DNA of 64,000 nucleotides from Cystobasidiopsis lactophilus (taxonomy: Eukaryota; Basidiomycota; Agaricostilbomycetes; Agaricostilbales; Chionosphaeraceae): contig BCIO01000002.1 in assembly GCA_001599975.1 (NCBI GenBank), positions 4,060,448 through 4,124,447 of the forward strand, written 5' to 3'. Each line of letters begins with the position of its first letter. The first letter of the stretch is position 1. A program made the position numbers and the translations under genes. Below, in pieces: positions 1-64,000 of this stretch. The notes under the pieces are model-generated. The model was not told the origin of the DNA. It saw only the letters and a list, made by a program, of their open reading frames with translations, and searched no databases.

Positions 1-568
1 TGATGATACAGGTTATTCCAAATGGTGATCATGGAAGTCTGATGAGCTGCTTCGAAGAGTGAAATCATGGTGGCGGCTCGCCGATTGTGGCACCGCGGAT
101 TGGCTGGCGGGTGACGAGCGCTGCGACGTCGAGGCAAACGTGCGCTGCCGCACTTACCTTTACCTCAAGAGTATCTTTCTTTTGCTGTGTAGTAATGGCG
201 CAAGCGCTTTGTGCAATGGCGAACGTGGAGTGTCTTTCCGGCTCCAAGTCGGCAGCCGCGACCTTGTCCTTCTTCACCTTCAGTCACTCTCCCATTTGAT
301 TTCAATTCACATTGAAGCCTAGAGAGAAGTGACAGTGTTCGCCACCGCAAGCTACAGCCTGAGCCGGATCACATCCGATGCACACAATGTTTTCTGCCTC
401 CGGCCTCACTTCCTGCTTCCCGCTTCCCCTCTACAAGTACGTTGAGCGAAGACAAGACACCGTCAGCGCGCTCCCGTCCTCGTCGTACCCAACTGTCTCC
501 CGTGTATCCTGAATCCAGACTTCGTCGACCTGTAAACGCCACTCAGCACCAAGCCCAGACGCCGAGTC
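1..568. other. Left edge, no confident gene
   Basis: Only an exon-like stretch is visible, on the minus strand at roughly 150-285. It reads as a charged peptide containing DLEPERHSTFAIAQSA and is followed by a GTAAGT-type donor. It could be an internal or last exon of a gene cut by the window edge. I recognise no family and could not join it to neighbouring exons, so no gene is called. The rest up to the end of the acetyltransferase gene at 569 is unassigned. Confidence 0.3.
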
Positions 569-1225
569 TTAACGCACCAACTGGAATCCGCACTTCGAGA
601 AGAAGCGGATGTTGTCCGGAGCTGCAAAGACTAGGCACACTTTGCTGCTCTCTTGACCGAACTGGAGCGCTTCTGTGACCAGCATTCTGCCCACGCCTTG
701 GTGCCATTGCGTCGGGTCAACGACCACCATGTTGATCTCGATGTGCCTTTGGTACAGCCTGGTGGTCGATGAGCCATGTTTGTGGAGCTGACAAGGCGCT
801 CGCCCACTTGTTCTTAGTCTTTCTTAAGCTCTCCACCAGCTGTTCTGCTCGCCATTTATCGACGCTTCGGTCGTTGCCCACGTCAACCTCGAGTGGCTTG
901 TCTGAGAAAAGCATCTAGTGTCCAGAACGGCCTGTTTGCTTATGCCCGATGGCTCACCGAGGTACAGCTCTTGACAGACGCGGAAGACAATTGCGCCAAC
1001 AATCGTGCACTCCTTCTCTTCTCCCTTTTCCGCGACCATGACCTTGAAAAGTGGGTCCCTCAGCGCGCTTCCGAAATGTGCAGTGTAAGATGCGATGGCG
1101 TCTTTGGGGAAGGAGGCCAGGGATGGGCGACGCCAAGTTGACCAGAGGCTCGTAGAGAGGGCTCGGCCCGCCAAAGCTCCGAGTGTGCCCACGTCTTGAG
1201 GCTTTGCTGGTCGTGTGTTGAACAT
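569..1225 (-). CDS. GNAT-family N-acetyltransferase (tandem copy B)
   Basis: Probable acetyl-CoA-dependent N-acetyltransferase of the GNAT fold; substrate unknown. Read from the start MFNTRPAKPQ at 1225, the N-terminal half contains a strand ending in VGAIVFRV. The C-terminal exon reads LYQRHIEINMVVVDP, then HQGVGRMLV, the motif A loop (Q-x-x-G-x-G/A) that holds the CoA pyrophosphate, and ends FFSKCGFQLVR before TAA at 569-571. An intron starting GTGAGCC follows LYLG. A second, GTGGGC...CACCAG, joins N-K to LYQRH with the frame restored. The middle exon boundary is less certain. The neighbour at 1443-2268 is a paralog with an equivalent junction (R-N-R-LYERH), so the two arose by tandem duplication. 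A start 33 nt further upstream (1258) is possible. Confidence 0.7.
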
Positions 1226-1442
1226 GGTCGTCTTTCTCCATGCCCTTGCGAACTGCACTGTGCCTTCTATCCGTCTGCCTCCCTGGACGGCTTCCTGTCT
1301 TTCATCCTCGCTTCAAGTCACAGGAAGCGCCTTCGATATGCATGTCTAAAGAGTGATATCAGTACAGTGTGTGATTCCCCCCGGTCCTTTGGACCAGGAC
1401 AGACTATATATGCCGTGGGGTGCTGTTCTCCGACCCCTAAGC

Positions 1443-2268
1443 TCAAGCAGTTCGACCCGATCTGAGCAATGCCAGCTCTATAGTGTCCTCCTCTGCAGAA
1501 ACGGGGACCGTGGAGCTGAGCATAAAGTCTGGCTGGAGGCGAATTTGTGTGTAGACGACAAAGCGCTTCCTGCACAAGAAGACCTCCGCTGGGGACCCGC
1601 TCGGAATGACCACCGTCACTGGCCGTTGCTTAGTCCTCCCTTCTGTATCTCGGATTCGTTGGGATTGGGACCCTCTTTCGCGATCTAGAGGTAGTCAGAC
1701 GCTCACCGATCAAGCATTTGCCGACCAACATGGATCCTATGCCTTGGAGGCGGTACTTAGGATCTACGCAAAGCAGGTCGAGCTGAACATGTCGCTCGTA
1801 AAGTCTGCACCCCGACTTCATTGGCATCGAGAGACAGCGCCGCTCAAACTTTCAAGGCTCACCGGTTGCGAGTAGCTTGGATAGTCTTGTGCAGACTTGT
1901 CCAGCGATCGCCGTCTAGACTCTTGTCTGGATGCTCTTGTGGCAGCTTCAGGCTATGTTCGTCTTCAAAGGAGTCAAACAAAGGCTTCCCCGTAACACTG
2001 CTTGCTCACTGGATCCCAGTCGATCGCCGAACGTCCACACGGCGACCCCACCGATGGTAGAGTGATCTTCGCTTTCACAAACCATTATTCGGGCGCTTTT
2101 GGCGGCCTGGGCTAGCTGGAGTCGAAAGAATTTGTGGACGTCAGCCGCCACTCGGTCGTGGGCTTTGGGCCGACAAAAGGCAAAATCCGCCGTGTCCTCG
2201 TTGGCGCGTACGATGAGCTCTGCTAGTGCTAGCATGTTGCCTTCTGTTGCCTCTCGTAGCTGCCACAT
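1443..2268 (-). CDS. GNAT-family N-acetyltransferase (tandem copy A)
   Basis: Probable acetyltransferase paralogous to the gene at 569-1225. From MWQLREATEGNMLALAEL the first exon runs to GVAVWTFGDRLGS. Intron 1 (about 46 nt, GTGAGC...TTGAAG) and intron 2 (about 58 nt, GTGAGC...GTGCAG) restore the frame into LYERHVQLDLLCVDP and the motif A loop LQGIGSMLV. Intron 3 at 1643-1706 (64 nt) joins GKCLI to EGRTKQRPVTVVIPSGSPAEV, giving the beta-strand/alpha-helix spacing seen in the paralog. The protein then continues past the paralog's end to RSGRTA and TGA at 1443-1445. A longer N-terminus from 2379 is open, but MWQLREAT matches the usual GNAT start. No signal peptide is visible, so it is presumably cytosolic. 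Confidence 0.7.
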
Positions 2269-2704
2269 CTTGGTTTGCGGAAGAAATGGAGGCAAGCGCG
2301 CTTGCCCATATCTGAAGCTGTGCAGCGAGCCACCAAAGGCACTGCTTTCGGCCCTGTGATTTTCCAGCTGTTGTGTCACCGGATTGCCTTTTGCGATAGG
2401 AATTAGCGTCTCCGCCGCACATCTCCGCCTGAGCGACGAAGCGCCAACCTACAGCAGCCTCAACCTCTGCTTTTGTCAAAACTCTAACGCGCCTCAATAT
2501 GACTGCTTCAATCGCCATTCCTGATGTCTGCGTCATTTGACACCATTCTCGCCCAGTAACGCTTTCCAGTACAATCCAAAGACGCCTTCTGTGTTTCGAG
2601 TTCCCTGCCCCTGTTTTCCTCTTGTATTCAGCGAACGGCCAAGAGTTGTTGCTCCGGATGACTTGCTCTTAAATCTGTCAGCTCTCTGAATCTGTGAGGT
2701 CTGC

Positions 2705-4549
2705 ATGCACTTGACGGTACTTGCCTTTGCGTGCTTTCTCGCCGCTGCAACCTGCAACGGCAAATTCTGGAGCTTGCGGCGATGTAAACCGAGGATGTCG
2801 ATCAGCGGTTCTGGCATGGACAACCTGTCTGATACGCCTAGCGACGGAGCAACGTACGATGCCAACGCTGCCCCTGGCACTACGTCGCTTAGCTCAACGA
2901 CAACTGCGATGGCAACTGCTCCTACCCCGGCCACCACATCGACTCCAAATACTCCCTCCCCTCCTTCTTTGTCCATGGTGCTTGCTCATTACATGGCAAG
3001 CTGTCCGTTCGCCGGAAACTCTGGCGCAGTCTTACGCATTCCACACCGTTTCAGATTGTAACTCGCCCCCCGCAAGGGACCTACGCAGACGAGATCAAAG
3101 TCGCTCAAAGTATGGGAGTGGATGCCTTCGCTCTCAACTACGGAGGCTGGACGAATGAGTTTGATCTGTGAGCTTCCCATAGCCTTGCTTGAATCCTCTT
3201 GTCTGAATGCGCATCTAGCTGGACCGGATATCTCGACGAGCTTTACAAAGCAGCCGAGGCAGCCTCTTTTAAAGTCTTCATCAGCTTCGACCTTACGTCC
3301 GTCGACTCCGCCACTCAAATCGTGGACCTCGCAAACCGATTCAGCAACTCTTCAGCTCAACTTTACATCGATGGCAGGCTTCTTATTAGCACCTTCAACA
3401 CAGTGGATAGTGTGAGCTGGGACTGGCAGTCCGACGTCTTTGCGCCAATCGAGCGAGCTCTTGATGGCAAGAAGGTAATGTTCTTGCCCGGCACCTTGGG
3501 CACGAATGCACCCCAGCTCTTTGCTTCAGCATCAAAAGATTTCAACGCGGGCGTATCAGATGGCGCCTTCACTTGGATACACAACGAGGCGACGGTAGCG
3601 GATGAAAAGGCAAATGATTTGGCCTTCGCTGCGGCGGCCGAAACGTCCGGGCAGTTTGGATGGCAGGTATTGCCCCTTGGTTTGGAAAGCATCTGTCCGG
3701 ATTCAACTGGGGTAACACCCAAGACGAAGGTAGGTCTGGCATTGGGTGTGCGTTCGCTTGTTCGCTCACGATCCTCGTTCCAGATATCTTCTTCAGTCGA
3801 TTTCAACGGCTGTTGACCTTAAAACCGTCATTTATTGAGCTAGGTAGCCTCACTTCGTTATCTAAGTCCCGATATCGCTCAATGGCCTGTGCCGCACAAA
3901 GTGACTTGGAACGACTATGGTCCGTTTCTGCGCGCCTAGCCTCTTGGACTAGCTCATCGAATGCGTCCAGGTGAATCGAGCTATTTTGGAGAAGGTCGGT
4001 GTCTCCTTGTGAGCTCGCGAGTCTCGCTGAGCGATGTCTCGCAGGCGATCTCACCGCTAGCTCCACCATTGCCTATGCCAACCTCTCCCACAACGGTTTC
4101 AGGGATATGGCTTCAATCTTTATCAAAGCGTGCGTGATGGTCTCGGTCGATCAGAAGGGTTCTCAGCTTAGCCAGCTTGGACCAGATTTAAGAATGGCCA
4201 GACGGAAGTAGACACTTCGGCGGCCGACTTCAAGGAGAACGTCTTCATGTTCTACCGTACCCAGCCCGCTTTAACTTCTGGAGCCACGGATTCCATCCCG
4301 CCACCGACCGACGCCAATATGACCGATGCCATCTTCGTCGCCTCCTTCCTCAAATCCGCCACCTCGATTACCGTAACGACTGGCGGCGCCCATTTTGGTC
4401 TAGACGCTCCAGCTGGTCTTCATCTTCAAGCAATCCCTTTCAAGCCGGGCGCCGTCTCCATGTCGGTGCCTTCCCTGGGCATCACAAAGACTGGCCCTCC
4501 GATCTCCGCCCAGTTCGACCTTTACAATCCCAATGCAGTGGCTGTGTGA
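2705..4549 (+). CDS. GH71 alpha-1,3-glucanase (mutanase), possible frameshift
   Basis: Secreted or wall-associated endo-alpha-1,3-glucanase of glycoside hydrolase family 71, which cuts cell-wall al-glucan. The start MHLTVLAFACFLAAATCNG is a signal peptide, followed by a Ser/Thr/Pro-rich spacer of about 60 residues. The GH71 body begins VLAHYM and continues with YADEIKVAQSMGVDAFALN, GGWTNEFDL, YLDELYKAAEAASFKVFIS, MAGIAPWF, VTWNDYGESSYFGEG and a beta-rich C-terminus ending NPNAVAV. Several introns restore the frame. The first, 2996-3054, has a GC donor (ATG then GCAAGC). Between SGQF and MAGIAPWF, near 3658-3665, the frame slips by one base with no usable intron: either a sequencing error or a disabling indel. 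Both sides of the slip are otherwise well conserved. Confidence 0.85.
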
Positions 4550-4778
4550 AAGAGACGGCGTGCAAGAGCGCAATATATAAAATGCAACGAAGGCCAGAGT
4601 GTTTGTTAACAAGTTGTGAAAGATTGAACGAGCCAAAGCGTCCAAAAAAGTTGCCGCCCGCCCCGTCGAAAGCTCCTCTTGACCATGCTCTTGCGTGCCA
4701 TAAATGTCCAATTAAGCGCCCGCGGACGCAACCCCCTTTCGTTTCCCCCAAATCGGAACGACGATAGTTGAAATCTCT

Positions 4779-5856
4779 CTAGTAGTTGGCATAGCGCTGC
4801 TGCGACTGATAGTCCTGGTATGACTGGTGGCCCCCTTGCTGTTGCTGGTATGGCGGCTGGTAAGGTTGTTGGAAGGCGGTCATGGTGTCGGACTGGGTGC
4901 TGTACTGCTGGCCCATGGCGGCCGAGTCGGCAAAGGCGACCTGCGGCGCGCGGCCGTAGTTGGAGTTGCCGCCTGCGGACTGGGGTGGGCTGTACTGCTG
5001 GGAATCGCGGGCGTATGCAGAGTAGTCCCGCGCTTGAGGTGGGTAGGCGCTCCCGTAGCCATCCCCAGAGTCGGTCCGGTACTGCCCCGGCGCGGCCAAG
5101 TACTTTTCGTCGTTGTCCAACGGGTCCGGGTAAGCAGTAGGTGGTGATCTGTGAGGTCACATGTGCATCAGAATAACGAACCAGGGAAGGTCCGCGGGCG
5201 AAGGTCAGTGCACTCACATGAAGCTCTCCCGAATGCCCTTTGTCCGCGAGTTGTAGCTCGACCGCCTACTCCGCACGCAGCAGAAGATCAATAGAGCCTG
5301 TTATCGATGCATTCGCCTTAGCATACGGGGTCAATGCTAGAGGGGGAAAAGGGGGACGAACGAGAAGCGCAGCACCCAGCGCACATGCGCCGACAATGAT
5401 CCCAATGTGAGCGTCGTTGCTCAGCTTGTTCCACCCCGTCGCATCGGCCTTGGACGAGGAGGCACCTGCTGTGCTGCTTAGGCCTTGGGTGACAGCTGTT
5501 GAACATCGGAATTTTTTTAAGCTTTGTAGATCTGGACAGCAAACAAAGCGAAGAGGCAGCATACCCCAAGTGCCAGTGGGCGCGCTGTTGGAGTAGGTGG
5601 TGGTGAGGATGGCAGCTGCATTAGAGCCTAGAGTGTTGCCGCCGCCAGTAGTGACGAGCACGCCGCCGGGAGGGGTGGTCGCGAAGACGGCAGTGTCGGT
5701 GGAGGAGGACGAGCTGCTGGACGTCGTTGTCACGTCGGCTGCTGCTGTAGTTGTGGATGTCGTTGAGCGAGCAGCTGCTGTGGTCGTCCGCGTGTTGCGC
5801 CGGGTGGTCGTGGTGGACCGGTCGACGGCAGTGGAAGTGCTTGAGCGCGGCGGCAT
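4779..5856 (-). CDS. Ser/Thr-rich single-pass membrane protein with Q/Y-rich tail
   Basis: Unrecognised fungal surface-sensor-like protein. From MPPRSSTSTAVDRS at 5856 the N-terminal 90 or so residues are almost entirely Ser, Thr and Ala, as in heavily O-mannosylated ectodomains. After an intron near 5514-5570 comes a single hydrophobic segment (HIGIIVGACALGAAL...ALLIFCCV) ending in a basic stop-transfer sequence (RSRRSSYNSR). After two more introns the cytoplasmic tail reads PDPLDNDEKYLAAPG and becomes very rich in Tyr, Gln, Ser and Gly (YQPPYQQQQGGHQ) up to RYANY and the stop at 4779. The topology resembles Wsc/Mid2-type wall stress sensors, but there is no Cys-rich WSC domain and I see no sequence match. 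No cleavable signal peptide precedes the Ser/Thr region, so membrane insertion would rely on the single helix. Confidence 0.7.
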
Positions 5857-6416
5857 GTTTGTTTAACGAGTGTGGTGTAGTGTGATTTGAGGAGGGAGCC
5901 AGCCCTTGAGTATGTGTGTGTCTAGCAGTTTCACTGAAATGCGAGCAACGCCAAAAGCGACGTGGGACACGAAGAGCGAGCGGTGGAGTGCGGACAAGGG
6001 CTCATGAGGAGGGTGGCGGCACGCGAAGCCAGCCACTCCGCAGGTGACGGTCTTCTTTTGGCTCATGCCAGCCAACACGTCGTCGCCGTTCGCTTTTAAG
6101 AGGATTGACATGCAGATCACCGCAGCCAGGCGCTAGCCAAGCTCGTTTGGCGTTAGAAGGCAGAGGAAGCCGCCCATTTCACATGCGCATGATCTTTTCC
6201 TCTGTTTTTGTTGCTCGGCTCTCGCTGCCTTATGCGCATTGCTACTGCTTTCTGCCGGCATCTCGAAGCGCTCTAGCAACGCTCAGTGACCAGTGCCTTG
6301 ACCCTTGAAGGCCGGTCTTTGTTCGTTCGGCGGTTTCGAGCAAGCTTGCTGTGCCCAAAGTGTCCGGAGCTAGCGTCTGGCTCCCCCCTTGTCTGCGTCC
6401 GACCAACACGGCTTCC
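5857..6416. other. Divergent intergenic region, no gene seen
   Basis: About 560 bases between the divergent starts of the membrane protein (minus) and the RGG/RdRP-like gene (plus). Only short ORFs are present. I found no repeat or RNA gene, so it probably holds both promoters. Confidence 0.4.
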
Positions 6417-7494
6417 ATGAGCAGCATCGCGTCTGAGCCCTCCCAGGAGTGGTCCTCTAGGGGTTCGGGCTCGGATTGGACCTTGACCACCGCGCCAACT
6501 AGCAGCCGGTCCTCTCGGGGCGGTCGCGGCGGCAGGGGTTCCAATGCACGTAAACTCAGAGGAGGCAGAGGAGGCCCCAGGTTGAAGACCAGCGTCCGGG
6601 AAGAGCTGCTCAGAGTACCCAGCCCCGAGCCCTCCCGCTGGACCAATGGCACCTTTCAATTTGACCGCAACGCCGAGAAGCTGGTTGAGCCCGGGTACGT
6701 GGGTAGCACTAACTCATCTGGTTCCATCGGTTCCCAGGACCGTTCCGGGCGCCTATCCTGACTTCATGGCTAAGGAGATTTTGTCGCGCGAGGAGGTGCT
6801 TAAAAAGTACTACAAGAGCAACAAAGCTTTGGGCCGACTCTACCGCAACATTGAGCTCTCGCAGCCTAGAGAAGAGGAGATTCAGCTGGACATCACCGAC
6901 GGAGGCATTGGAGAAGCGGCACCCACAGAGTCCCTGCTCACTCAGGATCTGCTCTCTTGGCTTCGCCGGCGTCGCTGGACTCCAACAGAAACCAACTCAG
7001 AATTGAAGAACTGGGCCGTCTCGATCTTTACGTCCTACTCTTGCGAGATGCGCCGGCTCTCGCACGATTATTCGCTGTCGAGGCGTCCGGGCGAGTGGCT
7101 GACCGAAGTGGGTTGCTCCCTGCCTGCGATTGAGCTGTGGCTAAAACAAAACCAGGCCGAGGTTGTTGTGGGAACCATCATGGCCCCATTCAGCGTCCAT
7201 CGGCGACGAGTCGAACAAAGTGACAAGGCAGGTGGCAAACACCATCTGACTGCGAAAATTCTCTGATTGCTTCCTCAGATGAACTTGCATTCATCCTTCA
7301 TTGTCTCGTCTGTCGAGAAAGAGCTCATCAACTCGGCCCACGACAGCGACATGGCCAAGCTGCCCGTCCTTGATCGCCTGTGGGCCGCCTGGCTGACGGC
7401 CGAAATGGAAGTCCACAGGAACATCTATGGCGCCAAAAGCTTCGCTCTGTTGGTTTTGCGCTTGATCATGCAGTACGGGGACGGAGGTCGCTGA
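6417..7494 (+). CDS. RGG-rich protein ending in an RdRP C-terminus-like region
   Basis: The first about 55 residues from MSSIASEPSQEWSS include an RGG-rich patch (SSRGGRGGRGSNARKLRGG). After an intron of about 48 nt (GTACGT...TCCCAG) the protein reads GTVPGAYPDFMAKEIL, then YYKSNKALGRLYRNIEL, which resembles the segment following the catalytic core of cellular RNA-dependent RNA polymerases (QDE-1/Rdp1 type). It continues SYSCEMRRLSHDYSL and, after a further intron before 7279, SSVEKELINSA and DRLWAAWLTAEMEVHRN. The catalytic double-psi beta-barrel with its DxDGD signature is absent, and the neighbouring gene leaves no room upstream for it. A one-base shift at the 3' end would extend the frame to about 7569. 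It could be a truncated RdRP relic or a new gene built on its C-terminal fragment. The family call is by eye. Confidence 0.5.
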
Positions 7495-7566
7495 GGGGCA
7501 GGTGGCGAGGCGGAAGCGGGGGTCGCCGCCGCTCTTGAAAAGGGTGTCTGACTACGACGACCTGAA

Positions 7567-8707
7567 ATGATAACCAAACGATTGCTCCTCAATTCGACAC
7601 GTCCAACAAGCTGTCTGACGCTTTTGCCTCCAAAGCCTCAGCTGTGGGCAACGCGCATGCCTCTGCCGCCGTCCAAAATTTTTGCAGCGGCGCCAAGGTT
7701 TGCTTCGACAGCTGCCTCGGCTTCGTCTAAACCTTCCGCCCAATCAGCTCCCTTAGCACCAAATGATGTAGCAATACCCACCTCTCCCACGAATCCTCAC
7801 GAGCTCGTGGTCCTTTTCGACGCCGGTCCGGATTCTCTCAAGCGCACCCAGCGCTTTGGCTTCATTGCTCTTGCTTTGACCCTTTTGATCGGCGGCAACT
7901 TTACGTATTCTCTTTGGGACTTTCGTGAGTGCGCGCATTGGATTTGAAGGCGAGCAAAGGAGGCTCAATCTTGGGACCATCAGACTACTTGAACGAAGAG
8001 ACGGGCGAGCCAGAGTACGCTGCATTGCCTTTGCGCTCTCTGGGTCTCGTCGGCGGCTTGGCGACCACATCTGCATGCGTGGCGATCATCTGGACCACTC
8101 GTCCGTGCCTTGTCCTCTCGATGCTGGTCTCATCGTCATCTCACATTGTCGCCTCTCACAGAATCGAGATATCTGTCAAAAATTGTGCTGCATCTCAAGA
8201 GCCCAATGCTGCCATTTGGAACTCCCGAGGTCAAGCGCATCGCGCAGTTCCGGGAGTCTGAAATGGCGTTGCACTTTGCCCTTCCTGTGCGTTCAGCGGG
8301 CCCCGCCCCACGAAGCTTTCTCTAAGGCTTCGCTACTCTAGAAATGGCCAACAGGGCCTTCCAAGGTCGTCTTGCCGTTCTCCGACTTGTTTCTACTGGG
8401 ACCCGTGGGTGTTCACCTTGCGCACCCCTCGTTCAGACTGCTGAGGTTCGCTGGGCTTGGATATCTACAGCTTAATGCAACGCCAAAGACATGGCACCCA
8501 ACTCAGGCTTTCTCTGAAAAGTCCAAAAAGGGCGGGCAGTACCCTCGCTTTGTGCCGATGCAGCGGGTAACGAAGGAGATGCGGGAGCGCAAGAGCCGGT
8601 TCACCTTGCCGTTCAACATTGCCCGCGGCGGCACCTTCCGCTCGCAAGCAGATTTGGACACGCTAGAGAAGGCCTTGCTCATGAACGAGCGGTTTGTAAA
8701 GACATAG
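7567..8707 (+). CDS. Putative mitochondrial multi-pass membrane protein
   Basis: The N-terminus (MITKRLLLNSTRPT..., with internal Met at 7651 before PLPPSKIFAAAPRFAST) is rich in Arg, Ser and Ala, free of acidic residues and typical of a mitochondrial presequence. Then comes ELVVLFDAGPDSLKRTQR, a membrane helix (FGFIALALTLLIGGNFTYSLW), a short intron, a second helix (LGLVGGLATTSACVAIIW), and after another intron SRYLSKIVLHLKSPMLPFG. The C-terminal part is soluble and basic, ending LLMNERFVKT. Two-helix topology followed by an R-Y-x-x-K-I-x-L segment recalls TMEM223-like inner-membrane proteins, but the match is weak. At least four introns are needed. It lies tail to tail with the dehydrogenase gene, 95 bases away. 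Confidence 0.6.
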
Positions 8708-8802
8708 AGGCGATTTGAAGCGCGGAGCGCGGTCTCTTTTGCATGAACAAAGCCAAAGCGAACAGCCACCCCAACTAGCTTTACACCCTGACATATTAAA
8801 AC

Positions 8803-11022
<2,220 letters not shown>

Positions 11023-11207
11023 GCTTGAAGTGGATCGAAGTAATAAGGTCTTGGAGCAAAGCCAACAAAATTCAAAGGTCGGTCGGCTACAGGCGAGCGT
11101 GACGCCCGCCGCCAAAAGCCGCCCGAGGCAACTGGCTGTGGGTGGCGAACAGGCAACTGCACTTCAAAAGCGATGGGATTTCATAAGGTAGGAAGAGCTA
11201 TGAGGAT

Positions 11208-14200
11208 CTAGAGCGGAAGGGCAAAGGGCAAGTCGTCAGGAAAGAAAGTGGCAAGTCGGCTGTCGGTGGCGGAGCGCGAATCAAGCTTGAGCTGTGGCGC
11301 GTCGCTTCCTTGTCTGTAGGGATCAGCAGCGGCAGTATCGAGGAGCGGCTTGTTAAGAATTGGTCTGGGATGACAGAAAGCGGACGCATCTGCGAAGGAG
11401 GTCCAACGCACATCAGGATTCAGAATACCTGATAATGGTAGGAGCGATCCCTTACGTTCGTCAGAAGTATAAGCAACAGCTTTGGCACTGTAAGGTCGGG
11501 CTTCTATATCAGACAATAAGACTGATATGGTGGGCACATCGATACCTTTAGGAGCTGGAGCCTTGGCATCTGCAATGGACTCCTCGACGGTATCAGAAAA
11601 AGAACTGATAGAGCACGGGAGAGCGCATTACCTTTGGAAAAAGTCGTAGCGGGAACTTTGGCATCTGCAACGAAGGCCGACAAATCAGACACCAGGATCT
11701 GATGAAGGAAGGCCGATAGTTACCTTTAGCAGAGGCTTTAGCATCTGTAGGACAACTCCAACTAAAGAATCAGAATGAACTGATAAAGTGGGGTTCGGGG
11801 TCCTACGTTTGGAAATGGCAGCAGCGGGAGTGGGAGCTTTAGCATCTGTGCGACATTCGCCGAAGCAATCAGACGATGAAACTCGACTGATGAAGTAGTG
11901 CGTTCTCTCGCACCTTTAGCAGAAGTCGAAGGCTCGGCATCTGTAGCCCGAAAACAACGAAATCAGACTGAACTGATAGAGTAAAGTCCTCGGACCTACC
12001 TTAGTCTCGCCAGCAGCAGGCGCCGGGTTGACTTCTGTACGAGCTCCTACACTACGTATCCATAATTGGATGCGGTAGAAAGAGTCAACGCACCTTCCTC
12101 CTCTGACTCGGCGTCCCAATCGTCTTTGACATCCTCCTTCTCGCTCTCCGCGTCCCACTCGTCCTTCGGTTCCCCTTCCACTTTCACCTCTTCCTTTGAC
12201 CTCCACCTTTGGCTCTTCCTTCACTTCCTCGACAGGCAGCGGCGGAGGTGGTTCGACCGATTTCTTAGATGGTGGCTTCGTCTTAGCTTCATGGCTGACG
12301 TTTCCGGGCGCCGATCCAGGGTCGGGCGAGCCACCAGCGTTGATACCCGCCGATTTGACTCCAGACGCGAGCAAGGCAAGTCGGGCTTGTTAGGCCCTCG
12401 CTTCTTCTCTTTCCTGAGCGGGGGATTTCCACCGGCCTTCTGCTTTGGCCGCTGCTTCTCTTTCCTGTTTCACATCGAAGACCGACATATCAACACGGGG
12501 GTTTTGGGTTGATAAAAGAGGGCAAGAGGAAACCTTTTGCTTTTGCTTCTTGGCCAATAGGGCAGCTTCGGCTTTCTCTTGTTCTTCCGCCTCGGGAGCT
12601 TCTTCCTCTGCGATTCGTGTGTTCGCGAGTCACCGAACCCATCTAGATGAGTGGGGAGGCATCTTAGACAAGGATGGATCACGGACTTTCGTTCGGCCTC
12701 TTCTGCAAGACGAGCGGCTTCTTCCGCTGCTCGTTTCGCAGCTAGAGCTTCCTGTGCGTTTCGGCCTCAGTGAGCTGAGCAACCACAAGAGAGCTTCTCA
12801 AAGTGTAGAGGCACAAGCGCACTCGCATAGCTAAGACCTGCTTGGACACTTTGCCTTCCTTCACCGGGACTGGAGCAGCTGGAGCTGGAGTGGCTTTTTT
12901 TCCTGTTTCGTCATTGACCCATTAAGATGAGCTCAAGGTGGGAGGGTGCTAAAAGGAAGGGAGGAACGACGAACTTCTTCTTCTTGTTCTTGGACGCAGC
13001 GGCTCCAGTGGCAGGTTCATTGCCGTCGTCCGCTTCTTCGTCAGTTTGAGGTTGAGCTTCTTCTGTCGGTGTTGCATCGACCACTGGGGCTGGGACAAGG
13101 CGGCAGGGGCGGCGGGGACAGAAGGCTGGGAAGAAGCGGCTTTGGCCTTTTCCTTTTCCTGTGCAATTTCCGGCATCAAACTCTGGATAAGACAGAGTAG
13201 AGGGGAGCGGAGACGGGCACCTTCTGGCGTTGCTTCTTGAGCTCCTCCTTCGCCGTCTTGCTCATGGCTTGTCCCCGGCCCCTTCTTCCTCGGCCTCTGC
13301 ATCCTCCTCGGGCACAGCCTGGACTTGGTTCTTCTTGTTTTTCTCCACTGGCACCTCCCACTCGTCCTCGGAAGAATCGTCTTCTTGGTCGGACGATGTA
13401 ACCACTTTGCTGTTGGCCTTCGCGTCTGTAGATCAGAAACACAAAGGCATCAGAATGAACTGATAGAGATGGTCAGAGCTCCCCTACCTTGGGGCAGCAG
13501 CAGCAGCGGGAGGCTTGACATCTGTGGTCACGGCTTGTTAGATCAGACGGAATTGACAACGTTAAGAGCCGATCGCCTACCTTCGCCAGAAGTAGAAGCG
13601 GCAGCCTTGACATCTGTAATCACAAAGGCTACAACGATCAGACCAAAACTGATAAAGTCGGCCACGCCATTACCTTTCGGAGCTGGAGGCAGGGCATCTG
13701 CAGGGCACACTACCGCGGAATCAGCAAACGAACTAAGTAAGGTCCGGGAGAAGGCATCACCTGCGGAAGAGGTAGCAGCGGTGGCTTTAGGATCTGAGTC
13801 CGACTGGCACTAGGAATCAGAACGCAGATGGACTGATAAAGTGGGACCAGTCGCTACTTTAAGCTGAGGCTTTGGCAACCCTAGAGTATCACAAACGGCA
13901 ATGGAATCAGAACGAGCTGATGACAAGAGCTTCGAGAATCCCACCTTAGGAAGCGGGAGCGGGAGCGTTGGCATCTGCGCAAAAGGAGCTACAAAATCAG
14001 ACGCTGAACTTGACTGATGAAGTGGAAGTTCCTCGCACCTTTGGCAGGACTTGAAGCCTTTGCAGCTGTACGAAGAGAGAACCGATCCATCAGAATGGAC
14101 TGGTGAAGTACAATCCTCATCCCTACCTTTAGTCTCGGTAGTGGTGATCGCCAGCTTAGCTTCTGCGAGTGCTAAGCAAAATTACCAAATCCAAATTGGA

Positions 14201-14344
14201 TAGAGTAGGACGCAAGCAACCCACCTTCCTGCTCGGACTCTGTGTGTCCCAAACGTCTTCCACGCCCGCCTTCTCGCCAAATGCGTCTTCGATCGAAGTT
14301 GACATCCGCTGGCCCTTGTCCAACGATGGCGCTGAGACTTCCAT
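11208..14344 (-). CDS. Lys/Glu/Ala-rich protein resembling the eIF5B N-terminus, built from tiny repeated exons
   Basis: Low-complexity charged protein or relic. From MEVSAPSLDKGQ at 14344 comes an acidic stretch (VEDVWDTQSPS), then a run of mini-exons each encoding about ten residues of the form D-A-K-A-P-x-x-x-K. Next are EDEWEVPVEKNKKNQ, MSKTAKEELKKQRQK, QEKEKAKAASSQPSVP and EEAARLAEEAERK-like coiled-coil segments, VKDDWDAESEEEG, a second run of mini-exons, and a C-terminus ending at the stop 11208-11210. K/E-rich helices with x-x-W-D-A-E-S-E motifs are typical of the unstructured N-terminal half of translation GTPase eIF5B, but no GTPase domain (G1 GHVDxGKT) follows. At least two frame slips (near 13270 and 13090) and an in-frame stop in one mini-exon (about 13960) mean it is either disrupted or contains sequence errors. 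Exon structure is described under the array feature. Confidence 0.4.
11405..14170 (-). repeat. Tandem array of duplicated mini-exon plus intron units (two blocks)
   Basis: Two blocks (about 11405-12190 and 13430-14340) each contain a chain of units made of a 24-36-nt exon followed by an intron of about 58-68 nt. Most exons begin in phase 1 with the remainder of an Asp or Glu codon, encode D-A-K-A or a variant, and end AAAG in phase 1, so a unit can be gained or lost without changing frame. Both blocks start with an acidic W-D exon followed by an E-x-x-x-A...E-T-K exon, so the whole block was also duplicated. Fifteen introns inspected share a short element: upstream ATCAG, 6-14 bases, then CTGAT at the branch position. 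Twelve have both halves exact. Units near 13870 and 13960 look decayed (altered donor, in-frame stop), and the one near 13490 is 34 nt, not a multiple of three. Confidence 0.75.
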
Positions 14345-14689
14345 CTTGGACTACTCTTCGACGTCGTGAGCTTCTTCGTGCGCTGGAGCCTTCTTAATAG
14401 CCGCAGGTGGACCTTTGTTGCCAAGTGGTAGGCACGTTGCCAGACCGATGAGACCGGCGCCCAGTTCATCCATATAGCTACTCTGAGTGTGTTGAGCTGT
14501 CCATCGTGCATAGCGCATGAGCTCCCACTGAACACAGAGCTATGGGGCGAGGCAACGACGGACCTGTTGTTGTTTACGTCTGCTCGCTCAAATCAAAGCG
14601 AATGCTCTTCCTGCGCCGGGCCTCGTCGCAGCATATAGCAAATCAGCAATAGCATGCCTGTGATACGGCCCACTTCCCTAGTCAATCGC

Positions 14690-15010
14690 TGCGCTTGACT
14701 GAGTGTGAAAGGTCGAACGCACCTTTGGCAACCTGTAACACTCGCGCAGCTAAGAATGCTGTCCTGGGGCCTTCTGAGGGGAGCGAGGAGCATTACCAAG
14801 CGGCCTGTGCATCTTACACACCCCAAGTGAGCCCAGTCCATGGCTTGAGTTGGGACCGAGACGCACAGCACCTTCCAAAGTGGAGCGCGCATCTGTGAGC
14901 AGGACTGGCAACCTCAGCGGCCTATTCGCTGCTTGTAACGGTCCCTGAGCTCACTCTGCAAGGCAACATCACGCAAACAGCAGTCGGACGAGCGTTGGTC
15001 TGCGAGCAAG
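14690..15010 (-). pseudogene. Decayed duplicate of the dehydrogenase 5' exons
   Basis: Aligned by eye to the 5' part of the class III dehydrogenase (10770-10960), this stretch keeps the order of the exon 2 upstream region (GTCTGCGAGCAAGGACATTG versus GTCTGCGAGCGAAGGACAAT), the exon 2 donor context (TGCTGTGCGTCTCGG versus TGCTGTACGTCTTGA), the 9-nt microexon (GCCGCTTGG versus GTCGCTTGG) and the next acceptor/donor pair (TTACAG ... GTGCG). The reading frame is not maintained and no downstream dehydrogenase exons follow. It is therefore a relic of a partial duplication, on the far side of the exon array from the intact gene. Confidence 0.5.
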
Positions 15011-15152
15011 GACATTGGGCAGCGAGCCACAAGATGGTGCTCGCCGGGTGGCGAAATTTTGGTAGTCTCTCCACGACTCCTAAACCCTTTGCAATCTACT
15101 CTAAATAACCCTCTAATACCAAATAACGATAACGCCAAGCCCAGGCGGTGAA

Positions 15153-16497
15153 TCAAGCATCGATGAAGTCGGTCAGGGCCTTCCACCCTTCCTTCTTCTG
15201 CTGGTCGCGCCCAAAGAAGGCCAGGGCGAAGAAGTCATGCGGCATGTCCTTCTCCTCCCTCGTCGCCACCTTGACCTCCGCCAATTCCAATCGACGAATG
15301 AGCTCCTGCGCGTCCCAAGCCAAGCACTCAATCTCGCCGTAGTGCACCAAAGTCTCCGGCCAGCCTTTGAAAAGTTCTGGGGTCGCGGGAAGGTCGGGAG
15401 AGCAAGGGGACGAGTACTCGATGGGCATGTTGCCTTTGGCGGCGAGGTAGGCGGCGCCGAAGCAGACTTTCTCGTACTGCAAAAAGTCGAGCTCGCGGTT
15501 CATCTTGGTGGCGCACTGATAGGTCCAGGGAGACAGCAGGACCAATTTGGAGGGAAGAGGGAGAACAGAGGTGTCGCGGAGGTAGCGGGTGAGGCAGTTC
15601 GCCAGGTGAGCGCCGGCGGAGTCGCCGAGGAGGATGATGGAGGATGCCGGGATGCCGAGGTTGGTGACCAAGTGGCTGTAAGCCGCCAAGGCGTCCAAGA
15701 GGGCACCAGGGAAGTGCGCAGCGGGCACGCCTCGGAACTCCACCACTGTCCGTCGGCATTAGCCTGGAATTGAAAGGGGCAAGGCAACCAGTAGAACGAA
15801 CCTAGAGCTCCCTTGATCTTGCCAGAAAGCTGTACGGACACACATTGTTGAGCCTATGCTATACCACCTGCAAAAGAAGATATCGCCCATACCTTCAACA
15901 GCTGTCTTGGAATTTCGGCCGGTGGAGCTTCTTCGTGCGCGGAGAATGCCGTGTATCTGTACAAACATCAAAATGATCAAAGCCCTGGCGAGAAACCTTG
16001 GCTGGTGTAAAGACATGAACGCACCCGCCGCCGTGCAAAAACAGCAACACCTTCTCCTCCTTCTCCAGCACCGCCAAGCTCTCCGGTGTCGCTCCTTTGG
16101 GCCAAACATAGCCCGCGCACTTCTCCAACGGCACTTCGACTTCGCTCTTAGCCACGCCCTGGAGCAGGTGGGCCGGGGCGGCAGGGATCCAAGTGAAGCT
16201 GGACTCTTTCAAGCTCGACTCCTTGACTTCGGCAGTGGACGAGCGGGTGAGGGCTCCCCAGTGGCACTTGCCGACTACGCCTTGGACGACGCAGAGGACG
16301 TGGTGGGCGATGGCATCTTGCAGGCGCCAGGTCGGTCGGAGCCGGTTCGATTTCGGGGCGTAGTACAGCGCCGCCAGAGGGCTGCATCGTTTCCCGATTA
16401 ACCTCTGGCGCAATGGGCAAAGGGCAGCGGTAGTTCGGACGTACATGTCAAGGAAGGCTAGGCGAGCAAAGGTCAAGCCCATGTACATCGATTTCAA
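15153..16497 (-). CDS. Alpha/beta hydrolase, HSL-like GDXG family
   Basis: Carboxylesterase/lipase-type hydrolase of the hormone-sensitive-lipase family. The oxyanion-hole motif HGGG is present (VLLFLHGGG, continued after an intron as YTAFSAHEEAPP). The nucleophile elbow is GDSAG in SIILLGDSAGAHLANCLTRY, an acidic residue of the triad probably lies in GEIECLAWD, and the His is in KDMPHDFF near the C-terminus, which ends KALTDFIDA. Introns follow the second Gly codon of HGGG (GTGCGTTC donor), RQLLK (GTATGG donor) and KIKGAL (GTTCGT donor); all restore the frame. The N-terminus (MKSMYMGLTFARLAFLDMYVR) is hydrophobic and could be a membrane anchor. The substrate cannot be told from sequence. Confidence 0.85.
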
Positions 16498-17031
16498 AGG
16501 CTGGGCCGTCCATGCTCCTGCGATTGTCTGCCCATCAGTCCTGGCTCATGCCGAATCCTGGGCGGCAACGCACCCTTCTCGTAAACTGGTGCGGCCATCT
16601 TCCGTGAGTGCGACAGGCAGCTATCAAGGGCAGAGAGCAAGGCAAGGAGAGAGCAGGAAAAGCAGGGTGCAGAGAAAGGTCAACGGTCAAAGACATTTCT
16701 GAATCCGGCTCTGGGCCATGGGTGAGCGCCCTGGCTAACGGCTTCGGACATTGGCAGGGCAGGCAGTGAAGGCAGCTTGAAGGGCATGCAAGGCGCAAAG
16801 CGAGTGGCAGATCAAGGAAGAGAGGGGAGAAGCGAAGGAGGGGCAGCCAAAAGCTAAATGGGCAAAGGATCGCTGCAGGATCGACGCGTTGACGACGCGT
16901 CTTGGTGATAAGATCGCAAGCAGGATGGCTTGCGAGAGGGCTTAGAGTACAGAAGGAGAGCAGAGAGCAGGAGCGAAGAAGACCAGAGGGTAAGGGCCAT
17001 AAGAGACTGCAGATTTCAAGACGGTCTGACC
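16498..17031. other. Intergenic, no gene seen
   Basis: About 530 bases between two minus-strand genes. The minus-strand frame stays open here only as a 3' extension of the SDR reading frame beyond its intron, and it looks low-complexity. No RNA gene or repeat was recognised. Confidence 0.35.
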
Positions 17032-18291
17032 TCAAGGGCCCTTGGTGGCCTTGACGCCCTGCTCGACCGCCTTCCAGAACTTGAGAGACTCCTCCCAAGC
17101 GCTCCGAGGTTGGAACTCCTTGTTGTCCGTGCCCATGACCAAGTCCTTGTTGGCCTCGATCGACTCCACCGACAAGTTCCCATCCACATAGCCTGTTCTC
17201 GCGCAAACCTCCAGAGTCAGTCGTCTGAACAGAACAGCTCAACAAGAAACAGTGCGAACCTAGAGAAGTGCCGAAAGCAATCTTGGAGACTCTTCCGCCC
17301 CAAACGTTGAACTCCTGGCCAGTGACGTCCGACTCCTCGCGAGCAAGCCAGACGACGACCGGCGCCACAAGTTCAGGCGGGAAGAACCCTTGCAGGCGCT
17401 TCAGTTGCTCCGGGTTGTCCTTGTAGGTGCCGCTGGAGATCATGCGGCTGTAGCCACCGGGACAAAGCGAGTTGACCGTGATGTTGAATTCTTCGCCTTC
17501 TAAAGCCATGTTTCGCATCAAGCCATGGATAGCACCTGTTTGAGTGAGAGGAAAAAACAGTCACAACGTCGTTGAGTAGCCTAGAAGGGCAGATGAGTCT
17601 ACCTTTGGCGGCGCCATACGCCGATCTGCCATTTTGGCCCCACATGCCGCCCCCAGATGAGGTGACAATGATTCGACCATACTTTTGGGCCGCAAGATGG
17701 GGCCAAGCAGCTTTGGCGAGCTGAACGCTGGTGGGTTGGCATGCGGGTCAGCCCAATGGCCGAGGTGGCAAACGGACACTACGCCACCTACGTTCCTCCG
17801 ACGTGGATGCGGATGACATGCTCGTACTCTTCCCATTCGATATCTGAGAAGGGTTTGTCGTGCAACGTTCCTACGTATGATGAGCTTTCAGCTCCCGACC
17901 TCGGTCACATTCGAAAAGACACAGCTACACACCGGCGTTGGCCACGACGATGTGGATACCGCCAAAGTTCTTAATTGCCTTCCCGACAATAGCTTCGCCG
18001 CCAGCTTTGGTCGACACGTCCGAGCTGTCGGCCACCGCTTTGCCGCCCGCTGCAATGATCTCGTCCACGACGGCCTGGGCTAGAGCCGAGTCGCTACCAC
18101 GGCCATCAATATTGGTTCCGAGATCGTTAACCACCACATTGGCTCCAGCTTTGGCCAGCGCGAGAGCATGCTGGGGTGATCTTGAGCTTTGGCGGGCAAG
18201 CGACTTTCGAAGGGCCAGCACCCACCGCTCGGCCTAGAGAACGCCCGGCGCCTGACACGACAGCAACTTTCCCTTCTAGCAGTCTTGGCAT
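17032..18291 (-). CDS. Short-chain dehydrogenase/reductase
   Basis: NAD(P)-dependent classical SDR, closest in style to the hydroxyacyl-CoA dehydrogenase part of peroxisomal multifunctional enzymes. It starts MPRLLEGKVAVVSGAGRSLGRA, with the glycine-rich cofactor motif split by an intron before HALALAKAGANVVVNDLG. It continues through IHIVVANAG, LHDKPFSDIEWEEYEHVIR and VQLAKAAWPHL to the catalytic region IVTSSGGGMWGQNGRSAYGAAK (Ser, then Y-x-x-x-K), then NITVNSLCPGGYSRM. After one more intron a C-terminal extension YVDGNLSVESIEANKDLV ends GVKATKGP. Every junction checked is GT-AG. No SKL-type peroxisome signal is visible at the C-terminus. Substrate unknown. Confidence 0.85.
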
Positions 18292-18830
18292 AATGAGTAA
18301 GTAGGAGCTTTCAGAGACGTTGAACCGGAGCAAGAGCCGAGTGCATTGCCAGGCCAGATGAGCCGCCGGCATTGGCTCGCCCCCGCTTCTGAGGCCCAAT
18401 CGCAATCACATGGCTAGCGAGTGACTCTAGAGACTCAACAAAGAAGCAGAGAGTGAAGTTGTCAGGCATGGAGTGGTCAAAGGGCGACAACAGTGAAAAT
18501 GCAGAAGTGTCGGAGTCCTGAGTCTAATACAGTACAAGCGGTTTGGTGGCAAACGAGTGCTAGAGAATACAAAATGCGAAGGAGAACAGACAGAAAAGGA
18601 AAAGAACAAGACACCAAATCATAGTACACAAGAAGTGCAAGGGATGCCAACGGCGGCGGGTGTGCTGGCGGAGAGCTCTTCCATGCAGTCGTCAACTAGG
18701 CCGCCGTTCGATCATGTACATGCAGTCTGACAAAACGAAATGTAAGGGCAAGCTATGGGCGCAGAGTGAGAGTGTGCAACTTGCCTATTCTGAGAAGCGG
18801 AAAGCAATTCGAGTGTGGCGACTGGAGGGA
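18292..18830. other. Intergenic, no gene seen
   Basis: About 540 bases with only short ORFs, between the start of the SDR gene and the end of the SANT gene, both minus strand. Confidence 0.35.
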
Positions 18831-20334
18831 TCAGAATGGGATGCGTGGCGGCAGCTCGTGAACTCGGTATCCTTGGAACGGATTGTAGTAGTCGTCGTCC
18901 GAGTCGCCAGAGACTTCGGACCCGTCGTAATGGCCTTCGGGCTGGGGCACTTCGGGGAGCCAGTGAGGCAGCACAGCAGCCAAGAAAATGTCGTCGAGCT
19001 GGTCGCTCGTATGGTCCGGGCAAGCTTCTGGGACGAGGTCCCAGTTGTCGCGCTTGTGGAGGTATAAGATGGTCTGCTGAACCGTCAATTGACTGAAATC
19101 AAAGTCGTCATGGATGATTGGCATGCTCTTGCTCAGCGCTGCAAGATGAAACCTCTCCTTTAGCATCTTGCACGGAATGGGAGAGGAGCATGGACAACTG
19201 ACCAACATCGAAAAGAATCCGAAACTGGCGCTCGCACTCCTCGACGGAGCGGCCCTCGATCTGCCTCGCAAGTTTTGGCCAGTCGCGGTGGACTTCCAGA
19301 TAGGTGAGGACAAGAGTTGTATTTTCAGACTGGGTCCAAGGCGTCTCGGAATCGGCACCTGAGTTGGCGGAGCGGCTGACCGCCTGCTGCGGGCGAACGG
19401 ACTTCACCGCGGCCACTGAGTTGTTGGATGCCATAGTGCGGCCTTCTCCAGTGGGATGGGTCTGGCTTTTGAGTTGAAATCTGCACCCCAGAACGGTAAT
19501 GGCGTTCATCTCTCGCTCCGTGAAGCTGAAAGCAGGTTGAGCTTGGCAGTGAGGGAGGAGTAAGATCTTGAAGGCGCCGTCCAATTGAGTGCGAGACTTC
19601 TCTGGAAACATGGCCGAGACCTTATCGAAGGTCGTGCCTGGCTTTTGGTGCAAATCCAGTAAGGCAATCATTTCGCTGTTATCGAAGCCAGCCAAGACGC
19701 CCGTGCTGCCTCGAGACTTGTGTGCTTCCAAGGCTGATGAGCAAAGTTTAATCAGCTGCAACGAGAAGAGGGAAGTGAAATAAGTACGAACCGATATTGA
19801 CGAGAGAATGAAACTTCCGGCTGCACTTGTCTTGGTTCCCGTCTGGCAGAGTGCCGGCGACTAGGCCCCATTTCTTGTAGTGCACCAGGTAGCTGTCGAT
19901 CAAAGCAATCTCTTCTTCAGGTGTCCATCTGCTCTCGGCCCCCTCTTGCGTGGTCTGTGTGGACCAATATCGGGGTCAATGAAACGATGGCAAAACCAAA
20001 GGCGACTACTCACAGGAGTATCCTTTTTCATCAGCAATGATGATGCAGTATCAACTGCGGCCAAATTTGTCAGAACTTCCAGAACGGCTTGGAGACTAGG
20101 CAACAATCTCACCCTGGCTTTGGGTTGTGCCGCTAAGGCGACTGCTGCGGCGAAGAGCAGGGGCAGCTTCGATTTCCTGTGAGACGTATCAAAGAGCCGT
20201 TAGCATGCGGGCAAGTAGAGGCGAAGAGAGCGAAAGGGCAGCCAGCACCCGCCTGCATCCTTCGAGGGCAAGCGCTGGCGCAGAGAAGGAAGCTGGGCAC
20301 TCACGTTTGTTCGCGATGAACGAGAAGATTGCAT
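18831..20334 (-). CDS. Protein with four SANT/Myb-like repeats (divergent family member)
   Basis: Probable nuclear protein. From MQSSRSSRTN, short exons give EIEAAPALRRSSRLSGTTQ and VDTASSLLMKKDTP. The first Myb/SANT-like repeat follows (RWTPEEEIALIDSYLVHYKKW ... KCSRKFHSLV), then a second (GFDNSEMIALLDLHQKPG ... RTQLDGAFKILLLPH), a third (TPWTQSENTTLVLTYLEVHRDWPKL ... EECERQFRIL) and a fourth (DFDFSQLTVQQTILYLHKRDNWDLV ... LDDIFLAAVLPHW). The C-terminus is acidic, then RVHELPPRIPF. The repeat style, with W-T-P-E-x-x-x-x-L followed by a final helix, matches three other genes here (29514, 45188, 47738) that carry two such repeats. DNA binding or chromatin association is an inference from the fold. 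Confidence 0.75.
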
Positions 20335-20588
20335 TTTGCAAAACTCGAATGCGGTAGTAGAGGAACAAGAGGCAAGAAACCCGAGCCCGTTCGACGAGCC
20401 GTTGTGGGAAAAGAAAAAAAGGTGGCGACCGAGCTTGAACCGCACCACACACTTGCGTGCGCTTCACATGGCTCCAGATGCACTTCCCAAAGGCCCAATG
20501 GCGACACAGAGCAAAAGATAGCAGACCAAAGCGGCTGCAAACGAAAGAGACAGGCAGCCGCCCAGAAATCCCCCGCCATACGTAAACG

Positions 20589-21447
20589 CCCGGAGACTTA
20601 TCTTGCCGACCATGTCAATTGTTTGCTCACAGAACAAAGAAAGGAAGAAGCGCTTCGGCACGGCCAGAGATGGGTTAAATGAGCCGAAGCACTTGGTGGC
20701 GTTCGACCGACCAAGTTGTCCTCGCAACGGCTTGCTGACCAAACTCGTACCATGAATCCAAAGAACGCGCAAAACTTGCTCGGGAGTCAGAGTGCAAAGG
20801 TGACTTAAGAAAAATGCACCCCTGTAGTTGTAGGCTGTTGGTCAGTGGCCAAGCAAGGCTGGCCTTTGCTGGCCCGAAGAAGATAGGCAGCCGAAACCAG
20901 GGCCAACCCCAACGTACACTATATGAGGGTTCACTTGGGTGCGACATACTGTGCAGACCCTACCAGGGCTCGACTTGACTTACAACTTGACTTCTTTTTT
21001 ATTGCTGTCTTCCCTCCTTGCTTGCTCGGAGACTTTATCCTACCGACCATGTCAATTGTTTACTCACAGAACGAAGAAATGAAGATGCGCTTCGGCACGG
21101 CCAGAGATGCGCGAAATGAGCCGAAGCACTTGATGGCGTTCGACCGACCAAATTGTCCTCGCAACGGCTTGCTGACCAAACTCGTACCATAATTCCAAAG
21201 AAAGCACAAAACTTGCTCAGGAGCCAGGGTGCAAAGCTACTTACCGAAGAGAACTGCACCCCTGTGAGTGAGAGGCCAACGGCTCGGGGGCGAGAAAGCT
21301 GGCCTTTCTTTGACACTTGGACAGCCGGCTTGCGGACACTCAGGGATCCAAACCCAAAGTATAGTCTTTGGCTACTGGCATATTGTGCAGACCCTAACAG
21401 GGCTCGACTTGACTTTCTTTTTTAATTTCTGTCTTCGCTCCTTCTCT
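20589..21447. repeat. Imperfect 0.43-kb tandem direct repeat (two copies)
   Basis: Copy 1 is about 20589-21026 and copy 2 about 21027-21447, in head-to-tail order. Shared blocks include CCGACCATGTCAATTGTTT, CGCTTCGGCACGGCCAGAGA, GTCCTCGCAACGGCTTGCTG and CAGGGCTCGACTTGACTT. Each copy contains an open 47-codon frame beginning MSIV and ending LLTKLVP, but the base differences I can see between them all change amino acids, which argues against purifying selection on that frame. A T-rich tract closes each copy. Function unknown. Confidence 0.75.
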
Positions 21448-22563
21448 CCCTTTTTTTGCTTCTGGATGCTTTTGGACCTTTAGCGGATATCTTTACATTG
21501 GATTTTATTTGCTGTAAAATGGGAGACAGAGCGAGCGTAAGGCCACGCGAAGCACGCGATGGCCATTGTCCGTCCACACGCAATTTCACTGGCGAACAAC
21601 CCGCATCAAAGTCAGCTATTGGTTCAAGCAGTTGTGCACCTAGGGCAGATGGCGCACCTGGATCGCTAGTGCCCACAATGGATCTTGACTGTTTTCCTCC
21701 GAACATTGATGTGCACCATCTTTTTTTTTTTAATAAGTCCGAGCTCAGTGGATGGACCGCGACTGGGATGATGGCGCTCACCCATTTTTATTGGCTTTAC
21801 CATGATCAGTCGGCTTTGCCGTCCAGAGCATTAAAGTTGATTTGGACCCCAGGCTAGTTTACCGGCCAGCATCCTCGACACCAGGTCCCCAGTCAGGATG
21901 CAGCCACGGCGCAAACTTGGACAAGAGGCATGAAGCACACACTCTGGATGATGCGCAGCGAGAAGGCAAACCGGTGAACACCCAAGCGGGAGAAGGGGCA
22001 TAAAATATGACAGTGCTGAATTCGGGAGCTGGCCGTCTGTTCAGATGGGGTCTAAGATCTCATTCCTAGGCAAAACACATCCCAGTCCGAGGCAAAAGAG
22101 GTCGATAAAAGCGCAGAGTCATGAAAGCCGGGCCGATCGCCGTTTTTAGCATGCATGAAGAATTCGAGGGCAACGAGTGGGCATTAAGCATTTCTTCCAT
22201 CCAACGGTGCCGAGCTACATCAAACAAGCAAACAACAGGGCACTGAGCGTCAAGAGCAAGATGGTCGTCGTCCGCTGAAAATGCGGCTCGACCAAAATTT
22301 GGGGCGGATGGTGGCGAGAACAACTCGCGGTGGCCAATTAGCCCTGCCTCCTGTCGCCGCATGCATTTGCTTGTTGATGTCGTGCCATGGTCGCTACTGA
22401 GAAAGCTGGCAACCATTGATTGCAGCGCCGGCATCGGGCCGATGTCATCAGCCTTGGCGACAAGCAATTCCGAAGCTTGCTCTGGGACAGCCAGCATTCG
22501 ACAGCGGCCATCATTCGAGGCCAGAACATCAAACTCAAAGCCAGCCGTACCCTTTACCCGACC
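21448..22563. other. Long region without a recognisable gene
   Basis: About 1.1 kb between the tandem repeat and the reductase gene. A 134-codon frame on the plus strand (21456-21857) and a long minus-strand frame overlapping the reductase are open but composition-driven; neither shows a known motif. A run of T occurs at about 21720-21731. Confidence 0.35.
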
Positions 22564-23736
22564 ATGACTGGCAAAACTCGCGTCCCGCTCGTCCTTGGGA
22601 CGATGACCTTTGCATTCCAAGGCGGCCGCATCACCGATCCTAAAGAAGTCCAGAAGGTGGTGAACTGCTTCAAGAACTATGGCCACACTCAACTCGACAC
22701 TGCTCGGATGTATGGCGCAGGGACTACCGAAGAGCTGCTCTCTGAATTGGATTTGGCCGGCACGACTCTGGATTCCAAGTGCTACCCAGTCAACCCTGGT
22801 GACCACTCGCCCGAGAAGCTGAGGGCCAGCCTGCTCAAGAGCCTCGAAGCGACGAAACAAAAGAAGTTCAGGATCTTCTACTTGCATGCACCCGACCGCT
22901 CCACGCCGTTCGAAGACACCCTCAGAGAACTCAACCAGCTGAACAAAGAGGGCTTGTTCGAAGAGTTTGGTCTTTCAAACTATACCGCATGGGAGGTGGC
23001 ACTGGTATGGAGCATATGTGAGAAGGAAGGTTGGATCAAGCCCACTGTCTACCAGGGTGAGCTCGACCATTTTCAGACTGCCATCTCTCTTTGTTGTCTC
23101 ATTTTTATCATAGGCATGTACAATGCCATTACCCGCGTGGGCCATTCGCCCCGGCTGTATATGACCTAACTGAGCTGAGACTGCGCAGGCGCTGAGCCGG
23201 AGCTCATCCCTTGCTGCAAGTTAGCTTTCATCCAGCGCCATGCGGAGGTCTAACTGTCTCTTATTTAGGTCGCAAGCTTGGTCTCCGCCTGCTCTGCTAC
23301 AATCCTCTGGCCGGCGGCATCGTGAGCAAGACCAACTCACCCGCCGAGACGATCGAGAAGGGCAGCCGATTCGACGAGACTACCAAGCAAGGGCAGCAGT
23401 ACAAAGCCAGATATTGGAAGGACTCGCTGTTCCAGGCCATTCAATCCATTCGCAGCGAGCTGGGCGACTCCATCACGCCCACGGAGTGCTTCCTTCGGTG
23501 GATGCAGCACCATTCCATGCTGAATGAGAACGATGGTGTCATCGTCTGTCTTTTTTGCTGACCCTTTGCCACTCACTGACCCCAACGCGGATGCACAGAT
23601 TGGTGGGAGCAGCTTGGCCCAGATCGAAGCGAACTGCAAGGATTCCGAAGGCGGACCTTTGCCAGAATCGGTCTTGAAGGCCATCGATGAGGCTCAGAAG
23701 ATCTTCCTCGTCGAAGCTCCGCCTTATTGGAGATAG
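22564..23736 (+). CDS. Aldo-keto reductase, AKR7 (aflatoxin aldehyde reductase-like)
   Basis: NADPH-dependent aldehyde reductase in a TIM barrel. The start MTGKTRVPLVLGTMTFAFQG is followed by HTQLDTARMYGAG, where Asp and Tyr are catalytic, then FRIFYLHAPDRSTPFEDTL (catalytic Lys replaced in context, His present) and FEEFGLSNYTAWEVA. After a normal intron comes MYNAITR. Two GC-AG introns, 23135-23188 (donor GCGTGG) and 23216-23268 (donor GCAAGT), restore the family sequence ITRAEPELIPCCRKLGLRLL and NPLAGG; canonical GT donors at those places throw the exon out of frame. The last intron (GTCTGT...CACAG) joins DGVI to IGGSSLAQIEAN, the cofactor phosphate-binding region. The gene ends VEAPPYWR, and Y-W-R is typical of AKR7. 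Confidence 0.9.
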
Positions 23737-23957
23737 GCGTGCCCAAACACACGTCTGGCTATGCGCAGCCCGTCAGTCCAGAGAGATTCTCAACTCTTCG
23801 ACAAGGATTGCAAGGCCAAGCTTTATGCAATAGAAAATGATTGTACAAGTGCGCGAAGGTGGAGGAAAGAGTGCGCGGCGCAAAAGCTGCACGCTGGCGA
23901 AAGCATTGACAAAAGGAAAACCAGAAATATGTCTCTTGCACAGATCTCCGCTTTCTG

Positions 23958-26691
23958 TTACTCTGAAAGCCTCATCTTCTTGTTGCGGGCGCTCTGCCTG
24001 CGAGCCGAAGGCGCGGGCGAGCCCTTGGAAGAGCTGGCGGCCGATTTGGTGGCCGCCTTGCCTGACGAAGGCCCGTTCGCTTCGGCTTTGGCCTTGGCCT
24101 TGCTTGCAGCTGGAGCTGTTTTTGGGGTGGCGCGACGGGTATTGGGCCTGGAAGGAGATTGCTGTGGGGACGCCTCCTCCTCGTCTTCGTCCATCGCGTT
24201 CGTGAGTGGGGTATTGGGTGTGTCATCCCGAGGGGCGCCGTCCTCTTCAGAGACATTGGACAGGGAAGAGTTGTCGTCTGAGAAGGCCGAGCCCGGGTTC
24301 TTGCGTTTGAGAGAAGCGGCCACTGACGGGGTGACAGCGATTGGCGGCGGAGGAAGCGTGGTGCCGTTCTGTGCCGGCACAGAGGTCGCAACGTCGAACG
24401 GGAAGCTACCATTCTCGCCTAGGAGTGCTGTCGGCGGTTCGTCATTGCCTCGGTCGACGCTTGGCGGGTTGGCAGCAGAGCCACCAGCAGTGGAGTCGCC
24501 CAAACGCATGTCGTCTGCGCCAAGCGTTGAGTTCTGAAGGTCGGGCACTACAAGGTAATCGCTCACTCAGCCGCTGAGAGTATGCTTCTGCGCTTTCGTT
24601 CGATCCATTGTTGATTCGCAGCGAGTCAGTGGTCCGAGCCAAAGCTGTTGCCAACGTTGGTGGTCTCGATTAAATCTGGGCAGGAGCAGCAAGGAAAGCC
24701 AACGCACAAGGCGTTCGCTCGGCAGGAGGAATTTGAACATTGTTCGGCGGCAGGATGGATAGCGAGCCGGAGCTTTCGTGACGGGTTCTGTAGTGGCCGT
24801 GAGAACAGGCCATCGAAGAGCATGCGGGCTTCTTACCTAGCTGCCTTCAGCCACGGATGGTCCAAAGCCTCGGCTGCATACCCTTGATGTGAGAAAGCGT
24901 CGACGCAGTGTGAACGGAACCTACACAAAGTCATGCGCTGTTTAGGGTCGATGGTCATGAGCCGCTGTACAAAGCTGCGGCCTGTGCATTGGGAAGTGGA
25001 ATTCAGACACGTAGATTCATCGGCGGTTGGAGCGCTGCCGTCACCCACCATGTTCTGATATGCCCATGCGCTCGAGCAAGCCCATGTCCGGTCTTCGCCT
25101 GGCCATCCTCTCGCTCAAATTCTCTTGCGAGTCTGTGGCCGCTACCGTCATTGAAGACGTTCAATGGGTAAGTGAAGGGAAGCGGGCACACCTTCGTCGA
25201 ACGGGCTGGCGTTGGACAGGATAGCGTAGCAGATGACGCCGATGGACCAGGCGTCGACGGCAAAGCTGTAGCCGGCCTGGTTGCGCTGGAGGACGACTTC
25301 GGGAGCGAGGTAAGTAGGGGTGCCGCAGGCGGTGCGCAGGAAGGTCTGGTTGTCCACCATCTTGGCGAGCCCAAAGTCGGAGATCTTGCAGATCGGATTG
25401 TCACCGTTGGTGAGCAGCACATTGTCCGGCTTGAGGTCACGGTGACAGACGCCCGAGCGGTGGAGGTAGTCGACCGCCAGGCAGATTTGGCGTGCAATCT
25501 CCGCCGACGTCTGCTCAGACAGGCCGTTCGACTTGATCGTATAATCGAGCAGGTCGCCGCCGTCAATCTGTGAAGGAATGGCATGACAAACGCCCCTGGG
25601 CTTGGCATGACAAAAGACTCACGTATTCCATGACGATATACATCATGTCCGGGTCCTCAAAGTAGTCCTCGTAGCGGGCAATGTGAGGGTGGTGCAAGCT
25701 TTTCATGATGTCCACCTCGCGTTCCAGCATGGCGAACGTTTCTGTTCATACATCCAGATCTTCAGTAATCTCCAGGAGCTCTTGGGAGGTAGCACAAACT
25801 TGGGTTGCTCATGAAGCGTTTTCTGGTGCTGGCTCAGAACAGGCTTCCGAATGAAGCGGCTAGGACACTCACTTCTGCATTATCTGTGGGTGATCAATGA
25901 TTTAGATCAGTACTAAGCCAAACCCGTGAGGTAGAGGAACATCTGCGCACTTTGACCGCCTTGATGTTGCCCGTCGAGCGCTCAATGGCCCTCTTGACCG
26001 TCGCGAACGAGCCCTTGCCAATGGTGTCCCGCACATCGTACTTGGCATAGAGACCTCCTGCAGCGTCCGGGTCTGGCTTGACGTTGCTGCCCCGGGGCGT
26101 GGTGCGGAACACAAAGCCTGCAAGGGAAATTGGGACTGCATTAGCCGGCCTGCTACGTTGGACGACTGCATTTGGGGACACCCACGCAGATCCTCGGCCA
26201 AGTCGGTGGACGGCGGGCCAAAGCAGACCTCGAAGCCGCTGTCGAGCTGGGTGCGCTTGCCTTTGCCGAGCCTGTTGCCCTCGACGTAGAGGCCATTCGA
26301 GGAGCAGTCCTCGACGAGCACGCGGCCGTCGCCCAGCGTGGGGTCGCTGGCTTCGGTCCAGATCTTGCAGTGGACGGAGGAGATCTTCTTGTTGGTGAGC
26401 AGGAAGTCGGCCTTCTGCGTGTTGCGGCCAATCGTGTACAGCGTCTTCTGCCGGCCAAAGTCGAAGCGCGACAGGCCGGACTGGGGCGCGGCGGGGATCA
26501 GCATGGCCCAGTAGTCCTCTGAGAGCGGCCTGGAGGCAGCGGACGAGCGCTGCGAGGGGCCGGGCACTTGCTGCGTTTGCGAGAAGTAGGCCTTGTTTGG
26601 GGATTGCTTGTTAGCGCTCGCTGCGTAGCTGTCGGCCGGCAAGGCTCACCTCTTGCGTCTCTGGGATCTCATCATAGCTGTCCTCGTCCAT
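23958..26691 (-). CDS. RAD53: Rad53/Cds1/Chk2-type checkpoint kinase
   Basis: DNA-damage/replication checkpoint Ser/Thr kinase acting in the nucleus downstream of ATR/ATM. The first exon reads MDEDSYDEIPETQE, containing a T-Q site. An FHA phosphothreonine-binding domain follows (YTIGRNTQKADF, KISSVHCKIW, DCSSNGLYVEGN). After an intron comes the kinase domain with the glycine loop IGKGSFATVKRA and Lys in IKAVKV, then HRDLKPDNVLL, ISDFGLAKM, CGTPTYLAPEV and SIGVICYAILSNASPFDEG. C-terminal to the kinase is an acidic, basic and Ser-rich tail (GSAFSDDNSSLSNVSEEDG, then a K/A/S-rich end RRQSARNKKMRLSE) that probably carries the nuclear localisation signal. One N-terminal FHA and no C-terminal FHA domain makes it Cds1/Chk2-like rather than budding-yeast Rad53-like. 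Confidence 0.9.
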
Positions 26692-26902
26692 TTGGGGTGG
26701 GATCCAAGCCAAATGGTGGACGGAGAAACACACCCTCGACTCAATTTGAGGCGGACCCGATTTATCGCCACACAATTGGGACCGTGCTCGACGTGGATTG
26801 CCATCAAATTTGGCCCAAACGGGCATGCAGCGATGTGATTCCATGCAATATCCACAGCCTGGCCCAAACCGGCCCCCGACACGAAAGCGAAGCCTTCTCC
26901 CC

Positions 26903-28836
26903 TCACACACTCCACGTCCCGCGTTGCCGCCGCAATTCAAACCAAACATACCCCAACATGGCGGTAGCCACCATCAGTAAAGACCCATTAAGTACGCCGG
27001 ACTTCCACCAGCTGTCTACGCCAATCACTGAGGCCAATATCAGCCCGTGTTTACTTTTGACGATAAATGAAGGTCGAGGCGCGACTTACGAGCTCCGTTG
27101 ACCGGCGTGCCCGCCAAGTTGAAGAAAGCAGTGACCGTCCATGCCCTGTCAGATGCAACGCGATCCGGATGTCAGCTTGGTCGCAATAAACTTTGTCAGA
27201 GCGGCCCTCTCCGAGAAGCAGATGGAGGAGCCCGCCCCTGACAACCGGCAAGGAACACGAACACTCCGCTCCGGTAGCCATAGTCTGCTGGATTCGAGGC
27301 TAGGGAGGCGATCAAAGGCGTGTATAGATTAACCATGGCCTGTGTTCAAGATGTGGAGCAAGAGTCTTTGAGTGCCAGGATTTTGGGCGACAGAGAGTGC
27401 GGCAGCTCACCGTCGCCAGCCAGCCATAGACAATGGTAAAGATGATAACCCCGGCCACTGAAGTGCACCTGTCCCAGCTAAAGAAGAGGATGGCGAGGAG
27501 GAGGATGTGCGGCGTCATCGTCGAGAAGGGACCGAGTCGGTCCGCAAGTGCATTAGGTATTAGGGCCAGCATACCGCCAGCGTTACATAAAGACAGCTGA
27601 GCGTCCATCTCAGCTTGTGCATGGGCAATCAGCTTGCAGGGACGAACCATGTAGAAACTGAGAACCGGCCCAGCAGACGTGCTCTCGCTCGCGAACACTT
27701 GAATGTAGCTGAAGCCAGTGAGACTGTAGAAGTGTGATCGGTAAGCCAGTCTGGGCAATCCGGAAGGTAAGCGATGGGCAACCGACCAGGTGAAAAACAA
27801 AAGGCAGCCTCTGAAGCTCGAATCAGAGCAGTGCCATGGCCAAAAGCTCCACGAGCGAGCACTCACGCTGCCACAGTGACCATATAAAGTCGGTCTTTCA
27901 CCAAATCGCGCAGGGAAGAGCGACTGCCCAGCTGCTCGGCCGTCATTTGCGTTATCGGCACAGGTTGGCACAAAATGTTGGCGACGACCAGCATGCCCAA
28001 GAACAAAAACCCAACCGATCTTACTGCCCATTTAAATCCTACCGACTCGATGAGGTTGTTGAGCATGATAGGCAGCACGACCCCGCCGATTGAGCCACCG
28101 GTCAAAGCAGCCCCTACGGCGAACGATTGGTGGTCTTGGAAATGAATCGCTACTAATGTATAAACTGGATGATCCTTGTCAGCTATGCTCGTCGGGAAAA
28201 CTGATCGATGCCGCCGCTCACCCTGCAAAATTCCAATTCACATTTCATAAGCGGGAGTTGTGTAGCGCATGCAAAGGGGAACCAACTGGCGCGAAGCTGA
28301 AGCCCATCGCAATGCCACAGCATATCGCTTGGCATAGCATCAGCTGCCAAAATTGGGTGGCGGCAGGGATCGAGAATAGAGCGATGATCCAGAAAGCAGA
28401 GGCGATAAGGAACTCGAGACGACAATAACCTCGGTCGCACAATTTGCCAGCATAGCCAGTTATGATGAGTTCGAGGAAAGAAGATATTGTGACCAGCCAG
28501 CCTAAAGTGCTGAGCGAGTAAGTCGGCAGGAGAGTCGCGTTGTAGTAGGCAACGAAGGCGCCAGCAGAATAGATGTAGCCTGTTATGTAGATCAGAATGT
28601 GCGGTATGAAGGAGCTACAGCAAGAAGAGCGAACCAATGCTGATGAACATGAGCATCGCTCCCGCGGTCAAAGAACTCCACGCCCTCCAAGGATAGCTCT
28701 TGAGACTTCGCTTCTGAACTGGCGCACTTAATACCACAGGTAAAACAGCTTCGACGGCAGCTTCCAGGTCTTTAGAGGCCTTCATGTCAGGGCTGCCGCT
28801 CGATGCGGCAGACGCGAGGGCTTTGCCGCCTTCCAT
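26903..28836 (-). CDS. MFS transporter, monocarboxylate-porter-like (copy A)
   Basis: Twelve-helix plasma-membrane porter of the major facilitator superfamily, MCT/Mch-like group. The start MEGGKALASAASSG leads a cytosolic tail, then the first helix (WSSLTAGAMLMFISIGSLF) and GYIYSAGAFVAYY. It continues with WLVTISSFLELIITGYAGKLCDRG (the D-R-G loop between helices 2 and 3), MLCQAICCGIAMGFSF, GGSIGGVVLPIMLN (motif typical of MCTs), GFKWAVRSVGFLF, GGMLALIPNALADRLG and DYGYRSG. Two further introns give AWTVTAFFNLAGTPVNGAL and IGVDSWWKSGVLNGSLLMV, ending GTWSV with TGA at 26903-26905. It is paralogous along its length to 31885-33593. The substrate cannot be assigned. Confidence 0.85.
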
Positions 28837-29513
28837 TGGGCGCGTTGACGCTTTCGTGCACACTGGCACAGAGAACACAGCGAGTTAATTCTTTCGCACC
28901 GTTGAATGGGAGCAAATACCAAAGGCGCGTTTGCTGTCGCTTCGAGATTTTTCAACTGGCAAATGAGCATGCCGCCTTGCCGACTCGTATGCGAAAATCA
29001 GAAAGGCGGGGCCCCTCGCCCGCTAGAGAAGACTACCCAGAGGAGGAGGCAGACCGAGAACGCGACAAATGGGCAGCGACTTTTTGTCAAGGCGCGAAAG
29101 AGAGCGTCGAGCGTCAAACACGGTGGGCGGAAAGCGAGCTCGTCGCGGGCGCACAGATTGTCGCTGGCAGCTCCGGCTTCCTACTCGACAGGCACAGCAG
29201 TGGTCATGTAAGGGAAAGCAGGGATGTCAAGTAAAAAGAGAGGGGTGAGATCAAGAGTTGTCGCGGAGACGACTCGAGCGAGTCGCCACCCAAATTCCCA
29301 ATTCGTGGGCAATGCTAGAATTTCAGGAGTTTACAATTGGAAGACGATTCTCAATGCTCGATACAAAGTGCAGGCACTACAATTAGGATCGTGAAGTTCG
29401 AAAGTCCGTCAAGAATGCCCAAGATTGATTTGCCACCGAGGAAGACTGCATCGGCCAAATGTCAGAGGACAGATGATTTCGCATCAGAAGAGAAGCTCAC
29501 CAGAGAGACTCCA
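28837..29513. other. Intergenic, no gene seen
   Basis: About 680 bases upstream of transporter copy A and downstream of a SANT-family gene. Only short frames are present, and no repeat or RNA gene was recognised. Confidence 0.35.
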
Positions 29514-30945
29514 CTATCTGCTGTTGATGGGAGGCAAAGACGTGAAGTCAGGGGCCGAGCCCATCGCCCGTTGCGACAAGGGCCGGGGGTAGCTGAACAA
29601 TTGGGCAGCCGGCGTTGGCCCTTGTAGCACTTGTTGGGACGTCCAAGCTGTGAAATGGGCACCAGAGGCAGTCGCAGTCATTGTTCTCAACCGCGATTCC
29701 AAATGGCGCTTTCTGGTATAGGCGACTGGGCCAGGGCTTCCCTCGGCTGGAAGATGAGGGAGGCCAGCAGCTGGGTGCATAATGATGATGCCATCCGTGC
29801 TGAGACGAGGAGAAGACGCTGGAGCCAGCGTGGACAGAGAGTCCGAGGCCTTTGCGTCTTCAGCGGCGACCGGGCTGCGAGATGGTCCAGCCGGTTGAGT
29901 GCGAAGCCCAGCATATGGGTGCACAATGACGATGCCCTCCGTGCTGGAGCGAGGAGAAGACGTAAGAGCCGGCGTGGACACAGTGTCCGAAGCGCGGGCG
30001 TCTTCAGTAGCGGCTGGGATGACGAGTCGATCGGCCGGACGAGTGGAAGGTCCCGCAATGGGGTTGGCAGCGGCGGCACTTGTTGAAGCGGAAGTAGTGC
30101 TCGAACTTTCGAATGGTTGTCCAGGCTGGCGAGATCCGGTCACGTAGAGTTGACCGGCCGGCTCGGAGGGGAGAACGAGCTTAATGAAGGAAGCGTCGAG
30201 CTCCGCCTTGGTATGCGTCGGGAATTTGAGGTCGAACTCGCGCAAGGTGACGCAGCGGATGTTGTGGGCAGCAAGCAGTTGTTCGGCGAACAGACGCTCG
30301 CTTCCCTCCTCCAAGGTAATGACTCTTGCGTTGGCTGCGCAGCAAAGCAGATGCTCAGTGCAGTCCTGCAACGAAAAGGTCGAGAGAGCCTACCATCCGC
30401 GACAAGCTTCACATACTGGCTTCTGCAAACGGCCGCGTTTCGGCCTTCAACGCCCCTGGCCACCTTCTCCCAGTGCTTGAGGTTGATCAAATACGAGTTG
30501 ACCAATTTGAGCGAGTCTTCAGGTGTCCATGCCGGAGCGCGGCCGGTGGATGATTTGTGAATCGAGTAGGGCGTGACTTGCTGCACAGCCGTTAGCCAGA
30601 GGCAAGCAGTCCTGCGAAACGAGCTACGCACAGACATAGCCCAAAGCTCATCGGCATCTGGAGCGAAAGCATCGACATGTCAGCCAAGGCTTGGGGAGGA
30701 AAGAACCCAAGGAAAGGCGCCGACCGTTGAGATGGCCACGGCTTCCAGACTGCGCTGCGACTCCGTTTAGGGCACCAGATACACCCTGCGATTCGAAATC
30801 AGTCAGAAATCTTGGGTCTTGTGCGAATACACGACGAGAGGGAAAAGATGGGAAAGCAAGTGGCGAGTGGCGTGAAGGAGCGAAGGGGAGGGTGGCAGAG
30901 AAAGGAGAGGCTTACAGCACCCGTTCCGTGCTTCGAGGACGACAT
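29514..30945 (-). CDS. SANT/Myb-like family protein, copy 1
   Basis: Member of a local gene family with two Myb-like repeats. It starts MSSSKHGTGA (exon 1, 30 nt; GTAAGC donor); small exons follow (GVSGALNGVAAQSGSRGHLN). The first repeat is APAWTPEDSLKLVNSYL ... CRSQYVKLVADG, and the second ERLFAEQLLAAHNIRCVTLREF ... AELDASFIKLVLP. The tail contains two imperfect repeats of about 39 residues (ATEDARASDTVST ... IVIVHPYAG and AAEDAKASDSLST ... IIIMHPAAG) and the family C-terminus AQLFSYPRPLSQRAMGSAP, DFTSLPPINSR. It is closest to the copy at 47738-49173. It sits between the two transporter paralogs, on the same strand as both. Likely nuclear; function unknown. Confidence 0.8.
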
Positions 30946-31884
30946 AATGAAGCGATATTGAAGTATGAGGTAGAACTCAGACGGTGGTAGCAGTGAAAGA
31001 GACGAAGAAGTGGGCCGCCCTCTGCGAAACCGTTGCCAAAGTTTCCTTGGAACGGTCGCTGACGCAACCAAAATCACCACATCTAAGAAGTATCAAAAGT
31101 TGCTCGGATGTGATCTGATCAAGAACTGTAGGCAAAGCAAGAGTATGCACCTGCAGAAGACGGACACTTTAGCAGTGTCTGGTGAGTTGTTCCGAACTCA
31201 CAAGATCTAGTATTGAGACCGATTCTGCGACGGCAATACCAAGAGGCTCTGACTGCTCTCAGTTTGAGGGTTAAGTTAGAGCGCCTTGCAACTTGCTCGA
31301 AGTGCCCCTTCTCTTTCTGGACGCGACATCGGACATTCTATTTTTTTTTTGTTCTAAACCGCATCGACACAACCGAAACCAGGATTGGTAAAGAAGTCGG
31401 ATAAGAATTGCTGGGATAGCAAATGTCCGTCCTTTAGCCCGCTCGCTGTGCAAAATCGGTCGATCCCGCGAGCTCAGGAGCATGATGAGCCGGCTGGCGG
31501 ACAGCAAGTTGACTTGAATCGGAGCGGGTCTCATTCTACTTAGTTGGAGACGCAAAGTGCAAGCAGGAGCCCTTTGAGAACCAGAGCTGAAGGGAGGCCC
31601 ATCAATATCGTTCACGGACATCGAAGAGCAAAGTGGCCGCGCAAAATGAAGCCTTCAAATCGGGGTGACCTTGTTGCTATGTAAATAGCCTCCAAAACAA
31701 ATCGAGATGAAGAAAAGTGAAGCAAAGTGCCAACCAGATCCAAATCCGCAACGTCAACATCGAACAGGTCCAAGAGAGCTTTTTGGCTTCCTCCCCTGGG
31801 CCGCCTTAAAACCTTCGCCAGCGAAAATGCTGGTCCAAAAGTTGTCTACCATGACAGATCTATGGCATATGTTACAATCTAGGG
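30946..31884. other. Upstream region shared with the other SANT copies, then unassigned sequence
   Basis: The stretch from 30946 to about 31340 is the reverse complement of the regions upstream of the other family copies (about 44770-45187 and 47300-47737). Shared blocks include AGAGGGCGGCCCACTTCTTC and GTTCCAGGGGAGCTTTGCAA in variant forms. It probably carries the promoter duplicated with the gene. From 31340 to 31884 no gene is seen. Confidence 0.6.
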
Positions 31885-33593
31885 TCAGACCCGCCAAGTC
31901 TTGCGATCTAGAGCTAGCCGCCACCGAACGAAGGCAAGAATGCCCGTGCCAACTAACAGCAAAGTGCCGTTAAGGATGCCAGAATGGAGCCACCTGTCGG
32001 TTCCAATCACAGCACCGTTGATGGGAGTCCCTCCCCCATAGAAGAAAGAAATTGTTGTCCAAGCTCTGCAAAGGTCATCTCAGCAGCTGTTACAGACACC
32101 GTGGCAGACTTACACTCCAGCTCGAAAGCCATAGTCAGCCGAGTTCTTGGAGAGGCTCCCGATTGTAGGCGCATACAGGTTGGTCATGCAAGTGCCAACA
32201 AAGCCGTATAGCAGGCACCACACAACAACGGCTGCGGTCGAGGTGCAAGAGCTCCAGACAAAATAGAGGATGGATAGGACCAAAACGAGAGGTGTCAATG
32301 TAGTGAAGGGCCCAAGTGAGTCGGCAAGGGCGTTGGGGATTAGAGATAACAGACCGCCAGCGTTGGCGATTGAGATCTGAAAGAGATTGAGAGCAAATCT
32401 GGGGCATCGATGGCACACTCACAGTATAGAATGCTAGATTGGAACTGGAATCGGTGCTCAAGGACGCCCATAGCTGGACATAGGAGAAGCCGGTCAAACT
32501 GCGGGCTTAACTGATGAGGGAGGCACGTATGGTAAGGAGGTATTCATACCAAGTGAAGAGCAGTATGCATCCTCTGAGTTTCGCTCAGCCATGTCAAAAT
32601 TAAGTAAGAGGAACAACCAACGCAATGACTGTTAGCACATAAAGCTTGTCCTTGGCTAGGTCCTTGAAGCTCGACCGGCTCTCGATCTCTTGTTCACTAA
32701 GCTTGGATGGCGGTACAGGCTGAATCATGATATTGGCTAGGGAAAGGAGGCCAAGGTAGAGAAATCCGTCGATCCGAATTGCCCACTTGAAGCCGCGTTG
32801 ATCGATGAGCTGGTTGATTAGGATGGGAAGGCAAATGCCCCCGACCGAGCCTCCAACCAGAGCAAAGCCGATCGCCAAGGCAGTGCGGTAGTTTGCGAAG
32901 TGGATGGCGACGGTCGAGTAGACCTTGGGAGAGGCTTCAGCACGGCGCGCGAACGGGGACAATTGTTGGGTGCATACCGGCACAAAGCACAGCGCCATAG
33001 CAAATCCTATGCCAACAGCTTGACATAACATGAGTTGCCAGAGTTTTGTGGACTCGGCAATGGTGAATAGGCACAAGACCCAGAGAGCGCTGGAGACGAG
33101 GAGCATTTGGCGGCAGTATCCAAGGTCACTTTGCCTCTCGTTAGTCACTTCTCGGAACTTGTCGAGTAGAACGACGCACTAGAGCTTGCCAGCGACGCCC
33201 GAAAACAAAAGCTCGATGAAGGAAGCCAGCGTCCCAAGCCATGTCAGGACAGTGAGGCTGTATTCGGGCAACAACTCTTGGCTATAAAAGTCGAGGAAGG
33301 CGCCAAAAGCGTAGATGTATCCAAAGGAACAAAATGTACTGCACAAGCCTTCAGCTGGCGGCAAGCTCAGTGAGCAAGAATTGTACCGACACAAGAAAGG
33401 CCGCCACAAGGCTCGACCATGCTTGCCAGGGCAGATCCTTGGCTCTTGATGGCATAGAATTGGTGACTCTGCTGTGGATGGAGGCCTCGTTGGCACTTTC
33501 GAGAGAGGCCCTCTCCGGCGGCTGCTCCAATTTGGCCACAATCCCGTCCCTTTCTGACTTCTCCTCTCCTCCAAAACCATTAGAAACAGCCAT
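31885..33593 (-). CDS. MFS transporter, monocarboxylate-porter-like (copy B)
   Basis: Plasma-membrane porter paralogous to 26903-28836. It starts MAVSNGFGGEEKSERDG, an acidic cytosolic tail. Membrane segments include WSSLVAAFLVSVQFLL, FGYIYAFGAFLDFYS, WLGTLASFIELLFSGVAGKL, MLCQAVGIGFAMALCFVPV, GGSVGGICLPILINQ, GFKWAIRIDGFLYLGLLSL, TGFSYVQLW and GGLLSLIPNALADSLG. After a GTAAGT...TTGCAG intron come AWTTISFFYGGGTPINGA and GILNGTLLLVGTGILAFV, with a basic C-terminus KTWRV and TGA at 31885-31887. The same intron positions near the C-terminus support duplication from copy A. Substrate unknown. Confidence 0.85.
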
Positions 33594-33957
33594 TACAACT
33601 TATCAAGGCGACATTTAAGAGCGATATAGAAGTAGCATAGGACAGAGAGAGCAGATCAGTGTCCTTTGACCAACTTGGTGCGGGCGGCAACGGTGAGAGG
33701 GAAGCGAGGGAGCAAGGCCGCCAGTCCAGTCGTACCAGAACAATACAGAACTTCCTTCAAGGGGTAAATCAGGCAGATAGAAGAGCGAGCGTCGACGCCG
33801 CTGATCAAGCAACGAAATTTCAGGCAGGGGTGGCGCGAAGCCCCGGGTTTGATGGTAGCTGGCTCATGGTCGCAACGCATCATTTGTCCCAAGCCAAACA
33901 AGAAAGGAGAGGGAGTGGTAGAGAGCGCGCCATCAACTGGCCCTTTTTTGCATTCTA

Positions 33958-35298
33958 CTAAAGTTTGCTGTACTCGTGCACCGCGGTCAAATAACACCTC
34001 AAGCTCTCTGGGTCCACTCCCGGTGTGATGCCTGTGTGATTGAACAGAGAAGGCTTTCAGAAGAATAAAGCCGATCTGAAGGAAGGCGGGACGCACCGTG
34101 GCCGAGGTTACCAATGTGACCACCATTCGTCCCAAACCCTTGCTCGCCCAAAAACATCTCCTTGACCTCTCTCCGGATGGCCTCGTGGCTGGCATAGAGC
34201 ACCGAGGGATCCGCGTTCCCTTGGAGGGTCACTTTCCCGCCGGTCAGCCGCCGCGCGTCCTTAGGCGCCACGGTCCAGTCCAAGCCGACCACGTCGTAGC
34301 CAATCTCCGCGAGCTGGGCCAAGGCGTGGTTGGCGCCCTTTGCGAAGACGGTCATGGGCACCGAGGGCACGTTTTGAGACTTGAGCGAGGCATGCACCTC
34401 GGTGGCGATCTGGCGGAGGTAAGGGAGGGAGAACTGGTGGAAGTCGCGCGGCGTGAGCTCGCCCGCCCACGAGTCGAACACTTGGACCATCTGTGCGAAC
34501 AGATCGTCCAATCAAGACCCAGAAGGCAGATCAAGAGGCGGCCAATCGAACACACCTGAGCGCCGGCCTTGATTTGGCCCACCAGGAACTGGGCAGCGAC
34601 CGAGGCTATCCGCTCCAGCAGCCGGTGCACAATCTCCTCGTGGTCCCAGAGCCACGTCTTGGCCTTTTGAAACGTCTTGCTGCCGCCGCCCTCGATCATG
34701 TACGCCAGCAGCGTCCACGGCGCTCCGCAGAAGCCCAGCAGCGGCACCTCCCCCTTGAGCTCCTTCCTGGTGAGCGTGAGAGCCTGGTAGACGTAGTCGA
34801 GCTCCTTGTCGACGTCGGTGGTGCGCTTGAGCAGGTCCTCGGCGTCCTGCAAAGTGGTCAAGGGCGAAGGGAAGTGAGGGCCGGAGCCGGGCAGCATTTC
34901 GACGACCATGCCGAGCGCTTGGGGGATGACGAGGATGTCGGAGAAGATGATGGCGGCGTCCAGGAGGCCGGAGTAGCGCCTGATGGGCTGCAAGGTGATC
35001 TCGCAGGCCAAGGCCGGCGTGCGGCAAATCTCGAAGAATTCGTGGTGTTGGCGGAGCTCCCTGAACCTGTGGCCGACGTCAACAAATCTACAGACAAACT
35101 GTAGAGGGGAGAGAGCCAGCCTACTCAGGCAAATAGCGGCCAGCCTGTCGCATGCTGCAATTTCATTGTTGTCAACATTTGTGTGCGCTCCGATCAAAGC
35201 ACACAGCGCGCTCACATCCACACTGGGCTGCGCTCTGTCGGCTGCCTGCGAGCGGCTCTGAGTAGCAAATCATTCTTCAAAACCGGGAATTCCGCCAT
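33958..35298 (-). CDS. HEM12: Uroporphyrinogen decarboxylase
   Basis: Fifth enzyme of heme synthesis, which decarboxylates the four acetate side chains of uroporphyrinogen III to give coproporphyrinogen III in the cytosol. It starts MAEFPVLKNDLLLRAARRQP, then after an intron W-I-MRQAGRYLPE, the conserved Arg-rich active-site motif. It continues with FFEICRTPALACEITLQPIR, DAAIIFSDILVIPQALGM (catalytic Asp), GFCGAPWTLLAYMIEGGGS, VFDSWAGELTP, IGYDVVGLDWTVAPKDAR, LQGNADPSVLYAS and GGHIGNLGHG. After a last intron ITPGVDPESLR follows, ending VHEYSKL. All junctions are GT-AG. The start codon lies only 52 bases from the oppositely oriented rhomboid start at 35351. Confidence 0.95.
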
Positions 35299-35350
35299 CG
35301 TCGACTTTGGCAGAGAAGCGCTGGGTTCGACTTGGACAGCCGCTCCTCCG

Positions 35351-36614
35351 ATGATGCAACGTTTAATGTGGCTTTCAAGGCCAAGCAAGCCGCTCCAGAC
35401 TCCTTTCTTCACTTCCAGGCAGCTGGCCAAGCGGCCCTTTGCCATGCGGCCAACGTATTACGGCTACAATGCGCGCAAAGCGCCCCCGCCGTCGTTCTTG
35501 CGCCGAATAAGGCCTGACTACTTGGTCTATGGCATGATTGGTGTACAGCGCTTCTCTCGTTCTCAGGAGGTGGTGTTGAAGACGGGCATGCTTGCAGATT
35601 AACGTGGCCATTTTCGCAAGTTGGTCTTGGGCGACGTCGACAGCTCAGCGCTTTCGCGATTTCAAAGCGTACAATTTCATGATGAAGAACTTTATGTTGA
35701 GCAAGGGGAACTTGCTGGCTGGGCGGATGTAGGAGCCAATCTCCTGCGTTGAACTCCAAAGGGGAGTCGCTGAGAATGCTGTTTGCAGACACGGTTCGTT
35801 GGCGTCACCTGTAGCTCGTTGAAGCTTCGTGAATGCGTTTTGTAACAGTCCTGATCACCTCCTGCTTCAGCCACCTTTCAATAGACCGTGAGCGGCCGAT
35901 CTTTCTTTCTCTCCACAGAGATGACAGAATTCGAACTTCTCACAGATCTCGCTGTAAACATGCTTGGGCTATGGTCTCTTGGTATCACCGTTGCATCTAC
36001 AATAGGCACACCGAGCTTCTTGGCGCTCTACTTCGGATCGGTGAGTTGGGATCACCATCACATCAATTCCTCGCCGTCTTGATACAGAAGGAATCTTCTT
36101 CACAGGGCATCATTTCCGCTTTGACCTTCCTTGGCGTCAACGAGCTGTTCGGGTCCAAGAACCGGGATCGAGTGTATGCCAACGGGGCTTCGGGCGCCGT
36201 GTATGGCTGCATGAGCTTCTTCGCGTGCATGGCGCCGCGCGCCACCTTCCTGCTTTTCTTCGTCATCCCCGCTCCGGCGTGGGTGTTAGTCCCGGGCATC
36301 TTTGCTTGGGTTCGTCGCAATGCCTTTCTCTCTAGCTCTCGGAGGTGCTGACCAAGGCGCGCCATCGAACAGGACATGTATCACATCTTCAACCGAGGGG
36401 TAGGCCTTGCATTACTTTTGAGACTTATGATAAGGCTCATGCTTTGCTGTGGGCTTGCAGGGAAGCAGGGTCGCATCAGATGCTCACGGTGAGGGCTGCT
36501 TCCACTTCAGACCAAACGGGTTCTGAAGGGCTTGGTTCCATTGCAGTTGGCGGCATGCTCACTGGCGTTGCTTTCTATCTCCTCAAACGTCGGACGGGGC
36601 TAGGGTGGCGCTAG
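35351..36614 (+). CDS. PCP1: Mitochondrial rhomboid protease
   Basis: Inner-membrane rhomboid intramembrane serine protease, PARL/Pcp1-type. The N-terminus MMQRLMWLSRPSKPLQTPFF is basic and resembles a mitochondrial presequence. Spliced, it reads IRPDYLVYGMIG, INVAIFASWSWATSTAQRF, MLSKGNLLAGRIHVLITS, CFSHLSIDHLAVNMLGLWS, ANGASGAVYGCMSFFACM (catalytic Ser in G-A-S-G), then VASDAHGLGSIAVGGMLTG (catalytic His in D-A-H-G), ending GLGWR. The G-R-I-H-V-L-I-T-S motif needs a 5-nt microexon at 35789-35793 between introns 35729-35788 and 35794-35848. Rhomboid family sequences of this branch have the same G-R-x-H-x-L-x-T-S pattern, which supports the splice. Confidence 0.85.
35789..35793 (+). other. 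Five-nucleotide microexon in the rhomboid gene
   Basis: ACACG, bounded by GCAG on the left and GTTCGT on the right, with 60- and 55-nt introns on either side. It is the only arrangement I found that joins GR to HVLITS in frame; a direct join skipping it gives a frameshift, and using only one of the introns hits stops. Confidence 0.7.
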
Positions 36615-37272
36615 ACTTTCCTGCATCTGCGGCCTCTCCTCTCAGACTTGACCAACCACGATCTTTGAGCTTTGACTGACAGCATTGCGGCCCGGCCGCG
36701 TCTTCACAGCGCGTCTTCCTTGCTGCTCAGATGATGTGTCGAGAGTTAAAGCAGCTTGGACTGTGACCGGTGGCGGCAGCGTTTCGAAGACCACATCGGC
36801 TTTTGAATAGGCGTTGTGCTGCTGCCCTTGGCGTCTATGGCTTCTTTCCTGTCCTTTGTTATAGTTTCAGGATGTTTCATATCTGTTACGTCTACAAAAG
36901 ATTGCTCTTGGTCCTCAGCGGTTCCCGGAGGCGGTTCCAGACGCAGACGCTAGCAGCAGGGATTCGGCACGACCTGTTGGTTCTTACGAACCTGGCGGTC
37001 GGCTGATGGGAGTGGTTTTCTACTTTCTCATGCGTGGGAAAGTGCTGGGATTCTTTGCTTCACCCAAAATGAGCCAGGTCAGCATAGCATAATTCCACAA
37101 AAAAAGGACTACTAGTACACCGTTCCCCCTCTCTGCCTTCCAAAGACCGAGGAGAAGTTTTGTATATACATGTTGTGTGTGTCCGAAGAAACCGGACTGT
37201 TTTTGGAGGTTGTTGAAAGTGATAGTGATTTACAACTGGGCATTCGAGTGCACTTTGAGCCAAGTTGAATGG
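36615..37272. other. Intergenic between convergent genes, no gene seen
   Basis: About 660 bases between the 3' ends of the rhomboid gene (plus) and EMG1 (minus). A 78-codon plus-strand frame at 36770-37006 is open but featureless, and it is more likely 3' UTR. Confidence 0.35.
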
Positions 37273-38569
37273 CTAGAATGGGGAAGATGAACGCACAATA
37301 TCCCAAAAGTCTTCGACCGCGCAGCAGAACTTGCCGCATGCCACCTGCCATGTAGCCCGCTTCCTTGAGCCCAACTTCCAGAGCTAAAAGGTAAGAACGG
37401 AGACACTGACCGATGCGGAGAGGGAGTACTCGGAAATGGCGATCTTGTCATCCACCAGGTCGTCCGCAAAGTTGTCCGGTCTGTGGAAGGACGCAACGTC
37501 AGAGTCAATCGACGAAATTGCCTCTAAAGGTGGCGATCGCAAACCCACCCGTGAGCCATGGCGCCGACGAAAACGACCAGGCTGGCGTCCGGGCGCACGG
37601 TGGGCAGGTACTTGGAGAGCTTCATGGGCTTGGAGTCGAACGAGAGCGCTGTTCGACGGCAAGTCATTCTTCAGCCATTGCAAACGGCTAATAGCAAAGG
37701 ACCGCAACGAACTGATTTTGTGAGAGTTGGGAGGGAGGTGGTCTGAAATGGGGTTCTGTGAGGATCACGAAGAAGACACGAGGGTCAGGCTTTGGGCGGT
37801 CTCGTGGGTGTGGTGATCCGAACGCACCTTGATGACCTTGAGCAGCTTTTCCGGGCCATTGACGGACCTGATAGAGAGCCGATGGAGCAGTTGAACTGTG
37901 CGCTCCGATGGCAGCTTAAGACACAATGAATGTCTAAGAGGTAACCAGACTCGAAACGCACCCATGAGGCCGGAGAAGCGCTTGAAGGTCCTGGGGATCC
38001 GGACGGCTGGGTTGACCTCTATGAGGACGCCCTTGTTGGTGTGGATGTAGATCTGGAGCCGGCCGGCCTTGTTGACGGGCGAGTCGAGGAGCGTCAACAG
38101 GCACTGTGCGGCCAACCTTGGAATCGATCCCGAGCAATGGATATTGTACGAGGCTGAATACGCACCTGATGTGTAATGTCTGGCCTGGCAGAAGAGACCT
38201 CTCGGTTCATCTGGGAGAGCAGCCGTTGCTGTGCTGGGCCCGTCAATAAAATTTCCAGCGCCGCCAAGCGAGCGAGCCTAAACAAACATGGTCGTCCGCG
38301 TTGAGGAGCATGTACTTGTCGTCCTTGGCGTCTCTGCCAGATGACACCTTGTAAGTCTCGAGGCAGGCCTGCTCGAGCACGACGATCAGCTTGGGGCTCG
38401 CATCCTCGCTCTTGATGGCCTTGATCGAGTGGGCCGGGGTGACGGACACGGAGCCGGACGCGGTCGACGACGCTGGCCGCTTCTTGCGCAACAAAGGTGG
38501 CTCCACTCCCACTTCCGTCGTCGACGACATTATTCTGGCTGGAGGACGAGGGACAAGCTTGGAGTCCAT
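37273..38569 (-). CDS. EMG1: 18S rRNA (pseudouridine-N1)-methyltransferase
   Basis: Nep1/Emg1, the SPOUT-class enzyme that N1-methylates a hypermodified pseudouridine of 18S rRNA and is required for small-subunit assembly in the nucleolus. After a low-complexity start ([16 protein letters not shown]) come [26 protein letters not shown], then after an intron [127 protein letters not shown] and [17 protein letters not shown]. About seven introns, all GT-AG. Its start is 21 bases from the divergent start of the SCO1-type gene. Confidence 0.93.
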
Positions 38570-38590
38570 CGCCCAAAAAATTTGTGTGAC

Positions 38591-39816
38591 ATGCGCGTGA
38601 ATCCAGCTGCTTGTGGCCGCTGCTTGCGATTGGCTTCGAAACGGCCTGCTTTGAGTAGTACTAGGGGCTTCAAGGCGGCAGCGCTGGCCAGAGCCAAGGC
38701 GGAGGAGCCCGGCCCATCGAGCGCTCACACTCACCGAGCTGCCACCGGCGCACGTCTTTCTCCCCATTGGTGGCCATTCTGTCTTTAGGCTTACTCTGAT
38801 GAGTCGTACAGCCCTTCTCATGGCCGGCTTTCGCGCTCTTCGGACTCACAGGCGGCGCCTTGGTGCTCTACTTCAAGTCGGAGAAGCAAAAGGTGCAAGC
38901 TAAGAAGCGTTCGTTGCCTCTTTCGTCCTCTATCTCTCTTGGGATAGCTCCGATGAGGCCGATGAACAGAATCCGAATTGGCGGACCAAAAAGTCGGCAA
39001 GCCCAAAGTGGGCGGCCCATTCCAGCTCATCGACCAGCGCGGCCAGCCCTTCTCCGACGCCGACCTGCTCGGCAAGTTCTCGTTGGTCTACGTGCGTTGT
39101 TTCTTCCATTAGCCCTTGACTGGGCTTTACCCAGTCAACCATGCACAGTTTGGGTTTACGAACTGCCCCGACATTTGCCCCGAGGAGCTCGACAAGATGG
39201 GCTGGGTCGTCGACTCGATAGGTTTGTCCAGGTCCTTACCTCATCCGTCTTTTGGATGGATTTGACATTGGGACGAACAGGCTCGGAATTGGGTAAAGAC
39301 ACCATCAAGCCCGTGTTCATCACCTGCGACCCGGCTCGGGATTCCGTCAAGGCCATCAACACCTACTTGAAAGGTTCGCTCGCCTCCCCCTTATATCACT
39401 CGATATAATGTCTGTTGATGGTCTCGAACAGACTTCCACCCGAGCATGGTCGGCTTGACAGGCTCGTACGAAGCAGTCAAGGCCGCGTGCAAGTCTTACC
39501 GCGTCTACTTCTCCACGCCGCCTAACGCCAAGCCGACGGACGACTACCTGGTGGACCACTCTATCTTGTCCGTTGCCTCTTTCCCTTTAGACATCAATCC
39601 TTCGGGGTCTAATGGCACTTGTGGCATGGGCAGCTTCTACTTGATGGATCCGCAAGGAAGGTTCATGGATGCCTTTGGGCGGTCAGCTCCGAGGGTGCGT
39701 GCCTGATCCTCTTTCAGTACTGCGTGTACTGATCTCGGAATGGCAATGTACAGGATGAGGTCAAGGACAAGATCAAGCGGTACATCTCCGAGTACAAGGC
39801 GGCGAACCCACAATGA
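38591..39816 (+). CDS. SCO1: SCO1/SCO2-type copper chaperone for cytochrome c oxidase
   Basis: Mitochondrial inner-membrane thioredoxin-fold protein that delivers copper to the CuA site of Cox2. Exon 1 from [20 protein letters not shown] is a basic presequence. A GC-AG intron at 38750-38811 (donor GCACGT, 62 nt) joins A-T-G to [21 protein letters not shown], the membrane anchor. The copper domain follows: [38 protein letters not shown] with the C-x-x-x-C copper ligands, [40 protein letters not shown] and DDYLVDHSI (copper His), [16 protein letters not shown], ending YKAANPQ. All remaining introns are GT-AG. With the GC donor ignored the anchor cannot be joined in frame. Confidence 0.9.
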
Positions 39817-40346
39817 GCGTCCCTGTTTATTAGTGAACAGACACACCACTCTCTGCATGCAAAATGTAACAATGTCGAAAGAGGACCGCAAGTCGTGCGG
39901 CATGGTGGCAAATTCGCCCAGTGACAAAAAATCGCTTGAGCGCGGTCAGGCAGATGCCTGCTAGCGACATCAATGCCGTGATGCCAAGACCTCTGAGTAC
40001 AGCGAGGCGAAGAATGGGAGCCTATCTTGTCTTAGTTCGCTCTCTTGCTCTCGACCGTCGCCCGTCGAACAGACCAGAAGATGTCTTCCCGCGGCGTGAC
40101 TGGCGCAAATGGCTTCTCTTGGGTTCTTGGGCTGCTCCCGTCCACCACTACTTGGTAGCCAGCTTCGTGGCGCGCAGCACTCGACGTGCCAGAAGGCGTC
40201 TTGCGGCTCAGCACACTTGATCTCCTCGGGCCGGGCGTCGTGCGGTTTCAGCGCCTCTAGTCCTCGAAGAGGCAGACTCGCGGGCTGACTTCCTGCTGTT
40301 GCTTTGATACTCTTCGGCACTGGTCATCTGGCGGCCAAGAAGGGCC
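39817..40346. other. Unresolved region with a possible minus-strand small gene
   Basis: Two overlapping minus-strand frames here (39970-40320 and 40032-40214) are rich in Arg, Ser and Pro and contain EEIKCAEPQDAFWHVECCAP and APVTPREDIFWSVRRATVE. They could be two exons of one small protein, but I could not find a splice that joins them. No family was recognised. Confidence 0.25.
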
Positions 40347-41189
40347 ATGACATGTACAGAGACCGGCTATCGTGCGCTCAGAAGCTCCGCCGGCCTTGTC
40401 AAAGTCGACGTCGAAACTTTTGCCGCTCTCTCTTTAATGATGAGTTTGCTAAGCCATGATGATGGAGGCCCATCAGGCGTGGTTGCCGATGACAGGGACC
40501 TCAGTCCAGCTGTTGCTTCTCACTCGTAAGGTCTTCCGGCCATTGTCTGCGATGCTCTTGCCTGGGATTGACGCTCTTTCAGAGTCCCTGAACACTGCTA
40601 CTCGGGACAGAACAATGACAGCAGCAGTGAGCCAGTCCCAGGCCCGAGTTGTCCTGCTCCTCCATGTCCGAATTCTTCCAGCGCTGCCGGTCCTAGTATC
40701 CACTGCACTTCTAGCGATCTGGCATCCTCACCTCTGACCTCTTTCTCTCCGCGTTTGCCTTGCACCTGGTTCATTCCTCATGTTCATGCCTGGCACGACT
40801 CGTGTTTGTGGAATCGATTTTGCCACCACGAAGAAGTCATGAATTTGCCCTCTGACTGTCCGTTTGCCTTCTTTCATCTGCATCTTGAAGCCGCCAGGCA
40901 CCATGCGCTGGGCTACCACTGCATTCCTTGGACCATCTTCTCAGCTGCCGGAGCACAGCCGCCGTCCTGGGTGGCCTCTAACACGGTTGCAGCGGCGATG
41001 TCTGGGCAAAGCGTTCCATCAGTGACTGGTCCTATTTCTAGTACTGAGCGGCACTGTCCGATACTGCGACCTCATACGCATCCACGGCGGGAAGCGTTTC
41101 TTGCGAACTCTTTTTGCTCATTCGGTCCTCCCGCGTTTGAGCTGTTTGATCTGGATTTTCACGGAGGCAACAAACCCATCAAGCACTGA
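40347..41189 (+). CDS. Unknown protein with a novel His/Cys motif (copy A)
   Basis: No family recognised. Exon 1 (from MTCTETGYRALRSS, 40347) ends at HS with a GTAAGG donor near 40529. The second exon starts after TTTCAG near 40580 and stays open to 41189. A Ser/Pro/Cys-rich linker precedes the conserved region: C-T-W-F-I-P-H-V-H-A-W, then NRFCHHE, SDCPFAFFHLHLE and YHCIPW. The paralog at 41509-42368 has the same skeleton: C-x-W-x-x-P-H-V-H-x-W ... N-x-F-C-x-H-E ... D-C-P-F-A ... H-x-H-L-E ... Y/H-C-I-P-W. Invariant His, Cys and acidic residues suggest a metal site, an inference only. The C-terminus (FDLDFHGGNKPIKH) has no Zn2Cys6 cluster, unlike the paralog. Probably a degenerating or specialised duplicate. 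Confidence 0.6.
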
Positions 41190-41508
41190 AGCCTCGCGTA
41201 ATCTTTCAGGATTTGGCGTCAGGAGGGTTTCTGACTTCCCACTCTTGCAGTCCTGTCGTGTCGGACAAGTCATCTTGACTAATAGACTGGACTTCGGCTC
41301 CGCGGCAGTTCTGTCCGAGGAGTCTTGCTCCGCGGACTCTCTCCGTCTTTCTTCCTTACGTCTCGTCTTCTTGGCTCTTGACCACCACCTGCCTTTCCTC
41401 TTTTGAAGACTAGAAGCCAAGCCCTGTCCGTCCTCGTCGACTACAACTGTTTCAAAACCGTCTTCAGCATGGTCTTGCTTCTTAATCAGAAAGAAGGTGG
41501 CCAAGTTC
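41190..41508. other. Spacer between the two His/Cys-motif genes
   Basis: About 320 bases. A 131-codon minus-strand frame (41118-41510) crosses it and encodes a very charged peptide (KKTRRKEERRRESAEQDSS). It could be a real small gene but overlaps the coding ends of both neighbours, and no homolog is recognised, so it is not called. Confidence 0.3.
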
Positions 41509-42368
41509 ATGGGGCGAACGCACGATTTTTGTGAGATTTGGCTTGTACCTTTACTTTCATCTTCCTCATTGAGGCTTATTTCGCCAGACCTGGTTCAGGG
41601 GCCCAACATGTGCCGCAGCAATATCTGACCCCTCCGCAAACTCCGCCACCTCTCCAACACCAGCGCCAGCTTAATGCTTTACAAGTTGGAAACCCTGGTG
41701 GTCGAGATCTCGGAGTCCCAGCCAATGCCCACAGCAAGGATTCTGGTGATGAACCAGCTCCAATTTGCCCCTGGCTTGTCCCGCACGTCCACCCTTGGCG
41801 GAGACATGAATTTCATGATAATTCGTTTTGCCTCCACGAACAACCTCAAACCGCTCTAGCCGATTGCCCCTTTGCCACTGTCTTCCATATACACTTGGAA
41901 GGTGCTACAGCTTACCGCCTCCATTCGGAGTACTGCATCCCTTGGGAAGTTTACTGGAAAACCGTGATGGATGACCACCACCAGAAGCCGGAGATCGTCG
42001 CCAACCTTCTGCCTGACTCTGCTGAGACAGGGTATAAGCGTACCAAGGCGTTCTATTGGGTGATGGAAAATAAGGAAGCTTTGGCAGCAGCGACTCAACG
42101 CCATGGCGAGCGAGTGCAACGAGTCTCAGAGTGGCCAGAAGGCGTCCGGGCCAGTTTTAAAGAGCGGCAAACAAAGATCCGTGTCCAAAATCCGCTGGCA
42201 TGCGCAAAGTAGGTGCTCGCTTTTGTTACCGTCCCAGTGCAAGTCCTTATCCTCCCCGATAGCTGTCACGCCAAGAAGAACAGATGCGACCTCAAACCCG
42301 GCGCCCGAGTACCCTGTGGTCCGTGCGAACGCTACGGCAGGGAGTGCGAGCCCAGAAACGGCGGCTAA
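41509..42368 (+). CDS. Unknown His/Cys-motif protein with C-terminal Zn2Cys6 cluster (copy B)
   Basis: Putative regulator. A short exon 1 (MGRTHDF, GTGAGA donor at about 41531) can be joined by GTTCAG to WAQHVPQQYLTPPQTPPP, a Pro/Gln-rich start; this first junction is tentative. The conserved His/Cys region follows: CPWLVPHVHPW, HDNSFCLHE, ADCPFATVFHIHLEG and YCIPWEVYW. Then comes a helical stretch (KRTKAFYWVMENKEALAAAT). After an intron (GTAGGTGC...GATAG) the protein ends with ACANCHAKKNRCDL and CGPCERYGRECEPRNGG. The cysteines follow C-x2-C-x6-C-x9-C-x2-C-x6-C, the GAL4-type Zn(II)2Cys6 DNA-binding pattern, placed unusually at the C-terminus. The TAA is at 42366-42368. Likely a nuclear DNA-binding protein of a new architecture. 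Confidence 0.7.
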
Positions 42369-42597
42369 AGCGTGGAGACTCTGCGTGCCACTTCGTTTCG
42401 CGGCCGCGGGTGGCATTTGGACTTCAACAGCACGACCGGTGTGATGAACTTAGCGCCTAGTTTCTGTAAACAATCTCGTTTTCCTTTCCAATGGAGCAGA
42501 GTGAGAGCCAATCAGAGAGAGAGTGTGGCAAAAAACGTGCCTTGAGATTATTGCCCTCCGCCAAAATTTGGGCGGGTTGGAGTCAACAAACCAACAA

Positions 42598-44433
42598 ATG
42601 AAGTACCTGAGCACGCGGGGCCAAACGGACGCTCGCCTATCATTTGAGGAGGTACATCAAACCCATCAGAAGCTGCAGAGGCAAACGGAGCTGAAGACAA
42701 CGAACGCAGGCCGTGCTCAAAGGTCTCGCGGACGACGGCGGGCTTTTCATCCCGGCCTCGCTGCCCCGGCTGCCAGCAGATTGGGCGACAAAGTGGCGGT
42801 CGTTCACCTTCCAGCAGATAGCGCTCGAGATCTACTCGCTGTTCATCGACCCAACCGAGATCTCGCGCGCCGAGCTCGAGCAGCTCATCGCCAAGTCCTA
42901 CTCGACCTTCAGAGCGCCCAACATCACCCCGCTCGTGCCCGTGGCCGAGCGCCAATATGTGCTCGAGCTCTTCCACGGCCCCACGTTTGCGTTCAAGGAC
43001 GTCGCCCTCCAGTTCCTCGGCAACCTCTTCGAGTTTTTCCTGCAGCGCAAAAACGCTGGCAAGACCGGCGACCAGAGGCAGCGGCTCACCGTCGTTGGCG
43101 CTACGTCGGGGGACACTGGCAGGTGCGTTGCAATGCTTGCGTTATCCATTGCTGGGGATAGGGCTTGATTTGTGCATCACAGCGCCGCCATCTACGGCCT
43201 GCGCAACAAGCAGGATGTTTCCATCTTCATCCTGCACCCCAAGGGCCGAGTGTCGCCCATCCAGGAAGCCCAAATGACCACCATCACCGACGCTAACGTG
43301 TTCAACCTGGCTGTCAAGGGCACTTTTGACGACTGCCAGTCCATCGTCAAGACGCTCTTCTCCGACTCGGCCTTCAACAAGCAATACTCCTTGGGCGCCA
43401 TCAACTCCATCAACTGGGCTCGCATCCTCGCCCAGATCACCTACTACTTCTTCGCCTACTTCCAGCTCTTGGACGCCGCGCCGGGCAGCCAACCCGTCAA
43501 GCCGCAGTTCTGCGTGCCCACCGGCAACTTTGGCGACATCCTCGCAGGCTGGTATTCGAAGCGGTTGGGCCTGCCGATGGACAAGCTGGTCGTGTCCACC
43601 AACGAGAACGACATCCTCCAGCGCTTCTGGGCCACCGGCCACTACGAGAAGGCCGCCTCTTCCTCCTCCTCAAAAGGGCCGGAAACGGCTCAAACAGACA
43701 AAGCCGACGGGGCGACGGACGGGCAGCAGCCAGACGCGGTCAAGGCCACGCTCGCGCCCGCCATGGACATCTTGATCTCCTCCAACTTTGAGCGCCTGCT
43801 CTGGTACTACGCTTTCGAACACCTCACTTCCTCTGCCACCATTGATGAGTGGGGCAAGGGCGATGTAGATGGCGCGGCGAGCAAGAGGATGGAGATGGCC
43901 GGCGCGACCATTCAGCAGTGGATGGACGACCTGAAATCAAAAGGTGGCTTCGGCGTTGGCACCACCGTCCACGAGGCGGCTTCGAGAGAATTCTCAGCGC
44001 AGCGCGTGTCGGATTCTCAGGTTGGTGCCTCCTTACTTGACAAAATCTGTTAGCTCATGTCTGCAACTTCCGACAGATCCTGGAGACCATCAGCAAGTAC
44101 TACACGCAGCACCAATACATCGCAGACCCACACACCGCCATCGGACTAGCAGCGGCCACCAACGAGGCAACAGCGACCTCTGTGCAAATCATTCTCGCCA
44201 CCGCCCACCCGGCCAAGTTCTCCGAGGCGGTCGAGCAGGCGCTCTCCACCGCGGCGCCTCAGTTCAACTTTGACCAGCAGGTCATGCCCACCGAGCTCCG
44301 CGGCTTGGTCGAGAAGGAGAAGCGCGTGTTCGACGTGCCCGGCACGGACATTGCCCTCACGAAGAAGGTCATCGAAGAGGAGCTGGCAAAGCTCTTTGGA
44401 GCGCAAGCAAAAGTGGCTGGGCCTTCGGTGTGA
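42598..44433 (+). CDS. THR4: Threonine synthase
   Basis: PLP enzyme converting O-phosphohomoserine to threonine, the last step of the pathway. It starts MKYLSTRGQTDARLSFEE. After a GTACAT...ACGCAG intron come AVLKGLADDGGLFIP, LELFHGPTFAFKDVALQFLG (PLP-binding Lys in F-K-D), VVGATSGDTG, SAAIYGLRNKQDVSIFILHP, QEAQMTTI, NSINWARILAQITYYFFAY, FCVPTGNFGDILAGWYS and NENDILQRF. A low-complexity acidic insert near residue 330 and C-terminal PHTAIGLAAA and ATAHPAKFSEAV follow. Ends AKVAGPSV with TGA at 44431-44433. Length and domain order match fungal threonine synthases. Confidence 0.95.
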
Positions 44434-45187
44434 ACGACGTCGAGCGCTGCTGTTGATCTTGTGGGGCCTGCTGTATGGCGGCTGCACGCGCAGTTCTCTG
44501 ATTTCATATTTGCCACCTTACTCTCGCCTCTCCCTGAGAATTTGAGACTAAGCGGAAATCTCGTCGCCCTAAAGTGCCTCGTATTGAGTCGTTGTCAAGC
44601 TGCGAAACGGGGGATATGTGGGGAGAGCGGCGGCATAAAAATCGCTCGGCTCGTTTCCGAAATCGCTCTTCGCTCCAGTCCAGCCATGTTGTTCGCTCCT
44701 GCAGCTTGTTTTCGCCTGCAAATGCCTTGAAAGACGCGTAGAGGCCGACGCTACATTGCCTCGGTATGCTGTGGCAACAAAAAAGTCATTATGTCGAGTC
44801 CAGTGAAGAGAAGTTGCACTTCGAGACAAATCGCAAGCGCTTCTCACGAGTCCTGGCGCTAGGGGCGTGCTCAAGCAGCTTAATGATTGCCCTCGCAAGT
44901 CGCGGCGCGTATTACCCTGGCCTTATGGGTTTCCGAAACACCATAAGACCGCTGGCTCCACGTAGTTATCCGTCCTCTTGCGGGTGCATTCTCTTGCCTT
45001 TGCCAATACTCTTGATCAGTTCACATCCCAGCCACTTTTGATGCTTCTAGCAAATGGTGGGTTTGGTTGCGTCAGCGACCGTTCCAGGGGAGCTTTGCAA
45101 CGGTTTCACAGAGGGCGGCCCACTTCTTCGTCTCTTGTCCTGCTACCACCGTCTGAGTTCTGCCTCATACTTCAATATTGATCCATT

Positions 45188-46332
45188 ATGTCCTCCTCGA
45201 AGAACGGAATGGGTGCTGTAAGCCTCTCTTCTCCCCACTCCCCCCGTTCACTCCTTCACGCCACTCGCCACTTTTCTCCCATCTCTTTCCTCTCGTTATG
45301 CATTCACAAAGAAACCAAGATTCTAATCGTCTTGAGACTGCAGACCGCATCTGGTGCCCCGGAAGATGTCCCGATGCAAGTTGGAAGCGCTGGGCAATTG
45401 AACGGTCGGCGCCTTCCAACTTGACTCCCTTTCCAGCACCCCGTTACTGATATGTTATAACTCTGGTTTAGATGCTGAAGAGCTTGCCGCTGCATCTGTG
45501 AGTGAATTGTTTGGCTGGAAGTGTACCACTGGCCAATGCGCCGCGCCTTCTAGCCAGAACGGCCTTACTCGTTGCGGAAGCCGAAGAAAGTCGGTTTTGC
45601 CTGGACATCTCAAGAGTTGATCACCATGGTCTGCGTCTACTTGGACGAGCTGAAGCACTGGAGAAAAGTTGCTAAAGCGGTCGACGGCCGAACTGGGGCA
45701 ACTTGCAAAAGCCAGTATGTGACTCTGGTCAACAAGGGTAGGCTTCCTTGATTTTTTGCTACAAGAGTCATTGCACTGACGACCTCTATTGCTACACAGC
45801 TCTAACGAGAGTCAACACCATGAAAGTCGACCGCGAGCGTTTGTTCGCTCAGCAGCTGCTTGACGTCCACGCCATTGATCACGTCACCTTGCGCGAGTTC
45901 GACCTCAAATTCCCTACCCATACGAAGGCCGAACTCGACGCTTCCTTCATCAAACTCGTCCTCCCCGAGGATCCGCTCGGTCAACTGTTCGTGACCGGAT
46001 CTCGCCAGCCTGGCGAGCCTTTCCGGACTGTGATCACTGCTCCGGCTTCCACAATCGCCGCGGCCGCTAACCCCATTGCGGAGCCTTCCACTCACCGGGC
46101 TGAGCGATCCTCCCGCCTAGTCGCCACTAGCAGCATCCGCCGTTCGGAGTCGCGGCCAAGACCATCTCTTGCGACTTCCTCTCTCGCACGTCTTACATCT
46201 CATCCTTACCAGCCAGTGCCACAAGCGCCAACTCCAGCCGCCCAGTTGTTCAGCTACCCCCGGCCTCTGTCGCAACGGGCTATGGGTTCAGCTCCGGACT
46301 TTACCTCTTTGCCTCCCATCAAGCGCAGATAG
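45188..46332 (+). CDS. SANT/Myb-like family protein, copy 2 (short tail)
   Basis: The exons are MSSSKNGMGA (45188-45217, GTAAGC donor), TASGAPEDVPMQVGSAGQLN, DAEELAAAS, the first repeat (FAWTSQELITMVCVYLDEL ... CKSQYVTLVNK), then an intron ending CTACACAG into ALTRVNTMKVDRERLFAQQ. The second repeat runs LLDVHAIDHVTLREFDLKF ... AELDASFIKLVLPEDP. The tail is shorter than in copies 1 and 3, lacking the two 39-residue repeats, but keeps AQLFSYPRPLSQRAMGSAP and DFTSLPPIKRR. Every junction is GT-AG in frame, so it looks intact. Function unknown; probably nuclear. Confidence 0.82.
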
Positions 46333-46395
46333 TGGTGCAGTTCTAGTGAGCTTCCCTTCTGATGCGCAATGATCCTTCCTCTGACATGTGGAGAG

Positions 46396-46952
46396 TGACA
46401 GCGGCCGACCACCGCCAACTATCGCTCCTCAGCTACCTCCACTTTTCGATGCCAACGCGCACCTGGGACTTCACTACTCCGCTCTCGGCCCAGGCCCCTG
46501 TTGTTGCCGACTGGACCAGGGACGTGTCACAAGTCTACCTGCTTCAAGGGGCGGTCGAACCCCAGCACGTCCTCTACACCCTGAACGGCAGCGTGGTGGC
46601 CCTCCTCGAGCAAATCAAGCCCGAACAGCGACGGGCTGGAGACCAGATTTTTCCCTACACTCCCAATGCGCCACTCCCATCTCCGGAAAACAGCAATTGC
46701 CTAGGGCTGGCCGTCATCCGGTCCATCTTGCCACAAAGCCACCAGCTTCGCCTCCTTACACCCGTCTCAACGGACGATTTNCCTCGCGTTTCGGCCCTCG
46801 CTATGGGGCAAGTGGAGCTCCCTATCATCGCAATGTACGAGGACGACTTGGACCTCGAGCGCTCCAANCTGCCATACCTCAAGCTCGACCCTTATGCCGG
46901 TGCCAAGCGCAGAATCAGGCGGAACGTTCAGCGGAGAGACCAGCAAGTGTAG
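46396..46952 (+). pseudogene. Duplicated 3' fragment of GRC3
   Basis: From TGACAGCGGCCGACCACC at 46396 the sequence matches the GRC3 gene from 63653 to the window edge at about 94% identity by eye over 348 bases. It then continues through what should be the GRC3 C-terminus (MGQVELPIIAMYEDDLDLE ... KRRIRRNVQRRDQQV) to a TAG. The kinase P-loop and all upstream exons are missing and there is no start context, so it is a truncated copy inserted between two SANT genes. Single Ns occur at 46782 and 46868. It may still be transcribed as a read-through 3' region of SANT copy 2. Confidence 0.8.
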
Positions 46953-47737
46953 CTGGGAATTAGGTTGCGCTCATTTGCGCTACGTCTTCCTGCTTTCCTT
47001 TTCGCCACCACGCGTACCTGCTCCTTAAGCACGCCTTGGGATGTTTCAAGCAAGCTGATATCTTGTAAAGCCTTGCAAGAAGCCTCGACTTGAGTAACGA
47101 GAGACATTGTCGAGCGGGGAGACGCGGGATATGTGAGGAGAGCCGCGGCATAAAAATCGTCGGCTCGTTTCCGAAATCGCTCAATCGCTCCCCAAGTTGC
47201 TCTAGCCCAGCCATGTTGCCTCGCTTCTGCAGCTTCTTTTTGCCTGGAAATGCCTTGAAAAACGCATCAAGCTAATGCTGGTTTCGATTGTGTTTTGAGT
47301 GTGCTGGGGGCAAAAAAAAAAGGGAGTCGTCGATGTCAAGTCCAGCGAGAAGAAGGGGCACTTCGAGACAAGTCGCAAGCGCTTTCATAACTCTGCCGCT
47401 TTAAGAGCTAGTTCAAGCCGCTTGGTCCTTTTCGTCCGCAAAGTTCGGTGCTACAGCTACATCTTATGTGGGTTTGCCAGCGAAACGCCACGAGACTGCT
47501 GGTCCGTACCCGTCCTTTGCGGGTGCATTCTCTTGCCTTGGCTACAATTCTTGATCAATTCACATCCCAGCAACTTTTGATGCTTCTCATAAGTGGTGGT
47601 TTGGTTGCGTCAGCAGCCGTTATCAGCGACCGTTCCAGGGAACTTTGTAACGGTTTCGCAGAGGGCGGCCCACTGCTTCGTCTCTTTCTCTGCTACCACC
47701 GTCTGAGTTCTACCTCATACTTCAATATCGCTTCATT

Positions 47738-49173
47738 ATGTCGTCCTCGAAGCACGGAACGGGTGCTGCAAGCCTCTCCTTTCTCTGCCACCCTCCCCTT
47801 CGCTCCTTCACGCCAGTCGCCACTTGCTTTCCCATCTTTTGCCTCTCGTCATGTATTCAAACAGAACCCAAGATTTCTGACTGATTTGCAATCGCAGGGT
47901 GTATCTGATGCACTGAACGAAGTCCCAATGCAGTCCGGAAGCCGTGGCCATTTTAACGGTCGGCGCCTTCCAAGTTGACTCCCGTTTTAGCACCTTTACT
48001 GATATGTGGATACTATGGTTTAGATGCTGGCGAGCTCGAGGCTACATCTGTGAGTGAATCATTTGGGTGGAAGTTTGCCACTGGCTAACGTGCCGAGCCT
48101 CTTAGCAAGCACGGCCTCGTTCGTTGCGGAAGTCGAAGGAAACCAGTAGCCCCTGGACACCTCAAGAGACGCGGATCATGATCTGCGCTTATTTGGACAA
48201 GCCCAAACAGTGGAACGAGGTCGCCAAAGGGGTTGACGGCCGGGCTGGGCCAGCTTGCAGAATCCAGTATGTGAACATGTTCAGCAAGGGTAGGTTTCCT
48301 TGGAGTTTTCGCTACGAGGTTAATCTCACTGACGATCTCCATTGCCTTGCAGCTCAAACGAGAGTCAACTCCATGGCGAACGAGGGCGAGCGTTTGTTCG
48401 CTCAGCGCCTCCGTGACGTCCACGCCACTGCCTACCTTACTTTGCGCGAGTTCGACCTCCAGTTTCCGACGCACACCAAGGCCGAGCTCGACGCTTCCTT
48501 CATCAAGCTCGCTCTCCCTGACGACCCTGCCGGTCAACTGTACGTGACCGGATCTCGCCAGCCTGGTCAACCATTCGACAGTTCGAGCACTGCTTCCACT
48601 TCAACAAGTGCCGCTGCTGCCAACTCCATTGCGGGACCTTCCGCTCGTCTGGCTGATCAACTCGTCATCCCAGCCGTTACTGAAGACGCCCGCGGCTCGG
48701 ACACTGTGTCCACGCCGGCTCCTACGTCTTCTCCTCGCCCCAGCACGGAGGGTATCGTCATTGTGCACCCATATGCTGGGCATCGCACTCGTCCGGTTGA
48801 ACCATCTCGCAGCCCGATCGCCGCTGAAGACGCACACGGCTCGGACTCTGTGTCCACGCTGGCTCCAGCGTCTTCCCCTCGTCTCAGCACGCATGGCATC
48901 ATCATTGTTCACCCAGCTGCTGGCCTTCCTCATCGTCCAGTCGAGCGAACCCCTGGCCCAGTCGCCTATACCAGAAAGCGCCATTTGGAATCGCGGTTGA
49001 GAACAATGACTGCGACTTCCTCTGGTGCCCATTTCACAGCTTGGCCGTCCCAACANNNGCTACAAGGGCCAACTCCGGCCGCCCAGCTGTTCAGCTACCC
49101 CCGGCCCCTGTCGCAACGGGCTCTGGGTTCAGCTCCCGACTTTACCTCTTTGCCTCCCATCAACAGCAGATAG
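47738..49173 (+). CDS. SANT/Myb-like family protein, copy 3
   Basis: Start MSSSKHGTGA at 47738-47767, then a GC donor (GCAAGC) where copies 1 and 2 have GTAAGC. The next exons are GVSDALNEVPMQSGSRGHFN, DAGELEATS, then SPWTPQETRIMICAYLDKP ... CRIQYVNMFSK (repeat 1), and after an intron AQTRVNSMANEGERLFAQR, LTLREFDLQFPTHTKAELD (repeat 2). The tail has the two 39-residue repeats seen in copy 1 (AVTEDARGSDTVST ... IVIVHPYAG; AAEDAHGSDSVST ... IIIVHPAAG) and ends DFTSLPPINSR at 49173, just before the N gap. Three Ns occur at 49056-49058. Confidence 0.8.
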
Positions 49174-49175
49174 TG

Positions 49176-49425
49176 NNNNNNNNNNNNNNNNNNNNNNNNN
49201 NNNNNNNNNNNNNNNNNNNNNNNNNNNNNNNNNNNNNNNNNNNNNNNNNNNNNNNNNNNNNNNNNNNNNNNNNNNNNNNNNNNNNNNNNNNNNNNNNNNN
49301 NNNNNNNNNNNNNNNNNNNNNNNNNNNNNNNNNNNNNNNNNNNNNNNNNNNNNNNNNNNNNNNNNNNNNNNNNNNNNNNNNNNNNNNNNNNNNNNNNNNN
49401 NNNNNNNNNNNNNNNNNNNNNNNNN
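49176..49425. other. Assembly gap (run of N)
   Basis: A run of about 250 N immediately after SANT copy 3. It coincides with the end of the duplicated segment, as expected where an assembler could not resolve near-identical copies. The true length may differ. Confidence 0.99.
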
Positions 49426-49799
49426 CCTCGGCTCCTTCAGCTCTGGGTATCATAGGCTTCTGCTTGCACTTTGCGTCTTGAATTAGTCCGAATGAGAGCC
49501 GGTCAAGCCCGCGATTCGCTCGAACGATTCGCGTTGTCGATGCTCCATCGATGGCCGAGGGAAGGGTTTGGAGCAGCGAGCGGGCTGTAACAACATGTCC
49601 TATCCCAACTACTCGTCTTGCTTGCCCTAAAAGACGCGTCGAGGTGTCGCTGACAGCTTCCCANCACTCGCTGGCTGTGCGCACGGCCCGAGAATGTGGC
49701 GCGCGAGGTCATCTCTCTTTCCCAAACCGCGAAACCCAGNCTGCCCTCCCTTTGCTCAAATCACCCCCGAACCACATCACAACAAAACACACACCCACA

Positions 49800-50221
49800 A
49801 TGGCAAAGTCCACCACGTCCTGTGAGCCTTGAAGCCTTGGTTTGAGCGGTCCCCAGCTAACCCTGTCACCCTCTTTTTTTGGGCTTCTTCACGACCCCAG
49901 CGACCTCCTCGAAGAACGACAGCGGTGTTGAGGGATGGAACTGGTACCGTTTCGTCAAGGAGGTGAGCTGGCGCCTCGGGTCCCGCTTTGAAGATTCTGT
50001 CTGACAGCTGTCACAACTCACCTCTGCAGAAGAAGGACGAGGTCAAGGCTGACATGAAGAGCAAAAATATTACCCACAAACAAGTCATCTCTCGCTTGAG
50101 CAAGCTCTGGAAGGAGTTTGAGGGTCAGTGATGGGACGTTGCCTTGACCCTCTTTCCCGACCGCTAACGGCCTTCCTTTGCCTCTGCAGAGAACCCCAAG
50201 AACTTGAAGAACAACAAGTAG
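49800..50221 (+). CDS. Small HMG-box-like protein
   Basis: About 68 residues over four exons: MAKSTTS, then TSSKNDSGVEGWNWYRFVKE, KKDEVKADMKSKNITHKQVI and SRLSKLWKEFE, ending ENPKNLKNNK with TAG at 50219-50221. The order of an aromatic-rich first helix, then K-K-D-E-V-K, a short loop and S-R-L-S-K-L-W-K resembles a single HMG box (Y-x-x-F-V-K-E ... K-L-W-K). It is Lys-rich and small enough to be a nuclear, non-sequence-specific DNA-binding protein. Some HMG core residues (the second aromatic and the third helix) are missing or short, so the call is tentative. All three introns are GT-AG. Confidence 0.65.
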
Positions 50222-50619
50222 CGACATGATATTCCTCCCTCCCACCATGTCTCTTTCTCGAAGCGTCCTCCTGCCAGTGGGCGTTAGCCGTCTCGTTGTA
50301 CTCTGCTTTCGGTCTGTATGGGTTTTGTCTCGTAGGCCTAGTACCATGATGTGTACCCTAGTACTTCATTCAAAACATCGATACCACCATCGGTTTACCC
50401 TTTCTTTCGAGCCGCACCTGCGCAGACCAAATCGCGACTTTGAGCTTTGCGCTGCGACTTCCACTTTCGCTTGCCTATCGCAGATGAAAGTCGGACCGTA
50501 TGGGGGCACGTTGCATCGCTACTCTGCTCGCAATGACAGCGCCTTCGAGTATGGCTAGTAGTCTTTGCCTCCACCGGGACCGCTGCTCATGATGTGAGCT
50601 CGATTCGACCAGGTCGGGC

Positions 50620-51747
50620 TTGGTCGCCTTTGAACATGCCAAACCGTCCGGTGGCCAACCTCAAAATCTGATACTGTTCATCAGCGGCCTCACTGAAGGG
50701 CTTTTGACGCTCTCTTACCCTCGGGCGATCGCGCACGCCTTGCCGCCTGATTGGACGGTCGTCGAGCTCCTGATCAGGTCGTCTTATCAAGATGAGCTAC
50801 TGCTCTCCGTGCTCTTTAGATCAAGGCTGATCGAGCTCATTGCACGCTGGGGGTACAGCAGCTTGCAACGGGACGTGCAGGACATTGCGGCGGCGGTGTC
50901 TTACTTCCGTAGCTCCCACTCCGGCAAAATTGTCTTACTGGGTCATTCTACAGGCTGTAAGTGTGTTTTATCATAACTTAGGTCATTGGGTTTTGATCTG
51001 GCGTACAGGTCAAGATTGTGTGGCTTATAATTCGGCACAAGGGCATGAAGAGCGGCCACCGGTCGATGGCATCGTTATCCAAGGCCCAGTGTCAGACCGC
51101 GAGGCCATTGTCAACTGGACGAACTCCACTATGCTTAAGGAAGCCAACGACCTGGCCAAGCAGTACATTTCGGAAGGGCGGGCGGAAGACTGCTTGCCCT
51201 GGCGTATGTCCAAAGAGTTTCTCGGTGCCAAAAGTATGCGCAACCTCGGATTTGTTGTTCTTCAATGCTCATTTAAGCCTCATCAGTCACCGCTTACCGA
51301 TGGCTGAGTTTGGCCTCGCCGGACAAGACTGGCGACGACGACTTTTTCTCTTCTGATCTGGAAGAGCATCAATTGGACAAGACCTTTGGCTTGATTGGTC
51401 GCAAAGGGCTTCCAATTGCCATACTGTCTGCAGATTTGACTGCGAGTACGCGAGCTTGAGCTAAGTGTGGCGGCGCAGGTTTTCTGGAAAAGATGAATCT
51501 ACACCGGCTTTCGTCGACAAACAAGCTTTGGCCACTAAATGGATCAGAATAGTCAAGGCAGCTGGCGGGAAAGTGGACGAGACTGCATCAGGTGTGATTG
51601 AAGGCGCATCTCACAACCTGGAAAAGAACGAACCTCCCGTGCGTCCTCGCTGCCACCACTCTCCGTCTTTGTCTTGTCCTCACTATGACTCAGATTGTCA
51701 ACGATCTAATCAAACGCGTTGTTGGATTTGTCACTGACTTCATCTAA
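50620..51747 (+). CDS. DUF1749 alpha/beta hydrolase
   Basis: Fungal DUF1749 family, alpha/beta hydrolases linked in some species to siderophore ester handling. Recognisable parts are LVAFEHAKP, NLILFISGLTEGLLTLSYP, LQRDVQDIAAAVSYFR, KIVLLGHSTGCQDCVAYN (nucleophile elbow G-H-S-T-G, completed across a GTAAGT intron), VDGIVIQGPVSDREAI, GLPIAILSAD, DESTPAFVDKQALATKW and SGVIEGASHNLE (catalytic His), then after the last intron IVNDLIKRVVGFVTDFI with TAA at 51745-51747. The first exon upstream of 50620 was not found; the in-frame sequence is open to about 50593, so the true start lies further 5'. One junction near 51440-51480 is also unresolved. Confidence 0.75.
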
Positions 51748-51972
51748 GGCGCCGCGACGGGTGCGGATCAGGGTTTGGAGGCATACCCATGGCATCTGAA
51801 GTTAGGGAGAGGGTCCGTCTGCACTGAAATTTGAAAGGACTGTGGACGGACTAGCTGGGCCACGTACCGCAAGTTTGTCGCCGAGGCGCTTCGCCACCAG
51901 CCTGGTCGAGTCGAGAGCTCAAACTCGTCCACCGTTGACGATTACGTTCGAGGGACGGAGTCCAGAACTACA

Positions 51973-53295
51973 ATGCCAACACTCGACGACGACGACCATC
52001 CTATAGAGCCAAGCGTCCAGTTCCTAGCCTCCCTCCAGAGCTTTAAATGCGGCAGCTCGCCGAGCCCTTCCAAACGACCTCGACCAGACGAGTGCGCCCA
52101 ACTGCACGCTAAGTCTCCTTCAAAAATGCCCAAGATGAGCCCAGCACCATCACCGCCTGTTCCGAAGCGCGAAGGACGCTACAAGAAGGGCGTTAAGAAG
52201 ACCTACGCGCCGCCTGAACGCTACGGTCACTTGCAGCCTCTTCCGGACAAAATGGCTCACGGACTAGACATTTTGTGGTGTGGAATCAATCCTGGCGTAC
52301 ATTCTGCCAAAGTGGGGCATTCATTTGGCAATCCTTCTAACCGGTATGGACTTCCACTGAACGCGCACCAAGCTACGAGACTTACTGGCGCGTGCGACTA
52401 CGTAGGTTCTGGAACTATCTCCATAAAAGTGGCTGTACGAGTGAACGTCTCAAACCGGAGTGCGACCTCACTCTGGCTGCAACGCACAACATGTCTATCA
52501 GTAAGGTGCCTCTGGCATTTCATCCGAAGCTTTTAACGCGTTTGCTCCAATTCAGCCAACTTTATTGCACGCCCTACGTCAGCAGTATGTAGTAGCTCTC
52601 ACAACGATTTTCCAACTGCTTATCATTGCCCAGGAAGCGGAACTTGCCCGCGAAGAGTACGCTGAGGCCCTCCCGATTCTGTTAGAAAAGCTCTTGGAGA
52701 ACCGCCCGAGGTAGGCCTGACGCGTCCTGTGCTCTTCAAGGCAGTCTGACCCTTTGGATTCAGAATCGTGGCGACTCTGGGCAAAACCATCTGGACCACG
52801 CTAGAGACCAGTTTGGTTCCCAAGGACCGGCGGACCCCTCAGCCTAGACGGACGCACAGCCCACACTTTGCAAGTCCGCCCCCTCCGGCCGCCAAGGCAG
52901 TGATGGGGCTGCAATCGCTGTCCTTTGTGTTCCCTGATCGTGGTGACGGCTCGCCGACTCGGACCTACCTGTTTGCTTTGCCTTCCCCTTCGGTACGCTC
53001 TCCGCTGTGTTTGGTTGGTGTTATACCACTCATAAAACCCTCAGGGCTTGGAGACGCACTACCAGGTATGGCTTGGCTAGCTTGACTTGGTCGCGGATCT
53101 GAGAACTGTCTTTTACAGGGAGGTCCAGCGATTGCACTCTTCGCCGAAGTCAAGGCATTTTCAGAGAGGTTGAAGGCAGGATATGCTGGTAGTGACCTAG
53201 ATTTGTTTGAACTGGACGTGGCAAACTGGCTCGAGTGCAGCCAAAAGAAGGGCAAGCCGCCACCATCCAATAAATGTATTGAAGCAAGCGAATGA
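51973..53295 (+). CDS. G/T(U)-mismatch thymine/uracil DNA glycosylase
   Basis: MUG/TDG-family base-excision enzyme removing T or U opposite G. The N-terminus (MPTLDDDDHP ... SPSKMPKMSPAPSPPVPKR) is basic and disordered. The catalytic core starts LDILWCGINPGVHSAKVGH, with the family's G-I-N-P-G active-site Asn, then NRFWNYLHKSGCTSERL (after an intron GTATGG...CGTAG), NMSITNFIARPTSA, EAELAREEYAEALP, PRIVATLGKTIW and the second motif FALPSPSGLETHY. It ends LECSQKKGKPPPSNK and a TGA at 53293-53295. Every intron checked is GT-AG with the frame restored. Confidence 0.9.
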
Positions 53296-53416
53296 ATTTC
53301 AAGCGAACCGCAGACCCTAAAGAGCGAAACCCCAAAGACGACTTAGAGAAAAAGCGAGAGACTAAATGAGGGAGCGGTCTGGCGGCACTGTCATCTAGAA
53401 GCCAACGAGAGAGAGA

Positions 53417-55740
53417 TCAGACCAGACTGGGCACGACGTCCGCTTGCGCCACCTCTTTCTTCTCATCAAAGGGCTCTGGGGTGGAAGGAGCGACTTTGCC
53501 GGCGCGCGCAAGAGCTTCGCGAATGAGCTCTGCCTCCTCTTCTTCGGTTTGGGCGGGCAAGACAGCGACGTCTGAAAACGAGTTGTTGCCAGGAATGTAA
53601 ACGCTGAATACGTAGTGCGTAACGACAGAGACGACAAAGCCGAACGTCCAAGAGAACGAATAAAGATTGAGGGCGCCTTGGGCAACAGAGATATTGGGGT
53701 TGATCTAGACCACAATGGACCAAAGTCAGCGATTATAGGAGATTAAAGCAAGAATGTAAGTACCGCGTGGATGAAGCCGGGAAGGCACGGGCCAAAGCCG
53801 CAGAACACGGCGAGCCAGGCCCTCCAATTCCAGCCACCAACATACCAATACTTGCCGCTGCTGGAGCCATTGTACATGTCGACGATGTCGAGGCGCTTGT
53901 GGTGGACGAGGTAGAAGTTGCACACCATGACGCCGCCGATCGGTCCCATCAAGCAGCTGAAAGAAGCGGTGAGCGATAGTCTCGGATTTCCCGGGAAGGC
54001 ATGCACCTGTAACCGGCAAGGAAGGCCAACAAAGACGAAGCTTGCGCAATAATTTTCCACGGGTTTGAGACCAAGCAGAAGATGGCCATCTGTGGCAAGC
54101 ACGTAAGAAGTTGCCACCCATGGAACGGAAGCCTGATTTACAAAGACGGTGGCTCGAAAGACATTGAAGTAGCGAGGTGCAAGGGCGGTGACATCGATGG
54201 AGAATGGGTAAGATCCAGCAGCGACACTGTCAAGTGCCAGTCAGCACAAGAGTGAGGGCCAAGGCTAGCGGAACCTCACTTGTTGCCAATGGTAGCAATG
54301 ACACTGACTAGTCGGTAAGTCATGCCTTTTGATGTGTGAGAGCGAGCGAGCACTCACAAGCTGAAGCCACAGAAGAACTTGGCCGCACGCGAGTGGAAGG
54401 ATCCAATCACGACCGGCATGAACCACTGGTACTCGCCCCAGATCTGCGCATACGCGCTGGTGACGAAGATTGGAGCCAATGCGCCAAAGGTACCGATAAC
54501 GGGCAACAGGAGGAACTGATATTGGCCGGCTTTCTCGTTCTTGCCGAAACGGGAGAAGTCCAAAATGTTGACGGCGAGGGAGCTGAAGAGGCCGATGATG
54601 ATGTTGAGGGCGGTAAGGCAGGAATAAGCCATTCCCAGCACAGGCTTAGCTTGTCCGACGACTAGAGGTCCGCCGCCCTTGGTGACGATGGCGGCCCACA
54701 AAAAGAGAGCCAGCCATGTGGGAGGAACTGATCGGCCGTTATTGAATTTCGCTCAAAAGACTGCAAGTTCCTTTCACTGACCAATGATAGACTTGAACAT
54801 GAAGAAGTAGCGGAGCTTGTGCATGGGCATCAGCGAGATGCACGATTGAATGCCCCAGTACTGCGCGATGGCATACGATGTAAGCCGCGGTTGGACTCAA
54901 TGTGCTGAGGTAAAGCTCACCAGCATCACGCATCCGAAGGCAGAGGAAGTAATCCCGGCGTCCGCCGCAAAGTGGTTGGGCAGTCTGGCGTAGCTGGGCC
55001 AAATGGCGACAATGCAATTTTCCAGGTATCCGCCACCTTGAACAATAGTAATGGCGGTCCACATCTGAAGGCGAGCAAGGGTTCAGCGGACAGTTAGCGG
55101 TTACAGAGGGTGGAATCTACCATTGCAACGAAGGCACGGACGACAATCGCCGGGATAGCGCCGTACATGCCTAGCTCATTGGTAAGCAAGCTCTAAGGCG
55201 CAACGGAAGTCACTGCTCACCGAAACTAGTTCGCGCCATGACGGAGAAGGGTGTCCTGTAGATGGTGGCGGTGCGGCCATTGATGCCGACAACCCAACCG
55301 CAGCTGTGCGCTTTTGTTCAGCGGCAGCATGAGTTTCCCAAACTTATTGAACGTACATCAAAAATCCAAAGAAGGTGATGGGGATGGCCTGACGCGCTGT
55401 AATGCCCAGACTCATTGCCGCAGAGATAGTAGACCAGAGGGGAGGCGCTAGCATGTCCGAGACCCAGCTGAGCAGCTTATCAGTTGGCATCCAATGAATG
55501 AAAAGCGCTGGACGAGGTGGCGTACTAATTAAAGAAGTCCAAAGTCTTCCACTCTCTGTCCTTGACGGGCACAGGGTCGAGGTCTTCATTCGACCAGCGC
55601 GGGTTGGTAGCCTGCAACATATGCTCGGTCAGGCTTATTGGATCAACTAGAAAGATGCAGGGAAAGATACGTACGTAAGAGCCTGCAGGAGGGTCGAGCT
55701 TCCAGACTGGCTTTTTGAACTTGGGCACCGACAGCTTCAT
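53417..55740 (-). CDS. NCS1-family permease (Fur/uracil-allantoin type)
   Basis: Nucleobase-cation-symport-1 transporter of the plasma membrane. It starts MKLSVPKFKKPVWKLDPP, then NPRWSNEDLDPVPVKDREW and FFNYWVSDMLAPPLWSTIS, a signature of the fungal Fur branch (uracil, uridine, allantoin, thiamine). Membrane segments include GINGRTATIYRTPFSVMART, AFVAMMWTAITIVQGG, SFHSRAAKFFCGFSLVSVI, GSYPFSIDVTALAPRYFNV and GPIGGVMVCNFYLVHHKRLD. The tail is acidic and Glu-rich (ETEEEEAELIREAL-like), ending QADVVPSLV. It is divergent from the hydrolase fusion at 56113 with a 372-base common upstream region, suggesting that it imports that enzyme's substrate. The exact substrate cannot be read from sequence. 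Confidence 0.9.
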
Positions 55741-56112
55741 GGCGAATGGGATTGCAAGGAAGGGAAGGGATGTAGGAAAAGAGAGTCTGAGTCCACAGCA
55801 AAAAGGATGGCAGGCGAACGCGCCGAGGGGTGAAGCGTGAAGTCAGATAAGGGAGAGACATCCGCCCACGCCTCGATCGAAAGGATCTGCAGCTAAGCCC
55901 ATACACGAGAGCTGGAAGAGCGAGTGCCTGCGGGCTTATTGGGCGTTCGTGATATGCAGGCGCTCTCTTTTCGCGACGCAGACGCGCGCAAGGTAGATTG
56001 CTCTTCGGCCGCTTTAGTCAGGAGAAGGCGGCCTATCATCTGGGTTTATTTAGGCCTTGGTCGCTCGGCACCCTCGCCGATAGTCTCTCTTCCAGCAACT
56101 TAGACAGGCAAG
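55741..56112. promoter_or_regulatory. Shared divergent promoter with GATA-type sites
   Basis: Lies between the permease (minus) and hydrolase-fusion (plus) start codons. HGATAR sites, the binding motif of fungal nitrogen-control GATA factors (AreA/Nit2 type), are at 55846-55851 (GATAAG preceded by A), 56033-56038 (CTATCA, reverse of TGATAG) and 56078-56083 (CGATAG). About one would be expected by chance in this length, so the excess is modest. Co-regulation by nitrogen supply is an inference. Confidence 0.4.
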
Positions 56113-58829
56113 ATGTACAGCATAGAGGCAGAGCCATGCGCTTTCGAGTTCGAGGCCAGCAAAACAGCTCTGATCGTTATCGAGTGCGCTTGCCATCCAC
56201 ATTCGAGGCCCGAATTAGCGCTCACGAGTCTACGCCAGCATGCAGCGCGACTTCCTGGAAGATGGTGGCTTTGGAGATTTGCAGGGCCAGAACCTCTTGG
56301 GCAGGGTCAAGGCGGTCATCGAGCCGTGCCGCAAGCTGTTGGAGGCAGCACGGGAGGCCGGCCTGCTGGTCATTCACACTCGAGAAGGCAAGTCCGAACA
56401 GCAACTCCGTCCAACAAAACTAAGCAATAAGCGCAGGCCATCAACCAGATTTGTCCGACCTGTCAACGCCAAAGCGCGAGCGCCAACGCAAGGCCAACCC
56501 TTCACTTCGCACAACGACGATTGGTGATGCGGGCAAGGATGGCTCCAGGCTGCTCATCAGGGTGCGTATCGAGCATTCAAACAGAGCAGAGCGGGCAGCG
56601 TTGACGAGGGGTCGCAGGGCGAGAAAATGCACGGCATCGTCGAAGCCTTGCAAGCCCGTCCCGGGGAGCCCGTTATTGACAAGCCGGGCAAGGGGGCCTT
56701 CTATGGTACGGATCTGCACCGTATTTTGACCAGTAAGCGGTGTTTACGGCTGCTCATTTGGGCCCCTAGGCTGACCGGTTGGCCTGCGCATTGCCACCAT
56801 CCCTTCAGGCCGCTCCATCTCGCACTTGCTCATCGTCGGCGTGACTCTGGAATGCTGTGCGTCTCTGTGCTTTGTGGCTTCTATAGAGATTGCTGATGCT
56901 GGGACCCGGTGAACAGGCGTCACGACCACCTTGCGAGAGGGCAACGACCGTGGCTTTGAGTGTTGTTTGGTTGAGGACTGTTCGGACGGCTACGTCCCAG
57001 ACTACACCGGCCCCTGCGTCAGTATGACCTCCTACGCAGACGGGCTGTTCGGCTATGTCTCCTCCAGCAGCAAGATCCTGCCCATCCTCAAGCGAGCCGC
57101 TCAAGCCAACGCCACCAAATACGCCGCGGCCTGGGACGGCTCCTTGAATATCGACGTCCTGCAAGCGCACTACGCCAAAGGTACTCTCACCCCCAGCGCT
57201 GTTGTCAAAGAAGTGTATCTCCGGATCAAGCTGGAGAGCGCCGACCAGGCTGTGTGGCTCCACCTTCACCCTGAAGCAGCCGCCTTGGACCGAGCTGCTG
57301 CCCTTGAAAAGATGGCGCCTGCAGTGCGGCCGGCTCTTTGGGGCATCCCTTACTCAGTTAAAGACTCCATTGACGTGGCTGGCGTGCCCACTACCGGAGC
57401 CTGTCTAGCGTACGCTTTTGTTCGTGAGTTGTCCGTTACTTCGCCTGTCGTCATGGGTGCTTAAGTGAGCTCCAATCAGCTGAAAGGCACGCTACGACGG
57501 TCAATCTCTTAGAAGAGGCTGGCGGCATCTTCGTTGGCAAGGTCAACCTGGACCAGCTCGCCACTGGCCTAGTCGGCATGCGCTCACCTTACGGCGCACC
57601 GGCTTCGGTCTTTTCTAAAGCTCATGTGTCTGGCGGCTCGTCTTCTGGATCCTGTGTCTCTGTTGCTAGCGGCCAAGTGTCGTTCAGTTTGGCGACAGAC
57701 ACAGCGGGCTCTGGTCGGGTCCCAGCAGCTTTTGTGAGTTTGGACTTTTGATGGCCAACCCTTGACTAAGATCACTTTCATAGAATGGCATCGTCGGTTT
57801 CAAGCCCACTCGAGGCACTCTGTCGTCGGTTCCCACTCCTTACATTTGGGCGGCCACAGCTGAACCGGTAGAAACAGGTGCGACGGCGTGGTGCCCTGTT
57901 GCCCTCAACTCGACTGCATCGCTTTAGAGTGCTTAACACCTGCCGACGTTCGCCGAGTCTATAATGTGCTGCTGCAGTTTGACGCCACCGACCCCTTCGC
58001 TAAGCCTTGGATTCCGTCGTGGGCCTTGCACCCTCGTGCCGTCCTGCAACCGGCCGAAGAGTTTACGTTTGCCGTGAGTATCTAAAAGGACGACATCCGA
58101 GAGACTGCTGATTTGCTATATGCAGATCCCACCAGCAGACTGCGAATCGAGATCTTACCTGTGCCCGGAGTTTGAGTTGCTCTTCCAGAAGGCCGTCAAC
58201 CTCATCAGTTCCCCTAAAGTCTCCGGCAAGGCAGCTGCTGTTGACTACACCATCTTCGAGAACGCCGGTCGCTTGCTGTACGAAGGCAGCTTTGTCGCTG
58301 AACGTGTGGCTGGCATTCAAGAGTGGTTCAACAAGCACCCCAAACCTACCGATGGCTCATCTGACGCCCTCCTGCCCGAAATCCGCTCCATCTACGACAA
58401 TGCAGCCAAATCCTTCACAGCTTGTGATGCGTGGAACGACAACCGCAAGATGATGGAGTATCAGCGCCAAGCGCAAGGGCAGTTCCAGAAGTTTCAAGTC
58501 TTGATCGTTCCCACCGCGCCTTTTCACCCTTCCAAAGCTGAGTACACGAACGACCCGCTCATGTCCAATCATCGCCTGGGCAAGGTGAGCCATGCCTTCC
58601 TTCTGTCCGTCTCACACCTGCCTCCGCTCATCATCAGCTCCTCTAGTTCACCCACTTTGGCAACATCCTCGACTTGTGTGGCTGCCAAGTTCCGGCTGGC
58701 GTCACTTCGGAAGGCATGCCATTTGGGGTCACTGTTCTCGGTCCGTCCTTTGCGGAAGGGGTGGTGCTCGAGGTGGCGCAACGGATCGTGGACGCCAACG
58801 GCATCAAGCCGGGCAACATCAAACTTTAG
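56113..58829 (+). CDS. Isochorismatase-family hydrolase fused to allophanate-hydrolase-like amidase
   Basis: Two-domain enzyme. Domain 1 (about residues 1-230) is a cysteine hydrolase of the isochorismatase fold: ALIVIDMQRDFLE (catalytic Asp, rebuilt across an intron), LLVIHTREG, VIDKPGKGAFYGT (catalytic Lys) and LIVVGVTLECCVTTTLREGN (catalytic Cys), DRGFECCLVEDC. Among relatives this most resembles biuret amidohydrolase. Domain 2 is an amidase-signature enzyme: GTLTPSAVVKEVY, LWGIPYSVKDSIDVAGVPTT (catalytic Lys), LVGMRSPYGAPASVF, VSGGSSSGSCVSVASG, ATDTAGSGRVPAAF (cis-Ser and nucleophile), GIVGFKPTRGTLS. These match allophanate hydrolase (AtzF/Dur2 amidase half), whose C-terminal extra domain is absent. 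It ends GIKPGNIKL. Biuret to allophanate to ammonia and CO2 in one chain is the natural reading. All junctions are GT-AG. Confidence 0.85.
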
Positions 58830-58967
58830 TTTGCACCTAGACAGGAAGCATGCATTGTAGAACCATCGCTCTAGACGCTCCCACTTGCTGCTCTCCCTTC
58901 CCTGAACGTCTCGCACGGACACTTTTCGGTTTTTCTGTATCCGCAGCCGCCATTCTTGCTTTTCGAC

Positions 58968-59634
58968 ATGCCCGATATCAAGACGTTCCAAATCACGCTG
59001 GCTGGCCTCCCTGTACGGGCCGAAGGAGAACCTGCATCTGCTCGCGATTCCTACACCAACCCGCTGGACTGCATGCTTTTGACATGGCCCCTTGGCACAC
59101 ATGCCTCTAATCCAAACTGGGTGCTCAGTCTATGCAAGAAGTCGGACTTGCCAGAGTACGAGACTGGGGTCATGGCTTTCTTGACGGCTTCGAGCCCCGC
59201 GCCGATAGAGCAGCAAACCTACAGCACGGGTCCAGCCCGAGATATGCTCCGGTTCTGGTCTAAAGACTACGACAGAGCGCAACAGGAGATCTTTGAGCAG
59301 CTGGTGGAGCACGGCATCATGAAGAAGGTTGGAATCACGAAGAAGCAGGGCTTCGTCGAGCTGCAGCAGTACGAGGTTTCGCTCGAGGAGGGCGAGTATT
59401 CGAGGCAGTGCAGCAACAGTACGGAGTGCGAGAACCGGGAGTATGTGGACGGCGAAAGGTTCAAGAGGTGTGGCAAATGCCAGCGTCGATTCTATTGCTC
59501 CGTCAAGTGCCAATCAGGTTGGTACCATTTGACCTTAGCCAAATGAAAGCCTTTCATTTGGCTCAAACGTTCTCTCAACAGATGACTGGGCTGTGCACAA
59601 GAGGTCATGCAAGAAGCCGGCTTCCTCCGTTTGA
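58968..59634 (+). CDS. MYND zinc-finger protein
   Basis: Starts MPDIKTFQITLAGLPVRAEG. The first about 130 residues have no recognised domain (LLTWPLGTHASNPNWVLSL, RFWSKDYDRAQQEIFEQL). The C-terminus is a MYND finger: CSNSTECENREYVDGERFK, RCGKCQRRFYCSVKCQS, then after an intron DWAVHKRSCKKPASSV with TGA at 59632-59634. Cysteine and histidine spacing (C-x5-C ... C-x2-C ... C-x3-C ... H-x3-C) fits the MYND pattern, a protein-protein interaction module. It begins 139 bases after the hydrolase fusion on the same strand. Function unknown. Confidence 0.85.
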
Positions 59635-59726
59635 CGGCATTCGTCATCTCCGTCCTTCGACCTCATCGCTACCCGCTTTGTGGAGCAATCTACATTACAA
59701 AACTACGGAGAGGTAGTGCTGGGAGG

Positions 59727-60105
59727 ATGCTTCTGGAGAAAGGCCTCCAAGCTGTCGCCACAGCCAACGTCTCGGAGCCGACGCTGGGCAGCGTACAAAT
59801 AAGGCCGTTCAGGAAGACGGGCGCCATGCTGGCCGCCTCAGACGAATTTGAGGTACGAAGGACACAAGTGACTCAGGGTGGACGTCCGGGAACAAGGCAC
59901 GGTGGCATGGGAGGGCGAGAGTTGAATTCAGAAAAGTTGCCCTGTGAGCGGCAGCACACTTATGGCCGGGCTCGCTCTTGACCCCTTGCAGCGGCTTCAA
60001 AAGTTCAGACTCATCGAACGTGGCGCCAAATTGCAAGAAAAAGTCCTCGTCAAGCAAATCCGCCGACTAAACGCCCTCTCCCTCGGTCGGGCTCCGAATG
60101 TGTAA
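59727..60105 (+). CDS. Small basic protein, unrecognised
   Basis: MLLEKGLQAVATANVSEPTL ... RKTGAMLAASDEFE, then an intron with a GTACGA donor and CTTGCAG acceptor joins to RLQKFRLIERGAKLQEKVLV and KQIRRLNALSLGRAPNV with TAA at 60103-60105. It is helical and strongly basic at the C-terminus, reminiscent of small organellar ribosomal or assembly proteins, but I recognise no family. The frame is also open upstream to 59607 inside the MYND gene's last exon, so it may instead be an alternative 3' part of that gene. Confidence 0.4.
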
Positions 60106-60386
60106 AGCCATGCTACAGTCCAGGCACGACGCGAACGTATATAGAAGGTGTTTGACTTAAGAGCGCGCCTGTGCCGGTCGCCCTAAAGAGAACAAGTGAG
60201 AATCAAGCTCGAGGCGCGTCGGAGTGGGTCTTACCTGACCACAGGCGGCCTTGAACTCTCACAAGGAAGCTCCAGGAATGCTAATAAGCAAGGATCAGAT
60301 GATACCGAAAGGTCGCCTGCGGAGGGCAGTGGTGTACATACTGTGGCAGGCTGCTTGTCGAAGTCAACTGCCCCCCAATCTGCCCC

Positions 60387-60891
60387 TCAAACTCGGCGCC
60401 TCTTGTGAGACTTGGGTTGATGTTTGCCCTTCTTGCATCCCACATCATCGTATTGACGGTCGCAGCAAGTCCACACGAAGGCTTCGGGAAACTCGTTTCG
60501 GTTCGCCTCCGTGTCCATTGGCCCGTGGCAATCTTCGTCGTGATCAGCAAAGACATCCGAGCTGTCGTCAAGCTCAACATTGCCTATAAACGCACAAGAA
60601 GGGCAATCAGAAGCGGAACGGGAAGCGTGTACAACAGACAGCCGTCGCACCATCGTGGTAGCGGCACTTCGCCTTGGCATCCAGCACCGTGTCGTACTCC
60701 TCATCACAATTCTCGCAAACTTCGTAGCGGGACACAACAACCGAAGACTCGCTGTTGGCGGTGAGAAGCTTTTCGATGTGCTTTCGAGTGGCGGCATCGC
60801 CCGAGCAGAGGGCTTTCAACGTCACTCGCAACCGCTCTTCGGTGGCTTCGTTGATGACCGCGTAGAGGGGATCTTCATTGCTGCGGGACAT
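60387..60891 (-). CDS. CHORD-like zinc-binding protein
   Basis: Starts MSRSNEDPLYAVINEATEE. The first part is helical (LRVTLKALCSGDAATRKHIE). A Cys/His cluster follows: SRYEVCENCDEEYDTVL, KCRYHDG (split by an intron with GTGCGA donor and TTTATAG acceptor), an acidic insert (DSSDVFADHDEDC), then FVWTCCDRQYDDVGCKKGK and HQPK. The order C-x2-C ... C-x-Y-H-x-G ... W-T-C-C ... G-C-x-x-G-x-H is that of a CHORD-like zinc module. Ends KSHKRRRV, a basic tail that could be a nuclear signal. Partner unknown; CHORD proteins usually work with Hsp90/Sgt1, but this protein has a single, divergent module. Confidence 0.65.
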
Positions 60892-61111
60892 GCTGTCGCG
60901 CTGAGAGTACTAGCTGGGAGAGCGCCGGGAGCAAGTCGTCGCTGCGGTGCAAACGTGCAAACCCCGTGCAAAACAACAAACAACAATGAACAACAACAAC
61001 AAAGCTCGGGGCATTTGCGACTGGGACGACGGGAGCCACAGCAGTTGCCAGAGATGCACAAGGTACAAAGCCGAGTCAGAGAACCCGTTCCAATTCTACA
61101 TAAAGCACGTC

Positions 61112-61974
61112 TCAAGCCACTACCACCGACAGGCTGTAGCCATCATACCCCTTCGCGCCGACGGTCTGGATGCAAGTGCTGTCCAATTGAGGCGTCTGAC
61201 CAAGGAGCTTCAAGTACTTTGTGACAGCCACGACACTGCAAGCCGTTGGAATGATTGAATGGACCCGTGAGCAATCAAAAGCGAGAACACAACCCACTTT
61301 GCATCTTTGCTCTTGCGGTCAGAGATTTGGCCTTTGCGAACGACGTTGTCAGATATGATGGTGGTGCCAACTTTCGAGAGCTTAAGTAGTGACTCCAAGT
61401 AGATCGGGTAGGCTGTGGAAGACAGTTCCACATTAACTCCGGTTAAATGAGCTCGACACTGAAAGGGTCCTCACAAGGCTTGTCGGCATCCAGAAAGATG
61501 AAGTCAAACTTCTCGCCACTGCTGAAGAGGTCGGGCAGCGTTTTCCGGGCGTCGCCCACTTTGACCTCCACGATGTCGGCGAACCCGGCCCTCGCAATGT
61601 TCGCCTCGGCCACTTTGGCATGCTTCGGGTCGTATTCGCAAGTCACGACTCTTCCTCCATTAGCTTTCGCCGCCTTGAGAGCTCGGAGAATGAGCTGTGA
61701 CGCGAGACAGTGTCAGAAGCGAATGGCTCGCCTTGGCCAACCAAATGGTGGAATAGCCAGCCAGAGTTCCCACTTCCAGAATAGAGGCAGCCTTCATGGA
61801 CAGCGCTTGAAGGTATAGCATCTTGCCCTGAGGTGGCGAGACGGCTATATCGGGTAGGCCCTCCTTCTCGATGCTATCAATAGCAGCTTGCAATCCAGCA
61901 TCTGCGGGCAGCAAGTGCTCCGTGATGAACTCGTCGGACTTGAGCCACGCTGGTTCAGGAGTGTACCAAGACAT
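61112..61974 (-). CDS. SAM-dependent O-methyltransferase, family 3 (caffeoyl-CoA/catechol type)
   Basis: Starts MSWYTPEPAWLKSDEF (an in-frame Met at 62208 would add an Arg-rich, presequence-like leader of 78 residues). It continues with LPDIAVSPPQGKMLYLQA, then ASILEVGTLAGYSTIWLAK, the SAM-binding G-x-x-x-G motif, RVVTCEYDPKHAKVAEANI, VGDARKTLPDL and FDFIFLDADKP (metal Asp). After further introns come YPIYLESLLKLSKVGTTIIS-D-N (metal-binding D-N) and, from the last exon, LLGQTPQLDSTCIQTVGAKG, ending YSLSVVVA. The intron at 61695-61731 is 37 nt and uses a GC donor (GCGAGC). It is divergent from GRC3, whose start is 245 bases from this one. Confidence 0.85.
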
Positions 61975-62219
61975 TTGAAGCGAATTTGCAGGGGCGGACA
62001 GGCAGAGGCCCGAGACCCGAGAGGCAGGTGAAACGAGGCGGCGAGATGGGCACGCAGAGCGACAGCGAGGCAAGCGGCGGGCGATGGAAGCGGCCAGGGT
62101 GGATTGACGTGCAGTAGCCTTAAAGCAGGACTTGGCCGACCAGGAGCAAGACGCAATCAGTCCAAAGCAGTGCATGCGGCCAAACCCCTCATCTTCCGCA
62201 GCAGCCACAGCATCATCAT

Positions 62220-64000
62220 ATGGCGGGCGAGTTGTCAGCGTTGGCGGCCAAGCGGGCGAAGGCAGCTCTGGCCAGCGCGAACACGATCGTGCCCTCGACG
62301 CCGGTCCAGCCAGCCGAGCAACAGGAGCAGGAGCAGGAAGCGCACGACGAAGAAGCAGAGCAAGAGGCGTTCGCTCAGCCGCCCTCGCCCAAGCGCCTCA
62401 AAACCAGCTACAGCCGGTCCACGTTCAACAGCAGCGGCCTAGAAGAGGGCAGCCAGGTGTCCGCCGGCGAGTTCGGGTCCGTCTCTGAAGGGGAATGCTT
62501 GTCCTCGCACTCGCCCGTCGCTGGCGCCAATATTGTGCGCATGACTGGCCATAAGGGCATCGCTGTGGCTTTGGAACTGGGCGAGGTGAGCTTGCACAGT
62601 ACTTATACAAAGCCCGAGCCCGATCTAAAGCGAGAATGATGGCAGAATATTGTGGCCATGGGCTCGTTTACGCTTTCTGTTTTGCGTGGCCAGATCACCA
62701 TCCACGGCGCCATTTTGACGCCTCACAGCAAGCCAATGGTCGTTCATGCTCCTCTAACCCATCCACTGCCGTCCATCCAAGCCGTGGACGCCCCGGAAGC
62801 GTCGACGTCCTCTCCGCCCCGAAAACTGCCATCGGCTCCCTTTCCGGCTTTTGAGCAACCCTGCATCATTTTGTTGCAGCCTGTGTCCGACGGTCTATTA
62901 GGGCTAGAACCGCTGGCCAAAAGAGCTGGCATAATCGGCTTGTCATTCGAAATGTTTCGCCGGAAGCACCCCGGGGAGTGGACCGGCTCGACGTTCGAGA
63001 TTCTGTATGAACCTCTCAAGGACGCGCTAGTCTTAAGCCCGCTGGAAATCTGGGAGGAGGTGGTTTCAGCGGCCCTCGAAGCGGACAGCGATCGCATGTG
63101 TATTATGGTTCAGGGTGCAAAGGCATCCGGCAAGAGCTCGCTTGCTAGGCTGTTTGTCAATCGACTACTAACGCAGTGTGTTGCTTTCACTCCATCTCAC
63201 TAGGGATACAAAGTCCTCAAAGTGGCTGCGCAGGTACGAAAAAGTGGCGTGGCTGGACCTCGACCCGGGGCAAACCGAATTTAACCCGCCTGGTCAAATT
63301 GCTCTGCATATCCTAGACTCGCCCATCTTATCAGCACCCTTCGCTAACAACTTTTCGCCCACACGAGCGCACTTTACCGGCGCCATCACGCCCTTGCACA
63401 ACCCGGAACTCTATTTCCGCTCCTTTCAAGACCTCTACCAGCACTACCTAGACAATCATTTGAGCAACAACGTGCCACTGGTCGTCAATACTTGCGGTTG
63501 GAACAAAGGCAAAGGGGCAGAACTCCTTCTGCGCATCCAAGCCCACCTAGAGCCTACTCTCTCTTTCCTCCTGTCGACCAACCCTCCGCCGGTTTCAGAA
63601 CATCTCCCTCTGACTTTATTACCTGCTGTGTCGACCCCGTCTAAAATTAAGCTGACAGCGGCCGACCACCGCCAACTATCGCTCCTCAGCTATTTCCATT
63701 TTTCGATGCCAACGCGCACCTGGGACTTCACTACTCCCCTCTCGGCCCAGGCCCCCGTTGTCGCCGACTGGACCAGGGACGTGTCACAAGTCCACCTGCT
63801 GCAAGGGGCGGTCGAACCCCAGCATGTGCTCTACACCCTGAACGGCAGCGTGGTCGCCCTACTCGAGCAAAGCGAGCCGGAACAGCGATCGGCTGGAGAC
63901 CAGAATTTTCCCTACACTCCCAATGCGCCACTCCCATCTCCGGAAAACAGCAATTGCCTAGGGCTGGCCGTCATCCGGTCCATCTTGCCACAAAGCCACC
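62220..64000 (+). CDS. GRC3: GRC3-type polynucleotide 5'-hydroxyl-kinase (cut by window end)
   Basis: Clp1/Grc3-family RNA 5'-kinase, required for ITS2 processing in pre-rRNA. It starts MAGELSALAAKRAKAALAS with a disordered, acidic/Gln-rich N-terminus. After an intron come NIVAMGSFTLSVLRGQITIH (beta-rich N-domain), MCIMVQGAKASGKSSLARLF (Walker A G-x4-G-K-S), then after the intron GTGTGT...CACTAG KVAWLDLDPGQTEFNPPGQI (Walker B plus the family's D-P-G-Q motif), RAHFTGAITPLHNPELYF, NNVPLVVNTCGWNKGKGAEL and HFSMPTRTWDFTTPLSAQAP. It runs off the window at 64000. The missing C-terminus is probably mirrored by the duplicated fragment at 46396-46952. Confidence 0.92.

Follow-up and report, generated by a model that had tools for sequence, protein, structure and literature searches.

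Covarying Intron Ends in the Genome of Cystobasidiopsis lactophilus and a Probable Decayed eIF5B Copy that Carries Them

Introduction

The window analyzed here is a stretch of 64,000 nucleotides (C2:4060448-4124447) from the 22.1-Mb, 8-contig genome of the basidiomycete fungus Cystobasidiopsis lactophilus. The original prediction, made from its sequence alone, described a tandem array of mini-exons and introns in which the introns carry ATCAG and CTGAT as an inverted repeat at their branch sites. The locus raises the questions of what this array is and whether its introns carry a structure that is kept by selection. The joining of donors to acceptors is usually attributed to proteins and snRNAs, with RNA structure acting as a local modifier, and to our knowledge paired splice-site ends are unusual for ordinary introns.

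Origin of the Mini-Exon Array

The predicted tandem array is real and lies on the minus strand (Table 1), its 15 mini-exons being 21-39 nt long. Searching the genome for DNA similar to window positions 11300-14450 gave, apart from the query, no more than two matches, which fall in a single gene of C2 (4044736-4046652, 74% identity, and 4046708-4046785). This gene, the intact eIF5B (locus L009), begins at C2:4044344, approximately 22 kb from the window array, and has the opposite orientation. Its spliced model, which is built on predicted introns and leaves the last exons unspliced, comprises 1065 residues with zero stops and exceeds the Pfam thresholds of both GTP_EFTU and IF-2. Among the best 120 rows for residues 600-1065, the closest named proteins by identity are those of Microbotryum saponariae (83%) and M. 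intermedium (82%), followed by a Microbotryomycete (80%) and Sporobolomyces (79%); the top row by score is a Siphonaria protein (69%) with the domain doubled. By this protein, the genome is placed near the Microbotryomycetes. Another IF-2 family match, containing an internal TGA (G000:C5:2824317-2824655), may be the mitochondrial factor, though this is guesswork on our part.

The intact gene contains the same mini-exon array, with eight units of 18-39 nt encoding the peptides EVKSAPAAAESK, DAKPSTSAK, DAKAPASAAATSK, DAKASAK, DVKAPAATSSK, DAKAPK, DIKAAASTSAK, and DVKAPAAAVVSK. Two Microbotryum eIF5B proteins have an A/K/P-rich stretch at the array position without the repeat, and the mini-exon units therefore look lineage-specific.

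In DNA comparisons, the window copy is made up of two segments of the intact gene that overlap and are joined near 13362-13369: window 13362-14277 corresponds to L009:5942-6869 (68.8% identity) and window 11453-13369 to L009:4736-6652 (74.2%). The predicted duplication of units and whole blocks was borne out, positions 11430-12144 and 13554-14277 being 67.6% identical. The match to eIF5B stops before the GTPase region, and the window copy shows neither an intact frame nor the GTPase domain. One of the 15 mini-exons (13945-13974, block A) has an in-frame stop, and four break the frame, the lengths of the other 11 being divisible by three (6/8 in block A and 5/7 in block B). Judged from the sequence, we read the window array as a probable decayed, internally duplicated partial duplicate of eIF5B. 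The proposed protein-length ratchet, under which skipping of any unit keeps the frame, cannot act in the window copy, given the stop and the four frame-breaking units; frame conservation holds for all units of the intact gene (8/8). Strand, decay of the copy, and the intact gene elsewhere had not been part of the original prediction.

Window 14517-14800 also matches L009:2854-3134 (71.6%), so that the duplication reaches past the eIF5B copy, and about window 14520-14729 resembles L009:1285-1489 (69.4%). Elsewhere in the window, two-copy 144-bp tandem repeats are found at 29764-30049 and 48680-48966, with consensus units that look mutually reverse-complementary, and 257 N letters lie within 46781-49740.

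Table 1. Mini-exon array and introns with paired ends in the window (G-U pairs allowed where stated).
Feature	Position	Strand	Description
Whole array	11390..14224	-	Probable decayed partial eIF5B copy; two mini-exon blocks
Block A	13426..14224	-	Nine introns (A0-A8; A4 is one base generous, its donor G being common to the exon end) and eight mini-exons; counterpart L009:5942-6869 of the intact gene
Stretch separating blocks A and B	12094..13425	-	Charged N-terminal eIF5B exons; frame shifts along the stretch
Block B	11390..12093	-	Eight introns (B0-B7) and seven mini-exons
Intron B3	11745..11806	-	Seven end pairs, GTAGGAC..GTCCTAC-AG; inner ATCAG..CTGAT
Intron B2	11846..11913	-	Six end pairs, GTGCGA..TCGCAC-AG; inner ATCAG..CTGAT
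Intron A6	13614..13673	-	Five end pairs, GTAAT..ATTAC-AG
Four predicted non-array introns	38909..39431	+	38909-38969, 39092-39148, 39222-39280, 39374-39431; 5-8 end pairs each (G-U allowed)
Four predicted non-array introns	9434..10019	-	9434-9500, 9544-9610, 9835-9898, 9952-10019; 5-6 end pairs each (G-U allowed)

Covariation of Intron Ends

In many introns genome-wide, the starting bases are complementary to those just before the terminal AG. This pairing of intron ends, absent from the original prediction, is a stronger feature than the inverted repeat that it described. Examples from eIF5B include GTTCGTCGAAG..CTTCGACGAAC-AG, with 11 pairs; further complementary ends are GTAGGGAG..CTCCCTAC-AG and GTAACG..CGTTAC-AG. 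The latter belongs to the intact counterpart of intron A6, from which A6 differs by T:A versus C:G at +5/-7. The ends also match in the single GC-donor array intron of the intact gene (L009:6472-6536, GCAA..TTGC-AG). Ten of the 19 modelled eIF5B introns have a run of at least five pairs (G-U allowed), and nine do not.

Across the array introns, 66 of 104 cells at positions +3 to +6 are Watson-Crick, compared with 38.4 under permutation, and none of 5000 shuffles was as high; a MAFFT alignment of the 26 array introns misplaced the ends and the branch element in several rows and was excluded from the pair counts. The mean end-pair run is longest in the intact gene (5.8), followed by block B (4.8) and block A (3.8), the more damaged of the two blocks. 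This order is consistent with decay once function was lost, the comparison covering 26 related introns only. Preservation of stems between the duplicate copies, which are much decayed, was not seen: 30 changed pairs remain paired, 29 are lost, and 16 are gained. The homologous copies contain 22 double changes, 12 of which end paired, including 6 from Watson-Crick to Watson-Crick (raw counts from decayed copies).

Annotation-free pattern counts covered all 22.1 Mb, with backwards patterns as controls for chance. The matched ends GTTCGT..CGAACAG and GTGCGT..CGCACAG occur at 662 and 794 places, respectively, whereas the two mismatched combinations occur at 52 and 106 (odds ratio about 95). Backwards controls for the four patterns gave 62, 15, 39, and 40, which means that chance accounts for part of the mismatched counts. 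Three cells of a 2x2 table for a second position include GTGAGT..CTCACAG at 296 places versus 115 for GTGCGT..CTCACAG (controls 9 and 13). Some places fit a pattern on both strands, namely C1:418991-419056 (G000; two-base offset) and C1:1090373-1090435 for GTTCGT..CGAACAG, and C1:693654-693720 for GTGCGT..CGCACAG.

The same association was found in introns called by a predictor that uses coding flanks and splice-site profiles. This predictor is blind to pairing and admits only GT or GC donors and AG acceptors; wrongly predicted borders would dilute covariation, not create it. The predicted introns have the features of GT-AG spliceosomal introns, that is, a GT or GC donor (96 and 4%, respectively, in the top 200), an AG acceptor, a branch-like sequence (matched in 232/292), and an open frame upon removal. 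For 170 introns with a score of at least 20 and a length of up to 90 nt, array introns removed, the Watson-Crick fraction is 0.50 at +3/-5 versus 0.36 permuted (z 4.5) and 0.42 at +4/-6 versus 0.27 permuted (z 4.7). Pairing at +6/-8 has a z of 2.7, and that at +5/-7 only 0.9, since +5 is nearly always G. At least five end pairs occur in 39 of these introns against 14.3 expected, and in 48 of a looser set of 258 against 18.7, so that the excess concerns a minority of introns, about 11-15% of the sample. None of four alternative registers passed |z| 2.4 (n = 170), and one reached 3.2 in the looser ACAG subset (n = 100). Among earlier, poorer predictors, one gave 3 introns and another 223, of which 92 were used in a first covariation test (z 2.3 and 4.1).

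In 314 kb scanned without gene models and with arrays masked, 44 of 137 GTNNGT/CNNACAG pairs match at both variable bases (14.2 expected). The matches include 31 of 64 pairs with a total length of 60-69, compared with 1-3 of 19-24 in the length bins of 80 and above; on reversed sequence, 1 of 30 matched at length 60-69, and the highest bin gave 5 of 26. The two intron ends thus covary genome-wide in a single register. Covariation of paired bases, a mark of selected RNA structure, is observed here among non-homologous introns rather than along a phylogeny.

The pairing is short. Beyond +6 it did not exceed permutation in 35 listed paired introns, and with the ends held fixed the interiors of these introns fold barely better than shuffled ones (mean z -0.31, standard error 0.18); a long perfect palindrome was therefore rejected. 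For eight introns picked because their ends pair, folding is better than in shuffled sequences, with z values from -1.5 to -4.7; we take this as an illustration and not as proof.

Inverted Repeat at the Branch Site

A recount of the exact ATCAG..CTGAT repeat gave the predicted numbers: it is present in 12 of 15 unit introns of the window (5/8 for A1-A8 and 7/7 for B1-B7), with loops of 6-14 nt and the CTGAT end 19-25 nt before the intron end. The leading introns A0 and B0 have arms of the ATCCA..TGGAT type in its place. Much of the stem inside the array reflects shared descent, because several introns have an identical whole core: ATCAGTTCATTCTGAT is the same to the letter in array introns I3, I8, A8, and B3, and introns I7 and B1 differ by one base. 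Selection beyond descent, as originally proposed for the stems, is not supported in that form within the array. Genome-wide, the repeat is enriched: ATCAG-N4-16-CTGAT occurs at 749 places versus 252 for the opposite order.

The repeat is not confined to the array, although it is much denser there: exact ATCAG was found upstream of a CTGAT branch sequence in 6 of 34 other introns (3.4% expected). Outside arrays, the 314-kb sample contains 6 such places versus 3 in the opposite order; four of the six lie at the branch site of evident introns, as judged by eye, and a fifth (L024) falls within a GTGCGT..CGCACAG paired-end place. The hairpin at the branch site was rejected as a general rule, since GTCAG..CTGAC is near chance genome-wide (283 places; backwards control 336) and an exact complement upstream of a CTGAC branch sequence was found in none of 48 introns.

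There is a tendency for the inner hairpin to occur where the ends are paired. A 4-mer complement of the branch lies just upstream of it in 9 of 29 listed paired introns with a callable branch (35 in total; about 7% expected), and among predicted introns in 6/36 paired, 4/53 intermediate, and 7/115 unpaired ones (about 5% expected in each). Among the matches listed for C1:1-2.89 Mb, 8 of 72 ATCAG..CTGAT places are inside the two counted end-pair types, which make up 0.34% of the sequence (0.24 places expected), and the control patterns gave 0/28 and 0/24.

Interpretation of the Paired Ends

Our preference, a slight one, is for an RNA hairpin that keeps the donor next to the acceptor, is maintained by selection, and is commoner at donors with a poor fit to U1. 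Introns of a genome-wide GT-AG class, to which the window array introns would belong, would fold as closed hairpins. In these, the outer stem would join +1 to +6, extending at most to +11, with -3 to -8, extending at most to -13, so that the final AG overhangs; further inside, a second stem would often place the branch sequence opposite its own complement. The outer stem could tie each donor to the acceptor of its own intron, either ahead of spliceosome assembly or in the course of it, and might thereby aid poorly fitting donors such as GTGCGT and GTTCGT; selection would retain the complementarity of the ends while their sequences drift. We infer that the end pairing forms in RNA, assists splicing, and compensates for weak donors.

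With respect to the donor consensus GTRAGT (PMC1779574), donors without A at +4, which fit it more poorly, show more excess pairing (21.7% versus 7.4% expected) than donors with A at +4 (13% versus 7.4% expected). Matched GTGCGT ends (794) outnumber matched GTGAGT ends (296), although the two donors are equally common in the sample (35/258 and 34/258). This bias fits help for weak donors, and GTKCGT-ended ancestors would leave the same bias. Several points speak against the hairpin: a donor held in a duplex would put the stem in competition with U1, structure is reported to be depleted around true splice sites in budding yeast (PMC12350175), five pairs are lacking in 9/19 eIF5B introns, and only a minority of introns is in excess. 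The lack of stem preservation between the duplicate copies, the weak folding of the interiors, and the absence of excess pairing past +6 in the 35 listed introns count against it as well. The idea that the stem lets the spliceosome skip nearer acceptors was rejected, as the last 12 nt upstream of the acceptor contain YAG less often in paired introns (2/35 listed and 1/47 predicted) than in unpaired ones (26/146).

The main rival, which we consider unlikely yet serious, is that the introns are relics of symmetrical introner-like introns, their ends and the ATCAG/CTGAT repeat being remnants of a palindrome that served copying, not splicing. Proliferating symmetrical introns are known in fungi (PMC8469720), fast degeneration has been reported for introner-like elements (PMC4457414), and the co-occurrence of ends and inner stem on C1 speaks for such relics. 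The clustering of paired introns, 38% of 156 among the matches listed having a neighbor within 1 kb versus 10% under a uniform distribution, points the same way, though introns cluster in genes anyway. On the other side, unrelated interiors beside complementary ends are hard to reach by neutral decay, and comparison of about 290 sampled introns revealed no sequence family, only a few weak single hits. Target-site duplications of at least 3 bases did not exceed permutation overall in 48 paired introns (3-base repeats 2.1% versus 1.5%); 2-base exon repeats were at 8.3% versus 7.2% permuted, and lengths of 2-5 were otherwise at or below permutation. Hypoxylaceae elements likewise lack such duplications. 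With neither target-site duplications nor intron families in the sample, recent introner copying is unlikely, and a recent transposon origin was rejected.

It is improbable that donor classes are merely matched to acceptor classes through genome composition or separate splicing factors, with no pairing involved. GTKCGT ends do provide much of the signal, and 7 of the 15 donor types lacked any match in the 314-kb test. The association is nevertheless complementary and bound to one register, with G-C and T-A at +3/-5 and A-T, C-G, and G-C at +4/-6 (ACAG subset, n = 78), and other donors also exceed expectation, albeit in small numbers (GTTTGT..CAAACAG, 4 versus 0.7; GTCAGT..CTGACAG, 2 versus 0.1). 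Shared descent of the array units, with the remainder a coincidence, would account for their common core and is highly improbable as a full account, since the genome-wide counts contradict it and the array-masked 314-kb test is left unexplained.

Comparison with Known Systems

The proposed hairpin resembles the nonconventional introns of euglenids, in which +4, +5, and +6 are reported to pair with -6, -7, and -8, complementarity being kept rather than sequence (PMC4770533). The register is the same, +n with -(n+2), with AG left as an overhang, and the corresponding positions here have z values of 4.7, 0.9, and 2.7 (+4/-6, +5/-7, and +6/-8). That source describes the euglenid introns as lacking GT-AG borders and their removal mechanism as not known, whereas the fungal introns are GT-AG (a few GC-AG), have branch-like sequences, and are paired only in part; non-canonical borders were not found among them, the predictor admitting only GT/GC and AG.

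Ascomycete symmetrical (stw)introns and introner-like elements are likewise described as GT-AG introns with inverted-repeat ends, capable of forming hairpins and numerous per genome (PMC8469720, PMC4457414). In Hypoxylaceae they are reported to form families whose members resemble one another in sequence and have terminal repeats of 45-55 nt, in contrast to the stems of mostly 5-8 bp, the unrelated sampled introns, and the complementary changes of ends observed here. Inverted-repeat ends are also reported for introners with features of DNA transposons (72 of 177 assessable families; PMC9860276), unlike which our introns show neither target-site duplications nor families in the sample; the many near-identical copies typical of introners were not found among the introns sampled (about 290). 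Zipper stems of Saccharomyces, which similarly shorten the distance between splicing signals, are described as occupying the stretch from donor to branch point, with structure depleted at the canonical splice sites (PMC12350175), whereas here the splice sites themselves are within the stem. Literature searches that covered few subscription journals listed no title or abstract reporting that donor and acceptor ends covary in spliceosomal introns of fungi.

Implications

We tentatively suggest, as something a little short of an even chance, that donors and acceptors are matched by a pairing code. For many ordinary spliceosomal introns, selected pairing of the donor with the bases before AG would help to choose donor-acceptor partners and relax the need for the U1 consensus. 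If true, end pairing of the euglenid type would have arisen independently in these GT-AG introns. A genome in which splice sites covary as a duplex would offer well over 1000 natural matched pairs for testing intron definition by folding. It would bear on how the end-paired introns of euglenids are removed and on whether selected structures can be a legacy of symmetrical introner-like introns.
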